The notes below the pieces were generated by a model, which saw nothing but the letters and a program-made list of their open reading frames with translations, did not search any database and had not been told where the DNA came from. Positions 1 through 64,000 of a stretch of 64,000 nucleotides of DNA are shown here, piece after piece. The DNA is taken from positions 1,727,159 to 1,791,158 of the forward strand of contig NZ_KE384547.1 of NCBI RefSeq assembly GCF_000426625.1. The letters are read 5' to 3'. How positions within the stretch are numbered: the stretch's first letter is position 1; every line of letters starts with the position of its first letter. A program made the position numbers and the translations under genes. Source of the stretch: Psychrilyobacter atlanticus DSM 19335 (GTDB lineage Bacteria; Fusobacteriota; Fusobacteriia; Fusobacteriales; Fusobacteriaceae).

Positions 1-763
1 AGAAGAAAGACAGACTATGCTTTTTTCTGCTACCATGCCAGATGAGATAAAAGACCTGGTAAAAACTGCATTGATTGACCCGGTAGATATCTCAGTATCT
101 CCTACATCTTCTACTGTAGATACTGTTAACCAAAGTATATATTTAGTAGACAAGGGAGATAAGCCGGCACTTCTACTTCATGTTTTAAAAAAACAGAAGG
201 TAAGTTCTGCTATCATCTTTGCTAGAACAAAATTTAGAGCAAACGATATCAATGAGATGTTATTAGAAGCAGGATATAAATCAGACGTTATCCATGGAGA
301 AAGATCTCAGTCTGCTAGACAGAGAACTATCAGAGATCTAAAGAGTGGAAATATTCAGATCTTAGTAGCTACAGACTTAGCTTCTAGAGGTTTAGATATC
401 GATGACCTATCTCACGTTATAAACTACGATCTTACCAGTATTCCTGAGACATATGTACATAGAATTGGTAGAACAGGTAGAGCAGGAAGTGAAGGGATTT
501 CGATCTCATTCTGTGATGTTGAAGAAAAAAGATTCCTTAGAACTATCCAAAAAACTATAGACAGAACTATCTATGTGGAGAAGGATCACCCTTACCACCT
601 TAGAGATACAAAGCCTTCTTTCGGTGACTTACAGACCGCTAGAGAAGAGAGAAATAAGAAAAAGTATGACTTTAAAGGTACTTCTACAGGGAGAAAAAAA
701 CCAAGTAGAAGAGGTAAAAAAGGTCCTTCTAGAAAACCTAAAAGTATAAAAAAAGGAAATTAA
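1..763 (+). CDS. DEAD-box ATP-dependent RNA helicase, C-terminal part (5' truncated by window)
   Basis: The reading frame is open from base 2, so the gene begins left of the window. The first codons read EERQTMLFSATMP, the end of the first RecA-like domain with motif III (SAT, bases 26-34). The second RecA-like domain follows, with motif V (ATDLASRGLDI) and motif VI (HRIGRTGRAG), which close on ATP and RNA. The last ~45 residues are a basic Lys/Arg/Ser-rich tail typical of RNA-binding extensions in DeaD/CsdA-type or RhlE-type helicases. Expected role is ATP-dependent RNA unwinding in ribosome assembly or mRNA decay in the cytoplasm. The subfamily cannot be fixed without the N-terminus. A strong terminator follows the stop codon directly. 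Confidence 0.93.
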   Translation, partial: EERQTMLFSATMPDEIKDLVKTALIDPVDISVSPTSSTVDTVNQSIYLVDKGDKPALLLHVLKKQKVSSAIIFARTKFRANDINEMLLEAGYKSDVIHGERSQSARQRTIRDLKSGNIQILVATDLASRGLDIDDLSHVINYDLTSIPETYVHRIGRTGRAGSEGISISFCDVEEKRFLRTIQKTIDRTIYVEKDHPYHLRDTKPSFGDLQTAREERNKKKYDFKGTSTGRKKPSRRGKKGPSRKPKSIKKGN

Positions 764-769
764 AAGTTT

Positions 770-807
770 AGGAGTTTATCGCTAATTGCGATAAACTCCT
801 TTTTTTT
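770..807 (+). terminator. Rho-independent terminator of the helicase gene
   Basis: A perfect 13-bp stem (AGGAGTTTATCGC, bases 770-782, pairing with 788-800) with a 5-base loop is followed by a run of T. It lies a few bases after the helicase stop codon. Confidence 0.93.
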
Positions 808-887
808 AATACCAATTTTATGAATTATTAGAAATAATAATTTTGAAAGTGATTGATAATAAAATAAGGGGGAAAGAAAATCAGAGA

Positions 888-925
888 AACCGGAGCTAAA
901 ATCATCTTAGTAGCTCCGGTTTTTT
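888..925 (+). terminator. Second hairpin terminator
   Basis: A 10-bp stem AACCGGAGCT / AGCTCCGGTT (888-897 with 912-921) and a T run. It follows the first terminator by ~80 bases with no gene in between, so it is either a back-up terminator or the end of an unseen short transcript. Confidence 0.75.
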
Positions 926-982
926 ACAACAAAAAAAGACCAGATCGTAGCACTCTACCTACAACCTAATCTTTTTTTATTT

Positions 983-1098
983 CCACTCCCCTTATCTCTA
1001 CCTCAGTTTCTCCCTACGAGGTTCATATTTAAAATTAAGTATTAAATATACTTAATTTCAATACTCGTGAAATCGACTATATAAAGGAAGAGGGTCTC
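983..1098 (-). repeat. Intergenic palindromic repeat element, copy 1 (3' of citF)
   Basis: Read on the minus strand, this stretch starts at the citF stop with CCCTCTTCCTTTATATAG and ends with AGGGAGAAACTGAGGTAG. Both end segments recur at 38065..38130. The middle holds two extra inverted repeats: TTAAGTAT/ATACTTAA and ATTTCA/TGAAAT. The rest of the 764..1098 gap contains the two terminators listed and no gene. Confidence 0.6.
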
Positions 1099-2637
1099 TT
1101 ATTTTGCCTTTCTTACTACATCTAATACAGTTCCATCTCTGTACTCGATTACTGCTACTATCTCATCGGTAAATTCAACTTCTCTTGGTTTACCTGTCAT
1201 AGTTTCAGCAATATTTTTTAACTCATCGATAGTCATAATCGGTAAGTTAGTTTCCTTCAATCTTTCGATTAATTCTGTTCTCTTAGGATTGATTGCTATC
1301 CCTCTTTCAGTTACTATTACATCCACAGTCTCCCCTGGAGTAGTCAGAGCAGTTACCCTGTCTTTTATAGCAGATATTCTAGAGTTAGCTAATTGTGTTA
1401 CGATTATAGCTAATTTAGCTCCAGCTGATGTATCTGCATGTCCACCAGAACCACCCATGATAGTACCATCAGAAGTAGTAGTTACATTTACATTAAAGTC
1501 TGTATCTATCTCTGTAGCTCCTAATATAACTATGTCTAATTTATTTACTACTGAACCTTTGTTATCTGCATTTGCATACATAGATGCTGACATAGTCATA
1601 TGTCCTGCATTTTCCTTAGCTGATTTTATAGCTGCCAAATCAAAACATTGTACATCAAATAGTGATTTAAATAACCCCTCTTTATACATGTCTACGATAT
1701 AACCAGTTATCCCTCCAGAAGCAAAACTTCCTTTGATATTATTTTCAATCATCTCAGCTTTCATGTCTGCCGCTACTGCTAGAGATACTCCTCCGGCTCC
1801 AGTCTGGAAACTCATCCCATCTTTAAAATATCCAGAGTTTTTAATTAATTCTGTAGTCATATTTGCTATTTTTAATCCAATTGGATTTTTAGTGATTTGA
1901 GTAGTTCCAGATACGATTCCGTTTGGATCTCCTATAGCACCTACCACTACTACATAGTCTATAAGTGTTTGAGGAATATCAATAGTTGTATTTGGATATT
2001 CTACCAAGTTATCTGTGATAGCCACTGTGATATCAGCAGTTTCTGCATCTGTATATGCATATCCCAACGCTCCACAAGCTGATTTTCCGTCTACACCATT
2101 TATGTTTCCATAATCATCCGATGTAGGAGCTGCTATAAAGGCTATATCGATACTTAAGTCTCCAGATTCCATTATTCTAGCTCTTCCACCATGAGTATGC
2201 ATTACTGCCGGGTTTTCTAATTTCCCAGCTGATATAGCTTCTGCTACTGGTCCTGAGATATATGCAGCATATATACTAGTTACTACTTTTTTTTCTATTA
2301 ATTCTACTAATTCACCATGACACGGGAAAATTGAACTTGCTGCAATAGTTATGTCTTTATAACCTCTCGCTGCTATCTTTTCCATTACCATATTTAAGAC
2401 AAAGTCTCCATTTCTTAAATGATGATGAAATGAAACTACCATCCCGTCTTTTAACGGTAATTTATCCAGTACTGTATCTAAATTATCGTGTAATTTTTCA
2501 TCTCCAGGTAAAACGTTTGTCATCTTGATTGATCTCTTAGTTTTTGTTCCTTTAGATGCCAAGTATCCACCATAGTGTTTTACTTCTCCATAACCTTTTA
2601 TGTTATCAGGTACTTCTCTACCTAAGATATTTTTCAT
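1099..2637 (-). CDS. citF: Citrate/citramalate lyase alpha subunit
   Basis: This 512-residue protein matches the usual length of CitF, the acyl-ACP:substrate CoA-transferase-like subunit. It moves the activated acetyl group of the lyase acyl carrier onto the incoming hydroxy acid. Glycine-rich stretches of the family are visible, such as SGTTQITKNPIGL near the middle and GGSGGHADTSAG near residue 400. CitE and CitD are encoded just upstream in the same direction. Because glutamate mutase and methylaspartate ammonia-lyase lie in the same cluster, the substrate is inferred to be (S)-citramalate, made from mesaconate, rather than citrate. No citC, citX or citG maturation gene is in the window. 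Start ATG at 2637 follows a plausible AAGGAG site. Confidence 0.93.
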   Translation of the reverse strand: MKNILGREVPDNIKGYGEVKHYGGYLASKGTKTKRSIKMTNVLPGDEKLHDNLDTVLDKLPLKDGMVVSFHHHLRNGDFVLNMVMEKIAARGYKDITIAASSIFPCHGELVELIEKKVVTSIYAAYISGPVAEAISAGKLENPAVMHTHGGRARIMESGDLSIDIAFIAAPTSDDYGNINGVDGKSACGALGYAYTDAETADITVAITDNLVEYPNTTIDIPQTLIDYVVVVGAIGDPNGIVSGTTQITKNPIGLKIANMTTELIKNSGYFKDGMSFQTGAGGVSLAVAADMKAEMIENNIKGSFASGGITGYIVDMYKEGLFKSLFDVQCFDLAAIKSAKENAGHMTMSASMYANADNKGSVVNKLDIVILGATEIDTDFNVNVTTTSDGTIMGGSGGHADTSAGAKLAIIVTQLANSRISAIKDRVTALTTPGETVDVIVTERGIAINPKRTELIERLKETNLPIMTIDELKNIAETMTGKPREVEFTDEIVAVIEYRDGTVLDVVRKAK

Positions 2638-2664
2638 ATTTAATTCTCCTTTTTATACTCTTTC

Positions 2665-2755
2665 CTGTTGTCGTTTTCCCTTCATAAAGGAAAACTATAG
2701 CTAAATATTTTAGCTTTAGTTTCTTTTGCGAAGAGAAACTATAGAAAGGAAGAGT
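2665..2755 (-). repeat. Intergenic palindromic repeat element, copy 2 (between citE and citF)
   Basis: The citE-citF gap contains two hairpins, GTTTTCC/GGAAAAC and TAGTTTCT/AGAAACTA. It ends at the citE stop with the minus-strand sequence GACTCTTCCTTTCTATAG, a close variant of the motif 3' of citF and of the nucleoside permease gene. No U-run follows, so read-through into citF is expected. Confidence 0.5.
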
Positions 2756-3625
2756 CTATTTTATTAATCCTATTACCCTAGCTGTATTCAATGTATTCAT
2801 AGCTCTACTTATAATAGGTGCATCTATCATCTTTCCATCCAAAGAAAATACTCCTAATCCCTCTTTTTCTGCTTCATCTTTAGCATACATAACTCTGTTA
2901 GCCCATGAAATCTCATCAGCTGTAGGAGAATATACCTTATGTATTGTATTTATTTGTCTAGGGTTTATAGATAGTTTTCCTGTAAATCCTAATTTTTTTG
3001 CATGAATTGTATCAGCTAATAGCCCTGCTTCATCATTAGTATCTGTAAATGGTGTATCTATCGCATCTATTTTTAATGCCTTACAAGCATTTACTACCTT
3101 TGTTCTCGCATAAAATAACTCTTCTGAATCTTTTGTTCTTGCAACTCCTAAGTCAGCTGCCAGGTCCTCTCCACCTAAACAAACTGAGTCTACTCTATTA
3201 CTCATTTGGATTGTCTCATAGACAGTTTCTACACCATATGTAGTTTCAACCAATGCATGGATTCTGATAATTCCTTCTTCGAATCCCTCTTCCTTTTCTA
3301 TTCTTGTTAACATCTCATCTAATTGTTTCATATCTTCAGGTGTTGCTTTTGGTAATAAGATAGCGTTTGGCTTCAATCTAGCCATTACATCTATATCTTC
3401 TAGTGCATACGGAGTTGAGAATGGATTTATTCTTATTACCACTTCTGTAGTTCCATAATTAAAAGTCTTCAATGCTCCCTTTATTAAGATTCTGGCTGCG
3501 TCTTTTTCTCCTAATGATACAGCATCCTCTAAATCTAATATAACTGAATCTGATCCAAAAACTTCAGCTGTCTGTAACATTCCTGGGTTATTTCCCGGCA
3601 TAAATAGCATACTTCTTCTTAACAT
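2756..3625 (-). CDS. citE: Citrate/citramalate lyase beta subunit
   Basis: A 289-residue HpcH/HpaI-aldolase-fold protein, the subunit that splits the acyl-ACP adduct; for citramalyl-ACP the products are acetyl-ACP and pyruvate. Family marks are the N-terminal LRRSMLFMPGNNPGML, the DLEDAVSLGEKDAAR segment near residue 30 and LGGEDLAADLGV near residue 150, which carry substrate- and Mg-binding residues. The start codon overlaps the citD stop region at 3625, showing translational coupling. Acts in the cytoplasm in a D-E-F complex. The citramalate assignment is inferred from context. Confidence 0.94.
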   Translation of the reverse strand: MLRRSMLFMPGNNPGMLQTAEVFGSDSVILDLEDAVSLGEKDAARILIKGALKTFNYGTTEVVIRINPFSTPYALEDIDVMARLKPNAILLPKATPEDMKQLDEMLTRIEKEEGFEEGIIRIHALVETTYGVETVYETIQMSNRVDSVCLGGEDLAADLGVARTKDSEELFYARTKVVNACKALKIDAIDTPFTDTNDEAGLLADTIHAKKLGFTGKLSINPRQINTIHKVYSPTADEISWANRVMYAKDEAEKEGLGVFSLDGKMIDAPIISRAMNTLNTARVIGLIK

Positions 3626-3891
3626 TACATCTCACCTGCCCTAGTTACTGCTGTTTCAATTCTAGCCTTTATTGTATAATCAAGAGCTCCCTTATCGATA
3701 GCTTTTATCATAGCATTTTCTACTCCTAATTCCTTTAAACTATTTTCTATTAAAGTTCTTATCTCTGTACCAAACTGTTTTTCTACAATACTTTCTAACT
3801 CTATCTCTATACCATTAGTCCCTGGCATCAACATTATTGAGATATCATTTGATTCTAATGTCCCTGCCTTAGCTGGTTTTAATATTTTCAT
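3625..3891 (-). CDS. citD: Citrate/citramalate lyase acyl carrier protein (gamma subunit)
   Basis: A small acyl carrier protein that bears the phosphoribosyl-dephospho-CoA group of the lyase. A frame is open from a GTG at 3900, but that GTG lies inside the AGAGGTG ribosome binding site. The ATG at 3891, six bases downstream, is the better start and gives 88 residues. With this start the conserved GTLES segment puts the attachment serine at position 14, the same number as in the classical enterobacterial CitD. The stop codon overlaps the citE start. Confidence 0.92.
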   Translation of the reverse strand: MKILKPAKAGTLESNDISIMLMPGTNGIEIELESIVEKQFGTEIRTLIENSLKELGVENAMIKAIDKGALDYTIKARIETAVTRAGEM

Positions 3892-4000
3892 TATTTTCAC
3901 CTCTATATTTTAATACCTGAAATTTTATCACCAAGAAATGGGATTTCAAGTTTTATTTTCATATCCAATTGTAATTTATTCCATCTATTAAAAACTAAGA

Positions 4001-4027
4001 AAAAGGTAGTTTTAAAAACTACCTTTA
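4001..4027 (-). terminator. Terminator downstream of methylaspartate ammonia-lyase gene
   Basis: Stem AAAGGTAGTTTT / AAAACTACCTTT followed on the minus strand by a T run. It lies between mal and citD, so citDEF may be partly uncoupled from the upstream genes or rely on read-through. Confidence 0.75.
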
Positions 4028-4043
4028 ATCTTAAAACTTTTAA

Positions 4044-5285
4044 TTATTTTCTGCTATTAACTAATGCTTCTACTCTGTTCATTTCGTTTCCTACGATCAT
4101 GATACCTTCGTCTACACCCATTCCTGGTTTAGCTAATACTTGTAATGCTCCACAAGCCATTGCTATATTTGTAGTTACTTCAGCTGATCTGTTAGTTTCG
4201 TTACAAGTTCCACCAACATAAGAACCGATTCCTTTTTCGTTACAGTATAATACTGCTTCTGCTATATTGTTTACTCCTCCTAAATCTGGAGTTTTAATTT
4301 GTACTACATGTCCTGCTTTTCTATCAGCGAATAATTTAATATCCTCTAATGTGTTACACCATTCGTCAGCAACTAATTCTACGTTGATTCCTCTTCTGTC
4401 TAATTCAGCAGTTAAAGCAGATAAAGCTTCTACAGTTCCTTCTCTTTCTTCTAAGTCCATAGGACCTTCGATTCTTAAGTGGAATGGCTTTGCAGCTTCT
4501 TCTAATTCAGCTAATAAATCAGCTTGCTTTGTGATATCTTGATCAAATGCTACTCCCATTGTTCCATATACATCAATGTGGAATATAGGCATATAATCTT
4601 CAGATTCTCTTAATTTTAATACTCTGTCGCTTAACCATTTTACGTAGTCTCTTAAGATAGATCCGTCTTTACCTAATTTAGTTTCAACATGGTTGATTAA
4701 TGCATGTGGCATGATGTCTGCACCTTTGATGATCATCTTGTCTGCATTGTTCTTTCTGTCGTCTCCAGATTGAGTGAATAATGGTAATCTTTTGATTGTT
4801 ACGTCAGTTGCATATTCTTTTTTAATTATTTCTGCCATAGTCATCTTGTTTACTTTTGCTGCGGCATCTAAGATAGCTTGACTTAATCCGTATCTAATAG
4901 CTGTATGTAATCTATTTCCATTTAATTCCATTGTATCTACTTCTTCAGCTAATGGTCTGAATTCATTTACATCTCTTCCAATTAATTTTGGAGCGATTTC
5001 GTTTTTGATAACTGGGATAAAATCAGATGCTAAGAATAATGGATCTCTTCCACCTGCACCAGAATATTGTACTGCTGCACAATCTCCGTGAGCTACTTGT
5101 CCGTCTTCTAAGATAAACATTACAGAGATAGATTCTCCTGCTTGTCTGATTCTTGTAAATCCTTCAGTAACTGGTTCTCCTACGTAATCAAAACCGTCAT
5201 GACCTGCTCCTGCCTTTATAGCTCTTTGGTCGTCAAAATAAAATCCTGTCTTTCCTGCTGAACAAATGATATCAATAATTTTCAT
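4044..5285 (-). CDS. mal: Methylaspartate ammonia-lyase
   Basis: Converts (2S,3S)-3-methylaspartate to mesaconate and ammonia, the step after glutamate mutase. The ATG at 5285 (nine bases after AAGGAG) gives 413 residues, the length of the clostridial enzyme; an earlier ATG at 5294 lies inside the ribosome binding site. With this numbering the known catalytic residues fall in register: His194 (MPHALINH), Lys331 (VQIKTPD) and Mg ligands Asp238, Glu273 and Asp307. The protein is an enolase-superfamily TIM barrel. Neighbours are murI upstream and the lyase genes citDEF downstream. Confidence 0.97.
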   Translation of the reverse strand: MKIIDIICSAGKTGFYFDDQRAIKAGAGHDGFDYVGEPVTEGFTRIRQAGESISVMFILEDGQVAHGDCAAVQYSGAGGRDPLFLASDFIPVIKNEIAPKLIGRDVNEFRPLAEEVDTMELNGNRLHTAIRYGLSQAILDAAAKVNKMTMAEIIKKEYATDVTIKRLPLFTQSGDDRKNNADKMIIKGADIMPHALINHVETKLGKDGSILRDYVKWLSDRVLKLRESEDYMPIFHIDVYGTMGVAFDQDITKQADLLAELEEAAKPFHLRIEGPMDLEEREGTVEALSALTAELDRRGINVELVADEWCNTLEDIKLFADRKAGHVVQIKTPDLGGVNNIAEAVLYCNEKGIGSYVGGTCNETNRSAEVTTNIAMACGALQVLAKPGMGVDEGIMIVGNEMNRVEALVNSRK

Positions 5286-5315
5286 GTGATACATCTCCTT
5301 TTATATTCGATTAAT

Positions 5316-6110
5316 TTAGTTTAATGCCTGTTTGATTTTTTTTATCGGTTTTCCCAATATTTTTTCTGCTATCTTTTGAAATTTGTTGATGTTGCCCGAG
5401 GTGTAAAAAGAAACCTTCCCCTTTGAATCTCTTTTATTTAAGAGTTTTAGCTTTTTTAGGAGTTCCTCTACCTCTAATGCTGTTTCTTTGGCTGGATCTA
5501 CAATCTTTTTCCCCTTTAATTCCCTTATAAAGTATTCCTCTATAATGGGGTAGTGGGTACACCCAAATACCACAACATCTATTTCTGTGGGCAAGCGATC
5601 CACATAAGATCTTATTAATGCTTGATTTTTTTCTGTATCTTCCCATCCAGATTCTATCATTGGAACAAGTGGTTCACATCCAATCTGATAGACTTTTACC
5701 TCTTTGTTTATCCTTTGGGCTTCATTTTTATAAGCATCTACCTTTGCCGTAAGCGGTGTAGAGAGAATGCCTATTTTATTTGTTTTGGTTAATTCCAGTG
5801 CCTCTCTTGTCCCATAGGCTATTACTCCTATTGTAGGAACCGATATCTTTTCCTGTAATTCCTTTAAACACACTACTGTAGCTGTATTACAGGCTATCAC
5901 TAAAAGTTTGATATCCAGACTTTCTAAGAATTTACCTATGTTTAGACAAAAATTTGAGATTTCTTCAGGATCTCTTGATCCATAAGGAGCTCTTAAATTA
6001 TCTCCAAAATATATTAAATCTTCATGGGGTAAGATCTTTTCTATCTCTTTTAAAACAGTCAGTCCTCCTACCCCAGAATCAAATATCCCTATTGCTCTTT
6101 TATCTACCAT
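5316..6110 (-). CDS. murI: Glutamate racemase (copy 1, within glutamate-fermentation cluster)
   Basis: A 264-residue cofactor-independent racemase interconverting L- and D-glutamate. The two catalytic cysteines are present: Cys74 (VIACNTATVV) and Cys184 (VFGCTHYPII), with the N-terminal FDSGVGGLTVL motif. The usual role is D-glutamate for peptidoglycan. A second murI lies at 35586..36416, so this copy may instead feed D-glutamate into the L-glutamate mutase pathway; that role is inference from position only, between gltS and mal. Confidence 0.95.
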   Translation of the reverse strand: MVDKRAIGIFDSGVGGLTVLKEIEKILPHEDLIYFGDNLRAPYGSRDPEEISNFCLNIGKFLESLDIKLLVIACNTATVVCLKELQEKISVPTIGVIAYGTREALELTKTNKIGILSTPLTAKVDAYKNEAQRINKEVKVYQIGCEPLVPMIESGWEDTEKNQALIRSYVDRLPTEIDVVVFGCTHYPIIEEYFIRELKGKKIVDPAKETALEVEELLKKLKLLNKRDSKGKVSFYTSGNINKFQKIAEKILGKPIKKIKQALN

Positions 6111-6182
6111 AAATCCTATCTCCTAATATTATAATTTTTATTGTATAAAAATTATACTATTTTTAATAAAATTTTAACAGGT

Positions 6183-7379
6183 TTATCCAAACATATTCAT
6201 GAAGAAAGTAATTATCGATGCATTGGCAAAGTCAATAAATAATGCCCCTACTAACGGTATTACGAAAAACGCTTTAAATGATGGATAGTTTGCTGCTGTA
6301 AATGATTCCATGTTTGCTATTGCATTTGGTGTAGCACCCATTCCAAATCCACAATGACCACAAGCCATTACTGCTGCGTCATAGTCTCTACCCATTACAT
6401 TAAATGTAATAAAGTATGCAAATGCTCCCATTAATACAGTTTGTACTAATAATATAGTTACTAATGGTACTGCTAAAGCCGCTAAATCCCATAATCTCAT
6501 AGACATAAGTGCCATAGCTAGGAATAATGATAATGAAGTATTTCCAATAATAGTGATCTCTTTATGATTTAATTCTTTCTTCATTGAATCCGATATATTT
6601 CTAATAACTGCTGCTACTAACATTGGACCGATATAGATAGGTAAAGTAATTCCCACTGTCTTTAACCATCCTACTAATACTGATCCTATTCCCATAGAAA
6701 TAATAATAACTGTAGCTGCATTGAAGAATGTATGTTCTGTAACATCTACTATTTGATTTTCATCTGTTATGTCAGCATGTTCTTCCTTCAGTAACTCCTC
6801 ATTTAGTTTCAAGTTAAACTTATTCATAAGTCTTTTTCCAATTGGTCCACCAATTAGACATCCTGCAACTAAACCATATGTAGCCGATGCTATTGCAACT
6901 GCTGTTGCACCTGCTGCTCCTGCCTGCTCTAATAACGGCCCGAACGCACCTGAAGTTCCATGTCCACCTGTAAGCGGTATCGATCCTGCTGCTAAACCAA
7001 ATAATGGCGGTAATCCAAAGACCTTAGCCAGTGATATACCAACTATATCTTGAAGAATTACTAAAGCTGTTGCTGCTACTAAGAATATTACAACTTGTAC
7101 TCCACCCTTAGCTAACAGTTTGAAACTAGCCATGAATCCAATAGTTGTAAAGAACGCTATCATAAATAAACTTTTTAATGTGCCGTCAAAGCTAAATTCG
7201 AAGGTATTCGTATAGTGACCAATTAGAGTTAATATTGCAAAAATAACTCCCCCAATAACTGGTACTGGTATAAAGAATCTTCTCAATACCCCAACTTTAC
7301 TCCTTACAAATCTACCTACTAATAATACTATAACGGCCATAAATAATGTCGCTATATTGTCCATTTGAAATACTTGCAT
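6183..7379 (-). CDS. gltS: Sodium/glutamate symporter
   Basis: A 398-residue, hydrophobic GltS-family permease with about ten membrane spans. It has the two glycine-rich, re-entrant-like regions of the family (GLAAGSIPLTGGHGTSGAFGP near residue 130 and CGHCGFGMGATPNAIANM near residue 340). It imports glutamate with Na+. Placement between the glutamate mutase genes and methylaspartate ammonia-lyase makes it the entry step of the pathway. The gap to glmE contains only a weak hairpin. Confidence 0.95.
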   Translation of the reverse strand: MQVFQMDNIATLFMAVIVLLVGRFVRSKVGVLRRFFIPVPVIGGVIFAILTLIGHYTNTFEFSFDGTLKSLFMIAFFTTIGFMASFKLLAKGGVQVVIFLVAATALVILQDIVGISLAKVFGLPPLFGLAAGSIPLTGGHGTSGAFGPLLEQAGAAGATAVAIASATYGLVAGCLIGGPIGKRLMNKFNLKLNEELLKEEHADITDENQIVDVTEHTFFNAATVIIISMGIGSVLVGWLKTVGITLPIYIGPMLVAAVIRNISDSMKKELNHKEITIIGNTSLSLFLAMALMSMRLWDLAALAVPLVTILLVQTVLMGAFAYFITFNVMGRDYDAAVMACGHCGFGMGATPNAIANMESFTAANYPSFKAFFVIPLVGALFIDFANASIITFFMNMFG

Positions 7380-7444
7380 TTTTTCCCCCTTTTAATTCTA
7401 TGTATGTGTATTTTTGTGACTTTCACTCTCCCCTTTTTTTCAAG

Positions 7445-7471
7445 AAAAGGCAGACTATAAATCTACCTTTT
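7445..7471 (-). terminator. Weak hairpin between glmE and gltS
   Basis: Minus-strand stem AAAAGG-AGA / TCT-CCTTTT with one mismatch. The U-run is interrupted (CTTG) before further T, so it may only attenuate transcription into gltS. Confidence 0.4.
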
Positions 7472-7503
7472 CATTAAAAATTTTGTTAGCTATTTATTTT
7501 TTA

Positions 7504-8961
7504 TTAATTTTTTTCAGGTCTTCCGATTAAGTTTCCTTTTCCTACTGCAAATATATCATCTACTGTCATTTGGAATCCAATCTCTCTTCCTTCAAAATCA
7601 GCTCTTTTTTGTAATTCAGCTTTATTAAATGCTTTGATCTCATCTGTGAATGGAAGGTTTCCGCACTCTAAATATCTAATTCTACCTTGGTTGTCTCTAG
7701 CTGGTAACATTTTTCCTAAGTTTATCTTAGCTGGTGCGAATGGAATATCAATTACACCTTGTTTAACTGCTTCGATTGTACCAAGAGCTAAATCTCCATT
7801 TCCAAGGTCATATACCTTATCCATGATACACTTGATCTCTGCTTTTATTTGCTTGATCTCTTTATCTAATTCTTCAGAATCAGGTAATGTTTGACCATCT
7901 AATAAGTTTAATACCATCTTAGTTGCTTTTATAGCGTTGGCATTAGCTTCCTTTGTAGGGATACCGATAGCTTCATGAGTAGTCTTTACGATTACTTTTG
8001 TTGCACCAGATAATCTAGCTGCACATGCTCCGTTTGAGATTACACCATAAGCTTTAGATTCATCTTCTGGGAATCCTCCCATCCATTGATGGAAAACTGT
8101 AGTTAATTGCATATCTTTATATCCTAATTTTTCACAGTATTCTTCAGCTAATTCTTGTAATGTTCTGATAGCTGCTACGTCTTGAACTAAGTTTCCACAT
8201 TGTCCGTATCCTAAAGTGATACTCTTAACTCCTTGCTCTGCTGCTAATAAACATTCTATTAATTGTACTGCATTTGAGATTGATACTGGAACTAATGTTC
8301 CTGTTAATGGTCCGTAAGGTTCTCTATTGATAGAAACTCCTTGCTCCTCATACCATCCTACTAATCTATCTATATACTGCCAGTCTCTTATTGTTCTTTC
8401 CATAGATACTGATTTAGCATATGGTAAGTTATAAGAAATTCCTCCACCTTCATATGAAGTCCATCCAGAAGACATTGTGATCTCAGCTAATAATCTTGCA
8501 TCAGGAGTTCCATGTCTTACTTGTAGCGGCTTGTCAACTGATTCTAATACTCTTTTACAACCTTTCACTCCGTAGTTTACACCTGGGAAACCATTTAATA
8601 ATGATCTTCCTGCTTTTTCAGACTCTTTAATTCCTCTTTCACACTCTTCGTATCTGTTTAATCTAGTATATGAATCTATAGTTGATGGTAATAAATCTGC
8701 TCCACCTTCTTTAGATAGGAAGTTTAATAATTCTATATGTTCGTTTAATAATGCTACTCCAGCTCTTGGTTGTGCTAATGTTTTTCCCTCTTGCTTAGCT
8801 GTCCATAATTTTTTAGCAAAGTTTTTATGATCAGGTAATTCCTTTAGGTATTGAACACCTTCAGCTAGGTCTACCTCTTCACCTGTAGGCCATTGCTTTA
8901 AAACTTCCTCTCTTACTTTAAAAAATTCTTCCTCTGTCCACTTTTTATTTTTAATATTCAT
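7504..8961 (-). CDS. glmE: Glutamate mutase epsilon subunit
   Basis: The large subunit of coenzyme-B12-dependent glutamate mutase, which rearranges L-glutamate to (2S,3S)-3-methylaspartate. A longer frame starts at 8991, but the ATG at 8961 sits correctly behind AGGAGG and gives 485 residues beginning [13 protein letters not shown], close to clostridial GlmE in length and start. The body is the TIM barrel that binds substrate and the adenosyl end of the cofactor. The ribosome binding site overlaps the glmL stop, so the two are coupled. The partner subunit GlmS is encoded two genes upstream. Confidence 0.96.
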
Positions 8962-8974
8962 TAATATTATCCTC

Positions 8975-10396
8975 CTAATTAACTCTCTCAAGATATTTTT
9001 TCATTATTCTTACTGCCATATCCGGTTTTTCTCCTGCAAGGAGTCCCATAGCAGACAATATATATGTACTGTCAATTAAATAATTTGGTGATCTAGGTAG
9101 TAGGTGTATAGGCTGTTCTTTATTAAATTCCCCTGCTTTTAATATGTTTCTAGGGTTTTCACTATGTACCAATACTCCACCTGTTCCAATTACATATTTG
9201 ACATCTAAAAGGTCTTTTCCATGTTGATAGTACATTACTCCCATTGGAGTAAATACACTTTCTAACCATCCACAGTGTCTTATCATTGCAATTTCAGTTC
9301 CTGCTCCTGCCATCCCTTCATCGAAAAATATTTCTTCAGGTGTTTGTGGAACCATCATAATATTTTCATGTCTGTGATTACAGTGCGCTTTTACATCAAT
9401 CTCTTTATGATCATCATGTAGATATTTTCTTATTTTTTTTGTTCCTGCTGCTTCTAATAGTGATAGTGCAGAGTATCTCATACCGAGATCCCCTTCAACA
9501 GTTCTTTTAGCAAAAGGTTCTTCTAAACCTTTTGGAATTACACCTGCATTACTAGGGTCACCCTCTGCCAATGAATGGATATCTGTAGTAGCACCACCGA
9601 TATCTACAACCATTAAGTTTCCTAACCCTTCTTCATCATCACTACCAAGAGCAAGTACTTCTGCAGCTTTTAATACAGCTGCTGGGGTAGGCATAAGTAT
9701 TCCAGATATAAAGTCTTCGGCATTTTTCATCCCTTTAGCTTCTACTATCCTTGTCATAAATATCTTTCTTATAGCTTCCCTTGTTGGTTTTTCATTTATC
9801 TTATTTAGTTTTGGCATAACATTTTCTGTTACTATATAATCTATATTTGCATCATCAAATATCTCTATAATTTCGTCGTTAGCACTTTTGTTTCCAGCTA
9901 ATAATACAGGTATCTTTATCTTTACTTCTGCTATCAATTTAGCATTATGTACGATACATTTTTTATTTCCGCCATCTGTTCCACCTGCTAACAATAATAT
10001 ATCGGCATCTGAATTTTTTATTTCTTCAATTTCACTATGATTTAATTCATAAGAATAAGTTTTCATAACTCTAGCTCCTGCACCTAGGGCAGCTTTTTTG
10101 GCAGCATCCGCTGTAAGCTCAGGCACAAGACCTATTGCATACATCTTCAATCCACCAGCAGCCGAAGAACAAGCTATTTTTTTTATAAAATTAATATCCT
10201 CAAATATTACATTTTTTTTCTCTATACATAATTTAAGTTTTTGATATGCTTTTTCAAATCCGATCATTATGTCATCTTCAATTGTAGTTATGTCTTTAGC
10301 AGTAGCCAATATCTCTTCAGTCTCTACATCAACGGCTGTTAATTTAGTATAGGTACTTCCAAAGTCAATCAATAAGTAGGCATTCATTTCTACCAC
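8975..10396 (-). CDS. glmL: Glutamate mutase reactivating ATPase (MutL/GlmL)
   Basis: A 473-residue ASKHA/DnaK-fold protein. The N-terminal phosphate-binding loop reads [16 protein letters not shown], and a second one, [19 protein letters not shown], lies near residue 265. Proteins of this family lie between glmS and glmE and are thought to reactivate or chaperone the B12 mutase by exchanging damaged cofactor with ATP hydrolysis. Its end overlaps the glmE ribosome binding site. The role is established for the family rather than shown in the sequence. An in-frame ATG two residues in from MVEMNAYLL is an alternative start. Confidence 0.93.
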
Positions 10397-10433
10397 TCCT
10401 AATTTTTATAGTGCATCATTTTTTATTTCTTTA

Positions 10434-10853
10434 TTACTTAATCATTCCTAAATCTTTTTTCATATCTTCAGCTGTAACTTCAATAGGTGTTCCTGGTTTG
10501 TATACTCTATCGAATCCCATATCTAAGAATCTTTTATTTACATCTTCCCAAACTTGCTTTCCTACTACGATATTTCCACCAACGTATAATTTAACATCTT
10601 GTAATCCTGCTTCATTACACTTTTCTTTAAATCCTTGACAATCTAATTCTCCATGGCCATATAATGAAGAGATGATGATTGCATCTGCGTCAGTTTCTAC
10701 TGCTGCATTTATGAAATCTTCTTGTGGTGAAATAACTCCTACATTGATTACATTGAACCCTTGTTGTGTTAATACATGGTCAATAATCTTATTTCCAACT
10801 GCATGACAGTCCGATCCAATTACTCCGATTACTATAGTCTTTCCATTTTTCAT
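10434..10853 (-). CDS. glmS: Glutamate mutase sigma subunit (B12-binding)
   Basis: The 139-residue cobalamin-binding subunit of glutamate mutase. The base-off/His-on motif DxHxxG is seen as D15-C-H17-A-V-G20, with His17 the expected lower cobalt ligand, followed by the later glycine-rich part of the Rossmann-like domain. The start is preceded by GGAGGTC. It is the first gene of the glutamate-fermentation cluster; no cobalamin riboswitch could be recognised in the 350-base region upstream. The symbol glmS here is the mutase gene, not glucosamine-6-phosphate synthase. Confidence 0.96.
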
Positions 10854-10950
10854 TTTTGACCTCCAAAAATTGTTTTTAGTTTTTTTAATTACTTCTTTAT
10901 GAAACTATTCTAATCAATTTCAAAAAAAAATACAATATGTGAAAACATTC

Positions 10951-11003
10951 AAAAAAAAAATACCAATATATACTAATTATTCACTTAGTATATAGTTGGT
11001 ATT
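10951..11003 (-). terminator. Hairpin with long U-run upstream of glmS
   Basis: Minus strand: AAATACCAA..TATACTAA pairs with TTAGTATATA.TTGGTATTT, an ~18-bp stem with one bulge, followed by ten T. It lies ~200 bases after the chorismate-synthase-like gene and ~100 before glmS. It can terminate the former or attenuate a leader of the latter. The rest of the 10854..11201 gap is AT-rich with no gene. Confidence 0.75.
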
Positions 11004-11201
11004 TGATTAAAATTAATTTTTCTAATACATTTCTAATGCAACGTTTGTTTGTCCACATATATTTCATTTTGTTTGCTAAAATAACACATTGCGACATTTT
11101 AGTTGTTTTAATTTTCTCCTCTATTTAATGATAAACATTTATTATATATATAATTGTTTTTCATTTTCCTTATGTGTTGACCCGTTTCTGAATTTTTCAA
11201 A

Positions 11202-11882
11202 CTATAACAGAACTATTGCTAAAACAGAATCTATTATTACATCTCTTACACCTGCTAAACATGGTATTTTATTCATATTTTTCATATGAGGTCCAAAGGT
11301 TACCTGTATTTTATTCTTCCCCAGCTCATAATCCTTTGCACTTGACCGCCTGTCCTTTATACCATTTCCAAACTCAATAGCACTAACCTCCTCCATAAGG
11401 CTGTGGATAATCCACGAAAACTCACCTTTAATAGGATTTAGGTCTAAATTATAAGGCAGAACACACTCTACTACTCCTCCTATGGAGTCATTTGTCCCTA
11501 ACATTTTTTGAATAGCAATAGTTATATAATCTTTATTCTGTTCGGCAGTACTTATCCCACCTATCTCTGCAGCTAATGCTTGTAATTCATACGGTATATG
11601 TTTCTTAGCTATGGTCCCGGCTAAAACCACAGCTGAAAGTTTGTCTCCATATAGATATTCAAAAATAATATTCTCTCCTGTAGTGACCTCATCCTTTATT
11701 CCTTGTAACACATCGATCTCTTCTCTGGGGTCAACAGTAACCCCCTCCATCTTTCTCCTGTGAAGATCCATTCCAAAATCTGTAGGAGTAATAGAGATTC
11801 CGCTCTTTACCCCTCCTACTGTCAATTTCACTCCGTTTTCTATATTTACTATCTCTACAGTCATATTTTTACCAAATTTCAT
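11202..11882 (-). CDS. Compact chorismate-synthase-like protein lacking the catalytic loops
   Basis: A 226-residue protein with a good start (GGAGG, then ATG at 11882). Compared from memory with ~360-residue chorismate synthases, blocks match in order: LTVGGVKSGISITPTDFGMD-LHRRK (family DGVPPGI..DL.RR), IDVLQGI..VTTGENI (ILSGVFEG.TTG), VVLAGTIAKKHI (RVAAGAIAKK), DSIGGVVECVLP, VSAIEFGNGI (GVEIGDGF), and the final IPCLAGVRDVIIDSVLAIVLL ([20 protein letters not shown]). Missing are the N-terminal GESHG, the RPGHAD and GRSSARET region, the HAGG region and the Asp of DPC, i.e. the FMN/substrate loops and the catalytic His and Asp residues. It is probably not a chorismate synthase; its function is unknown. 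It stands alone upstream of the glm cluster. Confidence 0.7.
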   Translation of the reverse strand: MKFGKNMTVEIVNIENGVKLTVGGVKSGISITPTDFGMDLHRRKMEGVTVDPREEIDVLQGIKDEVTTGENIIFEYLYGDKLSAVVLAGTIAKKHIPYELQALAAEIGGISTAEQNKDYITIAIQKMLGTNDSIGGVVECVLPYNLDLNPIKGEFSWIIHSLMEEVSAIEFGNGIKDRRSSAKDYELGKNKIQVTFGPHMKNMNKIPCLAGVRDVIIDSVLAIVLL

Positions 11883-11966
11883 CTTATTCCTCCATTTTAT
11901 TCTTTCAAATTTATAAATGCATAATTACCACTATTTTATTTCATCTTACCATTAAAAAAGCTTCTT

Positions 11967-11994
11967 GTTACTTTTTTCTTGAAATAAAAGTAAC
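11967..11994. repeat. Intergenic palindrome
   Basis: GTTACTTTT (11967-11975) pairs perfectly with AAAAGTAAC (11986-11994). A similar hairpin lies at 13073..13105. No gene is visible in 11883..12214, which is otherwise plain AT-rich sequence. Confidence 0.5.
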
Positions 11995-12214
11995 CAAAAA
12001 TTCAAGACTGTATAAAAATTATTATTTCATATTCTATAAAACTATAAAAAATCGAATCGAAGTTAAATTTTGTTAGTAAGTCGTCGATTATTTTTAGAAA
12101 TTTTATTTTCATATTCCATTTACATAATTTTTATAATGTCTATAATTAAGACTAAACTTTATATCATCAATCTTTTATAAAAAGATAAATAATACTGATT
12201 TTTAAGAGTCTTCT

Positions 12215-12724
12215 TTAAAATATTTTAAAAATTTCCTTTTTTAATTTACCATACACTAAATCACTGTCACAACCTGTTTTATACCTAATTTTCCGATAAC
12301 GAACTTCTAGTTTATAAAGATTTTTATTATTTACTGGATTTCTTAAAAATGCATGAATATCAAAATTTTCCCATATTTTTCTTTTTATTTCCCTAAAATA
12401 TAAAGATCTACTATTTCCTTTTTTATAATTTTTCACTTCTAATTTAACAATTTTAGCATCTATGTAGAGTGGTGTTAATATTTCTATAACGTCACTTATT
12501 CCTTCACATAAACATTCAATTTTGATATTCTTTGTCTCTCCATTTTTAATATCAATATATATTTGATTGTGATCATCGAACTTATCTTTATATAAAACCA
12601 TATTCCCATTAAAATCTTCAATGTAAAATGAGGGATCGAAAAAATAAGGAAATCCAATATTTAATGTCCCGTTAGATTTTGCTACAACACCTAAATACAT
12701 TCTAACTAATATCTGATTTTCCAT
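12215..12724 (-). CDS. Hypothetical protein
   Basis: A 169-residue protein of unknown function. A GGAGG site lies just before the ATG at 12724, so translation is likely. The sequence is AT-rich and coded with many Lys, Ile and Asn. No signal peptide, membrane span or known motif is visible. The first half looks beta-rich (alternating hydrophobic strands around FYIEDFNGNMVLYKDKF), the C-terminal 50 residues are basic with pairs such as RYRKIRYKTG. It stands alone between two AT-rich gaps with palindromes, a setting often seen for recently acquired or poorly conserved genes. Confidence 0.6.
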   Translation of the reverse strand: MENQILVRMYLGVVAKSNGTLNIGFPYFFDPSFYIEDFNGNMVLYKDKFDDHNQIYIDIKNGETKNIKIECLCEGISDVIEILTPLYIDAKIVKLEVKNYKKGNSRSLYFREIKRKIWENFDIHAFLRNPVNNKNLYKLEVRYRKIRYKTGCDSDLVYGKLKKEIFKIF

Positions 12725-13190
12725 ATTCTTCCTCCATTTTCTTATTATTTCACAATATATTCTTGATTATATATTGATACCTTAATTAATCCAAGTTATT
12801 ATTTTAATTAAGATATTTAACTCTTCATCACAAAATAACCGCAAAGGGCATAGAACTTTGAAAATTTATCAGAGAAAGAGAACACTAAGAAATCATTTTT
12901 GAGCTTTTAAAAAACTTTTTTTAGATGTTATCTGGCTTCTCAGTAAATATTTTACTCAGTCGTCAAACAGAATAAGTTCCGCAGTGTAACGAGGACTGTA
13001 GCTATAAAAAGACGGACATGACCTTTGACTTACTTAAAATAACATCATTAAAAAATAGTGAGCTTTTCTTTGGTTCGTTTCTTTTGCTCACCAAAAGAAA
13101 TGAACCCAGTTAAGGATGGAATCCTTAGACCTTTTTTGCAAACCATAATTTAGGTTAAATAAGGAAATGTTTTTTAACCTTATTTTTTAA
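12725..13190. repeat. Gene-free region with palindromic element
   Basis: No gene is visible here. It contains a 14-bp hairpin GTTCGTTTCTTTTG / CAAAAGAAATGAAC (13073-13086 with 13092-13105, one G-T pair) around a CTCAC loop. Between ~12955 and 13020 lies a patch less AT-rich than its surroundings (AAGTTCCGCAGTGTAACGAG), which looks like a decayed or repetitive extragenic sequence. No terminator-type U-run follows the hairpin. Confidence 0.4.
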
Positions 13191-14018
13191 CTAGCCATAC
13201 ATTTCTACCATCTTTTTAGCTTCAGCAGAAAACCACTCCCTCAAGCTTAGAGGAAATAATATCTCTACATCACTCATAAAATAGGCAAAGTATCTCTTTA
13301 TCTTCTCCTCTGATCCTTCTACTACCCACCTGTCATCTAACTTTTCTATTAATTTAGGTCTGTTGGTTTTTATCCTATCGTATTTTTCCTGGCCTTTATC
13401 ACTTAATCTTATCACAACCGGCATACCATAGGATAAAAATGGGTCAAAATCTCCCCTGACCTTCCCCAAATACTCTCTGTCTCCTGGGTACCTCTTCTCA
13501 TCCAATATATATACATATTTAATGTTACATAATCTATAGTTCCTGTATATTTCATCTTCCTCTGAATAACAAAATAAATAATTACTCACTTCCATACTAG
13601 AATATAAAATATTATATGGACTTACAATTTTTTCGGCTGTCTCAAATTTGATCTTTATCTTTTTTTTGTCTTTTATCCCTCTTTCAATCTTCCCTATTAA
13701 TTTTTCAAATATAAATCTTTCCCTTATAACTTTCGACTGGGATATATACCCGTATATTAAAGTCCTTATAAGGGAAGCTTCTGTTTCAAATTCACTTCTA
13801 TTATATACCTCTGTATAAAAGTCTTCATTTTCCTTATTTAAATTAAACTGAACAATTTCCTTTTCTCCCTCAAATACAGGTATATTTTTCCCCTTTAACA
13901 GGCTATAATTTTTAACTAAATAATTTAACAGGTAATTTTTACTTACACCAAATTCTACAGCATCATATTTTAGTATATCCCCCATATACTTTGGGATAGT
14001 AACTCTTATTTTTTTCAT
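13191..14018 (-). CDS. WYL-domain transcriptional regulator
   Basis: About 275 residues from the ATG at 14018, which follows a G-rich ribosome binding site; an ATG at 14045 is possible but has a poor site. The N-terminus (KKIRVTIPKYMGDILKYDAVEFGVSKNYLL..) resembles a ribbon-helix-helix-like DNA-binding segment. The centre (PYNILYSSMEVSNYLFCYSEEDEIYRNYRL) fits a WYL sensor domain, and the end reads like the C-terminal WCX extension. Such proteins are ligand- or nucleic-acid-responsive regulators. It is divergent from cysK and may control it; this is inference. Confidence 0.68.
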   Translation of the reverse strand: MKKIRVTIPKYMGDILKYDAVEFGVSKNYLLNYLVKNYSLLKGKNIPVFEGEKEIVQFNLNKENEDFYTEVYNRSEFETEASLIRTLIYGYISQSKVIRERFIFEKLIGKIERGIKDKKKIKIKFETAEKIVSPYNILYSSMEVSNYLFCYSEEDEIYRNYRLCNIKYVYILDEKRYPGDREYLGKVRGDFDPFLSYGMPVVIRLSDKGQEKYDRIKTNRPKLIEKLDDRWVVEGSEEKIKRYFAYFMSDVEILFPLSLREWFSAEAKKMVEMYG

Positions 14019-14112
14019 TTTCCCCCCCACTCTTTTAAAATTCATCTTATTAGAACAGTTTATAATACATATTACTCCTATTTATTAAGTTTTTCAATAT
14101 ATTTATGGAACA

Positions 14113-14128
14113 AAAAATAATTATTTTT
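14113..14128. promoter_or_regulatory. Palindrome between WYL regulator and cysK
   Basis: The 16-bp perfect palindrome AAAAATAATTATTTTT lies in the shared upstream region, flanked by an outer inverted pair GGAACA / TGTTCT. It is a candidate operator, but AT-rich palindromes also occur by chance here. Confidence 0.35.
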
Positions 14129-14202
14129 GTTGCTTTAATGTTCTATATATAGATGTTATACTAATAAGAGAAGTATCAAATAACTAATAGAGGTGATAAG
14201 AA

Positions 14203-15126
14203 ATGAAAATATTAAATAACATCTTAGAAACTGTTGGAAGAACTCCAATTTTAAAAATAAATAACATCAACGATACCCATGCAGATATCTATATCAAATT
14301 GGAATCTTTTAACCCTGCTGGTTCTGTAAAGGACAGAGTAGCTTTAAATATGATAGAGGTAGCCGAAAAAAATGGGCAATTAAAAAAAGGTGATACTATT
14401 ATCGAATCAACTAGTGGGAATACAGGAATCGGCCTGGCTATGGTCTGTGCTGTGAAGGGATATAAGTTGATCATTGTAATGCCTGACTGTGTAAGTGTAG
14501 AGAGAAGACAGCTTTTAAAAGCCTATGGAGCTGAATTAGTTTTAACTGACGGGTCTCAAGGAATGAAAGGCTGTTTATGCAAACTCGATGATCTTATGAA
14601 ACAGCATCCAAATAGTTTTGCTCCCGATCAATTTTCAAACCCAGCTAATCCTATGGCACACTACAGTTCTACAGGAACTGAGATTTGGGAAACTTTTAAA
14701 GATGAATTGGATATTTTTGTCTGCGGAACAGGAACTGGCGGAAGTTTTTCAGGGGTCTCAAAATATTTAAAAGAAAAGAATAAAGACATTTACACTGTTG
14801 CTGTGGAACCTATGAGAGCTCCATTCATCTCTACAGGAGTTACTGGTCCCCATGACATTCAGGGAATGGGTATGAGTGCCGGATTTATCCCTTCTACATT
14901 TGATTCATCTGTTATGGACGAGATAGCTACCATCTCTTATGAAGAGGCTCAGGAGATCACTAACAGGTTAGCCAAGGAAGAGGGAGTCTTAGGAGGAGTT
15001 TCTTCTGGAGCAAATTTAGCTACGGCATTAAACCTAGCTAAACGTCCTGAAAATAAAGGTAAAAAAATCTTAACTCTTATTATGGATACAGGAGAGAGAT
15101 ATCTTTCTAGCGGTATATTTTATTAA
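14203..15126 (+). CDS. cysK: Cysteine synthase (O-acetylserine sulfhydrylase)
   Basis: A 307-residue fold-type II PLP enzyme that makes L-cysteine from O-acetylserine and sulfide. The PLP lysine is Lys43 in NPAGSVKDRVALNM. The substrate loop STSGNTGIGLAM and the phosphate-binding GTGTGG segment are present. GAGGTGATAA precedes the ATG. It is transcribed alone on the plus strand, divergent from a WYL regulator. No T-box or other long leader fits in the ~150-base upstream gap. Confidence 0.96.
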   Translation: MKILNNILETVGRTPILKINNINDTHADIYIKLESFNPAGSVKDRVALNMIEVAEKNGQLKKGDTIIESTSGNTGIGLAMVCAVKGYKLIIVMPDCVSVERRQLLKAYGAELVLTDGSQGMKGCLCKLDDLMKQHPNSFAPDQFSNPANPMAHYSSTGTEIWETFKDELDIFVCGTGTGGSFSGVSKYLKEKNKDIYTVAVEPMRAPFISTGVTGPHDIQGMGMSAGFIPSTFDSSVMDEIATISYEEAQEITNRLAKEEGVLGGVSSGANLATALNLAKRPENKGKKILTLIMDTGERYLSSGIFY

Positions 15127-15128
15127 TT

Positions 15129-15167
15129 AAAAAAAGGTGTTTTCCCAGCGGGAAAACACCTTTTTTT
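15129..15167. terminator. Bidirectional terminator between cysK and the peptide transporter
   Basis: A 16-bp stem AAAAAGGTGTTTTCCC / GGGAAAACACCTTTTT with loop AGC. A and T runs flank both sides, so it can end both convergent genes. Confidence 0.95.
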
Positions 15168-16569
15168 ATGCTTTTTTCAACACAGCTTCTCTTTCTCCTT
15201 CTCCCATCAATCGAAGAAGAGGTTTTCTTAAACTAAATAATGAAACTGACATTATAAGTAATAGAATTCCTATTCCACTAAATATTGTAGAGAATCCAAA
15301 ATTTTGAGTAAACCCTGCTATTATACCAGAAAATATACTGGCAAAGAAGTTTGTTAAAAACCATAGTCCCATAAACAAAGTAGCATATTTAGCCGGAGCC
15401 AGCCTATTTACCATGGCATTTCCTACTGGAGATAAACAAAGCTCTCCTACAGTATTGAAAAAATAAGTTCCTGTTATAAATATCAATCCAGCTTTGACAC
15501 TAGGATCCGAAGTTCCATTAGTTGATAATACAGAAAGTACCATAATTCCAAAACCTAAAGACATAAGAAGCATCCCAAGAGACATCTTTACAGGAATAGA
15601 CAGGTCGCCTCTTTTTGTTTTGGATAATTTAATCCAAATAATCCCCAATACAGGAGCTATTGTCACACACAAAATTGAATTAAGTGATGTAAACCAAGGA
15701 ACAGGTATATCGAACCCTCCAACACCTCTGTCTACAAAATCCCTTGCGTAAAGAGCAAAAGAGGTATAAGATTGATTAAATGCAGTCCAGAATACAGTTA
15801 CAAAAACACATATTATTAATAGAGCACACACTTTATCTTTTTCACTTTTTGTTAAAGGTTCCTTAATAACCTTTCCATCTTTACCTTTGTGGCTGCGAGC
15901 TATAGGATCTCTTCCAACTTCTTTTAGATATCCTGGAGCCAGCATCTTAAATACAAAAGCACCCAACAATATTCCTCCACCACAAAATGCAAAAGCTACT
16001 TTATATCCATAAAATATGATAGACCCATCTCTTCCAACTACAGAAAATAAGTTATCTGCAACTAAACCTATTATTAAAGGGGCTAAAAATGCTCCTAAAT
16101 TTACTGCCGTATATTGTAAACTATAAGCTGCATCTTTCCTGGCAGTATCCCCCTTGGGATATAAGTTCCCTATAATATTGGTTCCACTGGCTTTAAAAAA
16201 ACCATTTCCTATTATTATAGTTATCAAGGCTACGTATAGTCCTGTCTGACTCTGACTTCCAAATAATATAAAATCTCCTATTCCTATGAGCACACACCCT
16301 ATAAATATACATTTTTGCTGCCCCAAGTAATTATCTGCCAGCCACCCTCCAATTATTGGTGTTAAGTAGATAAATCCAGTAAAAAAACCAAAAAGAGAAG
16401 TCGCAGTTTTTACGTCCATCCCCAATCCGCCCTGAGTTAAGTTCGCTGTAAAAAATAAGACCAATATAGCTGTCATTCCATAATAACTAAATCTTTCCCA
16501 TAAAATAGTGAAACACATCAACCAAAATCCCTTTGGATGCCCTTCTTTTTTCCCTGTAACTGTTGTCAT
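15166..16569 (-). CDS. POT-family proton-dependent oligopeptide transporter
   Basis: A 467-residue major-facilitator protein of the POT/PTR family, about 13-14 membrane spans. The family hallmark after helix 1 is visible: LWERFSYYGMTAILVLFF (the ExxERFxYYG signature), followed by a FGFFTGFIYLTPIIGGWLAD stretch. It should import di- and tripeptides with H+, fitting an amino-acid-fermenting organism. It is monocistronic, with its terminator shared with cysK. Confidence 0.93.
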   Translation of the reverse strand: MTTVTGKKEGHPKGFWLMCFTILWERFSYYGMTAILVLFFTANLTQGGLGMDVKTATSLFGFFTGFIYLTPIIGGWLADNYLGQQKCIFIGCVLIGIGDFILFGSQSQTGLYVALITIIIGNGFFKASGTNIIGNLYPKGDTARKDAAYSLQYTAVNLGAFLAPLIIGLVADNLFSVVGRDGSIIFYGYKVAFAFCGGGILLGAFVFKMLAPGYLKEVGRDPIARSHKGKDGKVIKEPLTKSEKDKVCALLIICVFVTVFWTAFNQSYTSFALYARDFVDRGVGGFDIPVPWFTSLNSILCVTIAPVLGIIWIKLSKTKRGDLSIPVKMSLGMLLMSLGFGIMVLSVLSTNGTSDPSVKAGLIFITGTYFFNTVGELCLSPVGNAMVNRLAPAKYATLFMGLWFLTNFFASIFSGIIAGFTQNFGFSTIFSGIGILLLIMSVSLFSLRKPLLRLMGEGEREAVLKKA

Positions 16570-16725
16570 AAAATCCCTCCTTATCTGTATCTTACAAATT
16601 AAGTATACTTCCCTATTTTATTGGAGTCAATAGTTCTCAAAAAAATATTCTAAGTTTTTTTTAATTTCATTCTAAGTTTTTTCTAATGACAGTTTTGTAG
16701 TAGTTTATTGGTATTTTTTCATTTT

Positions 16726-16765
16726 AAAAGCCTGAGTTTTGTGACATACAAAACTCAGGCTTTTA
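16726..16765 (-). terminator. Terminator of the tail-specific protease gene
   Basis: A 17-bp stem AAAAGCCTGAGTTTTGT / ACAAAACTCAGGCTTTT with loop of five bases. It directly follows the protease stop codon on the minus strand. Confidence 0.9.
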
Positions 16766-16769
16766 ATTT

Positions 16770-18815
16770 TTATTTTTTTCTTCCTATAGCTAACTCATCT
16801 GCTAATATCTTAACAGTTTCTATAATCTCACCGTCTTTTTTCAATAGTTCAAGTTCATCTTTTTTAGCTCTACCTTTATTATAATCTTCCAAGGCCTTAT
16901 AATCCTTAAGTTGTGGTTCATTTTTCCCCTTCATCTTCTCATTGGTTATAGCGAGCCATTTATCTTCTAATTCCTTAGTTTCCATCTTTCTGACTGCTCT
17001 ATTTAAAGATACCTCTTTGTCCTTTGTTATCTCCTCTATAATACCATATCTTTTGACATTATAGATAAAGTCAGGATTATTTGCTATCCTTTCATTATGT
17101 TTCTTAGTTAAATATTCTTTCAGTTTAATGTTATTTTTACTATTTTCTCCATTTATCAGAGATTCTACCTCATCCCAAGGAAGCGGGTTATCTAGAGAAC
17201 TCTCTCCTATTTCCGCACTGTCGTATGTAGGCGGAAATAAGATATCCGGCGTTACCCCTTTATGCTGCGTACTGCCACCGTCTATACGATAAAATTTACC
17301 ATTTGTATACTTTAGCTCTCCAAGATCTAATTGTTTTATAGTCTGTACTGTTCCTTTCCCAAAAGTAGGAGTCCCTACGATTATTCCACGTCCATAATCC
17401 TGCATTGCTGCTGCAAAAATTTCAGATGCAGATGCACTGAGTCTGTTTACCATTACTATCACTGGTTTATCAAAATAAGTTGTCATGTCGCTATCTCCTA
17501 AATAACTTACACGACCTCCTTCTTTTACTTGAACTACAGGCCCGTAAGGTATAAATAATCCCATAAGATTATTCACTTCGCTGAGAGATCCGCCTCCATT
17601 ATTTCTAAGATCTATGATCAACCCATCTATATTTTCCTTATTTAATTTTTCTATTATTTTTTTTACATCCCTGGTAGTACTCTTATAATCTTTATCTCCC
17701 TTACTATAGGCATCAAAATCCATATAAAATGAAGGCAGATTGATTACTCCTATTTTATAATTAGAGTTCTTAGATTTAGCTTCCTTTATAAAATATCTGG
17801 CTCCCCTATCCTCTAATTTCACATTTTCCCTTACAAAAGTATATTCTTTAGCCGTTTTACTGCCACTCGGAATTACTTTTAACTTTACAGTTGTCCCCTC
17901 TTTTCCTCTGATAAGGTTTACTGCATCTCCCAAGGGCCAATCCATTATATCTTCAAAAGCCTTTCCATCTGTAGCTACAGCTATTATTTTATCCTCAGGC
18001 TGAAGTTCTTTCCCCTTTGCAGCCGGCCCGTCAGGCATAATTTTTACTACCTTAATAACCCCTTTTTCCCCAGTAAGTACAGCTCCTATTCCTGAAAGCT
18101 GCAATTTCATACTTATATTAAAGTCCGCTATTTCCTTAGCCGAAAGATATGTTGTATGAGGATCATACTCCTTTAAAAAAGCATTTACAAAATACGAATA
18201 TATATCATCTGTAGTTTTTTTCTCCAATAATTTTTGTCTTGTCTCCATCCTACTTTTCATCCTGTCAATACTTTTTTCATACGTCAGTTCTTCGTAATCC
18301 TCTAAAGATAAGATAGATGATTTCAACATCTTCTTCCAGTGGCTTTCATATTCTTCTTTTGTTACAAAATATGGTTCTTCTTCCCTGTCATAAACTAATT
18401 TTTCATCCAAAGTAAAATCTAAATTTTTAGGATTTTCTAATAATTTAGTCTGATATTTATTTACCCTTTCCACAGCTTCTTTATAGATATCATAGATTTC
18501 AAAAGCTGCTCTGGAGTTTCCGTTTAAAAAGTCATCATCTAATTGTTTTCCCCACTTTTTATAAATTTCATCGACCTCAGCTTGGGTAAAATATTGATGG
18601 TTATAATCCAATGTATCCAGATAATTTTTTAATACATTTTTAGAAAATTGATCATCTATATCTAAATCCTTATAGTGAGTTGTTTCCAGTGAAAAAGATA
18701 TATCCGATAATACCCTATTCATCTGCTCCTTTTTTTCTGTGTCTACTTTAGCAACAGAAACTATTGCTATAAGCAGTATCCCTATTAATACCGTTATTTT
18801 TCTGTATATTTTCAT
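16770..18815 (-). CDS. prc: Carboxy-terminal (tail-specific) protease, Prc type
   Basis: A 681-residue S41 peptidase. Residues 1-22 form a signal peptide or anchor (MKIYRKITVLIGILLIAIVS). A long N-terminal domain is followed by a PDZ domain around residues 235-320 (LQLSGIGAVLTGEKG) and the S41 catalytic core. The active site reads NRLSASASEIFAAAMQDYG, with Ser462 and Lys487 (TFGKGTVQ), the same 25-residue spacing as in E. coli Prc. A C-terminal helical part follows. It degrades or trims periplasmic and membrane proteins. It lies downstream of the pab genes with a gap of ~65 bases. Confidence 0.95.
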   Translation of the reverse strand: MKIYRKITVLIGILLIAIVSVAKVDTEKKEQMNRVLSDISFSLETTHYKDLDIDDQFSKNVLKNYLDTLDYNHQYFTQAEVDEIYKKWGKQLDDDFLNGNSRAAFEIYDIYKEAVERVNKYQTKLLENPKNLDFTLDEKLVYDREEEPYFVTKEEYESHWKKMLKSSILSLEDYEELTYEKSIDRMKSRMETRQKLLEKKTTDDIYSYFVNAFLKEYDPHTTYLSAKEIADFNISMKLQLSGIGAVLTGEKGVIKVVKIMPDGPAAKGKELQPEDKIIAVATDGKAFEDIMDWPLGDAVNLIRGKEGTTVKLKVIPSGSKTAKEYTFVRENVKLEDRGARYFIKEAKSKNSNYKIGVINLPSFYMDFDAYSKGDKDYKSTTRDVKKIIEKLNKENIDGLIIDLRNNGGGSLSEVNNLMGLFIPYGPVVQVKEGGRVSYLGDSDMTTYFDKPVIVMVNRLSASASEIFAAAMQDYGRGIIVGTPTFGKGTVQTIKQLDLGELKYTNGKFYRIDGGSTQHKGVTPDILFPPTYDSAEIGESSLDNPLPWDEVESLINGENSKNNIKLKEYLTKKHNERIANNPDFIYNVKRYGIIEEITKDKEVSLNRAVRKMETKELEDKWLAITNEKMKGKNEPQLKDYKALEDYNKGRAKKDELELLKKDGEIIETVKILADELAIGRKK

Positions 18816-18880
18816 ATTATGCCTCCTAGTATCTTATTTTTTCAGAGTTTCCCATCTTTGGTCTGTCTTTTCTTTCAAAT

Positions 18881-19696
18881 CTAATATTTTCTAAGTTCCT
18901 CTGCCAATAGATCTGTTATACGATATTTTTTTAAATCATAAGTTGTGTGGTCTATCTTTGATACCGGCATAATCCCCATTATAGAATTAGTCAAAAATAC
19001 TTCATCTGCATCTAATAGTTTTTTTAAGGAAAAAAATCCCTGCTTCAACTCTAAATGTTTATTTTTATCTATAATCTCTATAAGTTTTTCTCTGATTATC
19101 CCTTTTAACAAACCACATTCCTTTGTAGGCGTATGGATCATCCCATCTTTAATAAAAAATATATTAGATGTTGCCCCTTCAGATATATAATTTTTACAAT
19201 CTAAAAACAATACTTCATCACTGCCAATGTTTTTGGCTTCTCTAAGGGCATATATATTTTCTAGATAATTTACTGATTTAATCCCAGATATGATAGAGTT
19301 GGGATTCCTTTTGAATTCAGATATTTCCATCTTAAATCCCTCTCGATATTTTGAACTCTTATATTTGTTTTCCCTGTGGGTAACCAGTATATCAAAGGAG
19401 TCAGCGTTTTTGAGGACCGTTACCCTCAAAACAGAATTTTCTAAGGAGTTTTTCTGGATATAAAGGTTTAAATACAGGCTTAATTTTTCAAAATTAAGAT
19501 CCATATTTATCTTAAGTCTTTTAACCGCTTTAATCAATCGATTATAATGTTCTTCCAAATAAATTAATTTTTTATTTTCCAATAAAATCGTCTCAAAAAC
19601 TCCATACCCATATAGCAAACCATCTTCTATATCCAGTTTAAATTCATCTGATGATATAAATTTATTATTTGAAATTATGTAATTCATCATACTCAA
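18881..19696 (-). CDS. pabC: Aminodeoxychorismate lyase
   Basis: A 271-residue class IV PLP aminotransferase-fold protein. It is most likely the lyase that releases pyruvate from 4-amino-4-deoxychorismate to give p-aminobenzoate for folate. The family start DGLLYGYGVFETILLE and the SEGATSNIFFIKDG motif are visible. Branched-chain or D-amino acid aminotransferases share this fold, but four-base spacing behind pabB settles the assignment. Confidence 0.93.
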   Translation of the reverse strand: MSMMNYIISNNKFISSDEFKLDIEDGLLYGYGVFETILLENKKLIYLEEHYNRLIKAVKRLKINMDLNFEKLSLYLNLYIQKNSLENSVLRVTVLKNADSFDILVTHRENKYKSSKYREGFKMEISEFKRNPNSIISGIKSVNYLENIYALREAKNIGSDEVLFLDCKNYISEGATSNIFFIKDGMIHTPTKECGLLKGIIREKLIEIIDKNKHLELKQGFFSLKKLLDADEVFLTNSIMGIMPVSKIDHTTYDLKKYRITDLLAEELRKY

Positions 19697-19699
19697 CTC

Positions 19700-21085
19700 C
19701 TAAGTTATGTTTAATGCCTTCACCAATGCCCTGCCCTTTACCAGGCTTTCTTCATATTCTTCATGGGGATCTGAATCCCAGACGATCCCTCCTCCTACTT
19801 GAAAATATGCCTTTTTATCCTTTAACACTATTGTTCTAATAGCAATATTCAGATCCATATTCCCATCAAATCCCAGATATCCTATGCTCCCGGTATATAT
19901 ATTTCTGGTTGTTGTTTCTAGTTCATCTATTATCTCCATGGCTCTTATCTTAGGAGCACCTGTGATAGAACCTCCCGGGAATGTTGATTTTATTATATCT
20001 ACTGCCGATAATTCACCCTTTAATTTCCCCTGTATTGTGGCTACCATCTGTAATACAGTAGCATACTCTTCTAGATGAAATAATTCTGTTACCTTTACAC
20101 TTCCTGTTTCAGCTACTCTGCTGATATCATTTCTCATAAGGTCTACTATCATTAGGAGTTCAGCCCTATCTTTTTCACTGTTTACCAACTCTTCCTTCAA
20201 CTTTTTATCTTCTGCTTCAGACTTTCCACGAGGTCTCGTTCCCTTCATAGGTCTGGTTTCTATGATCCCATCAGTTAATTTTATAAACCTTTCCGGTGAG
20301 CTGGAAATTATTTCTCCCTCTCCAAAATTTAAATATGCAGCAAATGGAGCCGGGTTTATCGATTTTAAATTTTTATATAACTCATTGGAATCCCCTTCAA
20401 AATCACACTCGAACCTCTGGGTGAAGTTAACCTGATAGATATCCCCGGAATAGATATAGTCCTTTAATTTTTTTATGGATGACAGATAATAATCCTCTGT
20501 CATGTTAGAACTTATCTCTCTATTCTTGAGAATCTGTTTTTTTATTTCTTTTATTTTTAAATTTTTTTCATATTCTTTTATACTATTTTCTATTTTTTTT
20601 ATTATTTCCTCTATATTTTCTTTAAATCCTATTGCCCCTATATATTTTTTATCATCTCTATGATCTATTATTACTATCCCATCATAAAAACCCATTACCA
20701 TTTCAGGAATGTCCACTTCTTTATTCACTGTATTTGGCAGCTTTTCCATCAGGTGGGCCAATTCATAGGAAAAATAACCAACTCCTCCACCTACAAAGGG
20801 AATCTCTTCCCTCTCGATTTTATAAAGATCTAATTTCTCCTGTAAAATATCTAGAGGATTCCCATCTATTGTTTCTATTTTTCCATCTTCCTCTAACCTT
20901 ATTTTACTTCCTTCTGATTTTATCATTAAAAATGGATCTACACCTATAAATGAATATCTCCCTAATTTTTGACTATCCATCCCGCTATCCAAAAAAAATG
21001 GGTAGTTCCCATCTTTTTTAACAGCTTCGAATAACTCCATACTAGTTAAATCACTTTCAAACTCTATTATCTTTGCTTTTTTCAT
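19700..21085 (-). CDS. pabB: Aminodeoxychorismate synthase component I
   Basis: A 461-residue chorismate-binding enzyme of the TrpE/PabB family. Catalytic-core motifs include IYQVNFTQRFECDF, ETRPMKGTRPRG, ELLMIVDLMRNDISRV and TFPGGSITGAPKIRAMEII. With PabA it converts chorismate and glutamine to 4-amino-4-deoxychorismate. The PIAGT-type lysine motif of PabB appears as MKGTRPRG. The gene sits between pabA and pabC with three-base gaps, so the operon is tightly coupled. It needs chorismate; a normal chorismate synthase is not in this window. Confidence 0.95.
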   Translation of the reverse strand: MKKAKIIEFESDLTSMELFEAVKKDGNYPFFLDSGMDSQKLGRYSFIGVDPFLMIKSEGSKIRLEEDGKIETIDGNPLDILQEKLDLYKIEREEIPFVGGGVGYFSYELAHLMEKLPNTVNKEVDIPEMVMGFYDGIVIIDHRDDKKYIGAIGFKENIEEIIKKIENSIKEYEKNLKIKEIKKQILKNREISSNMTEDYYLSSIKKLKDYIYSGDIYQVNFTQRFECDFEGDSNELYKNLKSINPAPFAAYLNFGEGEIISSSPERFIKLTDGIIETRPMKGTRPRGKSEAEDKKLKEELVNSEKDRAELLMIVDLMRNDISRVAETGSVKVTELFHLEEYATVLQMVATIQGKLKGELSAVDIIKSTFPGGSITGAPKIRAMEIIDELETTTRNIYTGSIGYLGFDGNMDLNIAIRTIVLKDKKAYFQVGGGIVWDSDPHEEYEESLVKGRALVKALNIT

Positions 21086-21088
21086 CGA

Positions 21089-21679
21089 CTATTCTCCTAA
21101 TTTAAAATCTCCTTTTGCTTCTGCTAAAAAATTAGCCAGCATCTCATGTCCACACTCTGTTAGGAGAGCTTCCGGATGAAACTGCACTCCCTCCAAAAGA
21201 TATTTTTTATGCCTTACTCCCATTATCTCTCCATCAACAGTCTCTGCTGTAATAATCAATTCTTTCGGTAATTTATTTCTATCGGCTATAAGGGAATGAT
21301 ATCTTGTCACTTTTATTGGATTTTTAAGGCCTTTAAAAACTCCTCTTCCAATATGAGGTATCTCTTCTACCTTTCCATGGACTGGTGTTTCAGCCTTTAT
21401 TATCTCTCCACCCAATATTTGAATCAAGGATTGGTGTCCTAGACAAATTCCTAATATAGGTATAGTTTTATAGAATTTTTTTATTACTTCTACACTTATT
21501 CCTGCCTCATCTGGTGTTTTAGGCCCGGGAGATATCACTATCATATCAGGGTTTAATTCCCTGATTTTTTCTATACTTATCTCGTCGTTTCTATACACCC
21601 TTACCTCTTCCCCTAATTCATTCAAATATTGAACTAAATTATAGGTAAAGGAGTCGTAGTTATCTATCATTAATATCAT
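21089..21679 (-). CDS. pabA: Aminodeoxychorismate synthase component II (glutamine amidotransferase)
   Basis: A 196-residue class I glutamine amidotransferase. The nucleophile elbow is GICLGHQSL, and the His-Glu pair is in GVQFHPEALLTECG. It supplies ammonia to PabB. It could also serve anthranilate synthase, as many PabA proteins do, but no trp gene is near. First gene of pabA-pabB-pabC. Confidence 0.95.
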   Translation of the reverse strand: MILMIDNYDSFTYNLVQYLNELGEEVRVYRNDEISIEKIRELNPDMIVISPGPKTPDEAGISVEVIKKFYKTIPILGICLGHQSLIQILGGEIIKAETPVHGKVEEIPHIGRGVFKGLKNPIKVTRYHSLIADRNKLPKELIITAETVDGEIMGVRHKKYLLEGVQFHPEALLTECGHEMLANFLAEAKGDFKLGE

Positions 21680-21759
21680 AAATTTCTCCTAAAATGTTCA
21701 TAGTTTATTACTAAAATTATATGTTAATTTCCTAATATTATCAAGGGATTAAATAATAT

Positions 21760-21795
21760 AAAAAAGGCCAAGTAAAATTAATTACTCAGCCTTTC
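21760..21795 (-). terminator. Terminator downstream of csoR
   Basis: Imperfect stem AAAGGC..AGTAA / TTACT..GCCTTT followed by T on the minus strand, just after the csoR stop codon. Confidence 0.7.
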
Positions 21796-21808
21796 AATAT
21801 ATTTATCT

Positions 21809-22105
21809 TTATTTCATCATTTTTTTTATAGTTACCAGGAGTTCATCTATAACCTCTGTTTTCCCCTCAGATAGTTGCTCGATCATACATGATTTCATAT
21901 GAGCTTCTAGTAGCAAGTTAGCTGTCCCGCTGAGAGCACTCCTTATCGATGATATTTGAGTCAATATATCATCACAATATATATCCTCTTCTACCATCTT
22001 ATTTATCCCTCTGACCTGGCCCTCGATCCTGTTTAATCTGTTTTTTAATTTTTTCTTTAACTCCTCATTATGGTGTGACTTCTTATCTGCACAGCATGTT
22101 GACAT
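21809..22105 (-). CDS. csoR: CsoR-type metal-sensing repressor
   Basis: A 98-residue all-helical DUF156 repressor. The Cu(I)-binding triad is visible: Cys44 (IYCDDIL), His69 and Cys73 (EAHMKSC). The start NRLNRIEGQVRGI is the DNA-contacting helix. Extra N-terminal Cys and His residues (STCCADKKSHHNE) may bind metal too. It lies 120 bases downstream of the copper ATPase gene in the same direction and should derepress it when copper binds. Confidence 0.93.
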   Translation of the reverse strand: MSTCCADKKSHHNEELKKKLKNRLNRIEGQVRGINKMVEEDIYCDDILTQISSIRSALSGTANLLLEAHMKSCMIEQLSEGKTEVIDELLVTIKKMMK

Positions 22106-22223
22106 CTCATCCCTCCTTCTATGGTTTCCTCACATTTAAAATTTAATTTAATTATCTCCTCTAAAAAACTTCCCTTAGCCTTTCCAAAAGAAAGATAGTC
22201 CCTTATCCACATTAGAATAATAT

Positions 22224-24998
22224 CTAATATTTACTTTTAAATAATTTTAATCTCAATGCATTGCTCACTACAGAAACTGAACTCATTGCCATGGCTGCTC
22301 CTGCTATCATTGGATTTAGTAATGGTCCGCCAAATATATAGAGTAATCCTGCTGCTACCGGTATCCCCAAAGTATTATATCCAAATGCCCAAAATAAGTT
22401 CTGCTTAATATTTTTAATGGTAGCACGGCTGAGCTCTATAGCCACAGCTACATCCTTTAAGTCACTTTTCATAAGTACTATATCCGCTGATTCCATAGCT
22501 ACATCTGTTCCAGAAGCTATTCCTATTCCTATATCTGCCTGAGCCAGTGCAGGAGCATCATTTATCCCGTCTCCTACCATCCCTACTCTATATCCCTGCT
22601 CCTGTAATTTTTTTACCTCTTCTATCTTATCTTCTGGCATAACTTCAGATAAAACCATATCTATCCCTACCTGTTCCCCTATGGCATCTGCTGTTTTCTT
22701 ATTATCTCCAGTTATCATTGCCACCTGGATGCCCATATCTTTTAAATTTTGAATGGCTTTTCTGCTGCTTTCTTTTATTGGATCAGCCACTGCTATTATC
22801 CCGCTAAGTTTTCCATCTATAGCAACCATCATAGGTGTCTTCCCTTGTTTAGCCAATTGATCTACTTTCTCTTTATCTTCTTCTAGCACTTCTACATTAT
22901 TTTTTACCATCAATTTTTGATTTCCAACCAAGATGCTCTTTTTCTCTACTACTCCTACTATTCCCATTCCTGTCACTGAATTAAATCCATTTACTTCTAA
23001 GAGTTTCATTCCTCTTGTCTTTACTTCTTCTACTATGGCATCTCCTAGTGGATGTTCAGAATGAGTTTCTAGAGATCCAGCCAGCTGCAATAATTTCTCT
23101 CTATCTATTATCCTGCTTTCCTCCCCCTCCACTACATCTGTTACCACAGGTTTTCCAAGGGTAATAGTTCCTGTTTTATCAAAAATTATATAATCTAGTT
23201 TATGGGTAGTTTCTAGTGCTTCTCCACCTTTTATAAGGATTCCATTTTTAGCTCCCATACCTGTTCCTACCATGATAGCTGTAGGAGTGGCAAGACCTAA
23301 AGAACATGGACAAGCTATAACCAATACTGCAATGAATATAGTGAGAGCAAATATACTTGGATCATTATTTAACTCCATCCATCCTAATTTCCCTGCTAAA
23401 TACCAGAGAGTTGATGAAATCATAGCAATCACTATAACTACTGGTACAAAATATCCTGATATTATATCTGCCATCCTGGCAATAGGAGCTTTAGAACCTT
23501 GGGCATCTTCTACTAATTTTATTATATGGGATAGGGTAGTATCTTCTCCTGTAGCCTTTGTTTCTATCTGGATACTTCCATTTTTATTTATACTGGCTCC
23601 GACCACACGATCTCCTACCCTTTTTTTCACAGGTATACTTTCACCAGTCAGCATAGATTCATCTATACTGGTTTGACCGCTTATAACTATCCCATCTACC
23701 GGAACTTTCTCTCCAGGTTTAACCAATACAATGTCGCCTACTTCTACCTCTTCTACCTCTACCTCTATAATCTGTCCATCTTTCAATATAGCTGCCATTT
23801 TAGGCCTTAAACTTCCTAATTTTTTAATTGCTTCTGAGGTTTTCCCCTTACTTACATCCTCCAAATATTTCCCCAAAGAGATAAGGGCTAAGATTACCAC
23901 TGCTGATTCATAGTACAGATGGTGAGCCATAGTTATATTCCCCATATAGATCTCAAGAGTTCCATACAGACTATACAGTATAGCTGCTCCTGTACCAATG
24001 GCTATCAAGCTATCCATATTGGGATTTCTAAATAAAACTTTGAACCCCACTAAATAAAATCTTCTTCCTAAATAAACTACTGGTATTGTAAACAACAGCT
24101 GGATCATTGCAAAATTCATTGGGTTTTTATCCAGATCAATAACTCCAGGCAGAGAAGCTCCCAGCATAGATCCCATTGCTATATATAATATTACCCCTCC
24201 AAAAAACAGCATTCCCATCAATTCATACCATTTTTTCTTCAATTCTAATTTTTTCTTATCAAAATCCAAATCTCTCTCATCCTTTACGGCTTTAAACCCC
24301 AAAGACTCTACTTTTTTTTTGATTTGAGATAATTTTATCTCTTTTTTATTAAATTTTATCCTCATTTTTTCTGTGGTTAAATTTACTACAACTTCATCGA
24401 CACCTTGTTCCTTCCCCAGGTTCACTTCTATACTCCTAACACACGATTGACATGTCATCCCTTCAATCTTCAGAGTTATATCTTCCATGAAGCTTTTCTC
24501 TATAACTTCATATCCTGCATATTCAATTGTTTTCTTTATGGTATCCAGATTTACCTTTGTAGAGTCAAAAACTATCTCTAATTTACTCGTTAAAAAATTT
24601 ATGTCCGCCTTCTCTACTCCATCTAATTTCCCTGTTTTAGTCTCAATACTTCTCACACATGCCTGGCAGGTAATACCACCTACCTCAATAATCTCAGTTG
24701 TTAAAACTTTACCTTCTATTATAGTTTGCTCTTTTTCAGGCTCAACATTTTCATTCTTTTCTTTCTTATCTTTCTTATTTTCCCCTTGTTCCAAAACTCC
24801 ATAGCCTGCATTTATTATCTCTTTTTTTAGATAGTCTAAATCAACTAAAATCTCACTCTCAAAGTTAATGGTCAAAGTAGAATTTTCTAAATCTATTACC
24901 CCCTTACTTACCCCATCCATATTATTTGCTATGCCCTCTACTTTCTTCTTACACTTCCCGCATCCTAAACCCGTTAACTTTAGTACCAAAGTTTTCAT
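22224..24998 (-). CDS. copA: Copper-translocating P1B-type ATPase with three metal-binding domains
   Basis: About 924 residues from the ATG at 24998; a GTG at 25007 is in frame but lies within the G-rich ribosome binding region. The N-terminus has three HMA domains with CxxC sites: GCGKC (Cys13/Cys16), [11 protein letters not shown] and [10 protein letters not shown]. The first is divergent and linked by a Lys/Glu-rich spacer. The membrane and catalytic core follow: [17 protein letters not shown] (CPC metal site), DKTGTIT (phosphorylated Asp), SEHPLG and [10 protein letters not shown]. The enzyme exports Cu(I) from the cytoplasm. It is followed by csoR. Confidence 0.96.
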
Positions 24999-25157
24999 TT
25001 TCCTCACCCCTTGGAGACCTTTTGGCCCAATATAAAATCAATAATTTATAATTAATTCAAAAATAGTTTTTTAACACAAATATTATAACCTTTTGAAATC
25101 TAACCAACATTTAAAGTCATATATAGTTTTAAATCAGTTAATTTTTCGCCTCCCAAA

Positions 25158-25176
25158 TATACCCCCACACCCTATA
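25158..25176. promoter_or_regulatory. Possible CsoR operator upstream of copA
   Basis: The 19-base sequence TATACCCCCACACCCTATA has TATA at both ends and two C-blocks, recalling the GC-rich, AT-flanked sites of CsoR repressors. It is not a clean palindrome. It lies ~160 bases before copA, with no better candidate in the 24999..25295 gap. Confidence 0.35.
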
Positions 25177-25295
25177 CAAGAAGTTTACCACCTAACTTTT
25201 AAATTGTCAAAATTATTATTCTTGGTATTTTTTATAAATGGGAGTATATTTATAATGAAAGGTATTTTAATATATATAATTAATTAGGAGGCAGG

Positions 25296-25769
25296 ATGAA
25301 ATTTGAAAATGTAGAATTTAAGGAACAAAAATGTTTTGGTATTGAAGAGCATATTACAACAACAAATAAAAAAGAAGGTCTTATCAATAACTTATGGATG
25401 ACCTTTGTAGAATCTATCGATTATAAAGCTGCTGGAGCTCTCTATGGAGTCTCTAAAAATTTTGACATAACTACCCAGGAGTTTGATTATTCAGCTTGTG
25501 CCGATATAAACACACCTATTTTAAAAGAATTCACAAGAAAAGATATAACTATCCCTGGAGGAAAGTATGCTAAATTTAGTTCTAAGGGGATTATGAATGA
25601 CAAAACAATAGAAAAATTTTATACCGATGTATTTACCTTTACAATGGTAGGAGGAGAAATTACTCCGGATATGGAAAGAGGAATAAATTCCTTTGAACTC
25701 TATGACGAATCATATCTGGGTATAGATAATCCTGAGTCAGTCTATTATCTTTTAATTCCTATAAAATAA
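25296..25769 (+). CDS. GyrI-like small-molecule-binding protein
   Basis: A 157-residue stand-alone effector-binding domain of the GyrI/AraC-C-terminal type. It has the repeated strand pattern of the fold and the typical segments FGIEEHITTTNK near the start, LYGVSKN in the middle, IPGGKYAKFSSKG near residue 90 and YYLLIPIK at the end. Such proteins bind hydrophobic cations or act as inhibitors or hydrolases; the ligand cannot be told. AGGAGG lies before the ATG. It is followed by rubrerythrin in the same direction but with a separate promoter. Confidence 0.75.
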   Translation: MKFENVEFKEQKCFGIEEHITTTNKKEGLINNLWMTFVESIDYKAAGALYGVSKNFDITTQEFDYSACADINTPILKEFTRKDITIPGGKYAKFSSKGIMNDKTIEKFYTDVFTFTMVGGEITPDMERGINSFELYDESYLGIDNPESVYYLLIPIK

Positions 25770-25772
25770 TTG

Positions 25773-25801
25773 TTGACATTATCTGCTAAACGAGTTATTA
25801 T
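25773..25801 (+). promoter_or_regulatory. Consensus promoter of the rubrerythrin gene
   Basis: TTGACA at 25773-25778, a 17-base spacer and TATTAT at 25796-25801, followed by AGGGAGTGG before the start codon. Confidence 0.8.
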
Positions 25802-25804
25802 ACT

Positions 25805-25821
25805 TTTGTAATCAATACAAA
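25805..25821. promoter_or_regulatory. Inverted repeat at the rubrerythrin transcription start
   Basis: TTTGTA-N5-TACAAA overlaps the expected transcription start. It is a candidate repressor site; it does not match PerR or Rex consensus closely, so the regulator is unknown. Confidence 0.4.
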
Positions 25822-25865
25822 GTTGTTAAATTAAAATAAAAATTATATACAGGGAGTGGTTAAAA

Positions 25866-26417
25866 ATGGTAAAAGTAAGATGTACAGTATGTGGAGAAAT
25901 ATTAGATGCAAATGTTGAAGTATGTCCAGTATGTAAAGCTGGTAAAGATAAATTCGTAGCTTATGATGAAAATGCAACTGAAGAGTGGGCAACTGAGCAT
26001 AAGTTAGGAGAAGGATTAGCTTGTGGAGATGCTGAAATCATCGAAGGATTAAAAGCTAACTTTGCAGGAGAATGTACAGAAGTTGGAATGTACTTAGCAA
26101 TGTCAAGAGTAGCAGACAGAGAAGGATATCCTGAAGTTGCTGAAGCATACAAGAGAATTGCATTTGAAGAAGCAGAACATGCAGCTAAATTTGCTGAATT
26201 ATTAGGAGAAGTTGTTTGTGATTCATCTGAAGAAAACTTAAGATTAAGAGTTGCAGCTGAATACGGTGCTACATCTGGTAAATTTGAATTAGCTAAAAGA
26301 GCTAAGCAATTAGGATTTGATGCAATCCACGATACAGTACATGAGATGGCTAAAGATGAAGCTAGACATGGAAAAGCTTTCAAAGGTTTATTAGAAAGAC
26401 ATTTTGAAGGAAAATAA
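25866..26417 (+). CDS. Reverse-type rubrerythrin
   Basis: A 183-residue peroxidase with the rubredoxin domain first ([18 protein letters not shown], two CxxC iron ligands in residues 6-23) and a ferritin-like diiron domain after it ([28 protein letters not shown] supply the Glu/His ligands). This reversed order is typical of anaerobes. It reduces H2O2 with electrons from NADH via rubredoxin-type carriers in the cytoplasm. Its consensus promoter and codon choice (near-exclusive A/T third positions) suggest high expression. Confidence 0.95.
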
Positions 26418-26486
26418 GCAACATAACATTACATCCAAATAGTCATAAATTAAGATTTTTATAAATTTTATATCTTTCTTAATATT

Positions 26487-26520
26487 AAAAGGAGAAAATT
26501 CAATTGAATTTTCTCCTTTT
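26487..26520. terminator. Bidirectional terminator between rubrerythrin and porin genes
   Basis: A perfect 34-base palindrome (AAAAGGAGAAAATTCAA and its complement) ending in T and A runs, placed between convergent genes. Confidence 0.93.
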
Positions 26521-26528
26521 TTAATTTA

Positions 26529-27116
26529 TTATTCAAATCTATACCCTAAAGATACATATACTAACTCTTCTTGAGTCGTCCCTTTTTGAAACCCTGGGTT
26601 AGTAGATTCCTTGAATTCTGTCATCTGATATCCTATCTCTAAATTAACATTTTTATATTCCAGCCCTGCTGCTACACCTGCTGCCCATTGACCTTCGATT
26701 TTTTCAACTTCATCACTTGTTGAAACTACTTTGGCATCCCCAAATACCCATCCACCTTTAGCACTGACATAGGGAGTCAATAGATCCAATTGATTAAAGC
26801 TATATCTCATTACACCCATCAATCCAAAAGTATCTAAAGTATCGTCATAACTTTTTACCCCTGTAGTGTCTTTCATATCCAAACCATAGGGAACCCAAGC
26901 TATATTTACACCCATCTCAAAGTTTTTTGTTACACCATATAGTATATCAGCATTTATCCCTTTAAAAGTATCGTCTGTAAATCCGCTTCCAACATCTTTT
27001 CCCATAGAAATTTTAGGAATAAAACTAAGCTGTCCTTCACGACCTCCCTTTGCGTCTGCCATTGCCATAGTAGACATCGTCCCTAATATCATAGTTAATA
27101 TTATTAATCTTTTCAT
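26529..27116 (-). CDS. Outer-membrane beta-barrel protein
   Basis: A 195-residue protein with a signal peptide (MKRLIILTMILGTMSTMAMA, cleavage after AMA). The mature part alternates short hydrophobic strands with polar loops and ends in YVSLGYRFE, with the penultimate aromatic residue typical of outer-membrane barrels. It resembles small OmpW/OmpX-like or porin-family proteins of Fusobacteria. The cargo is unknown. Its presence supports an outer membrane. Confidence 0.8.
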   Translation of the reverse strand: MKRLIILTMILGTMSTMAMADAKGGREGQLSFIPKISMGKDVGSGFTDDTFKGINADILYGVTKNFEMGVNIAWVPYGLDMKDTTGVKSYDDTLDTFGLMGVMRYSFNQLDLLTPYVSAKGGWVFGDAKVVSTSDEVEKIEGQWAAGVAAGLEYKNVNLEIGYQMTEFKESTNPGFQKGTTQEELVYVSLGYRFE

Positions 27117-27181
27117 CTCTCCCCCTCCTAATATTTAACCTTTATTTTTTGTCTTAATTCAAGTATAACTCAAGAAAAATG

Positions 27182-27220
27182 AAAAAGCGACCAATTTTAG
27201 AAAAATAATGGCCGCTTTTA
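27182..27220 (-). terminator. Hairpin in the gap upstream of the porin gene
   Basis: Minus strand: AAAAGCGGCCA pairs with TGGTCGCTTTT (one G-U pair), then T. It can stop transcription from the right before it enters the porin gene. The rest of 27117..27490 holds the transporter terminator and no convincing gene. Confidence 0.6.
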
Positions 27221-27442
27221 ATCTGGATTCAACATATCTGATCCTTTAAATTTTTAACTTCATTACAGTTCTTAGCTTAATTTTAATATAAATCTGCTAT
27301 AAATATTGTCATTATGGCATCGGGTCTTATAACTCTTACTAATGGAATCCATCAGTTAAAAAATCTTTAACTTAACCCCTCCAGAGCACTGGAAAGATTC
27401 AGAGATCTTATAGCTAATATTATCAATAAAGAAAAAAGTTAA

Positions 27443-27478
27443 AAAAGATGACTCCTGTAAAATACAGAAATCACCTTT
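27443..27478 (-). terminator. Terminator of the YkvI-like transporter gene
   Basis: Minus-strand stem AAAG.TGA..CTGT / ACAG..TCA.CTTT with small internal loops, followed by T. It starts ~12 bases after the stop codon. Confidence 0.6.
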
Positions 27479-27490
27479 TAGCTGCATAAA

Positions 27491-28633
27491 TTATTGTTTC
27501 ACCCTTTTTTCAGTTTCTTTAATAAGAATTACCGTTTTCTTCTTTAACCTTCTACTAATACTCTTGTAACACATTATCACCAACAGGATACCACCAAGAT
27601 ACCCATTGATAACATAAACAATGTTCACAAGTTTATCAAAAGGAAGCCATATTCCAATAAAGAAACCTAAAGTAGCTAGTGAACATGTAAGAACTTTAAA
27701 TGACTTTGTGCCCTCTACAGTAAATCTCGCTGAGACACTCCAAAGTAAAGGAACTGCTGTGGAGAAAATTCCTGCTAAGATTATTAGAGCAAATATACTG
27801 GAAAACAGTGGATGAATATTGTTAGCAAGGTAAAGCATTGGGATTTGTGTACCGGCTGTCGTATTGATAGACGACAGTAGCCCCAAGGTGATAACCACTA
27901 CTGCCAGGGAGAACAGAGCTCCTCCAAGGATCCCTCCAGATTTAGCTTCTAACGAACTTTGAGCCTTTGCTCCTAAAGAAGCCAGGAATCCGGCTAACCA
28001 AAGCATACAGAAACCAACATATGAAAAAGCAGCTAAATACCATGATGATGATGCCTTCACCAGTTTTTCGGAAGATTTCAAAGATTCTATGGACAAGGAC
28101 ACTGTTTTGGGATCTAGGTTTGCATAGTTCTTGACGATAGCTACAAGACCTACACAAATTGCGATAGCAACTATAATAGGCCCGACTCTTCCAACGATTT
28201 CAACTATCCTAGACAATCCTCTAAGTACTGTGATTAAAGACAAAGAAACTATTAAAAGTCCACCAACTATCGCCGGTGTCCCATAATGCTGAGTCATGGT
28301 AGCAGATGCACCTGCTACCATGACTACAAAAGACATAAAACAAAATATTGTTGAAAAATAATCAAAGAAGAACCCTAATTTTTCTCCACAATAGTATTTA
28401 TAGATGTCGTTACCTTTTTCAAATTTCTCCCTGTGCCCAACCTCTAAAAAACTAGAGCAGACATATACTAAGAGTAGAAAAACAACAGCAGAACCCGCTA
28501 ATCCTAAGTAACCATAACCGGCAAAATACTGTAAGATTTCTTGTCCGGTCGCAAATCCTGAACCTATCAGAAAAGCAATTATAGCTCCACCAAACATCAT
28601 GACAGTTTTTTTATTGATTTTTTCGTTTACCAT
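27491..28633 (-). CDS. YkvI-type membrane transporter
   Basis: A 380-residue, ten-span protein of the YkvI family (LeuT-like amino-acid/cation symporter fold, mostly uncharacterised). The ATG at 28633 follows AAGGAGG; an upstream in-frame extension to 28738 has no support. The first span reads FGGAIIAFLIGSGFATGQEI, a typical unwound-helix glycine motif. It lies 175 bases downstream of the selenoprotein reductase gene in the same direction, but a hairpin terminator separates them. It is the best candidate for the substrate importer of that reductase; this is inference. Confidence 0.78.
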   Translation of the reverse strand: MVNEKINKKTVMMFGGAIIAFLIGSGFATGQEILQYFAGYGYLGLAGSAVVFLLLVYVCSSFLEVGHREKFEKGNDIYKYYCGEKLGFFFDYFSTIFCFMSFVVMVAGASATMTQHYGTPAIVGGLLIVSLSLITVLRGLSRIVEIVGRVGPIIVAIAICVGLVAIVKNYANLDPKTVSLSIESLKSSEKLVKASSSWYLAAFSYVGFCMLWLAGFLASLGAKAQSSLEAKSGGILGGALFSLAVVVITLGLLSSINTTAGTQIPMLYLANNIHPLFSSIFALIILAGIFSTAVPLLWSVSARFTVEGTKSFKVLTCSLATLGFFIGIWLPFDKLVNIVYVINGYLGGILLVIMCYKSISRRLKKKTVILIKETEKRVKQ

Positions 28634-28750
28634 CCAAACCTCCTTTTTTTCAAAAGACACTTTATTACCCCTAATCTCTGAAAGACTGATTTTAAAAGGG
28701 AATAATCGATAATTGTGTAGTCTTCCTAAGTAGGGCATTTTTAAGTAGAG

Positions 28751-28793
28751 AAAAAAATATTTTTTCTCAAGCCCTTTACCACGGGCTCAAGAA
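28751..28793 (-). terminator. Terminator of the grdX-grdE-grdB operon
   Basis: Minus strand: TTCTTGAGCCC pairs with GGGCTTGAGAA (11 pairs, two G-U), loop of eight bases, then an A/T-rich tail with seven T. It lies just after the selenoprotein stop codon at 28809. Confidence 0.75.
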
Positions 28794-28808
28794 AAAATAA
28801 TCAATTAT

Positions 28809-30119
28809 TTATTCAAATTCAGTTATACCAGAAACCTCTGTAGATAAAGCATCTACGGCTCTTTTTACAAGACTATATTTTAATTCTCCCTCTTCCTTAG
28901 AAGAAAGTTTTGGGTTTCCTACTGGATGTGGTATTGCAATAGTCGGAACAATTCTATTTGCACCTACTGATTTAGATATAGTGGTAATTGTAGACATATG
29001 AACTACCGCTATTCCAAATCTTTCTATTTCTTTCAAGATCGTTGCACCGCAACGAGTACAAGTTCCTCAGGTAGAAGTCATGATTACTCCATCCACACCA
29101 TCTGCTTTGAGTAACTCACCCATCTCTTTTCCAAACTTAACGGCATTCCCTACAGATGTTCCTGTTCCTGTAGTCGTATAGAAATATTTCTCTACTTTTC
29201 CTATTTGACCTTCAGCTTCAAGTTTTTTTAACATTGCAAGAGGTGCTACTCTATCTGGATCTTCATTTGCATACACAGGGTCAAACCCTCCATGAATAGT
29301 AATAAATCCTGCTTCCTTGAGACTATCAAATTCATTTATATCATATCTTCCCCATATTTGGGCACTGGCTGATTGAATCCTGTCTGGGTTACCTTTTGGT
29401 ACCATTCCACCAGTTGTAATTAAAGCAATAGTCGCCTTAGTTATATCTTTAATCGCATCTGCCGGATCTACTGTATCAAACACAGGCATTGGAAGTTCTG
29501 TTGTAAATTCTCTTCCATTTAATCTGTCTAAAAGCATATCTACAGCTCTTTCAGATCCTCTTTTCTCTACAAAGATTGTTTTTCTCTTCCCTTGAGGAAT
29601 ATACCCATCTTCTTTAGGTAATCCTAATTCTTCTCCAGCTACTATTTTTTTCACAATTGCTGCCATTGATTTTAAAGCTTTACGCATACCACCGGCCGAA
29701 GCCCCTGTTTCAGCAACTATAACTTTAGCTTTGCAAAGTTCAACTGCCGGGTTTTCAATATACATTCCTGTTATTGCTGGAATTTTTAATTCCTCTATCA
29801 CATATTTGGCAATTTCTCCACACGCCATCCCATATCTTCCTGCATTGAAAGCTGGCCCTGTTACAACTATGTCTGGTTTAGCGTCTTTTATCATTTTACT
29901 AATCTGTGCCATAGCATCTTCTTTTTTTTCATTGAAATAGTTATCTCCACAAATTACAGTTCCAACTACTTCTCCCTCTCCTTTTAATAAAGCATCAAAA
30001 GCCGTTGCCGGTCCTACATTTCCCTCTATAAATTGAGGCTTCATTCCTGCTTTATCTTCTCCACCTATTTGACCAAAAAACTGATTCAAATAATATACTA
30101 CTTTAAACTTTTTTTCCAT
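28809..30119 (-). CDS. GrdB-like selenoprotein B of glycine/sarcosine/betaine reductase (in-frame TGA = selenocysteine)
   Basis: Two frames, 29067..30119 and 28809..29066, are in the same phase and separated only by TGA at 29067..29069. Read through, the junction is VIMTSTUGTCTRCGATILKE, the selenocysteine site of GrdB-family proteins, with U at residue 351 of 436, the family length. The start is the ATG at 30119 behind GGAGGGG. GrdB with processed GrdE forms substrate-specific protein B, which binds the amino-acid substrate and passes a carboxymethyl group to selenoprotein A. Sarcosine (GrdF) and betaine (GrdH) versions share this layout, so the substrate is undetermined. A SECIS-like hairpin follows the TGA. 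Confidence 0.93.
29039..29069 (-). promoter_or_regulatory. UGA codon and bacterial SECIS element
   Basis: The TGA is at 29067-29069. Eleven bases later a 7-bp stem TCGTTGC / GCAACGA (29055-29049 with 29045-29039) encloses a GGT loop. The loop starts 18 bases after UGA and has G in the first positions, matching the known bacterial SECIS rules (short stem, guanines at the loop start, 16-37 base spacing). SelB is expected to bind it. Confidence 0.85.
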
Positions 30120-30145
30120 TATATATTCCCCTCCAGTCATAGTTA

Positions 30146-31432
30146 TTAATATAATTTAGATGTACAATTATGATATCCAATCTCTGATGTTGCTCCTATT
30201 ATTGCGTTTAACTCACATTGAAAACTTCCATCTTCTAGAAGTGAACCTTCCCATCCTCCTGCTAAGGTAGATATGGCTTCCATATTTCCTAAAATTACGT
30301 CTGCAGGTGGTAGAGTAACCAAGTGACTTACATTTCCTCCTGAAACTACCGCAACTGCTTCTTTTGCTGTATCTGCAAGCGACTGAGACATTCCATCTCT
30401 TCCAGCACATTCATCAGTAATTAAAACTGTTTTTATTCCTGAATCTTCCAATCTTTTACAGATCATCAATAGATCTGTATCTGGATTTCCGTATCCCTCT
30501 TCCGATACAATAACTCCGTCAGCTCCTACCATCTTACATAATTTAGCTGTATAATCACATGTTCTGATCTTCCCCGCTAAAGTTGTTAATTCTGGAGTTA
30601 ATACAACACCTAAAAAGTTTAATTCCTTTCCGTGTTTTGCATATAAATCTTTCATAACCGGATTGTTTTGATGTTGGTAAGTTGTTATTTTATCACAGGC
30701 AGCTACACAGTTCCCACTGATAACCGCTCCATCCAACTCTTCATTTGGATGTAATAATGTCGGTAATATCTGTTGACTGTTTACACCATATATATAACCG
30801 TCATGTAATAATCCTTGAGATATCAACATTTCTACATACAGAACTTTTGGTAAGTCAGGATATTTTGCAATCTCTTCCACCATGCTTCCAGTTTCATAAA
30901 CTTCAACCTCATCTGGTTCTATCTCTCTTCCTGCTTCTCCAATAAATGCAGCGGCTTTTAGTCCCGCCATTCTGACAACATCTTCATGAACATGAGGTTC
31001 TAAACCATCTATAGGAATAATCTCTACTACTAGATTTAATGTCTTAGAAAAGGGAGTCCATTTAGCACCTTCGCCCCACATATCAATTACACCTTCTTGA
31101 AATCCTACAATATCTCCTATGGTTACCACTGCAACACCATTTAATATATTAACTTTCCCTTCTCCTGCTTGAGTTACTTTTGCTAATACACCTGGAAATT
31201 GATCTCCTTCCCCTTCAATTTTTACCCTTGGTTCAATAGCATCTTTTACAGGAATAATTCTTACCTTCTCTCCCGGTCTTGCTATATCAATCTTTACTTC
31301 TTTAATTTTATTATTTGTTTTTAACTCAGCTACTACTTCTTCCTTGTTTACAAATAACACTCCATTCACTACTTCTGTTTTTTCTCCAAACTGTATATCC
31401 TTAATATTAATTTTTCTATGTTCTAACTTCAA
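30146..31432 (-). CDS. GrdE-like pyruvoyl proprotein of reductase protein B
   Basis: The best start is a TTG at 31432, five bases behind GGAGGTG. It gives 428 residues, the length of GrdE, and puts the cleavage cysteine of AVISGNCVAACDKI at residue 242, as in the characterised glycine reductase proprotein. Autocleavage there should give two subunits, one with an N-terminal pyruvoyl group that binds the amine substrate as a Schiff base. Sarcosine (GrdG) and betaine (GrdI) forms look alike. The grdB-like gene follows 26 bases later and grdX precedes it. D-proline reductase PrdA is much longer, so that is excluded. Confidence 0.9.
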   Translation of the reverse strand: MKLEHRKINIKDIQFGEKTEVVNGVLFVNKEEVVAELKTNNKIKEVKIDIARPGEKVRIIPVKDAIEPRVKIEGEGDQFPGVLAKVTQAGEGKVNILNGVAVVTIGDIVGFQEGVIDMWGEGAKWTPFSKTLNLVVEIIPIDGLEPHVHEDVVRMAGLKAAAFIGEAGREIEPDEVEVYETGSMVEEIAKYPDLPKVLYVEMLISQGLLHDGYIYGVNSQQILPTLLHPNEELDGAVISGNCVAACDKITTYQHQNNPVMKDLYAKHGKELNFLGVVLTPELTTLAGKIRTCDYTAKLCKMVGADGVIVSEEGYGNPDTDLLMICKRLEDSGIKTVLITDECAGRDGMSQSLADTAKEAVAVVSGGNVSHLVTLPPADVILGNMEAISTLAGGWEGSLLEDGSFQCELNAIIGATSEIGYHNCTSKLY

Positions 31433-31470
31433 AATGACACCTCCAAAATTTTTAAAAAGACATTGCATTA

Positions 31471-31830
31471 TTATTTAATTTCCCCAAGTGCAGATTCTAA
31501 AAGCTTATAGTCAACGATTGCATAATCTTTAGAATTTTTAATATCCTCTTCTCTCACCCCCATATGCTGATTATATTTTTCAATACTTGATTCAATAATT
31601 TCAGTATGAAAACAATTTAACTTTCCCTCTTTTTCCTTAACTATTACAGAAAAATATGGTGAAAACATCATTCTCAAGCTGGCCCCCAATGGATGAGTCA
31701 ACAACTCACTCCCACTATGAACCAAATCTCTTACCTTTTCTAGTAGCTCCCTCGATGTACCTTCAATAAAATAAACATTATCAAATTTTTCTTTAACCAT
31801 TGGATTATTACTTACTATTAAACATTCCAA
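31471..31830 (-). CDS. grdX: GrdX family protein
   Basis: A 119-residue cytoplasmic protein of the GrdX family, found in glycine, sarcosine and betaine reductase operons and of unknown biochemical role. The start is a TTG at 31830 behind AGGAGGAGGG. Recognisable are the opening ECLIVSNNPMV, the GTSRELLEKVRDLVH helix and the central HPLGASLRMMFSPYFSVIV. First gene of a three-gene operon with the GrdE-like and GrdB-like genes. Confidence 0.82.
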   Translation of the reverse strand: MECLIVSNNPMVKEKFDNVYFIEGTSRELLEKVRDLVHSGSELLTHPLGASLRMMFSPYFSVIVKEKEGKLNCFHTEIIESSIEKYNQHMGVREEDIKNSKDYAIVDYKLLESALGEIK

Positions 31831-31863
31831 AGAACCCTCCTCCTAAAAATACTTTTATTCTAT

Positions 31864-31910
31864 TTGTTGTATACTTGTTGTATTTTTATCTTATATCAGG
31901 AGTATACATT
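31864..31910 (-). promoter_or_regulatory. Paired GTATAC sites upstream of grdX
   Basis: Two palindromic GTATAC cores at 31869-31874 and 31902-31907, 33 bases apart (about three helical turns). Each is embedded in TTGTATACTTG- or GAGTATACAT-like sequence, as in operators of FCD-type GntR regulators. The gntR gene next to it is the likely partner. A direct repeat TTGTTGTAT also occurs at 31864-31872 and 31875-31883. Confidence 0.5.
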
Positions 31911-32050
31911 ACAATTTTATATTATCCAAATTTTTTTTGATTTTTTTTTCACATAATTAAAGTTAATAAAAATCAACATCTATGTTGGCTTCAACCACAG
32001 TATTTAAAATGTTTAATGTATTAAATCATTTTATAATTCCCAGGACAATA

Positions 32051-32084
32051 AAAAAATCCGAGAAATAATTCTCGGATTTTTTTT
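32051..32084 (-). terminator. Terminator of the gntR gene
   Basis: A 14-bp stem AAAAAATCCGAGAA / TTCTCGGATTTTTT with four-base loop, separating gntR from the grd operon downstream. Confidence 0.92.
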
Positions 32085-32095
32085 ATTAATTTTAT

Positions 32096-32734
32096 TTAAA
32101 GCATCTCTTTTTTGATTTTTTCAACAAAAACATCTATATGCTCACGGGCATATTTTTCTGCTTTGTCTCTATCTTTTTCCTTTATAGCTGTAAGAATCTT
32201 CCCCAATGTTTCGGTGAAAATTTCCATTGAGTCTATATGATCTTCAGAATAATGCCACAATCTTTCAGTATGAATATGCAAATTAGAAAGTATCTCTTCT
32301 AGACATGTATTCCCACAATTCTCTAAAATTATCTTATGAAATTTTTCATCCTCTGAAATAGCTTTTTGATAGTCCTCCTCAATATTATATTGGAGAAGGT
32401 TATTATATATTTCTTCAAGTTTAGAAATTTCTTCTTCTGAAATTTTATCTACACACAGCTTTGTGGCAAGGCTGTCAAATTCTCTGGTTATTTCAAATAC
32501 TGACTTCATATATTTAAAATCAATATGTGAGACCTGAGCCCCATACCTTGGTATAATTTTAAGTAATTTATTACTGTTTAACCTTTGAAATATCTCTCTT
32601 ATAGGTGTCCTGCTTATTTCAAATTCATTTCCAATATCAACCTCATTTAAAACTATTCCAGGTTCATATTTAATTTGAATAATTCTATCTTTTAAAATAT
32701 TATATATTTCATCTGTTGTAATCTTTTTTTTCAT
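32096..32734 (-). CDS. GntR-family (FCD subfamily) transcriptional regulator
   Basis: A 212-residue regulator. Residues 1-70 form the winged helix-turn-helix (IYNILKDRIIQIKYEPGIVLNEVDIGNEFEISRTPIREIFQRL). The rest is an all-helical FCD ligand domain with metal-binding His residues (EKFHKIILENCG, HTERLWHYSEDH). FCD regulators usually respond to organic or amino acids. Its position just upstream of the reductase operon, and paired GTATAC sites there, suggest it controls that operon in response to the substrate. Confidence 0.88.
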   Translation of the reverse strand: MKKKITTDEIYNILKDRIIQIKYEPGIVLNEVDIGNEFEISRTPIREIFQRLNSNKLLKIIPRYGAQVSHIDFKYMKSVFEITREFDSLATKLCVDKISEEEISKLEEIYNNLLQYNIEEDYQKAISEDEKFHKIILENCGNTCLEEILSNLHIHTERLWHYSEDHIDSMEIFTETLGKILTAIKEKDRDKAEKYAREHIDVFVEKIKKEML

Positions 32735-32875
32735 TGCAGACCATCCTTTTATCTTTAAGAATCATTTTTTTAAAATTAATGTTTTTATATCTATAATTAT
32801 AACTACTTTTTATTAAAAATACAAGGTAAAACAAATTTCCCATAATATCAACAGTCATTTTAAAAAAATTTCATC

Positions 32876-34228
32876 TTAAAGTGAAATCGATTCCACTGAA
32901 GAATTACTCTCCATCTCCTTAAATTCTTTCTTCATAAAATACATAGCAACTATTGCTGCTATAGTATCTGAAATTGGAAATGCCAGCCAAACACCATTTA
33001 ACCCCCAAAATACAGGTAATATATATATAAGAGGAATAGTCAGGACTGCTAACCTTATTGTTAATAACTGAGTAGTTTTTTTCCCTTTTCCTACTGCCTG
33101 AAAATAATTTGTTCCCGACAGATAGAGAGCTGTAGACACCATCATAAACAGATTCAATTTTATTGCATGACCTGTAAATTCTATAAGTTTTTCATCGTTC
33201 ACAAAAAATCTAGCTACTGTATCTGCATTCCCTACAACTACAAAAACAAGGATTAAGGCCACCGTAAATGTAATCTTCGTAGACAATATAAAAGTTTCCT
33301 TTACCCTATCAAACTTTTTTGCCCCATAATTATAGGATAGTATGGGTTGTCTTCCTTGGTTAAATCCTATAAAACTTGTATTTATAAAATTTCTTGAAGT
33401 AGATACTATTCCAACTGCTGCTATAGCCAGATCTCCCCCGTAATAGTTTAACTTAATGTTCATAATATACACTGAAACTCCATTTAGAAATTGATTTAAA
33501 AATGACCCTATACCTATCTTTGAAATCTCCATCATTACTTCTAAATTTGGTCTTATATTTTTTAATTTTAAAGTTATTATATCCGATCTAAAAAAGTGAT
33601 ATAACTGTATTATTGCAGGAACTACACCAGCTGCAGCTGTTCCAATGGCTGCACCCTTTATTCCCATTCCAAACCTTACAATTAAGATATAATCTAGGAT
33701 TGTATTTAAAACTGCTCCAAGTAGATTAATCTTCATAGACAACATAGGATTTCCCTCTGTCCTGATAAAAGCATTGAGAGACATAAACACCAATTGAAGC
33801 ACAAGAGTTGGAATTATATATGCGTAATAAGTATAAGCATAACCTATATTATTTTTACTTGCTCCCAATATTTCTAAGATAGGAGTTAAATTTAAAAGGA
33901 TTAAACCTGTCAAACTCAAACCTATCATGATTATCCAAAATATCGTAGTCCCTAAGACCTTTTCGGCACCGTCCTTATCCCTTTCTCCTAATTTTATCCC
34001 TGCTGCTGAAGCTCCTCCAATGGCAAAAAACATCCCAATTCCACCTATCAGTATAGTTATCGGAAATATAATAGCTAAGGCACCTATCCCATCCCTTCCC
34101 ACATTCTGTCCTATAAAATATCTGTCGGTAATGTTGTATATCATATTTATCAAAACAGCTATAGTTGATGGTATGGAAAACTTGATAAGTAGGGGCAATA
34201 TCTTTTTTTTCTCTAATTCTGTATTCAT
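32876..34228 (-). CDS. MATE-family multidrug/sodium antiporter
   Basis: A 450-residue protein with twelve predicted membrane spans in two homologous halves, e.g. IKFSIPSTIAVLINMIYNITDRYFIGQ near the start and the matching second-half segment around GIGSFLNQFLNGVSVYIMNI. It belongs to the MATE (MepA/DinF-like) exporters that use Na+ or H+ to extrude organic cations. The substrate is unknown. It is flanked by its own gap on both sides; no regulator is adjacent except gntR downstream. Confidence 0.9.
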   Translation of the reverse strand: MNTELEKKKILPLLIKFSIPSTIAVLINMIYNITDRYFIGQNVGRDGIGALAIIFPITILIGGIGMFFAIGGASAAGIKLGERDKDGAEKVLGTTIFWIIMIGLSLTGLILLNLTPILEILGASKNNIGYAYTYYAYIIPTLVLQLVFMSLNAFIRTEGNPMLSMKINLLGAVLNTILDYILIVRFGMGIKGAAIGTAAAGVVPAIIQLYHFFRSDIITLKLKNIRPNLEVMMEISKIGIGSFLNQFLNGVSVYIMNIKLNYYGGDLAIAAVGIVSTSRNFINTSFIGFNQGRQPILSYNYGAKKFDRVKETFILSTKITFTVALILVFVVVGNADTVARFFVNDEKLIEFTGHAIKLNLFMMVSTALYLSGTNYFQAVGKGKKTTQLLTIRLAVLTIPLIYILPVFWGLNGVWLAFPISDTIAAIVAMYFMKKEFKEMESNSSVESISL

Positions 34229-34278
34229 TCTCTCTCCTGAATTCTAATTTTTCTTTTAATTTTATCACATTTAGAAGT

Positions 34279-34305
34279 AAAAAAAAGGAGATTTTCACCT
34301 CCTTT
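34279..34305 (-). terminator. Terminator of the repeat lipoprotein gene
   Basis: Stem AAAGGAG / CTCCTTT with a loop of eight bases and a following T run on the minus strand. Confidence 0.75.
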
Positions 34306-34313
34306 AAAATAAA

Positions 34314-35321
34314 TTATAATTTTTTTGAAGCTTCCTCAGATTCTTTTTCTATATTTTTCTCTTCTGTTCCCATTTGGTAATTATAAACATTTTTTATCTT
34401 TCCATTCTCATAATATTGAATATATTTTCCATCTAATTGTCCTTCTACATAATTTACTTCTTTTTTTATTTGCCCTGTCATATAATATGCTAGACCTTTC
34501 CCATTGTATTCTCCATCTACATAGTTACTTGCATCCCTTATTTGGCCATTTTCATAGTAAGTTATATATTCTCCATCTAGTTTTCCATTACTATAATTTT
34601 TTTTAACCCTCAAGTTTCCATTTTTATAATATCCCAAAGCTTCTCCATTTAAATTTCTATTTAAATAAGTTTTTTTATTATTAATCTGACCATCTTCATA
34701 GTAGATTATATAATCCCCTTCAACCTCACTATTTTTATAATTTATCTTTGATTTGATTTGACCATCTTCATAGTATGATAAATATTCTCCCTCTAACTGC
34801 CCTTCTACATAATTACTTTTTTCTTTTAATTCTCCTCCTCTATAATAAACTATTTTTTCACCACTTAATTTATTATTTATATAGTTTTCTACCTCTCTCT
34901 CTTGTTTATTATCGTAAAATCTGATATTTTGTCCTTCTAATACACCTTCAATGTAATTAGATAGACTTTTTTTGTTTCCATTTTCATAGTAAGTTATTTT
35001 TTGACCATCTAATTCATCATTCGTATAGCTTATTTGTTCCTTCATTTCTCCATCTTCATAATAAGTTATATATTTACCGTTTAATTTTCCATCTTTATAA
35101 CTTCTCTCTACTAAATTAATCCCTTCAATAGAATTTCCAATTACTAATCCTGTATACGGCAGTTCTTCTCCTACTTTATAAAATACATCTTCTCTATTTT
35201 CCAGTTGATTCAATCTTATTTTTTCTACCTGTCCCGTTTCTTCTTCCTTTTTAGTCTGACTATTATTACATCCACTTAATATCAATGTCAACAAAGTCAA
35301 AATAATTAATATTTTTTTCAT
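34314..35321 (-). CDS. Lipoprotein with ten tandem 24-residue MORN/YwqK-type repeats
   Basis: A 335-residue protein with a lipoprotein signal peptide (MKKILIILTLLTLILSGC, lipid-modified Cys18). From residue 75 to 314 it is built of ten consecutive repeats, all exactly 24 residues, with consensus Y-x-x-G-x-L-x-G-x-Y-I-x-Y-Y-E-D/N-G-Q-I-K. This is the MORN-2/YwqK-like repeat that forms an elongated beta-hairpin ladder. Such proteins are frequent in Fusobacteria, and YwqK relatives are sometimes annotated as antitoxins, though no toxin is seen here. A short tail ends in KESEEASKKL. Expected on the cell surface or in the periplasm. Confidence 0.88.
   Translation of the reverse strand: MKKILIILTLLTLILSGCNNSQTKKEEETGQVEKIRLNQLENREDVFYKVGEELPYTGLVIGNSIEGINLVERSYKDGKLNGKYITYYEDGEMKEQISYTNDELDGQKITYYENGNKKSLSNYIEGVLEGQNIRFYDNKQEREVENYINNKLSGEKIVYYRGGELKEKSNYVEGQLEGEYLSYYEDGQIKSKINYKNSEVEGDYIIYYEDGQINNKKTYLNRNLNGEALGYYKNGNLRVKKNYSNGKLDGEYITYYENGQIRDASNYVDGEYNGKGLAYYMTGQIKKEVNYVEGQLDGKYIQYYENGKIKNVYNYQMGTEEKNIEKESEEASKKL
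34380..35099 (-). repeat. Ten 72-bp coding tandem repeats
   Basis: DNA encoding the ten 24-residue units of the lipoprotein. The units are degenerate at base level but have no insertion or deletion between them. Confidence 0.85.
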
Positions 35322-35511
35322 ATCTGCCTCCTATTTCATTATTTTTATCTGATATAATTTATTTTCCCATTGATATATCCTACTGAGATTATATTTATTT
35401 TCCTTTATTTCACATTTAATAATTCCACAAATTGACCCTTTATAAAAAGAATAAAATAAAAACTATTTTTTTAATCGATACTGGTAATATAAAAAAATTA
35501 AATATAAATAA

Positions 35512-35540
35512 AGGCTCTCAGAATATTATTCTGAGAGCCT
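35512..35540 (-). terminator. Terminator downstream of the second murI
   Basis: A 13-bp perfect stem AGGCTCTCAGAAT / ATTCTGAGAGCCT with loop ATT, flanked by A/T-rich sequence. Confidence 0.85.
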
Positions 35541-35585
35541 CGTTTATTTTTCCGTAATTAAGATTTAATAAGAAAATAAAAGTTA

Positions 35586-36416
35586 TTATACTGCATTATA
35601 GAGTAAACCCTTGTATTCTTTGTGCAGATCTAATTCATAAATATTATCTATCTTTTCTCCTAAGAATTTTTCAGCAAAATCAAGGAATTTTTTACTGTCT
35701 CCACTGACTATAAATTCAATCTTTGCATCAATATTGTCTTGTTTTTTCGACTTAATCATCGAAAGTTTTTTCAACAGTTCATTTGCAGTTTCGTTGGCCG
35801 GATTCACTATATTTTTTTTAAAGTATTTAGCAATATTTCTTTCTACAATAGGATAATGGGTACAGCCCAAGATAAGGGTATCTATTTCAGGGGAAACTTG
35901 CTCTATATAAAGTTTGATTATTTCATCAGTTAGATAACTACCATAGTGATCCTCCCATCCATTTTCTATCATTGGGCAGATAAGTTTACATCCTTTTTCT
36001 GTTAAAGAAATAGTTTTAGGGGCTACCACATCAAATACATTTTTATATGCTCCCATTTTGGCACTTGCAGGGGTTAATATTACACCTATATTTTTATTTT
36101 GAGTAACTTCTAATGCTGCTCTTATTCCAGGTTCTATTACACCTATGACAGGAATAGGAAATTTATTTTTCATTGCTTTTATCGATGCTGCAGTGGCTGT
36201 GTTACAGGCTATCACTATAATATCAACTTCATTTTCATATAAAAACTCTCCTATTTTTAAACAAAGTTCTTTTATCTCTATTTCTGTTTTATCCCCATAA
36301 GGAGCATTCCCATTATCTCCATAGTAAAGTATATGACTTGAAGGAACTATATTTTGAATTTCTTTAAGAACCGTTAATCCTCCTACCCCAGAATCAAATA
36401 TACCGATTTTATACAT
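35586..36416 (-). CDS. murI: Glutamate racemase (copy 2)
   Basis: A 276-residue racemase; the ATG at 36416 follows GGAGG by eight bases, whereas the frame opening at 36431 overlaps that site. Catalytic Cys71 (VIACNTATAAS) and Cys185 (LILGCTHYPI) are intact, as is FDSGVGGLTVLKEI. It stands apart from amino-acid catabolic genes and may be the housekeeping enzyme for peptidoglycan D-glutamate. The two window copies differ clearly in sequence, so they are not a recent duplication. Confidence 0.94.
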   Translation of the reverse strand: MYKIGIFDSGVGGLTVLKEIQNIVPSSHILYYGDNGNAPYGDKTEIEIKELCLKIGEFLYENEVDIIVIACNTATAASIKAMKNKFPIPVIGVIEPGIRAALEVTQNKNIGVILTPASAKMGAYKNVFDVVAPKTISLTEKGCKLICPMIENGWEDHYGSYLTDEIIKLYIEQVSPEIDTLILGCTHYPIVERNIAKYFKKNIVNPANETANELLKKLSMIKSKKQDNIDAKIEFIVSGDSKKFLDFAEKFLGEKIDNIYELDLHKEYKGLLYNAV

Positions 36417-36491
36417 TATTTCTACCTCCATTATGATAATAGCACTATATAAAATTTACTCCATATCTAAAAATCCATAGACAAAATCATT

Positions 36492-36812
36492 TTAAATATT
36501 ATATTTAATTTTCTCCTTATACCTTCTCAATGCATCTTTATAAGCTATAATAAATGCTTTTTTTGAGGCTCCAAAATATAGATCATTAATCTTTTCAATT
36601 ATTTTTTTTTCATCTGTGATCTTCTCTCCTACAAACAGACATTTTAAAAAATTTTTAGTTATATCCAAAACTAAAGATCCCTCCACCTCTAAGATCTCAT
36701 CTGTATTTGGATCTACTATCATCCCTAGAGCAAAAATTCCATATATTTTTGTTATAGCTGATTTTTCATGTGCTTTTCCGTACCCCGATACATATACATT
36801 TTTTTTCTTCAA
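36492..36812 (-). CDS. DUF3870 protein
   Basis: About 106 residues when started at the TTG at 36812, which has AAGGGGG five bases upstream; the frame itself opens at 36833 inside a T run and is less likely. The sequence (NVYVSGYGKAHEK, VDPNTDEILEVEGSLVLDIT, FLKCLFVGEKI) matches the DUF3870 family. Its function is not known, though relatives often lie beside amino-acid or hydantoin catabolism genes. A hairpin terminator ends immediately before its ribosome binding site. Confidence 0.8.
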   Translation of the reverse strand: MKKKNVYVSGYGKAHEKSAITKIYGIFALGMIVDPNTDEILEVEGSLVLDITKNFLKCLFVGEKITDEKKIIEKINDLYFGASKKAFIIAYKDALRRYKEKIKYNI

Positions 36813-36831
36813 TTTATCCCCCTTATTTTTC

Positions 36832-36872
36832 AAAAAAAAAATCAGACTACTCCCTTGAGGAAGTAAATCTGA
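36832..36872 (-). terminator. Hairpin terminator abutting the DUF3870 ribosome binding site
   Basis: Minus strand: TCAGA..ACTTCC pairs with GGGAGT..TCTGA, followed by ten T and then, eight bases on, AAGGGGG. It may end the radical SAM transcript, ~220 bases upstream, or act as an attenuator in a leader of the DUF3870 gene. Confidence 0.65.
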
Positions 36873-37095
36873 CTCGAATAACTTAATATCGTATATTCTA
36901 AGATATCTTACTTTTTTATAATAGATATGAAATTTTTAAACAATTTATTTCATTTTTGGTTCACTTATGATTAATAATAGTTTAAATCTATGATTTTGTC
37001 AACTTTTTTATCTAAATTTTCAAATTAAATTAAACAATATATTCTTGTAAACTATTCTAGCTTTCACAAAATTATATGACTCCAGAACAAAAGGA

Positions 37096-37956
37096 TCATA
37101 ACCTTCTAAAATATTCAGGTATATAGTCTTTATCTTTAACAGCTGTGTCTATCTCTTCTAAAATACGTTCCCTGTCCTTGTTCAGTACTCCCTCTAAACT
37201 CAGGTAGTTAGAAGCATGGTTTACCCGAAATATAGTGTTCTTTAACTCCAAGTTCTCTATCATTAGTTTGGTTTCTAATAAGATCTCCTCGGGATTCAAT
37301 AATTCTATTTTATTCTCCTTGACATCGTTATAAAACTGTGTCCCCTCGTCTAACATCAAAGTCAGGAGGGAGAGAAATTTTGGTTTTACTTTGCTGAGGA
37401 GTTTCGCTGATTCAATAGCATGTTCATGGGTTAATTCTTTGCCTCCTAGTCCTGAAATAATCATTATGGAAAGTTTTATCCCGCTCTCTGAAACTTTCAT
37501 CAATTGCTTTTCCATCTCACTGGAGGTAATCCCCTTGTTTATTTTTTCTAAAATTTTATCACTGCCGCTTTCTATCCCTACATAGATTATATTCAATCCC
37601 TCAGAGTGAAGTAATTTCAGTTCTTCCACAGATTTAGTCTTTAGATTATTGGCGTGGGCATAGATCCCGATCCTTTTTATCTTCGGCATTTTACTTTTAA
37701 CTCGTCTGATTATCTCAATGAGCAGGTCGGTTGAAAGCAGCATCGCATCTCCATCAGCCAAAAAAGCTTTGGTATAAAAGTCGTTAGTGTAAGTATCAAT
37801 GTCAGCAAATATCTCTTCTTTAGATTTCATTCGAAATGATTTTTCCTTATACATAGAACAAAAAGTACATTTATTGTGGGAACACCCTACGGTAACTTGT
37901 AATATCAGACTGTTGGCCTCACTTGGTGGTCTAAATATTGCTCCTTCATATGGCAT
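37096..37956 (-). CDS. Radical SAM protein
   Basis: A 286-residue radical S-adenosylmethionine enzyme. The cluster ligands are Cys25, Cys30 and Cys33 in TVGCSHNKCTFCSMYK, an expanded CX4CX2C spacing seen in a COG1032-like group. SAM-binding segments follow (FLADGDAMLL, GIYAHANNL, VGIESGSDKIL). No methyltransferase, B12 or second cluster domain is attached. The substrate is unknown. It is a single gene with no functional neighbour. Confidence 0.88.
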   Translation of the reverse strand: MPYEGAIFRPPSEANSLILQVTVGCSHNKCTFCSMYKEKSFRMKSKEEIFADIDTYTNDFYTKAFLADGDAMLLSTDLLIEIIRRVKSKMPKIKRIGIYAHANNLKTKSVEELKLLHSEGLNIIYVGIESGSDKILEKINKGITSSEMEKQLMKVSESGIKLSIMIISGLGGKELTHEHAIESAKLLSKVKPKFLSLLTLMLDEGTQFYNDVKENKIELLNPEEILLETKLMIENLELKNTIFRVNHASNYLSLEGVLNKDRERILEEIDTAVKDKDYIPEYFRRL

Positions 37957-38020
37957 AATTTCCTCCTTTATCCTTCATTTTCTCTTAGTATACCACAAAA
38001 AAATCTATTCATTACCATTA

Positions 38021-38059
38021 AAAAAAGCAGTAAACCTAATTAGATTTACTGCTTTTTTA
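38021..38059 (-). terminator. Terminator of the nucleoside transport operon
   Basis: Stem AAAAAAGCAGTAAA.CTAA / TTAG.TTTACTGCTTTTTT. It lies after the palindromic repeat that follows the last permease gene and can work in both directions. Confidence 0.88.
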
Positions 38060-38064
38060 TATTT

Positions 38065-38130
38065 TAACTCTCATCTCCTGCCTCGGTTTCTCCCTGAATA
38101 GGGAGAAATCCATAAAAAGGAAGAGGGTTT
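38065..38130 (-). repeat. Intergenic palindromic repeat element, copy 3 (3' of nucleoside permease)
   Basis: On the minus strand it reads from the stop codon CCCTCTTCCTTTTTATGG, then the hairpin TTTCTCCCT / AGGGAGAAA, then CCGAGGCAGGAGATGAG. Both ends match copy 1 at 983..1098. Confidence 0.65.
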
Positions 38131-39009
38131 CTAGTCGTCACTCTTGTCATACGGCTTTCCAGAACTTGCTGGTGCCACTGCCTTTCCTACTACTCCTGCT
38201 AAGGCTAATAGTGTAAGGATGTATGGTAACATTTGAATAAATTGAGGTGGTACCCCAGTTACATATTGTTGTATTAAAGTCTGTCCTGCATCTGCAAAAC
38301 CAAACAGTAAACTTGCTCCTAATACTCCACCTGGTGTCCATTTACCAAATACTAAGGCTGCTAAGGCTATAAATCCTCTACCTGCCGACATCTCTTTGGT
38401 AAACTGTGATAATGCACCGATAGATAGGTAAGCTCCTCCAAGACCAGCTAACAGTCCTGACATGATTACACCAAAATATCTTACTTTTAATACGTTGATA
38501 CCTACTGTATCTGCTGCTAATGGATGTTCTCCAACAGCTCTCATCCTAAGACCCCATACTGTTTTATAGATAAACCAGTGAGATGCAAATGCAATTGCAT
38601 AGATGATAAATACTATTATAGACATTCCAAAGAATGTAGCTGTTTTAGGTACTGTAGGAGTATTTCCAGATTGATTGAATAATACTCTTAACATAAATAC
38701 TGTAAATCCAGAGGCGAATAAATTGATCGCTACCCCTGATACTACTTGATTTCCCTTATATTTAATACTAAGGACTGCATGAAGTAATGCCATGATTCCA
38801 CCAGCCATCATACCACCAAGGATTCCAACATATGGATTTCCTGTATAGTATGAAACTACTGCTGCTGAGAATGCACCCATCAACATCATTCCTTCTAATC
38901 CTATATTTACAACACCTGTAAGTTCAGAGAACATTCCACCGATTGCCGTAATTAATATAGGAGCTGCTTGTCTGATTGTAGCTAAGATTAAACTTATAAA
39001 GATAGACAT
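38131..39009 (-). CDS. Nucleoside ABC transporter permease (second permease)
   Basis: A 292-residue membrane protein of the RbsC/NupQ-type permease family, 8-9 spans. It has the family segment TGVVNIGLEGMMLMGAFSAA near residue 30 and AGRGFIALAALVFGKWTPGG near residue 215. It pairs with the neighbouring permease and ATPase to import nucleosides. Its start overlaps the stop of the upstream permease (bases 39009). The C-terminus is short and charged (GKPYDKSDD). Confidence 0.93.
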   Translation of the reverse strand: MSIFISLILATIRQAAPILITAIGGMFSELTGVVNIGLEGMMLMGAFSAAVVSYYTGNPYVGILGGMMAGGIMALLHAVLSIKYKGNQVVSGVAINLFASGFTVFMLRVLFNQSGNTPTVPKTATFFGMSIIVFIIYAIAFASHWFIYKTVWGLRMRAVGEHPLAADTVGINVLKVRYFGVIMSGLLAGLGGAYLSIGALSQFTKEMSAGRGFIALAALVFGKWTPGGVLGASLLFGFADAGQTLIQQYVTGVPPQFIQMLPYILTLLALAGVVGKAVAPASSGKPYDKSDD

Positions 39010-40061
39010 TAGTTACTCACCTTCTTCTTTTTATCTAATATTGCATGGAACATATTCTCTGCTGCAATCAATAAGATTATTATAGCTTGAATAATTATTA
39101 TGATTTGACTCGGAATAGATGTATTAAACTGCATCGATCTACCACCAGTTCTAAGTGCCGCAAATAGTATTGCTGCAAATAGTGCTCCTACTGGTGTATT
39201 TTTCCCCAGTAGTGCTACTGCGATACCGTCAAAACCATAACTTCCCATGATACCCTGTCTGTAGGTATATTGTCCTACTCCACCAAGGATTCTTTCAGCA
39301 CCTGCTAATCCAGATAATGAACCTGCTAATCCCATGGCAAATAATATTCTCCATTTTACATTTATTCCTGCATTTTCAGAAGCTGTAGGGTTAAGTCCTA
39401 CGGCTTTGATCTCATATCCAGTGATAGTCTTTTCAAACATAAACCAGATAACTATCACAGCTATTACTGCTATGATAAATCCTACGTTAAGTGCTACCTT
39501 AGTATCAGGCATCAACATAGCTAATCTACTAGATTCAAATACTGGAGGAGTTTGAGGACTCGGTCCATTAGGTCCACCAGCTTTCAATGGATAGTTTAAT
39601 CCGTATTGCTCAAAGTTTAATGCTATATAGTTTAACATGATAGTAGATATTACTTCATGCACTCCTAATTTTGCCTTTAACCAACCTGCAATTCCTGCCC
39701 AAGCAAAACCTGCTGCTGCTGCTATGATTAATACTACAAATACATTATTTATTCCAATACTGTGTACAAAAGCTCCAACTGCTGCTGCTGCTAATCCACC
39801 CATTACAACTTGACCTTGAGCACCGATATTAAATAATCCTGCTTTAAAAGCTACCATTACAGATAACCCGGTAAATATCATAGGTGTTGCTTCTAAGAGT
39901 GTTCTCGCAATGGCTCTCTTACCATCAAAAGCTCCTGTAAACAGATAGTAATATGCTGTTAATGGATTTTCTCCTAAATAAGCGATTATTCCTGCCCCTA
40001 AAAGTAGTGCAATAAACACCGCTAATATAGGAACTAACAATCCTTGTAATTTTCTATTCAT
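39009..40061 (-). CDS. Nucleoside ABC transporter permease (first permease)
   Basis: A 350-residue permease of the same transporter, longer than its partner as usual for NupP/YufP-type subunits. Segments such as FKAGLFNIGAQGQVVMGGLAAA near residue 70 and GSYGFDGIAVALLGKNTPVGALF near residue 270 are typical. Stop and start codons overlap with both neighbours, showing tight coupling. Imports purine and pyrimidine nucleosides in related bacteria. Confidence 0.93.
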   Translation of the reverse strand: MNRKLQGLLVPILAVFIALLLGAGIIAYLGENPLTAYYYLFTGAFDGKRAIARTLLEATPMIFTGLSVMVAFKAGLFNIGAQGQVVMGGLAAAAVGAFVHSIGINNVFVVLIIAAAAGFAWAGIAGWLKAKLGVHEVISTIMLNYIALNFEQYGLNYPLKAGGPNGPSPQTPPVFESSRLAMLMPDTKVALNVGFIIAVIAVIVIWFMFEKTITGYEIKAVGLNPTASENAGINVKWRILFAMGLAGSLSGLAGAERILGGVGQYTYRQGIMGSYGFDGIAVALLGKNTPVGALFAAILFAALRTGGRSMQFNTSIPSQIIIIIQAIIILLIAAENMFHAILDKKKKVSN

Positions 40062-41578
40062 TATAACTTCCCTCCAGCCATTAAGATTCCGATCTTTTCT
40101 TCAGTAGCATCTTTTCTGTCTAGAATTCCTGTAATCTCTCCACCACACATAACTGCTATTCTGTCACTTAAGTTTAAGATTTCAGATAATTCTGCCGACA
40201 CTACCATCACTGCTTTTCCAGTTTTCTTTTCTTCCAAGATCAACTTATGGATTGCTTCAATAGCTCCAATGTCTACTCCTCTTGTAGGCTGAGAAGCTAT
40301 GATGAAATCATGTTTTTTCTCCAATTCTCTAGCTACAATTATTTTTTGCTGGTTACCACCTGATAATTTTCCAAAGGCTGTTTTTGTTCCTCTAGGTCTT
40401 ATATCATGAGCTTCCATAAAGAATTCTGCTTCTTTTTCTAATTTATCTACATCTAATAATATCTTACTCTTTGTAAATTTTTCTCTATGTACCCCAAAAG
40501 CAAATGTATCTCTAACTGAAAATTCTGATACTGCTGCTCTTGCATGTCTGTCTTCTGGTACATGGGCTAATCCAGCTAATGTAATATGTCTAGGAGTCTT
40601 TCCTGCCAGATCCTCACCATTTAGAGTAAATGCTCCAGATTCTATCTTTCTTAATCCTGTAATAGCTTCTACAAGTTCCGATTGTCCTGATCCTTCTACA
40701 CCTGCAATTCCTAATACCTCTCCTGCTCTTATATCAAGAGATATATTTTTTACTGCCGGTAACCCTTTGTTATTTTTCACCTCTAGGTCTTTGATCTCAA
40801 CTATCTTGTCACCAATAGTAACTTCTGGTTTTTCAGTAGTAAATAATACTGGTCTACCTACCATGGCATTTGCAATTTTTTGCTTTGTAGCATCTTTAGT
40901 CTCAAAGTTAGCCACATCTTTTCCTCTTCTGATTACTGTGATATTATCTGAAATATCCAATACTTCTTGAAGTTTATGAGATATAAATATAATAGTCTTC
41001 CCCTCTTCAATAAGGTTATCCATTATCTTGTATAATTCCTTTACTTCTTGAGGGATCAATACTGCTGTAGGTTCATCAAATATAAGCAGGTTAGCTCCCT
41101 TGAATAATATTTTTAAGATCTCTACTCTCTGCTGGATACCAACTGAAAGATCTGATATTATAGCATCTGGGTCTATGGCTAAACCATATTTTTCAGATAC
41201 TTTTCTTACATCTTCACGAGCCTTATTTATATCAAGGTTCATTCCTTTAGTAGGCTCTACACCTAAGATCATATTTTCTGCAACTGTCAGGGTAGGTACT
41301 AACATGAAATGCTGATATACCATTCCTATCCCTAATTTAGCCGCTTCTCCAGGCCCTTTTATATCTGCAACTTTTCCATTTAAAGATATAGTTCCCGATG
41401 TAGGAGTGTATAATCCGTTTAGTATTTTCATCAATGTAGATTTACCGGCACCATTTTCTCCTACAATGGCATGTTTTTCCCCTTTGACTATGTTTAAAGT
41501 GATATCATCATTTGCTACGACTTTCCCACCTAAAAAAGTTTTTCTCATATTTTTCATTTCTAAAATATAGTTTGTCAC
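40061..41578 (-). CDS. Nucleoside ABC transporter ATP-binding protein (two ATPase domains)
   Basis: A 505-residue fused double ATPase as in the RbsA/NupO group. The first domain has a normal Walker A (GENGAGKST), a degenerate signature (LSVGIQQRVEIL) and Walker B (LLIFDEPTAVL). The second has the modified Walker A GVEGSGQSE and an intact signature LSGGNQQKI. This asymmetry is normal for the family. It powers the two permeases encoded next. A BmpA-type substrate-binding lipoprotein is expected for this system but is not encoded in the window. Confidence 0.94.
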   Translation of the reverse strand: MTNYILEMKNMRKTFLGGKVVANDDITLNIVKGEKHAIVGENGAGKSTLMKILNGLYTPTSGTISLNGKVADIKGPGEAAKLGIGMVYQHFMLVPTLTVAENMILGVEPTKGMNLDINKAREDVRKVSEKYGLAIDPDAIISDLSVGIQQRVEILKILFKGANLLIFDEPTAVLIPQEVKELYKIMDNLIEEGKTIIFISHKLQEVLDISDNITVIRRGKDVANFETKDATKQKIANAMVGRPVLFTTEKPEVTIGDKIVEIKDLEVKNNKGLPAVKNISLDIRAGEVLGIAGVEGSGQSELVEAITGLRKIESGAFTLNGEDLAGKTPRHITLAGLAHVPEDRHARAAVSEFSVRDTFAFGVHREKFTKSKILLDVDKLEKEAEFFMEAHDIRPRGTKTAFGKLSGGNQQKIIVARELEKKHDFIIASQPTRGVDIGAIEAIHKLILEEKKTGKAVMVVSAELSEILNLSDRIAVMCGGEITGILDRKDATEEKIGILMAGGKL

Positions 41579-41608
41579 TCTGATCCTCCTAGAACCCTTT
41601 ATATTTTT

Positions 41609-42424
41609 TTATCCTATTTTTTTTACTATATTTACTATCCAGTTACAGAAATTTTCTCCAGCTTTTTTCGCTACATCCACTACATCTTCATGAGAATGTG
41701 CTTTTTTTGCTATTCCTGTAGCCATATTTGTGATACAAGATATTCCCAGTACATCTATTCCTAAATAGTTTGCTACTGTTACCTCTGGTACTGTAGACAT
41801 CCCTATAGCGTCTGCACCCATACCAGAAAATGCTCTTACCTCTGCTCCAGTTTCATATGTAGGTCCTGTAGTTCCTAAATATACACCTTCTTTATAAGCT
41901 ATACCTAAATTATCTGCAACTTCCTTAGCCAAATCTCTAAGGTATATCTTATAAGCTTCTGTCATATCTGGAAATCTCGGTCCAAATCTATCATCGTTTT
42001 TACCGATAAGGGGATTAGTTCCAAATGCATTGATATGATCGTTTATTAACATCAATGTTCCCGGATCATAACTTTTGTTACTTCCACCAGCAGCATTACT
42101 AACTATTAATTTTTCAATTCCAAACTGCTTCATAACATACATAGGATAAGTTACTTCTTTCATGTCGTAACCTTCATAGAAATGAAACCTTCCTTTCATC
42201 GCTACTACTTCTACTCCTGCAATTTTTCCAAATACTAATTTACCGTCATGACCTGCTACAGTTGATACAGGAAAATTTGGAATATCACTATAATCAATCT
42301 CCATCTTATCATCTATAAAGTCCACTAAGTTTCCTAATCCTGAACCTAATACTATAGCTACTCTTGGTCTATATTTTGTTGTTTCTTTTAAAAAGCTTGT
42401 TGTTTCAACTACTTTACTATACAT
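41609..42424 (-). CDS. Purine nucleoside phosphorylase
   Basis: A 271-residue trimeric-type (PNP-I) phosphorylase; the ATG at 42424 follows GGAGG. Marks are IVLGSGLGNLVDFI (phosphate loop), VVAMKGRFHFYEGYD, VSNAAGGSN and the base-binding TGPTYETGAEVRAFSGMGADAIGMSTVPE. It splits imported inosine, guanosine and related nucleosides to base and ribose-1-phosphate. The neighbouring ABC transporter supplies the substrate. Confidence 0.94.
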   Translation of the reverse strand: MYSKVVETTSFLKETTKYRPRVAIVLGSGLGNLVDFIDDKMEIDYSDIPNFPVSTVAGHDGKLVFGKIAGVEVVAMKGRFHFYEGYDMKEVTYPMYVMKQFGIEKLIVSNAAGGSNKSYDPGTLMLINDHINAFGTNPLIGKNDDRFGPRFPDMTEAYKIYLRDLAKEVADNLGIAYKEGVYLGTTGPTYETGAEVRAFSGMGADAIGMSTVPEVTVANYLGIDVLGISCITNMATGIAKKAHSHEDVVDVAKKAGENFCNWIVNIVKKIG

Positions 42425-42439
42425 GAATTTTACCTCCAT

Positions 42440-43054
42440 TTAAATTTTTTTAATATATAGATCTTTTGTTGTTTCTTTAAACCCAATTTTCTTCAGATAC
42501 TGTCTATGGGAATCCTCCATACCTTCTGTCATTAATTTATCAATTCCATTATTTTTAAAATACTCTGTGTGTTCATCAAAGAAGTATTTACCTAGTTTAT
42601 AATCTCTATATCGGGGAGTTACATAGTCTACCTTTATAAAAAATACACCATCTGCACTCTTTTCTCCCAATAAAATTCCAGCTATATTGTTATTTCTCAA
42701 CATGTATAAACCTTTATTTTGAGCTTTTAGTTCCTCTTTAGATATTTGTTTTTCTATCTCCTGCATATTCACCTTTAAAAAATAATTGAAGTATTTAGAA
42801 TCAGCTTCAGCTTCTACCAGTTGAAACTCCTCCTTAGTATTATAAATATTATATAAAAAATATAAATTTATAACCGCTATCCCAACATTCATCAATGCTG
42901 TCGGCAACGAATTGATTAAAAATCCAAATGTTGCAAACAATATACATCCTACAAAGTTAATCCATCTAAGTTTAATAATTGAACTCATCGTTAAAGATAC
43001 AAGAATTACTAATGAAGCTAAGTAACCAAACCAGTCAATCCAGTTAATTTCCAC
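42440..43054 (-). CDS. Membrane protein with YgjV-like N-terminus fused to an acetyltransferase-like domain
   Basis: A 204-residue protein starting at a GTG (43054) behind AGGAGG. Residues 1-80 hold three membrane spans (FGYLASLVILVSLTM, WINFVGCILFATFGFLINSL, ALMNVGIAVINLYFLYNIY), resembling YgjV/SemiSWEET-like half-transporters. Residues ~85-204 look like a GNAT acetyltransferase fold (GLYMLRNNNIAGILLGEK, KVDYVTPRYRDYKLGKYFF, YLKKIGFKE). First gene of the nucleoside operon, 16 bases from the phosphorylase start. Function unknown. Confidence 0.72.
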   Translation of the reverse strand: MEINWIDWFGYLASLVILVSLTMSSIIKLRWINFVGCILFATFGFLINSLPTALMNVGIAVINLYFLYNIYNTKEEFQLVEAEADSKYFNYFLKVNMQEIEKQISKEELKAQNKGLYMLRNNNIAGILLGEKSADGVFFIKVDYVTPRYRDYKLGKYFFDEHTEYFKNNGIDKLMTEGMEDSHRQYLKKIGFKETTKDLYIKKI

Positions 43055-43082
43055 CCAATAACCTCCTATAAACAGTTTTTAT

Positions 43083-43111
43083 ATTATACTAAAATTTAAA
43101 GAGCAAGTCAA
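43083..43111 (-). promoter_or_regulatory. Consensus promoter of the nucleoside operon
   Basis: TTGACT (43106-43111), 17-base spacer, TATAAT (43083-43088), leading into AGGAGG and the GTG start at 43054. It should drive five genes down to the terminator at 38021..38059. Confidence 0.85.
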
Positions 43112-43210
43112 AGCTATTCCACTTAATTAACCAACATCTAAGGCTATAAGTGCACACTAATCAAAATTTAGCTCTCTTTCTAAACAAATGATACTGTTTA
43201 AAAACAAAAA

Positions 43211-43235
43211 TAAAAAGGACATGAGTCCTTTTTAT
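43211..43235 (-). terminator. Terminator overlapping the end of the PP2C phosphatase gene
   Basis: Stem AAAAAGGAC / GTCCTTTTT with a four-base loop; the stop codon at 43232 lies inside the hairpin foot. Confidence 0.85.
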
Positions 43236-44743
43236 AATTCGATTTTTAAAATGACAAATGTCATATCATCTATCTGTTCCTTCTCTTCTACAAATTCATT
43301 GAGAGAATCTAAGAGCTCAACCTTTATTCCTTCAGCAGTCATCTCATAATTTTCTCCGATAACTTCCTTTAACCTTTCAATTCCATAAAGTTCTTTTCTT
43401 GGGTTTTCAGCCTCTGTCAATCCATCAGTATAGTACAGAAGGACATCCCCCTTCTCTAATTTTATCTTCCCCATCTTATACTCATAAGATTCTAAAAATC
43501 CTACTGCTACCCCTTTAATATTTTCCTCTAAAACTTCTCCCGTTCTAGCTCTATACAAGATAAGTGGATTATGTCCTGCATTGGAGTAATAAAGTGTCTT
43601 AGTTAAGAAATCATATTGACTGTGGAAGATAGTCACAAACATGTCTTCACTTATGTCTGGATAGATAATATCATTTAGATCAGTTAAAACTTCAAGTGGA
43701 TATGAATCCTTATATTCTAATGTTTTCAATACAGACCTTATTAAAGCCATCAAAAATGCAGCTGGAACTCCTTTTCCACTTACATCTCCTATAGTTATCC
43801 AAAGTTTGTTGTCCCCTGAAAGAGAATAATCATAATAATCTCCTCCCACTTCCTTGGCTGGATTAAAGTACTGAGCTATCTCAACACCATTTATATCCCC
43901 CAATGACTGAGGTAATAATTTTTTCTGTATGTTTGAGGCAACTTCTAGTTCATTATCTAGACGTTCCTTTATTATTAATTCTGAATATATCAACGCATTA
44001 TTTATGGCAATAGCTACCTGGATAGCCAGAGCTGAAATTGTCGCCTCATCACTATAGCTGAGCTTTTCTCTATCTTCTACTATATAGATTACTCCTAGTT
44101 CCTTCCCTTTTACTACCAGATCAGAGATAACGATACTTTCATCCTCTGTAGCTTCTATGGATTTAGATATCTGGGTATATATATTTTTATAGTCACTTCT
44201 TGTATATTTAGCCAGCTCTTCCAGTGAAAAATTTACATTTCCTGTATTTATAAACTTCCCCTTTGTCTGTTTCAACTCCAGTTCCCCGTCTTTCCACAGG
44301 TATATTGCTATTTTTTTTACCCCTGTTAAAACAAAGTAAGCATCTAGGATAACGCCTATAATCTTATCTAATTCCAAGGTTGACAGAACTGTCCTTGCTA
44401 CTGCATTTATATTAGATAAATTCGCTACTTTTTTTTCTAATTCCTCGTTGGAATACTCCAATTGAGCTGATTTTTTTAAAAGGGAGTCATAGGTAACATT
44501 TAATTCCTCTTTAAATTCTTTCAACTCCTTGACCGAGTTATTCAACTGAGCCTCCTGAAATCTTATGGTTTTTACCGTTTCTTCATAAGATTCTTTGAGT
44601 TCATCCATTATCTCTGAATAATCTTCCCTCTTACCTATTTTTTCTATAAGTGTATGCATCTCGTCTATATTCTTTCTTTCATTTTTTTTCAGCAGGATCA
44701 ACGATAACACTCCTACTATAAAAACAATTAAAACATATTCCAT
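43232..44743 (-). CDS. Membrane-anchored SpoIIE/RsbU-type PP2C serine phosphatase with GAF domain
   Basis: A 503-residue protein: one N-terminal membrane span (EYVLIVFIVGVLSLILL), a coiled coil (residues ~35-115), a GAF sensor domain (~115-245) and a SpoIIE-type PP2C domain (~270-503). The phosphatase has its metal-binding Asp residues in VGGDYYDYS, GDVSGKGVPAAFLM and YYTDGLTEAEN, and DDMTFVILKI at the end. Such enzymes dephosphorylate anti-sigma antagonists or other Ser/Thr targets. It overlaps the lipoprotein gene by one base and follows a response regulator gene. No anti-sigma kinase or STAS antagonist is in the window. Confidence 0.92.
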   Translation of the reverse strand: MEYVLIVFIVGVLSLILLKKNERKNIDEMHTLIEKIGKREDYSEIMDELKESYEETVKTIRFQEAQLNNSVKELKEFKEELNVTYDSLLKKSAQLEYSNEELEKKVANLSNINAVARTVLSTLELDKIIGVILDAYFVLTGVKKIAIYLWKDGELELKQTKGKFINTGNVNFSLEELAKYTRSDYKNIYTQISKSIEATEDESIVISDLVVKGKELGVIYIVEDREKLSYSDEATISALAIQVAIAINNALIYSELIIKERLDNELEVASNIQKKLLPQSLGDINGVEIAQYFNPAKEVGGDYYDYSLSGDNKLWITIGDVSGKGVPAAFLMALIRSVLKTLEYKDSYPLEVLTDLNDIIYPDISEDMFVTIFHSQYDFLTKTLYYSNAGHNPLILYRARTGEVLEENIKGVAVGFLESYEYKMGKIKLEKGDVLLYYTDGLTEAENPRKELYGIERLKEVIGENYEMTAEGIKVELLDSLNEFVEEKEQIDDMTFVILKIEL

Positions 44744-45729
44744 TATTTATCCTGCCTCTCTTTATAAGATTTTGGGTTTAAAAAATCATCTATCAAAAAT
44801 TCTTCATCTATAGTCAATAAATCTTCCAAAGATACATCTTTTATTTTTATCTTCAAATTATAACCATCATAGTAACTAACTCTGTATTTCCCACCATAAA
44901 AAAAGATATAATTTCCATCTGTAACTGTATAACCATTGTATAATTTATTTTCTACTACTACAATTTTTGAATCAAACTTCAATTGATTCCCCATTATTTT
45001 TTTCACATCTTTTTCCTGTACAGCATTTAAGTATAGATATCCCTCTTCCTTAAAGACTTTAGGAGTTAAATCCGTACTTCTATCTATATAGACGTTTTTT
45101 TCCTGCCAATATTCATTTTTATTGTTAGAATAAGGCTCCTCTACCTTTAGAATTAAATTTAATTCTACCTGCTCTACTATTTTAAATAATTTTTTTCTCT
45201 TATCTTCCATCTGTAAAACAAGTTTTTCTTTATCTAATTCTGTATAATTTATCGAACTGTTAAATTTCTTGTCACTCATCATTATTTTTTTCCAAAAATA
45301 AACCTGTTTATTTAAATAGTATTGAGTCCTTCCGATTTTTTCATCTAATTTTATTGTCACTTTTTTATCTATACTATCCCTGTCTACCTGAGATAGTTCC
45401 GATGCAGATTTTGAAAAAGCTACCTCTTCTGGGAGGATATAGCTATTTTTTAGATGAATAATGTCATCTTTTAATTTCTCAGAGTACATAATATTTATCG
45501 TTGAATCATAAACTAATAATTTCCTCATAAGAATATCAAAGTCATTATAAAACTTTATTTTCTCTTCATACTTTAAGGGATAGTTAATACTATAGAGTGT
45601 CAGCTCATAATCCCCTTTTTTTATCTCTTTTTCAAAAGGTGCCCTGTGATACCTTTCCTTTACCTTGGACACTCCTGTACAGGCAGTAGTGCTTAGCGCT
45701 AATACTAAAAGCAATATATATTTATACAC
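44743..45729 (-). CDS. Putative lipoprotein
   Basis: A 328-residue protein with a lipoprotein signal (MYKYILLLVLALSTTAC, modified Cys17). The rest is a charged, helix-rich region followed by a beta-rich C-terminal third (FDSKIVVVENKLYNGYTVTDGNYIFFYGGKYRVSYYDGY). No known domain was recognised. Its stop overlaps the start of the PP2C phosphatase gene and it follows the response regulator by ~80 bases. It may be the envelope sensor or output of that module; this is inference. Confidence 0.75.
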   Translation of the reverse strand: MYKYILLLVLALSTTACTGVSKVKERYHRAPFEKEIKKGDYELTLYSINYPLKYEEKIKFYNDFDILMRKLLVYDSTINIMYSEKLKDDIIHLKNSYILPEEVAFSKSASELSQVDRDSIDKKVTIKLDEKIGRTQYYLNKQVYFWKKIMMSDKKFNSSINYTELDKEKLVLQMEDKRKKLFKIVEQVELNLILKVEEPYSNNKNEYWQEKNVYIDRSTDLTPKVFKEEGYLYLNAVQEKDVKKIMGNQLKFDSKIVVVENKLYNGYTVTDGNYIFFYGGKYRVSYYDGYNLKIKIKDVSLEDLLTIDEEFLIDDFLNPKSYKERQDK

Positions 45730-45810
45730 GTTTTTTTCTCCTTTCTTTTCTTAATTTTTTTACTTTCAAAGTTTCTTATTCTAAATCTATAACTCCATAA
45801 CTATTTTTAA

Positions 45811-46179
45811 TTATTGATTACTATTACCTTCCACTTGTTTTTGTATCTTCTGAGCTAGTTCATCTATATCAAATGGCTTTTCTACAAACCCTTGGATCTC
45901 TACCCCTAAGTTTTCTACAACACCTTCTAAATGACTGAATGCAGTCAAAATAAACACCGGAGTATCTGTTATCTCCCTTAATTTTCTCATGGCATCCAAT
46001 CCATTCATCTGTGGCATCTGAATATCCATGATGATAAGGTCAAATTTTTCCGTCTCTATCATCTGTAAACCTACTATAGCAGTCTCAGCTTCAAAAACCT
46101 CCATACCCAGGTCTTCAATTATCTCTCTCAGTAACAATCTAATGCTTAACTCATCATCTACAACTAACACTTTTTTCAT
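45811..46179 (-). CDS. Single-domain response regulator (CheY-like)
   Basis: A 122-residue receiver domain starting at the ATG at 46179, which follows a GGGGGAGAG site. Acidic pocket VVDDE, phospho-acceptor Asp in LIIMDIQMPQMNG, Thr in FILTAFS and Lys in FVEKPFD are all present. It has no output domain, so it must act on a partner, plausibly the PP2C phosphatase encoded downstream. No histidine kinase is in the window. Transcribed 50 bases after uvrC. Confidence 0.92.
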   Translation of the reverse strand: MKKVLVVDDELSIRLLLREIIEDLGMEVFEAETAIVGLQMIETEKFDLIIMDIQMPQMNGLDAMRKLREITDTPVFILTAFSHLEGVVENLGVEIQGFVEKPFDIDELAQKIQKQVEGNSNQ

Positions 46180-46228
46180 CTCTCTCCCCCTCATTACCTT
46201 TAATGGAACTAATAACTAACAAATAAAG

Positions 46229-47998
46229 TTAGTTCAAAACCTTTTTTATCTGCCATGCTATTTTCTCTGGTACGATTTCTAATAATTCTTCTAAAGTTGC
46301 TTCTTTTATCCTTTTCACCGATTTAAATCTTTTTAGGAGGTCTTTTTTTCTTTTTGGACCTATTCCTTCTACCTCATCTAACTCACTAGATATTACCCTT
46401 TTTTTTCGTAAATTTCTATGGTAAGTTATTCCGAATCTATGAGCCTCATCTCTCAGCCTCTGTAATATTTTTAGAGCCTCTGTATTTTTGGAAAAGATGT
46501 AGGAGCTGGTTTCTCCTGCTTTGAACACTTCCTCTTCCCTCTTGGCTATACTGATTATATCCACCAAATTTTCCTTTTTTAACCCTATAAAAACTCCTTC
46601 CACTGCATTTAGCTGACCCAAACCACCATCTATCAGGATCAGGTCCGGTAGATCTATCTGAGCTAACTTAGAGTATCTTCTTTGAATCACTTCTCTCATC
46701 ATATGATAGTCATCTGGAGTGTCTTTAGTTTTTATCTTAAACTTTCTATAATGCTTCTTTGCCAGCCTTCCTTCTACAGCTACACTCATAGCTCCTACCG
46801 CATCTTTCCCTGAGATATTAGATATATCAAAACACTCTATTTTTCGAGGAAATTTATTTAAGTTTAAAGTTTCATAGAGGACTTTCATCCCCTCCTCCAA
46901 TACATCTTTTTGATTATAATATTTTTTAATCTCTTCCTCTAAATTAAGGTATGCCATCTCTAAAAGCTTTTTCCTTCTGCTTTTAACTACAGGAAAGTAT
47001 AGTTTTAAATTTATATGGAGAAAATTTTTACCCCATCCCTCTAGAATTTCTTTTTTTTCTGCAAACAAACTGTCTAAAATTATATTCTTAGGCATTTTTT
47101 CATTAGAATAATACCTCAGAAAACTCTCGACCAATATGTCATCTTCTATGGGGATGTCTACTCTTAAATTGTTAACTCCTAAGATCTTCCCGTCTCTGAT
47201 CTTTAATATAGTCAAAAATAATAGATCTCCATCCTGTCTGCACACAAAGACATCCTCGTCTATATTTTTTAAAACTTCTGTTACCTGTGTTTTTAATGAA
47301 TTTTCAATTGCTTTAATCTGTTCCCTATACTGGATAGCTTTTTCAAACTCCATAGATCTACTGGATTTTTCCATCTCTTCTTTCATCTGTTTTAAGAGAT
47401 TATCTACCCTACCTTTTAAAAAATATTTAGCATTTTCAGCACTTTGTTTATAACTCTCCTCTACCCCCTTATAAACACAAGGGCCCATACATCGATCCAT
47501 ATAATATTTTAAACAAGGTTTAGGATATATTTTTTTCATATCTCTATTACAATCCCTTATTTTAAATATCTTTATAAGGGTCTTTAGCAAAAATCCGCTC
47601 CCATTGGGATAGGGACCAAAATAATCTCCATTCTTTATATCCATATCTTTACTTCTTCGAATAATAGAAACCTTAGGAAATTTTTCTAGCGATATTTTGA
47701 TATAGGGATAGGTCTTTTGATCCTTTAGAAGGATATTATATTTCGGCATATATTTTTTTATTAGATTATTTTCTAAAATAAGTGCATCTAATTCACTTTT
47801 ACAGACTATAAACTCTAGATCCTCTATGTGATCTACCAATTCCATTGTTTTTTTATCTATATGAACTTTTTTAAAATATGAAGAGACTCTTTTTTTTAAA
47901 TTTTTAGCCTTCCCTACATATATTACCTCTTTTTTGCCTTTCATCAAATAAACTCCAGGAAGATCTGGAATTTCATACCTATCTATTAAAGACTCCAT
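46229..47998 (-). CDS. uvrC: Excinuclease ABC subunit C
   Basis: A 589-residue nucleotide-excision-repair nuclease. The GIY-YIG domain is at the N-terminus (PGVYLMKGKKEVIYVGKAKNLKKR). A Cys cluster follows (KPCLKYYMDRCMGPCVYKG), then the UVR motif near residue 215, the RNase-H-like 5' nuclease domain (ECFDISNISG, LILIDGGLGQLNA, RDEAHRFGITYHRN) and a C-terminal helix-hairpin-helix (LDEVEGIGPKRKKDLLKRF). It works with UvrA and UvrB. Its start overlaps the rapZ end by 13 bases. Confidence 0.97.
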   Translation of the reverse strand: MESLIDRYEIPDLPGVYLMKGKKEVIYVGKAKNLKKRVSSYFKKVHIDKKTMELVDHIEDLEFIVCKSELDALILENNLIKKYMPKYNILLKDQKTYPYIKISLEKFPKVSIIRRSKDMDIKNGDYFGPYPNGSGFLLKTLIKIFKIRDCNRDMKKIYPKPCLKYYMDRCMGPCVYKGVEESYKQSAENAKYFLKGRVDNLLKQMKEEMEKSSRSMEFEKAIQYREQIKAIENSLKTQVTEVLKNIDEDVFVCRQDGDLLFLTILKIRDGKILGVNNLRVDIPIEDDILVESFLRYYSNEKMPKNIILDSLFAEKKEILEGWGKNFLHINLKLYFPVVKSRRKKLLEMAYLNLEEEIKKYYNQKDVLEEGMKVLYETLNLNKFPRKIECFDISNISGKDAVGAMSVAVEGRLAKKHYRKFKIKTKDTPDDYHMMREVIQRRYSKLAQIDLPDLILIDGGLGQLNAVEGVFIGLKKENLVDIISIAKREEEVFKAGETSSYIFSKNTEALKILQRLRDEAHRFGITYHRNLRKKRVISSELDEVEGIGPKRKKDLLKRFKSVKRIKEATLEELLEIVPEKIAWQIKKVLN

Positions 47999-48843
47999 CT
48001 CTCCTGCTCCCTATGATTTAATAACACCTTAATATTTTCCTTTTTATTAAAATATTCATAAAGTTTATTAGCTATAGTCACCGATCTATGTTTTCCACCA
48101 CTGCATCCAATTCCAACAGTCAGGTGGGTCTTTCCCTCTTTTATAAAATGTGGTAATAAAAATTCCAACATTTCCTCTATCTTCTTTAAGTATTCTTCAC
48201 TGCCACTTCCACTCATCACATATTCTTGAACAACTTTATCATCCCCATTTTTAGGCCGCAATTCATCTATATAGTATGGATTTTGCAGTGATCTGGTATC
48301 AAACATCATATCCAGGTCTATAGGGGCTCCATATTTAAATCCAAATGTAGTTATGGTTAGCACCAAATCCCTTATTTTTTTATATTCTAACCTAGATTTT
48401 AAATTTTCAATCATTTTTTTAGGTGTAAAATCACTGGTGTCTATTACTATGTCTGCCAATTCTCTTATTTCAGACAGCATTTTTCTCTCTAAATAGATAT
48501 TTTCAACGATAGAATTAGACCTTTTCAAGGGGTGGGATCTTCTAGTTAGGTTATATCTGTTTAATATCACCTCATCTTTGGCATCTAAATAAAGGACCTT
48601 GTAAGAAACTCCCTCTCCCTTCAAACTCTCTAACAACTCTAAAAATTCATCTGTCCTTTCAAAGGACCTTATATCCATCCCTATTGCGACATTTTTTATC
48701 CTTTCTCTATATACAGACAGCTTAAATCCATCTATAAAAAAACAGGGCATATTATCTATGGTCATATATCCTCGATCTTCAAAATAATTAAGTGCCGTTG
48801 ATTTTCCTGCACCACTCATTCCCGTTATAATAAATATTTCCAT
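47986..48843 (-). CDS. rapZ: RNase adapter / nucleotide-binding protein RapZ
   Basis: A 285-residue protein with an N-terminal P-loop (GMSGAGKST, residues 8-16) and the conserved C-terminal domain (GCSGGKHRSVTIANKL). In enterobacteria RapZ senses glucosamine-6-phosphate and guides RNase E; outside them it is a conserved GTP/ATP-binding protein of unclear target. It overlaps uvrC, as in many low-GC genomes. The gap upstream contains a structured RNA. Confidence 0.95.
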   Translation of the reverse strand: MEIFIITGMSGAGKSTALNYFEDRGYMTIDNMPCFFIDGFKLSVYRERIKNVAIGMDIRSFERTDEFLELLESLKGEGVSYKVLYLDAKDEVILNRYNLTRRSHPLKRSNSIVENIYLERKMLSEIRELADIVIDTSDFTPKKMIENLKSRLEYKKIRDLVLTITTFGFKYGAPIDLDMMFDTRSLQNPYYIDELRPKNGDDKVVQEYVMSGSGSEEYLKKIEEMLEFLLPHFIKEGKTHLTVGIGCSGGKHRSVTIANKLYEYFNKKENIKVLLNHREQERWSL

Positions 48844-48996
48844 TATTTCACCTCAAATAATTTTATATCTATATATTATCAAAATAAAGCTCAATTTAAT
48901 AGGTAATAAAAAAGAAACGTAACGTTTCATCCAATTAGGAGTAATGTGACGTTTTTTAACTTTTACTTTTGTAAATAATTTAAAACTTAATAGACA

Positions 48997-49227
48997 TAAA
49001 AAAAAAGACCTCATAGAAGTCTTTAAACAAGCCCTGACCTACAGCCCTCTGTATAGTTTTGGTCGCCTGGTTCAAAAAGTGGTAGTCAGATATATATAAT
49101 ATACAGTATCCGTAGGGGCTCGTTATACCCTCGTGATTTTTCTGATCTATCATATACAGCGCCGACCCCGGCGACGACATTAGGCCCAAAACATCAAGAT
49201 GGTCGCTAATAGGTAAGGTCTCTTGTT
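48997..49227 (-). ncRNA. Structured non-coding RNA, 6S-RNA-like candidate
   Basis: A ~230-nt transcript is defined by a consensus promoter and an intrinsic terminator. It is far more GC-rich than its surroundings (GCGCCGACCCCGGCGACGAC on the plus strand). Its ends pair: 5' AACAAG with CUUGUU and GACCU-AC with GU-AGGUC, forming a closing stem of about 13 bp. Farther in, GUCGCC pairs with GGCGAC. Between them is a large asymmetric bubble. An elongated hairpin with a central bubble is the architecture of 6S RNA, the sigma70-polymerase decoy. Identity is not proven; no tmRNA, RNase P or SRP signature was found. The 584-base gap 48844..49427 holds no other gene. Confidence 0.55.
49005..49023 (-). 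terminator. Terminator of the non-coding RNA
   Basis: AAGACTTC / GAGGTCTT (eight pairs, one G-U) with loop TAT, followed by nine T on the minus strand. Confidence 0.88.
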
Positions 49228-49233
49228 AATTTA

Positions 49234-49262
49234 ATAATACTACAAGATATTGGTGGTGTCAA
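49234..49262 (-). promoter_or_regulatory. Consensus promoter of the non-coding RNA
   Basis: TTGACA (49257-49262), exactly 17 bases, TATTAT (49234-49239); start expected near 49227. There is no ribosome binding site downstream. Confidence 0.88.
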
Positions 49263-49427
49263 TACTTTTTCTTAGAAATTTATTAGAGGTTAAGCTTTAT
49301 TTATCCTTCCTATACTATTTAAAAGGATTTTTTTATATTATCGGTAAATTATAGTATAAAAACTTCCAAATTTAATCTCTGTTAAAAATATTTTATAATG
49401 ATTTATTCTGTCCCCGGGAGGTATCTT

Positions 49428-49904
49428 ATGAAGTTAATATACACTAAAAACAATATCTTGAGAGGGCTGCTTATCTACTCTGCTGGAGATACTATAGCAA
49501 CTCTTATAAGAGGCGACGTTTCCCCTCTAAGAATACTAGGCATGATGTTATTGGGTGGCACAATCTATGCCTTTGAAGTCCCAAATTATTTCATTTGGAT
49601 CGATAAAAAAGTTGCCCCTTTTAAACATAAAAAAATCATAAAAACAGTTTTAGCTCTCTGTTATTTTAATCCTATTTGGATAGCTAGACACATTTTTTTC
49701 ATTCAGCTTTTTTCTATGGGAAAAATCGGATGGTTTATCTTAAATATTGGGTTAAAAAGTTTTATAGGAGCTCTCCCCATAAGTATTTTTGGTAATTTCA
49801 TCATACAAAACCTTATCCCTATAAAATTTAGGTTTTTTTCTAGCGCTGTTTTTTCTGGCCTACTGGCTATCTACTATGCCCTCAGTGCAGTGTATTTCTC
49901 CTAA
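49428..49904 (+). CDS. Small membrane protein, possibly Mpv17/PMP22-like
   Basis: About 158 residues from the ATG at 49428, six bases after GGGAGG; the frame opens earlier at 49398 without support. Four hydrophobic segments are visible. The opening LRGLLIYSAGDTIATLIRGDVSPLRILGMMLLGG resembles the Mpv17/PMP22 pattern (a GD-containing first span, then a DxxRxxR-like turn), but the resemblance is faint and bacterial members are few. No functional neighbour. Function unknown. Confidence 0.6.
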   Translation: MKLIYTKNNILRGLLIYSAGDTIATLIRGDVSPLRILGMMLLGGTIYAFEVPNYFIWIDKKVAPFKHKKIIKTVLALCYFNPIWIARHIFFIQLFSMGKIGWFILNIGLKSFIGALPISIFGNFIIQNLIPIKFRFFSSAVFSGLLAIYYALSAVYFS

Positions 49905-50005
49905 GATCTCTTTAGGATCATTTTTCATCAACAAATAAAAAATTTAAGCTGTAGTTTAATCAGGTATATTTTAAATACTAAGGTTTCTACAGCATTCATT
50001 TTGCC

Positions 50006-51523
50006 TTAGCAGAATATTTTTATAAATTTCATAAAAGCATCTTGCCCTTCTTCATCCCTTTTATACACTCCTGCGTCCTCTAATACTTTAGAAAATGCCA
50101 CTCCTACTTCTTCGTGTAAAACTTTCTTCACACTGTCTGAAGTAAGGTTATCATAATTTTCTTTAATTTCCTTTGCCCAGTTTAGGTGCTTTTCTATTGT
50201 TTTATTATTTTCTATTTCCTCTATATAGTTATCTTTCAAAAGAACTTCCTCCAATATAGCCAATTCTTCTTTGAGCCTACCTGGAAGCACCGCTAACCCC
50301 ATGACTTCAATAAGCCCTATATTTTCCTTCTTTATATTGTGGACTTCCTCGTGGGGATGAAATATACCCAATGGGTGTTCATCTGAAGTCCTGTTGTTTC
50401 TCAAAACCATATCTAACTCAAATATTTTACCTCTCCTCCTAACAATGGGAGTTACTGTGTTATGGGGTTCACCTCCGGTCTCAGCAAATATACCGACCTC
50501 TTCATCTGAATAATTTCTCCAAGTACAGAGTATCTCATCTGCTAATTCTGCTAAATCCGAACTGTTTTCAGAAGAGAGTCTTACTACTGACATGGGCCAT
50601 TTTACTATTCCACCCTCTACATTTGGATATTTTTGAAATTTAATCTTTTTTTCTATAGGAGCCTTAGCCATAGCAAACTCATGATTCCCTCCCTGAAAAT
50701 GATCGTGAGACAGGATAGATCCTCCTACAATCGGCAGATCTGCATTAGATCCTATAAAGTAATGGGGGAATTTCTCTACAAATTCCAGTAATCTCATAAA
50801 GGTAATTTTTGAAATTTTCATGGGTCTGTGTTCACTTGAAAATACGATACTATGCTCATTGTAATAAACATAGGGTGAATACTGTAAAAACCACTCCTCA
50901 CCACTTAAGTCCAAGGGGATTATCCTATGATTTTGTCTGGCAGGATGATTTACCCTCCCTCTATACCCTTCATTTTCCTTACACAGTACACAGCTTGGAT
51001 AAGTGCTGTTTTTAATATGCTTTGCTGCTGCTATGGCTTTAGGATCTTTTTCTGGCTTAGATAAGTTTACAGTTATCTCTAAATCTCCGTATTCTGTAGG
51101 AGAGTACCAGTGCATATTTTTTGCTGTCCTTTCAGTTCTTATATAGTTGGATGCCTTGGACATTGCATAATAATTTTCAGTAGCATATTTAATCCCTTTT
51201 TTTTCTGAATTTTCATAAAATTCTTTTACTACTTCAGATGGCCTGGGCATCAAGCACCCCATCAACCTTGCATCTAAAAGATCTCTATAGGTAACTGTAT
51301 TCTCGGTCAACCTATTATTTTTGTCTGCCCAATCCATTATATTTTCTAAGATTTCTACCGGATCATCTAAAGTTTCATTTCTCACTTCTACACCTTTAAA
51401 CTCCTCTATTTCCAATACTTCTAAGATGGAATTTCTAATATAGATCAGATCCATCTTATCCAATAATTTTTTCTGTATCCCATATTGCAGGAGACGTTCT
51501 ATCTCATAATTTATATCTATCAA
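50006..51523 (-). CDS. galT: UDP-glucose--hexose-1-phosphate uridylyltransferase, class 2
   Basis: A 505-residue class 2 GalT, the long form of Firmicutes and related anaerobes rather than the ~350-residue class 1 enzyme. The segment PIVGGSILSHDHFQGGNHEF carries the active-site histidines, and a CVLCKENEGYRGRVNHPARQNH segment lies near residue 185. It exchanges UMP between UDP-glucose and galactose-1-phosphate in the Leloir pathway. Last gene of galK-galM-galT; galE is not in the window. Confidence 0.95.
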   Translation of the reverse strand: MIDINYEIERLLQYGIQKKLLDKMDLIYIRNSILEVLEIEEFKGVEVRNETLDDPVEILENIMDWADKNNRLTENTVTYRDLLDARLMGCLMPRPSEVVKEFYENSEKKGIKYATENYYAMSKASNYIRTERTAKNMHWYSPTEYGDLEITVNLSKPEKDPKAIAAAKHIKNSTYPSCVLCKENEGYRGRVNHPARQNHRIIPLDLSGEEWFLQYSPYVYYNEHSIVFSSEHRPMKISKITFMRLLEFVEKFPHYFIGSNADLPIVGGSILSHDHFQGGNHEFAMAKAPIEKKIKFQKYPNVEGGIVKWPMSVVRLSSENSSDLAELADEILCTWRNYSDEEVGIFAETGGEPHNTVTPIVRRRGKIFELDMVLRNNRTSDEHPLGIFHPHEEVHNIKKENIGLIEVMGLAVLPGRLKEELAILEEVLLKDNYIEEIENNKTIEKHLNWAKEIKENYDNLTSDSVKKVLHEEVGVAFSKVLEDAGVYKRDEEGQDAFMKFIKIFC

Positions 51524-51561
51524 TTTTCTCCCCCTAATTTTGTTCGTTGCTACACAATTAA

Positions 51562-52596
51562 TTAACTGTTGGTAAATACATATCTCGTCACGGCTCTATA
51601 CGGGTTATCTGGTGTATATACAGTAGTTTTAAATTCATCTACGTTGATATGATTTGGCAGGTCTTGGGTCTCAAGACACACACCTAATCTAGGTCTAGCA
51701 GTGACTCCGCAAGATAGTTTCCCCTCATTATCTCCCAAATAATTTCCTGTATAGAGCACTACTGCCTTTTGATCTGTATATACATCTAATTTTCTGCCTG
51801 TTTTTTCATGAAATAGAGATATTTCCAGTTCTTTCTCTTTTTTTAAGATAAATGGATGATCATAGCCTCTGGCAGATCTCAATTGGAGATTATTTGAATC
51901 TATGTCTTTTCCTATTTTTTTAGGAGTTTTAAAATTAAATGGTGTTCCCGTCAGATTAAAAGTTTGTCCATGGGGAATGGCATTTCCATCTAAAAATGAA
52001 ACCCTGTCAGCTTCTATACACAACTCATGGTCTAGTATATCCTCCTGACAATCTCCCGAAAGATTAAAATAACTATGATTGGTGAGGTTTAAGATGGTAT
52101 CTCTATCAGGAGTTCCTAAGTATGAAATTTCCAAAGTATCTTCTAGCAAAGTATACCGTACCTTGAATTCTACTTTCGAAGGAAATCCCTCCTCCATATG
52201 AGGACTTGTATAGGACAATTCTATCCCGTTTTCTACCTCAAAAACATCCCAAATCCTTTTGTCTAAGCCTTTTATTCCTCCGTGAAGGTTATTTTTTCCA
52301 TTATTTACAGCTAGATTGTAGCGTACTCCTCCTAATTCAAAGCTGCCTCCTTCTATTCTGCCTGCGATCCTCCCTATGATAGCTCCAAAATATGGTGATT
52401 TTTCCTCATAGTCTCTAATATTATCATACCCCAGGACTACATTTTGTTTTTTCCTATCCCTATCAGCCATCAGAATTTCTGTTATTATTCCACCATAGTT
52501 TAATATACTGACTTCCAGCCTGTCATTTTTTAATATATATTTAAAAACTTCTTCCCCTGTTTTTAAAACACCAAATTCTGTTCTTAATATTTTCAT
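51562..52596 (-). CDS. galM: Aldose 1-epimerase (galactose mutarotase)
   Basis: A 344-residue mutarotase converting beta- to alpha-D-galactose for galactokinase. Seen are NGKNNLHGGIKGLDKRIWD near residue 95, LTNHSYFNLSG with the catalytic His near residue 170, and the C-terminal VCLETQDLPNHINV with the catalytic Glu. It lies 21 bases behind galK. Confidence 0.95.
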   Translation of the reverse strand: MKILRTEFGVLKTGEEVFKYILKNDRLEVSILNYGGIITEILMADRDRKKQNVVLGYDNIRDYEEKSPYFGAIIGRIAGRIEGGSFELGGVRYNLAVNNGKNNLHGGIKGLDKRIWDVFEVENGIELSYTSPHMEEGFPSKVEFKVRYTLLEDTLEISYLGTPDRDTILNLTNHSYFNLSGDCQEDILDHELCIEADRVSFLDGNAIPHGQTFNLTGTPFNFKTPKKIGKDIDSNNLQLRSARGYDHPFILKKEKELEISLFHEKTGRKLDVYTDQKAVVLYTGNYLGDNEGKLSCGVTARPRLGVCLETQDLPNHINVDEFKTTVYTPDNPYRAVTRYVFTNS

Positions 52597-52617
52597 AATT
52601 ACCCCTTTCTAATAAAT

Positions 52618-53781
52618 TTAAATCAGTTCCCTGGCTCCATCACCAATACTAGCAACATAAAAGTCTGCTGTTAAACCTATTTCATTCTTATATTTTTCAC
52701 CTATATTTTTTACAAAACTATCTATATTTTTATTTTTTACGATATTTACCGTACACCCTCCAAATCCTGCGCCTGTCATCCTGGCTCCAATCACTCCTTC
52801 TTCACTCCATGCCAGTCTAACCATAGTATCTAATTCTATTCCTGTCACTTCATAATCATCCCGTAATGAGATATGAGACTCATTCATCAATTGCCCAAAT
52901 CTTTGGATATTCCCATTGTTTAGTTTCTTTACAGCTTCAATTGTTCTCTGGTTTTCATAGACTGCATGCCGTGCTCTCTTCCTGTCTATTTCACTTTTTA
53001 TCAGCTCTTTATTTTCTTCAAATTCCTCTACAGATAGATCTCCCAAAGATTTTATGTCTAATTTATTTTGAAGTTCTTCTAAGGATCTTTCACACTCTGC
53101 CCTTCTCTCGTTGTACTTGGAGTCAGCCAGTCCTCTCCTAACATTTGTGTTGGCTATTATGATAGATGCATCTCCTAATTCTACAGGTGCATATATATAT
53201 TCCAGTGTATTACAATCCAGTAATATTGCCCTATCTTTTTCTCCCATTCCTATGGCAAATTGATCCATTATTCCACAGTTTACCCCTACAAATTCATTTT
53301 CAGCTTTCTGGCTCATTTTTACCATCTCAATCATATCTATATCTAAATTATAAAGCCCCTTTAATACCACAGATGTCAAAAGTTCTAGAGATGCAGAGGA
53401 GGATAGTCCAGCCCCATTTGGGATATTCCCAAATACCAGCATATCAAAACCCGTCTCAAGGTCGTACCCGCTGTCTTTAAAGATCTTTACCACTCCCTTG
53501 GGATAGTTTGTCCAATGATCTCCCTCATCATAGGTCAAATTCTCTAAATCTACCTCTAATATTCCTAACTCTTCAAAATTTTTCGAATAAAATCTTAATT
53601 TTTTATCCATTCTGGGTCTTACTAGCCCATAGGTTCCAAATGAAAGTGCACACGGGAATACATGTCCCCCATTATAATCTGTATGTTCTCCGATTAAATT
53701 TACCCTTCCAGGTGCAAAAAAAGTTCTCACTTCTCCTAGTCCGAATCTATCTTTAAAATCCCCTATTAATTTTTCTAACAT
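52618..53781 (-). CDS. galK: Galactokinase
   Basis: A 387-residue GHMP kinase that phosphorylates galactose. Motifs: the galactokinase signature PGRVNLIGEHTDYNGGHVFP near residue 25, the ATP loop GNIPNGAGLSSSASLELL near residue 120, and GARMTGAGFGGCTVNIV near the C-terminus. First gene of the gal operon, with a consensus promoter and a palindromic operator upstream and a divergent ROK regulator. Confidence 0.97.
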   Translation of the reverse strand: MLEKLIGDFKDRFGLGEVRTFFAPGRVNLIGEHTDYNGGHVFPCALSFGTYGLVRPRMDKKLRFYSKNFEELGILEVDLENLTYDEGDHWTNYPKGVVKIFKDSGYDLETGFDMLVFGNIPNGAGLSSSASLELLTSVVLKGLYNLDIDMIEMVKMSQKAENEFVGVNCGIMDQFAIGMGEKDRAILLDCNTLEYIYAPVELGDASIIIANTNVRRGLADSKYNERRAECERSLEELQNKLDIKSLGDLSVEEFEENKELIKSEIDRKRARHAVYENQRTIEAVKKLNNGNIQRFGQLMNESHISLRDDYEVTGIELDTMVRLAWSEEGVIGARMTGAGFGGCTVNIVKNKNIDSFVKNIGEKYKNEIGLTADFYVASIGDGARELI

Positions 53782-53811
53782 CTCATCTTCCCCCTCTTTT
53801 ACTTTTCCACA

Positions 53812-53834
53812 CTTTATTAACTAAGTTAATAAAG
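53812..53834. promoter_or_regulatory. Perfect palindromic operator of the gal operon
   Basis: An unbroken 23-bp palindrome with 11-bp arms: CTTTATTAACT, central A, AGTTAATAAAG. It lies just downstream of the gal -10 box, so bound repressor would block the polymerase. The divergent ROK protein is the obvious candidate. Confidence 0.8.
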
Positions 53835-53849
53835 GTTGTTTATGATATA

Positions 53850-53878
53850 TTTATATGCTTTTTTCTTTTAAAAGTCAA
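53850..53878 (-). promoter_or_regulatory. Promoter of the gal operon
   Basis: TTGACT (53873-53878), 17-base spacer, TATAAA (53850-53855), directed at galK. Confidence 0.75.
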
Positions 53879-53998
53879 GTCATCTTTTTTATTGACTTAT
53901 TTTTTCTTTAAACATATAATTTCTTTAGATACCATTAGATCTTTATAATCTTTAAATCTAATTTTAAGGTAAATAAAATATATATTTTAGGAGTCATT

Positions 53999-55186
53999 AT
54001 GATAAAACGAACGATGGGTAATTCAGACCTGATTAAGAGGATAAACATCTCAAATATTATAGAAATTTTAAAAACTCAAGGATTAAAATCTAGAGCTGAC
54101 CTGGCTGTTTTAACAGGACTCACTCCAGCTAGTATAACTAAATTAACAAAAAAACTGATAGATTTAGATATCCTTATAGAATCTGGGATTGGCGTCATTT
54201 CTGGAGGAAGGCCGCCTATATTATTAGATATCAATCCTCATGCCGGCTATATCCTGGGAATCACCTTATCTCCTAATGAGATTCAGGGGATTTTAAGCGA
54301 CGTCAACGGCGCTATCTTATTCAAAGAAAATTTCATATTAGAAAATAAAGGAAAAAAACATATCTTAAATAATTTATCCACCCTTATTTCCAACCTTATC
54401 GATAATGTGAATAGGGCTAAAATTTTAGGGATCGGAATTGCCCTCAATGGGATGGTCGATTATGAAAATGGAGTTTCCATCTTTTCACCCCACTATAAGT
54501 GGAAAAATTTTAATTTAAGAGCTGTAGTCGAAGAAGAGTTTTCCCTCCCTGTAATTATCGACAACGATGTTAGGGCTATGGCATTGGGAGAGCATAAAAA
54601 CGGGATAGGCATAGATGAAGATAATTTTGTAGTTATCAATATCGGAGAAGGGATCGGAGCCGGGATTGTACTCAACAACCAACTCTATAGAGGTGAGGGA
54701 TATAGTGCAGGGGAGATCGGTCATATAACCATTGAAAAAAATAGTCCTCATCTATGTTCATGTGGAAAATATGGATGTCTGGAAGCTATTGTTGGAAGTA
54801 AGAAAATTTTAGACCATGTGAGTACTGAAAAAGGGAAATTCTATATGGAGGATCCTAGTATAGAAAAAATATGTGATTTAGCAGTGGGTGGGGACAGATT
54901 TTCAATAAATATATTGGAGGAGATTGCTGAAAATCTTGGATATACCCTTTCCTTTTTGGTCAACCTCTTAAATCCAAAAGTTATAATCATAGTTGGTGAG
55001 ATCAATAGCGGAGGGGAGTTATTTTATAAAAAATTAATGAATAGAGTAAAAAAATACTCCTTAAAAACTTCTACGCTGGATCTAAAGATCATCCCTTCTA
55101 AATTGGGCAGTGATGCTGCAACTATAGGAGCTACAACCTTAGTCTATGAAAATCTCTTTAAAGGGAGAAAAATTTTGAAGGTCTAA
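53999..55186 (+). CDS. ROK-family transcriptional repressor
   Basis: A 395-residue NagC/XylR-type regulator. An N-terminal winged helix-turn-helix (SRADLAVLTGLTPASITKLTKKLI) is followed by a ROK sugar-kinase-like domain with the zinc motif CSCGKYGCLEA near residue 258 and the nucleotide-loop relative NIGEGIGAGIVL. The ATG follows TTTTAGGAG. It is divergent from galK and most likely represses it until galactose or a derivative binds. The exact ligand is inferred. Confidence 0.9.
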   Translation: MIKRTMGNSDLIKRINISNIIEILKTQGLKSRADLAVLTGLTPASITKLTKKLIDLDILIESGIGVISGGRPPILLDINPHAGYILGITLSPNEIQGILSDVNGAILFKENFILENKGKKHILNNLSTLISNLIDNVNRAKILGIGIALNGMVDYENGVSIFSPHYKWKNFNLRAVVEEEFSLPVIIDNDVRAMALGEHKNGIGIDEDNFVVINIGEGIGAGIVLNNQLYRGEGYSAGEIGHITIEKNSPHLCSCGKYGCLEAIVGSKKILDHVSTEKGKFYMEDPSIEKICDLAVGGDRFSINILEEIAENLGYTLSFLVNLLNPKVIIIVGEINSGGELFYKKLMNRVKKYSLKTSTLDLKIIPSKLGSDAATIGATTLVYENLFKGRKILKV

Positions 55187-55280
55187 TCTAAAATATCTTA
55201 AAAAAAACGTGACGTTATATCTAAAAAGGCACAGTTTATATTTTGACGTGCCCTTATAATTATAATTTATTGGATAAAAG

Positions 55281-55318
55281 AAAAAGCCAGAAAATCAAAA
55301 TGATTTCCTAGCTTTTTT
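55281..55318. terminator. Bidirectional terminator between the ROK gene and gmhA
   Basis: Stem AAAAAGC.AG.AAATCA / TGATTTC.CTA.GCTTTTT between two convergent genes, with A and T runs outside. Confidence 0.8.
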
Positions 55319-55328
55319 ATTTTATTTC

Positions 55329-55904
55329 CTAATATAACTCAGGAAACATTATTCTTTCTACACCCTCTATGATAATGTGTAAGATCATCATGTGAATCTC
55401 TTGTATTCTATCTGAAGTCTGCCCAGGAATAATAAATTCATAGTCACACATTCCCTTTAATGTTCCTCCATCTTTTCCTAGGAGCATACAGGTAGTCATT
55501 CCTAATTTTTTAGCCTCTTCCACTGCTCTTATTACATTAGCAGAGTTTCCACTAGTAGATATTCCGATAAAGAAATCCCCTTCTTTACCATAAGCTTCTA
55601 CACCTCTGGCAAATATCTCATCAAAACCAAAATCATTTCCAACACAAGTTATATGAGATGAATCTGAAATTGAGATTGCAGGAAGTGCTCTCCTGTTCCC
55701 TCTAAATCTCCCTGTAAATTCCTCTGCAAAATGAAGGGCATCACAGTTACTTCCACCATTTCCACAGATAAGTACTTTATTTTTATTTCCAAAAGCTTCC
55801 GCTAATTTCTTGGCCACTTTCTCTGTTAATTTTTCTTCTTTTTCTTTTTCTATAAAATCTTTTAATAGATTTAGTTCTATTTCATATGACTCAATTAAAT
55901 TCAT
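55329..55904 (-). CDS. gmhA: Phosphoheptose isomerase
   Basis: A 191-residue SIS-domain isomerase converting sedoheptulose-7-phosphate to D-glycero-D-manno-heptose-7-phosphate, the first step to the heptose of lipopolysaccharide. Seen are CGNGGSNCDALHFAEEFTGRF near residue 47 (phosphate and metal site), GISTSGNSANVIRA near residue 112 and the C-terminal HMMILHIIIEGVE with zinc ligands. It supports an LPS-bearing envelope. The gene lies 14 bases after lysR; no other heptose gene is near. Confidence 0.92.
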   Translation of the reverse strand: MNLIESYEIELNLLKDFIEKEKEEKLTEKVAKKLAEAFGNKNKVLICGNGGSNCDALHFAEEFTGRFRGNRRALPAISISDSSHITCVGNDFGFDEIFARGVEAYGKEGDFFIGISTSGNSANVIRAVEEAKKLGMTTCMLLGKDGGTLKGMCDYEFIIPGQTSDRIQEIHMMILHIIIEGVERIMFPELY

Positions 55905-55918
55905 ATTTTTCTCCTTTC

Positions 55919-56803
55919 TTATATTATTTTAAAGTTCTTCGTGAAGTTTATAAATTTAATTATTTCCAATAAACTCCTTTTATCCTTTGTGATAGCTATT
56001 TGGTACCCATCTGATACTTCGTCTATCTTTTCAATAACTTTAAATTCTCCTGATTTAACCTCATCATAGACTGTATAATAAGGTAACACCACATTTCCAA
56101 CTCCTTCTCTGACGGAAGACTTGATCATACTTAAACTTCCAGTAATTGGAATTTTAGTTTTAAATTCTATTTCATGATTATTTTCTATGGCTGTTACAGC
56201 TTCATTATGTTTTAATATCTGCTTACGTATAATAAGAGGAGTATCAGCAACTTCCTTGATATCTCTATAATCCTTTGCACTGATTAAACATAGTGGAAAT
56301 TTGCCTACATCTATAATCTCTAAATTTATATCTGTTATATGGGTTTCATCGATGATAGCTACATCTATATCCCCGTCTCTTAACCTTTCCAAAATTTCCT
56401 TCTTAGAAGCTATTAAGATATCATATTCTATCTCCTGATATACTTTAGAAAATTCTCTCATTAATTTTGGCAGTAGTGGTTCTCCTATGATAGTTGTAGC
56501 TCCAATACTTATCCTAGCTCTATCCACTTCTACTATTCTTGCCATCTCTTTTTCCACACGTTTAACTTTTTGGAAGATATCCTCACTCATCTTATATAAA
56601 ACTTCCCCTGAATAAGTTAATTTTATCTTCTTTGAACTTCTGTCAAATAACTTAGTTCCTAGTAATTCTTCAAACTTTTTTACCTGTATAGATACTGCCG
56701 ACTGATTTATGTATAAATTATGTGCTGCTTTTGTAAAACTACATTCTTTAGCTACCTCATAAAATATTCTTAAATAGTGTAAATCCAAATTTCCCCACCT
56801 CAA
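55919..56803 (-). CDS. LysR-family transcriptional regulator
   Basis: A 294-residue regulator: N-terminal helix-turn-helix (SFTKAAHNLYINQSAVSIQVKKFEELLG) and a two-lobed periplasmic-binding-like ligand domain. The family resembles CysB/CbbR-type proteins of uncertain ligand. It is in operon with gmhA downstream and divergent from the exported DUF4097-like protein, either of which could be its target. Confidence 0.9.
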   Translation of the reverse strand: MRWGNLDLHYLRIFYEVAKECSFTKAAHNLYINQSAVSIQVKKFEELLGTKLFDRSSKKIKLTYSGEVLYKMSEDIFQKVKRVEKEMARIVEVDRARISIGATTIIGEPLLPKLMREFSKVYQEIEYDILIASKKEILERLRDGDIDVAIIDETHITDINLEIIDVGKFPLCLISAKDYRDIKEVADTPLIIRKQILKHNEAVTAIENNHEIEFKTKIPITGSLSMIKSSVREGVGNVVLPYYTVYDEVKSGEFKVIEKIDEVSDGYQIAITKDKRSLLEIIKFINFTKNFKII

Positions 56804-56980
56804 TAATTTAATTATATTTCAGTATACTACACATCTATATTCTTATTCAATAACTAATTTCAATAATATAAGGGTCCTTCTAGAGTTTTTCTAAATATCT
56901 TTTTTTCTTTTAGGTTTTCATGCATTTTTTATAATAAAATGTTATAATTTATTTAGTATAAATAATTTAGGAGGCGACCT

Positions 56981-57796
56981 ATGAAGAACTCAATATTTTT
57001 GTTTTTTTTCTTAATATTGATTAATATCACCACCTTTTCCAATGGGACAATTGCCTCTAAAGGTATCAAAACTATTGAGGTTAAGGGACAATATATCAAC
57101 CTTAATATCATTCCCTATGCTGGTGAGAGTATCATATTAAATCAGTTATCAAATAAAAAAAATCCCATAATAAAAAATAATGTAACCAAAGATACTTTAC
57201 AATATAATTTAAACAATGAGAAAAAAAATAGTTTTTTTAAAACCAAGATTAAATTCGATCTTTTGATTCCTCAAAATACTAACTTTAAATATCTTATAAA
57301 AACTACAAACAGCTCCATCTCTATAAACGGGATAAATGGAAATTTTTCTATCGATAACTCCAAGGGAAAGATCAATATAGATAACCTGGTCGGAACTCTA
57401 GAGGTTATGAACTCAAATAGAGATATTAAATTATCTAATATTGTAGGAGACATCTATGTAAAAGGTCTATTCAGCCGAGTAATTACTGAAAATACCCTGG
57501 GTGTCCTCAATATTAAAACTACCGATAGGAAAATAAAGATAAAAAATGCTGAAAAGGTAGGAAATATATCCACATCTAATGCTTCTATTTCCGCTGAATT
57601 CCAGAATATTATCTCAGATTCAAAAATAGTCACTTCAAATCATAGTCTTACGATAAAGATCCCTGAAAATCATAATTTTAACTTTTCTATTTTCGGTGAT
57701 CTAATCCATGTAAAAAATGAATTCCCACAATTAAAGACCAATAATTTTTTGATCCTGGGAACATCCAATGGAACTATTAAAATTGAAAAGAAGTAG
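56981..57796 (+). CDS. Exported DUF4097-like beta-strand-repeat protein
   Basis: A 271-residue protein with a signal peptide (residues 1-20, MKNSIFLFFFLILINITTFS). The mature part is made of short repeated strands ending in Asn/Gly turns, such as SISINGINGNFSIDNSKGK and DIYVKGLFSRVITENTLGV, the pattern of the DUF4097 (putative adhesin, right-handed beta-helix-like) family. AGGAGG precedes the ATG. Probably located in the periplasm or on the surface; function unknown. Confidence 0.72.
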   Translation: MKNSIFLFFFLILINITTFSNGTIASKGIKTIEVKGQYINLNIIPYAGESIILNQLSNKKNPIIKNNVTKDTLQYNLNNEKKNSFFKTKIKFDLLIPQNTNFKYLIKTTNSSISINGINGNFSIDNSKGKINIDNLVGTLEVMNSNRDIKLSNIVGDIYVKGLFSRVITENTLGVLNIKTTDRKIKIKNAEKVGNISTSNASISAEFQNIISDSKIVTSNHSLTIKIPENHNFNFSIFGDLIHVKNEFPQLKTNNFLILGTSNGTIKIEKK

Positions 57797-57828
57797 AAGG
57801 GACATTGTCCATCTTCTACTTCTTTTTT
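57786..57828. terminator. Bidirectional terminator after the DUF4097-like gene
   Basis: Stem AAAAGAAGTAGAAG / CTTCTACTTCTTTT, starting within the last codons of the plus-strand gene and also suited to end the convergent glucosidase gene. Confidence 0.88.
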
Positions 57829-57831
57829 TAT

Positions 57832-59445
57832 CTATTTATTGCTTTTAACTCTCAATGCCAAAGTTTCGTATGGTCTCAAGTTCCCACCTTTAAGCGTCTC
57901 ATTATAATTTGAAATAATCACTTCTCCACCTTTTAACTTTTCCATCTCTGTAACCACTATGTCTTTATCTGTCATATTAGAAAAAACATAGAGTTTCTCC
58001 CCTTTATATTCCCTGATATACGAGAAATGTTCCTTAGAGTTTTTATCGATCAAATCAAAGGTACCATCTTTAATAAGGTCCATTTTTTTTCTTATTTCTA
58101 TCAACTCTTTATAGGTATAGAATATGGAGTTTCTATCCTCCAATGCATCTCGTACATTTATTTTTTTATAGCTTTCATTGACTACAATCCAAGGTATTCC
58201 ATCTGTGAATCCGGCATTTTTACTGTCATCCCACTGAATCGGTGTTCTTGCATTATCTCTGGAGATATTCTTTACTCTCTTTAACACCTCTTTTTTATCT
58301 TCCTTTTCCACTGCCATATCAAAATAATTTATAGCTTCTACATCCTTCATCTCTTCCCTAGTCCATGGCCGATTAATCATCCCTATCTCTTCCCCTTGAT
58401 AGATATAGGGAGTTCCCTCCATCAAATGAAGTAAGATTGCTAACCCTTTCCCTGATAGTTCTCTGAATTCCTCCCTATCATCTCCAAATCTGGATATTGC
58501 CCTGGGCAGATCATGGTTATTATAAAAAAGTGAGTTCCATCCATCATTATGCATTCCTTTTTGCCACTTTTCAAAAATTGCTTTCAGCTTTAATAGGTCA
58601 ATAGATGTGCTCCATTTATCTGGTCCAAACATAGTATGTTCAAATGTAAAAATTGTTGAAAATTCAGTGTTCTCTAGGTTAGAATATTTTTTAGCATGCT
58701 CTAAATCAGCTGACCAGGTTTCTCCTACAGTAAAAGTATCATCATAATTTCTGTAGGTAGCGTTAGCCATCTCTTCTATATATTCATGAAGTTTTGGACC
58801 ATTGGACATCTCGCACTTTTCCCAGACCTTACTGATCATATCTATTACGTCAAATCTAAACCCTTTTACACCCTTCTCTAACCAAAAGTTCATCATCTTA
58901 TACGTTTCTTCCCTTACTTCATCATTATCCCAATCCAGATCAGCCTGGGTTTTATCGAAGTTATGCAGGTAGTATAGATCCAGGTTTTCAATATACTCCC
59001 AGGCATCTCCTCCAAATATCGAAGTTATAGGATGATCCTCCACAAATTCTTTTTCCCTGAAGACATAGTAATCCTGATATTTTTTGTCCCCTGAAAGAGC
59101 TTTTTTAAACCAAGTATGTTCTGTAGATGTATGATTAGCCACTATATCCATAAGGATTCCCATCCCTCTTTTTTCTGCCTCAGATAAAAGCAGATCAAAA
59201 TCTTCCATACTTCCAAACTCCGGATCGATCTGATAATAATCTGCAATGTCATAGCCATTATCATTTTTAGGAGAGCTGTAGATAGGAGTTAGCCATAGAA
59301 GATCCACTCCTAAATTTTCCAAATAATCTAATTTACTTATTATCCCCCTGATATCTCCCATCCCAGTTCCAGTGGTATCCATAAAACTCATAGGATATAT
59401 CTGATATACTACTTTATCTTTTAAATTTTTATTGATGCCTTTCAT
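57832..59445 (-). CDS. GH13 alpha-glucosidase (oligo-1,6-glucosidase / trehalose-6-phosphate hydrolase type)
   Basis: A 537-residue (beta/alpha)8 alpha-glucosidase. Conserved regions: DIVANHTSTEH, GFRFDVIDMI (nucleophile Asp), FTVGETWS (acid/base Glu) and FYNNHDLPR (transition-state Asp). The sequence resembles both oligo-1,6-glucosidases and TreC; segments such as LDLYYLHNFDKTQADLDWDN and QKGMHNDGWNSLFYNNHD recall TreC, but no trehalose PTS is near. Substrate left open. It is transcribed alone, ~150 bases from the MurNAc operon end and separated by a terminator. Confidence 0.88.
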   Translation of the reverse strand: MKGINKNLKDKVVYQIYPMSFMDTTGTGMGDIRGIISKLDYLENLGVDLLWLTPIYSSPKNDNGYDIADYYQIDPEFGSMEDFDLLLSEAEKRGMGILMDIVANHTSTEHTWFKKALSGDKKYQDYYVFREKEFVEDHPITSIFGGDAWEYIENLDLYYLHNFDKTQADLDWDNDEVREETYKMMNFWLEKGVKGFRFDVIDMISKVWEKCEMSNGPKLHEYIEEMANATYRNYDDTFTVGETWSADLEHAKKYSNLENTEFSTIFTFEHTMFGPDKWSTSIDLLKLKAIFEKWQKGMHNDGWNSLFYNNHDLPRAISRFGDDREEFRELSGKGLAILLHLMEGTPYIYQGEEIGMINRPWTREEMKDVEAINYFDMAVEKEDKKEVLKRVKNISRDNARTPIQWDDSKNAGFTDGIPWIVVNESYKKINVRDALEDRNSIFYTYKELIEIRKKMDLIKDGTFDLIDKNSKEHFSYIREYKGEKLYVFSNMTDKDIVVTEMEKLKGGEVIISNYNETLKGGNLRPYETLALRVKSNK

Positions 59446-59488
59446 ATTCTTCCCCCCTATATTTTGTTCGTGGTGCTATTATACCCTA

Positions 59489-59534
59489 AAAACTAAAAAA
59501 ACTTGTAAAAAAAATACTTTTTTTCACAAGTTTT
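59489..59534 (-). terminator. Terminator of the MurNAc operon
   Basis: Minus strand: AAACTTGT pairs with ACAAGTTT around an A/T-rich loop, then seven T. It follows the mupG stop codon by ~60 bases. Confidence 0.7.
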
Positions 59535-59592
59535 AATTTAGTTACAATTTAAGAGTAATTTCAACCTTTAGTACCTATACTTCCTCAGCTTT

Positions 59593-60624
59593 TTATACCT
59601 CACAAAATCTAAATTTATCTCCCTCTCCTATCCTTTGGATCAGCCTTTCATCATCTAAAATTTGTGCTACTACATTCACTCTTTCGTCTGAAGGAAAATC
59701 TTTTTGGCATATCTGCAATTCTCCACTGTACCTTTCATATCCTATATTATCTATTGTCACCGATCCAGGTTTTCTATCTATAATATTATTTTTTTTTATG
59801 GGATCTTTGAAAATTCCCCTTGATTTTTCACACCTTATGAGAAAATCTCCTGGATCCATCCTATTTTTATGAAGAATATTAAAGATCTCTTCTTCCCCTA
59901 AACTCATCTCATACTTTTTTACAGGGAGCAGCCAGGAATCTCTGTCTAACTTTCCCAAAAGTAATAGTTCTTCCTTACTTGCCATAAGATCTCCTACAAT
60001 AACAAGATCACAGCCTTCTCCCAATAATTCTTGAGCTCCTACTATAGGATGAAGCCCCCTATGAGCTTCCACAGTGGGAAGCCCCTCATAGACAGGCCCT
60101 CTTTTTTTAAAGTCACTTGATATAAACCCCATTATTTCCATCCCTAAAGATTTGTAATATTTATTTCTCCGCCTTAATAATTCTATAGATATCCCTGTAT
60201 CCTTTCTGGGATAGTAATTATGACAAACTGTTATCTTAGAACTGTCCAAACCCATTTTCATGAGATTTTCCATCCATTCTTCGGATACAGTACTGGCATT
60301 TAATTGAATAGGATATTTTTTACTTAACCTCACTATCTCCTCATCTGAAAAACCAAAATCTAACCTCAAGGCAAAAATATTATAATCCTCCCATTTATAC
60401 TTCTCTATATATTTTTTTGAAATATCTACAATTAATTTCATATTTAATTCATTTGTCTGTTTTAAAATTTTTTCAAACTCAAATAAAATTCTTTCTTCAT
60501 CCGCTTCTGGAATATGCATAGAGGTAAATACTATCTCAACTCCGTTTTCCTTAGCTCTTTTCATATACTTTATGTTTTCCTCTATTTCCATATCCATTCC
60601 AGGAAATACTGAAATTCCTATCAC
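59593..60624 (-). CDS. mupG: 6-phospho-N-acetylmuramidase (DUF871/MupG family)
   Basis: A 343-residue protein of the former DUF871 family, which splits 6-phospho-MurNAc-GlcNAc into MurNAc-6-phosphate and GlcNAc. The TIM-barrel start is GISVFPGMDMEIEENIKYMKRA, with a CHNYYPRKDTGIS segment near residue 155 and a small C-terminal domain (PGSVTIDNIGYERYSGELQI). Neighbours murP and murQ make the assignment firm: MurP imports and phosphorylates the sugar, MupG cuts it, MurQ removes lactate. Confidence 0.92.
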   Translation of the reverse strand: MIGISVFPGMDMEIEENIKYMKRAKENGVEIVFTSMHIPEADEERILFEFEKILKQTNELNMKLIVDISKKYIEKYKWEDYNIFALRLDFGFSDEEIVRLSKKYPIQLNASTVSEEWMENLMKMGLDSSKITVCHNYYPRKDTGISIELLRRRNKYYKSLGMEIMGFISSDFKKRGPVYEGLPTVEAHRGLHPIVGAQELLGEGCDLVIVGDLMASKEELLLLGKLDRDSWLLPVKKYEMSLGEEEIFNILHKNRMDPGDFLIRCEKSRGIFKDPIKKNNIIDRKPGSVTIDNIGYERYSGELQICQKDFPSDERVNVVAQILDDERLIQRIGEGDKFRFCEV

Positions 60625-60667
60625 CTATACCACCCCTAATTTAAAATATTTAAATCTTTTTTATTTT

Positions 60668-62071
60668 TTAGGATAGATCTACATTTTTACATCCAAATAG
60701 ATATGTAAGGATAAACCCTGAAATATATGCAATTACCAATGCTGACATATATAGAATTATTGCTGTGAATACTCCGCTGTTAGATGTCATAGCAAATGAC
60801 CCTAGTATTCCTGAAGATCCAAATACAGTATTTAATCCAAAGGAAAAGCCCATTTGAGACATTATACCTATATATATTCCTCCAATGGCTCCTCCTGCCA
60901 TAGATGTAAAGAATGGCTTGACTCTGGGCAGAGTAACACCATAGATCAACGGCTCCCCTATTCCTAAGAATCCCGGTACAATTGCCCCTCTGATATTTTC
61001 TCGTAAATTGGATTCTTTAGGAGATTTTACATAGAGAGCTAGTGCTGCACCTACCTGTCCTGCTCCTGCCATGGCTAAGATTGGAAATAATGAGTTCATC
61101 CCTGTTGTTTCTACCAATCCCTGATATACCGGTACAAATCCCTGGTGTATTCCCATCATAACTGAGGGGAGAAATAATCCTGCCAAAATTCCCCCTCCAA
61201 TTGGATTTCCATTTAGATTTGCAAAGGCAAAGTTCATAAGACCGAATAATTTAAATGATAAAGGCATAATCAATGTGTAAGTCAACGTTCCCATAGCTAA
61301 TAGGGTAATTATAGGAGTGGTAATTATATCCGTCGGTTCCCATGAAAATTTCTCCCTGATAAATATTTCAAATTTAGCTGCAATTATTGTAGTGAATAAT
61401 ATCCCTATCATGCCTCCACGAGGTTCAATAGTTTGACCAAAAAATTCTGCCATACCACTATTTCCACCATCACCATACCCAAGTAAAAACAGCCCCGACA
61501 ACATCCCTCCTATTACTCCTGACCCGCCAAATGCCTTAGTAGCATTAAACCCTATCATTATATACATAAATTTAGTCAGCGATTTATTGAAGACATTTAT
61601 ATAATTAACCCAGTCACCTGTTATATTTAACTCCTTACACAGTCCTGCTAATCCTGCCAGCATTCCTGCTGCGATAAATCCCGGAATTAATGGAACAAAT
61701 ATATTAGAAAAATTTGCCATAAATCCTTGAAACTTACTTGTCCTTTTGGCTTTTACAGCACTTTTTTGTTTTTTTATAGTATCTTCAAATTTTTCCTCTT
61801 GATCGCTTTGATTTTCATCAGTTGATTTATAGAGTTGATCCATTGCTGTATATGCTTTTTTTACCTTTCCAGGACCAAATATCAGCTGTAATTCATCACC
61901 ATTTTCTTTTAACCCCAATACTCCTTCAACGGCTTTTAATCTTTCCAGATCTACTTTTTCTAAATCCTTTATCGATATCCTCAAACGTGTCATACAGCTT
62001 GTATACCCACTGATATTTTTCTTTTCTCCCACAAGCTTCATTATTTTCTCTACAACTTCCTTATAATCCAT
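60668..62071 (-). CDS. murP: PTS transporter EIIBC for N-acetylmuramic acid
   Basis: A 467-residue phosphotransferase component. The EIIB domain (residues 1-80) carries the phosphocysteine Cys26 in YTSCMTRLRISI. A Lys/Gln linker follows, then an EIIC domain with about ten spans (GGVIGGMLSGLFLLGYG, PLIYGVTLPRVKPFF). EIIA is absent, as in MurP and TreB, and must be supplied by another system. Specificity for MurNAc or MurNAc-GlcNAc is inferred from murQ and mupG. Confidence 0.92.
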   Translation of the reverse strand: MDYKEVVEKIMKLVGEKKNISGYTSCMTRLRISIKDLEKVDLERLKAVEGVLGLKENGDELQLIFGPGKVKKAYTAMDQLYKSTDENQSDQEEKFEDTIKKQKSAVKAKRTSKFQGFMANFSNIFVPLIPGFIAAGMLAGLAGLCKELNITGDWVNYINVFNKSLTKFMYIMIGFNATKAFGGSGVIGGMLSGLFLLGYGDGGNSGMAEFFGQTIEPRGGMIGILFTTIIAAKFEIFIREKFSWEPTDIITTPIITLLAMGTLTYTLIMPLSFKLFGLMNFAFANLNGNPIGGGILAGLFLPSVMMGIHQGFVPVYQGLVETTGMNSLFPILAMAGAGQVGAALALYVKSPKESNLRENIRGAIVPGFLGIGEPLIYGVTLPRVKPFFTSMAGGAIGGIYIGIMSQMGFSFGLNTVFGSSGILGSFAMTSNSGVFTAIILYMSALVIAYISGFILTYLFGCKNVDLS

Positions 62072-62170
62072 CTTCCCCCCCTATAACGACTCCTAGTCGA
62101 ATATATAATCGATAATTTAAATTTATAAATACAGGTAATCATTCCTCTTCATACATTTAAATATCTATTT

Positions 62171-63097
62171 TCAGATAAATTTGACTGCTTTCAGTGCCTC
62201 CCTAATAAAACCTTTTTTTTCTAAAAGCAGTATTTTAGCTTCCTTTGCTTCTAAGCCTCCTAAGATCATAAGGATAGCAGTCTTACAGTGTCCTCCTGTA
62301 TCTTTTAAGGCAGAGCTGGCTTCCTCTCTAGAACAATCAGTAGCTTCCATGACTATTTTCTTTTGTCTTTCCACTAACTTTTCATTTGTAGCCTCTACAT
62401 CTACCATTAAGTTTCCATATACCTTTCCTATCTTTATCATGGATCCAGTGGTCAGCATATTCAACACCAATTTTTGTGCTGTTCCAGCCTTTAGCCTAGA
62501 CGATCCTGTCACCACCTCTCCTCCTACTACTGGAGATATTGGTATCTTTACAGATTCAGCTAATATACTGTCAGGGTTGCAACTGACACCAACAGTTACA
62601 GCTCCCAATTCTTCGGCATATTCAATTCCTCCCATTACATATGGGGTTCTTCCGCTTGCTGCTATTCCTACCAATATATCTTTAGAATTAAACCCGATCC
62701 CTTTTAAATCATCCACACACAGCTCTTTACTATCTTCAGCATTTTCTACAGCTTTTAAGATTGCATCTTTTCCTCCTGCAATGAGTCCCACTACTAATTC
62801 TGCCGGTGTTCCAAATGTAGGAGGACACTCACTGGCATCTAAGATTCCTAATCGTCCAGATGTTCCAGCCCCTATATATATGAGTCTGCCTCCATTTAAG
62901 AATGCAGAGCTTATCTTATCTATAGCTTTTGCAATATTTCCTAATTCTTTTTCCACTGCTAAAGCAACTTTTTTATCCTCGTTATTTATTACCCTTACCA
63001 TCTCCATAGTATTTAACATGTCTATATTTGTAGTATTTTCATTCCTGCTCTCCGTTACCATCTGTTTTAAGTTTAATTCCATGATTTCCTCCGCCAA
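62171..63097 (-). CDS. murQ: N-acetylmuramic acid 6-phosphate etherase
   Basis: A 308-residue SIS-domain etherase that removes D-lactate from MurNAc-6-phosphate to give GlcNAc-6-phosphate. Marks are [23 protein letters not shown] near residue 75 (with the catalytic Glu), [18 protein letters not shown] near residue 145 and [17 protein letters not shown] near residue 205. It has its own promoter and operator. The ATG used follows GGAGG; the first in-frame start MAEEIMELN is slightly upstream of the alternative MELNLKQM. Confidence 0.96.
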
Positions 63098-63111
63098 ACT
63101 AAATATACCAC

Positions 63112-63131
63112 TATTCTAGAATAAATTATTC
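63112..63131. promoter_or_regulatory. RpiR/MurR-like operator in the murQ promoter
   Basis: Two overlapping palindromes: TATTCTAGAATA (63112-63123) and GAATAAATTATTC (63119-63131). They span the -10 box and part of the spacer. GAAT/ATTC-type half sites are typical of RpiR-family regulators such as MurR; no murR gene is in the window. Confidence 0.55.
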
Positions 63132-63141
63132 CAAAAGTCAA
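63113..63141 (-). promoter_or_regulatory. Promoter of murQ-murP-mupG
   Basis: TTGACT (63136-63141), 17-base spacer and TAGAAT (63113-63118), directed at murQ and downstream of nagZ. Confidence 0.78.
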
Positions 63142-63234
63142 ATAGAAAAAGATTTTTTATCGCTAAAATGCTTTAAATATTACAATCAAAATTTAAATTT
63201 TTCAAATTAAATAAAATGTAACACTACTCTTCAC

Positions 63235-64000
63235 CTAATAACTCAATCCATGACCAATTTTATAAATTATTTCTCCCTTTTCATTCCTTATATTTACAGG
63301 CAATTTCCCATTTGGAACCACCAAAGAACCGTCATTTCCTTTAAATATACTTCTTATTCCCGCTCTGATGTTGGCTTCCAACGAATTTCTTCCATAGTTA
63401 GTTTGGTCAAACCCGGTTATTCCATAGATGGCTATATTTGCTTTTACTGTAGGAGTATAGATGATATCATAGGGGTTTCTTGTGGATATACTCACCATTT
63501 TTTTCTCATTCTTATTGGAAAATTCAATTATTTCATTGATCTTAGTATCGTTTTTCAGATTATAAGTGGCTAAAAGTATATAATCGGAATTTTTTATTCC
63601 ATTTTTTAATTCATTTGTTAATCCGTCCCTATAATCTACTGTGAGTTTTTCTATCTTCATATCTTTTTCTATCTTGAGGATTTCATCTTCCATCATGTTT
63701 CCACGGGTTTTAGTTTCAGCAATCAATAGTATTTTTTTACCCTTTGCCAGATTCATAGGTAAAATATTCTCATTTTTTATAAGGGTTATCCCTCTTTCAG
63801 CTGCTATTTTTTCTATACCTTTATTTTCCTTACTTCCTATAATTTTTTCTGCATCTTTTATCTTTTTCTCAACATTTATTTTTTTATCTAATCCTTTTTT
63901 TAATTTCAACTCTACAACTCTTTCTGCTGATTCTTCTACCCTGTTTTTCAGTTCTCTATTACTCTTCATCTCTTTTAATATAGTAGAGTATAAGATATCT
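63235..64000 (-). CDS. nagZ: Glycoside hydrolase family 3 beta-N-acetylglucosaminidase, C-terminal part (truncated by window)
   Basis: The frame runs off the right edge (the last codons at the edge are open, DILYSTILKEMKSN), so only the C-terminal ~254 residues are seen. They match the two-domain NagZ of Gram-positive and Bacteroides type. The helical end of the barrel domain (ELKNRVEESAERVVELKLKKG) is followed by the GH3 C-terminal alpha/beta domain, with IAAERGITLIKNENILPMN and GRNSLEANIRAGIRSIFKG. It frees GlcNAc from MurNAc-containing wall fragments ahead of murQ. A ~140-base gap and a promoter separate it from murQ. Confidence 0.82.
   Translation of the reverse strand, partial: DILYSTILKEMKSNRELKNRVEESAERVVELKLKKGLDKKINVEKKIKDAEKIIGSKENKGIEKIAAERGITLIKNENILPMNLAKGKKILLIAETKTRGNMMEDEILKIEKDMKIEKLTVDYRDGLTNELKNGIKNSDYILLATYNLKNDTKINEIIEFSNKNEKKMVSISTRNPYDIIYTPTVKANIAIYGITGFDQTNYGRNSLEANIRAGIRSIFKGNDGSLVVPNGKLPVNIRNEKGEIIYKIGHGLSY

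Follow-up and report, generated by a model that had tools for sequence, protein, structure and literature searches.

Introduction

The reaction mechanism of the glycine, sarcosine and betaine reductase family is established (Andreesen). Split loci for the sarcosine-specific protein B have already been described, and in Clostridium sp. FS41 the B genes lie apart from those for A and C (PMC4417704), as they do at the locus reported here. The B genes of FS41, Sporomusa and 'Ca. Formimonas' DCMF are accompanied by a hypothetical gene (probably grdX), again as in our locus. In DCMF, on the other hand, they adjoin the A and C genes, and this cluster, annotated as GrdG/GrdF, is induced on betaine (PMC9768040). 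DCMF converts sarcosine and H2 to acetate and methylamine and forms monomethylamine, not trimethylamine, from betaine (PMC8163858), and its pair groups with the sarcosine reductases of Sporomusa (PMC6778437). One of the two plasmid loci of Peptoclostridium acidaminophilum (L051) has grdX-grdG-grdF with a YkvI-type gene after it and no adjacent grdC, grdD or trx; both features are shared with our locus, whereas a sigma-54 regulator is found in the position of our GntR regulator. In comparison to FS41, Sporomusa and DCMF, the present locus has its own GntR regulator and YkvI transporter and is found in a fusobacterium. The arrangement is widespread and largely known, but standard databases assign no substrate to it.

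Organization of the locus

A 64,000-nt stretch of Psychrilyobacter atlanticus DSM 19335 (contig NZ_KE384547.1, positions 1,727,159-1,791,158), hereafter the window, was analysed. For positions 28809-32734 and the adjoining gene, the sequence-only reading had proposed gntR, grdX, a GrdE-like proprotein with Cys242, a GrdB-like selenoprotein and a YkvI-type transporter, and this gene set is confirmed (Table 1). All five genes are on the minus strand. Two congeners and Propionigenium maris have them in the same order, which rules out an assembly artefact. The general features of protein B, namely a PF09338 proprotein with a processing cysteine and a PF07355 selenoprotein with UxxCxxC and a SECIS, are all found. 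The TTG start of the proprotein is preceded by GGAGGT and its processing is predicted before Cys242 in GNCVAACD, a motif conserved in all 50 members of the clade described below. The selenocysteine motif UGTCTRCG is invariant in 104/104 sequences from the four groups compared, and a SECIS was likewise detected at loci L043, L045, L046, L059 and L076. No match to GrdE or GrdB was obtained among PDB sequences, and a fold search with the predicted GrdB model (pLDDT 91.9, pTM 0.58) returned only weak, low-TM matches.

Table 1. Features of the locus, in window coordinates
Feature	Position	Strand	Evidence or remark
GntR/FCD-family regulator gene	32096..32734	-	Pfam PF00392 + PF07729
Terminator-like hairpin after gntR	32050..32083	.	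perfect 15-bp stem; stands between gntR and the grdX unit
Candidate operator upstream of grdX, ATACAACAAGTATACAACA	31866..31884 (approximate)	-	
grdX, TTG start	31471..31830	-	NCBIfam NF038093, 111.9 bits (cut-off 40)
GrdE/GrdG-type proprotein, 428 aa, TTG start	30146..31432	-	PF09338, 659 bits
GrdB/GrdF-type selenoprotein, 436 aa	28809..30119	-	PF07355, 532 bits; translated with TGA=U
Sec codon (in-frame TGA) in the GrdB-type gene	29067..29069	-	
SECIS directly 3' of the TGA	29029..29066	-	Rfam RF01990 (SECIS_4), 46.7 bits, E=9.3e-8
Terminator-like hairpin, gap between GrdB-type and transporter genes	28758..28799	-	
YkvI-type membrane transporter, proposed substrate importer	27491..28633	-	just beyond 28809-32734

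As had been claimed, grdA, grdC, grdD and trx are absent nearby, none being present in the 64-kb window. A site without these genes could be the decaying remnant of a full cluster, which we regard as extremely improbable; the reading frames and the SECIS are all intact, the five-gene unit is kept in another genus at 70-87% identity, and grdA is not nearby in 38/50 loci of the clade, where the stand-alone layout is the rule. That the A, C and thioredoxin genes share a cluster, as expected earlier, is true of glycine-type loci, 37/44 of which have grdA, and is not true of this clade (12/50).

Phylogenetic position of the GrdE/GrdB pair

A tree of 105 tips was constructed from concatenated GrdE and GrdB (860 columns), with the clade sample picked by similarity to the window pair; two other Sporomusa species were included, and the GrdG/GrdF of S. 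ovata, FS41 and DCMF were not. The window pair falls within a 50-tip clade, separate from the glycine-type clade and from betaine GrdI/GrdH, and it thus lies outside glycine-specific GrdE/GrdB, as expected for the separate module proposed earlier. In the full tree 49 of the 50 tips are united with a UFBoot of 100 and all 50 with 69, and the support in the reduced tree is 100. The clade spans Fusobacteriota, Bacillota, Actinomycetota, spirochaetes and Calditrichota. The GrdG/GrdF pairs of P. acidaminophilum and C. difficile group with the glycine-type clade and not with the window clade; P. acidaminophilum GrdG is 54% identical to the window GrdE-type protein. Forcing the P. acidaminophilum pair together with the window clade gave AU p=0.030 and SH p=0.080, by which this grouping is rejected, but weakly; nesting of the pair in the glycine type and a sister position to it were not separated by the test (AU p=0.38). 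From these sequences, the window clade seems to be of another lineage than the P. acidaminophilum/C. difficile GrdG/GrdF, which is a new observation of this study.

A glycine reductase isozyme, with a further protein B under separate regulation, would fit the identical catalytic motifs and the identity of 53% (GrdE) and 56% (GrdB) to the glycine-type pair of the same genome. However, besides the position of the pair outside the glycine clade, window GrdB scores 575.1 bits on the curated glycine model TIGR01917 (cut-off 602.2), whereas the other GrdB of the genome scores 682.3, and T319 and I275 are found where 44/44 glycine-type sequences have N and A. Moreover, most of the clade genomes examined also carry a glycine-type pair, which counts against a second glycine enzyme. 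Such an isozyme was rejected on the tree, the curated cut-off and the residues, and is considered quite improbable.

Curated models and signature residues

The window protein reaches 548 bits on the betaine model NF040795 (cut-off 775) and is also outside the GrdI/GrdH clade. On the sarcosine models NF040793 and NF040794 it reaches 582 and 600 bits (cut-offs 780 and 800), far short of both, whereas GrdF of P. acidaminophilum and C. difficile scores 854 bits. The glycine (L012) and betaine (L013) proteins of the same genome are above their respective cut-offs. No clade member tested reached the cut-off of a curated substrate-specific model, which is reported here for the first time. A substrate not yet described would explain this, and the fluoroacetate reductase model (FarE, NF053623) indicates that the family can acquire new substrates; on the other hand, sarcosine is indicated by context in several bacterial groups and no neighbour consistently suggests another compound, so this explanation is held to be very unlikely.

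The published motifs are IHGGYDR ... TTGTGTx7F for GrdF and AHGG, TxGNxT for GrdB (PMC9751293). Window GrdB has IHGGFDP ... TTGTGTx7F, in which IHGG and TTGTGTx7F are as in the GrdF motif, and unlike the GrdB one, and the Y and R positions differ. The partial agreement speaks for a sarcosine function, and the two differing positions and the low scores on the sarcosine models speak against it. The GrdB residue T319 and mostly I275 are common to the window clade and the P. acidaminophilum/C. difficile lineage, and these two positions are also shared with betaine-type GrdH; GrdE Y314 and A244 (numbered from the TTG start) are further residues common to the two lineages. It may be, although we put this at slightly below even, that sarcosine-specific protein B exists in two separate lineages, one, in P. 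acidaminophilum and C. difficile, derived from inside or next to the glycine type and the other being the window clade, with the YkvI-type importer family and a few residues common to both. If so, GrdB T319/I275 and GrdE Y314/A244 would be candidate determinants of substrate choice, and swapping them between proteins of the glycine type and the sarcosine type would probe how specificity is set.

Genomic neighbours and the probable substrate

In seven clade loci (Clostridium ultunense, Tissierella praeacuta, Syntrophaceticus, Lagierella, Atopococcus, Aerococcus and Facklamia) an isochorismatase-fold hydrolase is found alongside D-hydantoinase, and the one member tested has N-carbamoylsarcosine amidohydrolase (1nba, E=1e-62) as its best PDB match. 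N-methylhydantoin is converted through N-carbamoylsarcosine to sarcosine by this route (PMC5364220, PMC4417704). In six clade loci (among them those of Sporomusa, Desulfosporosinus and Thermacetogenium), the pair is adjoined by MttB-family methyltransferases, mostly with a corrinoid protein, and glycine betaine methyltransferase (PDB 9yce, E=3e-63) is in their two best matches. The layout trxB-trxA-grdA-grdC-grdD-grdX-B of clade members L076 and L078 is that of the DCMF cluster, and in Sporomusa malonica the only protein B is of the window-clade type. Relative to glycine-type loci, sarcosine-forming neighbours are modestly enriched (p 0.03-0.06), and most clade loci, including the window locus, are without a diagnostic one. 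No homologue of N-carbamoylsarcosine amidohydrolase was detectable in this genome, hence sarcosine would need an outside source.

The locus is probably a stand-alone, regulated sarcosine-specific protein B (GrdG/GrdF by function) with its own importer, the substrate being suggested by context. Among the candidates named earlier (glycine, sarcosine, betaine or an undescribed compound), the clade-wide neighbours favour sarcosine. As the substrate, a different N-substituted glycine or a wider range of compounds, such as N,N-dimethylglycine or sarcosine with others, is unlikely. The varied transporters of the clade (YkvI 23, NSS 10 and BCCT 4 of 50), the sharing of I275/T319 with GrdH, and MttB demethylase neighbours, which also suit betaine and dimethylglycine, agree with it, whereas the hydantoinase/N-carbamoylsarcosine amidohydrolase neighbours give sarcosine specifically and the DCMF products, monomethylamine from betaine and the reduction of sarcosine with H2, point away from it.

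The sequence-only reading had taken the YkvI partner as unusual. This did not hold, since YkvI is the commonest transporter of the clade, and the gene after the pair annotated as sarcosine GrdG/GrdF in P. acidaminophilum is of this type too, at 49% identity to the window transporter. YkvI is found at 0/44 glycine-type loci, and both this and the type shared with P. acidaminophilum speak for sarcosine. The transporter is a single copy in this genome. A literature search on YkvI found no paper on its transport substrate; our reading links this uncharacterised transporter type to sarcosine.

Partner genes and proposed mechanism

A genome search for grdA, grdC, grdD, selA, selB and selD revealed exactly two GrdA genes (C2:176 kb and C3:212 kb, with the window locus at C2:1.757 Mb), two full clusters and selD-selA-selB, so the partners missing at the locus are available in the cell. 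The other grd genes of the genome are no closer than 1.58 Mb on this contig or lie on a different one; no full cluster lies just beyond the window borders, and the locus as the edge of one is ruled out. The glycine reductase cluster (L012) shares the families, processing cysteine, UGTCTRCG and SECIS with the window pair but has the order grdX-trxB-trxA-grdE-grdA-grdB-grdC-grdD and glycine-type residues. Betaine GrdI/GrdH (L013; 42/48% identity) shares the family and the selenocysteine motif, whereas its full cluster includes a BCCT transporter. The earlier view of an interchangeable, separately regulated protein B is upheld, with proteins A, C and thioredoxin having to be borrowed from elsewhere.

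In the proposed mechanism, GntR would sense the substrate and release the grdX unit, and sarcosine would be imported by the YkvI protein. Cleavage of the proprotein before Cys242 would give a pyruvoyl subunit binding sarcosine, whose alpha carbon may be attacked by the selenol with release of methylamine. The carboxymethyl group would be passed to GrdA from the glycine or betaine cluster, acetyl phosphate would then be made by GrdC/GrdD, and the enzyme would be restored by thioredoxin. An anaerobe could thus extend an energy-conserving selenoenzyme to a further substrate with just a new substrate-binding half, and a testable substrate is given to widespread proteins left unassigned by curated models.

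Regulatory elements

A gntR gene is nearby in 22/50 clade loci in comparison to 0/44 glycine-type loci. The candidate operator, with a putative function, recurs unaltered or slightly altered ahead of grdX at four fusobacterial loci from two genera.

Gene organization of the locus

The gene set read earlier from the sequence alone was found to be correct, since gntR, grdX, a GrdE-type proprotein with Cys242, a GrdB-type selenoprotein and a YkvI-type transporter were all confirmed. At the sequence level, the family assignment of the GrdE-type, GrdB-type, GrdX and GntR genes is unambiguous, and SECIS_4 was detected in five related loci as well. A strong hairpin lies between gntR and grdX and a second one between the GrdB-type and transporter genes; transcription of the transporter may therefore be weaker than that of the enzyme genes or separate from it. 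The window also holds, at 1099-10853, a glutamate-fermentation set read from translations (citramalate-lyase-like subunits, methylaspartate ammonia-lyase, glutamate mutase subunits and a glutamate symporter).

Genes and elements of the protein B locus
Feature	Position	Strand	Properties
gntR	32096-32734	minus	GntR with FCD domain
grdX	31471-31830	minus	NF038093 GrdX above cut-off
GrdE-type proprotein	30146-31432	minus	428 aa, Cys242, TTG start after GGAGGT; PF09338 659 bits
GrdB-type selenoprotein	28809-30119	minus	in-frame TGA 29067-29069; PF07355 532 bits
YkvI-type transporter	27491-28633	minus	
SECIS_4	29029-29066		E=9e-8; first base directly after TGA of GrdB-type gene

Partner genes elsewhere in the genome

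Two further protein B pairs of the same type were found in the genome, a 3.54-Mb assembly of 3 contigs in which the window occupies C2:1727159-1791158. The full cluster at C2:168-187 kb has the order grdX-trxB-trxA-grdE-grdA-grdB-grdC-grdD and its GrdB reaches 682 bits with the curated glycine model, against a cut-off of 602. The full cluster at C3:197-217 kb holds a BCCT transporter, trxB, trxA, grdA, grdC and grdD, and its GrdH clears the cut-off of the betaine model (816 against 775 bits). GrdA is present in exactly two copies; selD-selA-selB were located at C3:149-154 kb, and D-proline reductase genes are also present. The window locus is 1.58 Mb away from the nearest full cluster on its contig. 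Hence two genomic places can provide the missing protein A, protein C and thioredoxin, and the proposal of an interchangeable protein B module holds. Sarcosine-specific B loci split from their partner genes have already been published, and the window locus is most likely a further case.

The shared genes of the glycine-type (C2:168000-187500) and betaine-type (C3:197000-216900) clusters are near-identical in DNA (grdC-grdD 98.0% over 2908 bp, trxB-trxA 99.3% over 1278 bp, grdA 91.9%), unlike their protein B genes, which suggests that one set arose by recent duplication or that gene conversion has acted between the contigs. Glycine riboswitch aptamers lie near both clusters, and the glycine-type one (L012:3101-19501) is flanked by a 5S rRNA gene and a 16S-23S rRNA operon. 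The selD gene (L189:6130-7209, C3 about 149.1-150.2 kb) has an in-frame TGA near the N-terminus giving GGGUTSKIGPG, the plain ORF start lying only downstream of it, and seems to encode a selenoprotein itself.

Placement and locus layout of the protein B pair

The window GrdB passed none of the substrate-specific curated models (score/cut-off: glycine 575/602, sarcosine 600/800, betaine 548/775), and the same held for L046, L059, L076 and L098, four further members of its clade. Related loci were drawn from named genomes, from relatives and from genomes of clade members. In a maximum-likelihood phylogeny of 105 GrdE+GrdB concatenations, the window pair belongs to a 50-member clade, outside the second and third clades formed by the glycine-type and betaine-type pairs. 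Its members include Propionigenium maris, Tissierella, Clostridium ultunense, Acidaminobacter, Sporomusa, Desulfosporosinus, Parvimonas, Peptostreptococcus, Facklamia, Olsenella, a Treponema and a Calditrichales member. Support in the full tree is 100 for 49 of the 50 members and 69 for all 50; it is 100 for all sampled members in a reduced 48-tip tree, and 100 for the group of the five fusobacterial sequences. A divergent selenoprotein pair of Tissierella praeacuta (L173:2331-10139, G062:C25; 48%/51%) falls outside the three main clades, beside genes for a sigma-54 regulator, an opine-dehydrogenase-like protein, an NhaC-like antiporter and alanine dehydrogenase; it is a candidate protein B of specificity so far undescribed.

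Within 7.5 kb of the pair, grdA occurs in 37/44 glycine-type loci, and YkvI, NSS and GntR genes in 0/44. The corresponding counts for the window clade are grdA 12/50, YkvI 23/50, NSS-family transporter 10/50 and GntR 22/50, so that pairs of this clade typically stand alone with a regulator and a transporter, the latter most commonly YkvI. A YkvI-type gene (49% identity to the window protein) also follows grdG-grdF on the P. acidaminophilum megaplasmid, and the sequence-only view of YkvI as an unusual partner was therefore mistaken. The second grdG-grdF locus of that megaplasmid (L180:4515-10798) differs in being adjoined by a BCCT transporter, grdA and a gene of the M24 family, to which creatinase belongs, with no YkvI-type gene annotated there.

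Sarcosine as the most likely substrate

The substrate, earlier left open among glycine, sarcosine, betaine or another compound, could be narrowed to sarcosine as the most likely one, on three agreeing lines: hydantoinase/hydrolase neighbours, MttB neighbours and the YkvI gene behind P. acidaminophilum grdG-grdF. In seven clade loci (Tissierellia, Clostridia, Bacilli) the pair is accompanied by a hydantoinase (TIGR02033 above cut-off in 2/2 tested) and an isochorismatase-fold hydrolase, whose best solved-structure match, in the one member compared, was N-carbamoylsarcosine amidohydrolase (1nba, E=1e-62). Together these would convert N-methylhydantoin to sarcosine, a route known from creatinine-degrading and N-methylhydantoin-degrading anaerobes (PMC5364220, PMC4417704). 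MttB-family methyltransferases, mostly with a corrinoid protein, adjoin the pair in six clade loci including two Sporomusa species and Desulfosporosinus; glycine betaine methyltransferase (9yce) ranks among the top two structure-database matches of such a neighbour. Several of these loci share the order trxB-trxA-grdA-grdC-grdD-grdX-B with the GrdG/GrdF-annotated cluster of DCMF, which is induced on betaine (PMC9768040). The DCMF organism forms acetate and monomethylamine from betaine and uses H2 to reduce sarcosine (PMC8163858); its pair clusters with Sporomusa sarcosine reductases (PMC6778437). The Sporomusa malonica genome has no protein B besides that of the window clade. Moreover, most genomes examined hold a clade pair together with a glycine-type pair, which fits a different substrate for the former. 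A substrate is thereby proposed for a widespread clade to which the curated models give none.

In the full tree, P. acidaminophilum GrdG/GrdF (two loci), C. difficile grdGF and L050, a pair from a different genome belonging to the same order as the window, go with the glycine-type clade and not with the window clade. A constraint joining the P. acidaminophilum-type set to the window clade failed the AU test (p=0.030) but was acceptable under the SH test (p=0.080), whereas making the glycine type monophyletic beside that set was not rejected (p=0.38). The two kinds were not found together in one genome of the small set examined. These sequence comparisons make two separate sarcosine lineages likely but not proven.

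Proposed mechanism and signature residues

The chemistry of the glycine/sarcosine/betaine reductase family is established (Andreesen) and, by analogy, may apply to the window module. The YkvI-type protein would be the entry route for sarcosine, and GntR would let go of the grdX unit, possibly at the ATACAACAAGTATACAACA site that precedes grdX in four fusobacterial loci. Cleavage of the proprotein before Cys242 would give the amine-binding pyruvoyl subunit, the selenol of the GrdB-type subunit would take the carboxymethyl group with release of methylamine, GrdA, GrdC and GrdD made from the other clusters would finish the reaction to acetyl phosphate, and thioredoxin would re-reduce the enzyme.

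UGTCTRC and GNCVAACD are kept in all 50 clade members. GrdB 319 is N in every glycine-type sequence and T in the window clade, P. acidaminophilum type and betaine type; GrdB 275 is A in the glycine type and I, T or V in the others; GrdE 314 (TTG-start count; 315 in alternative numbering) shows the same split as Y versus F. These residues fit the motifs that PMC9751293 gives for GrdF and GrdB, with one exception, HGGFDP in the window GrdB in place of the HGGYDR of GrdF. They offer a new set of positions open to test for substrate choice. In the predicted GrdB model (pLDDT 91.9), positions 275, 319 and Sec351 all lie in loops after beta strands, and it can be hypothesized that 275 and 319 have a role in specificity.
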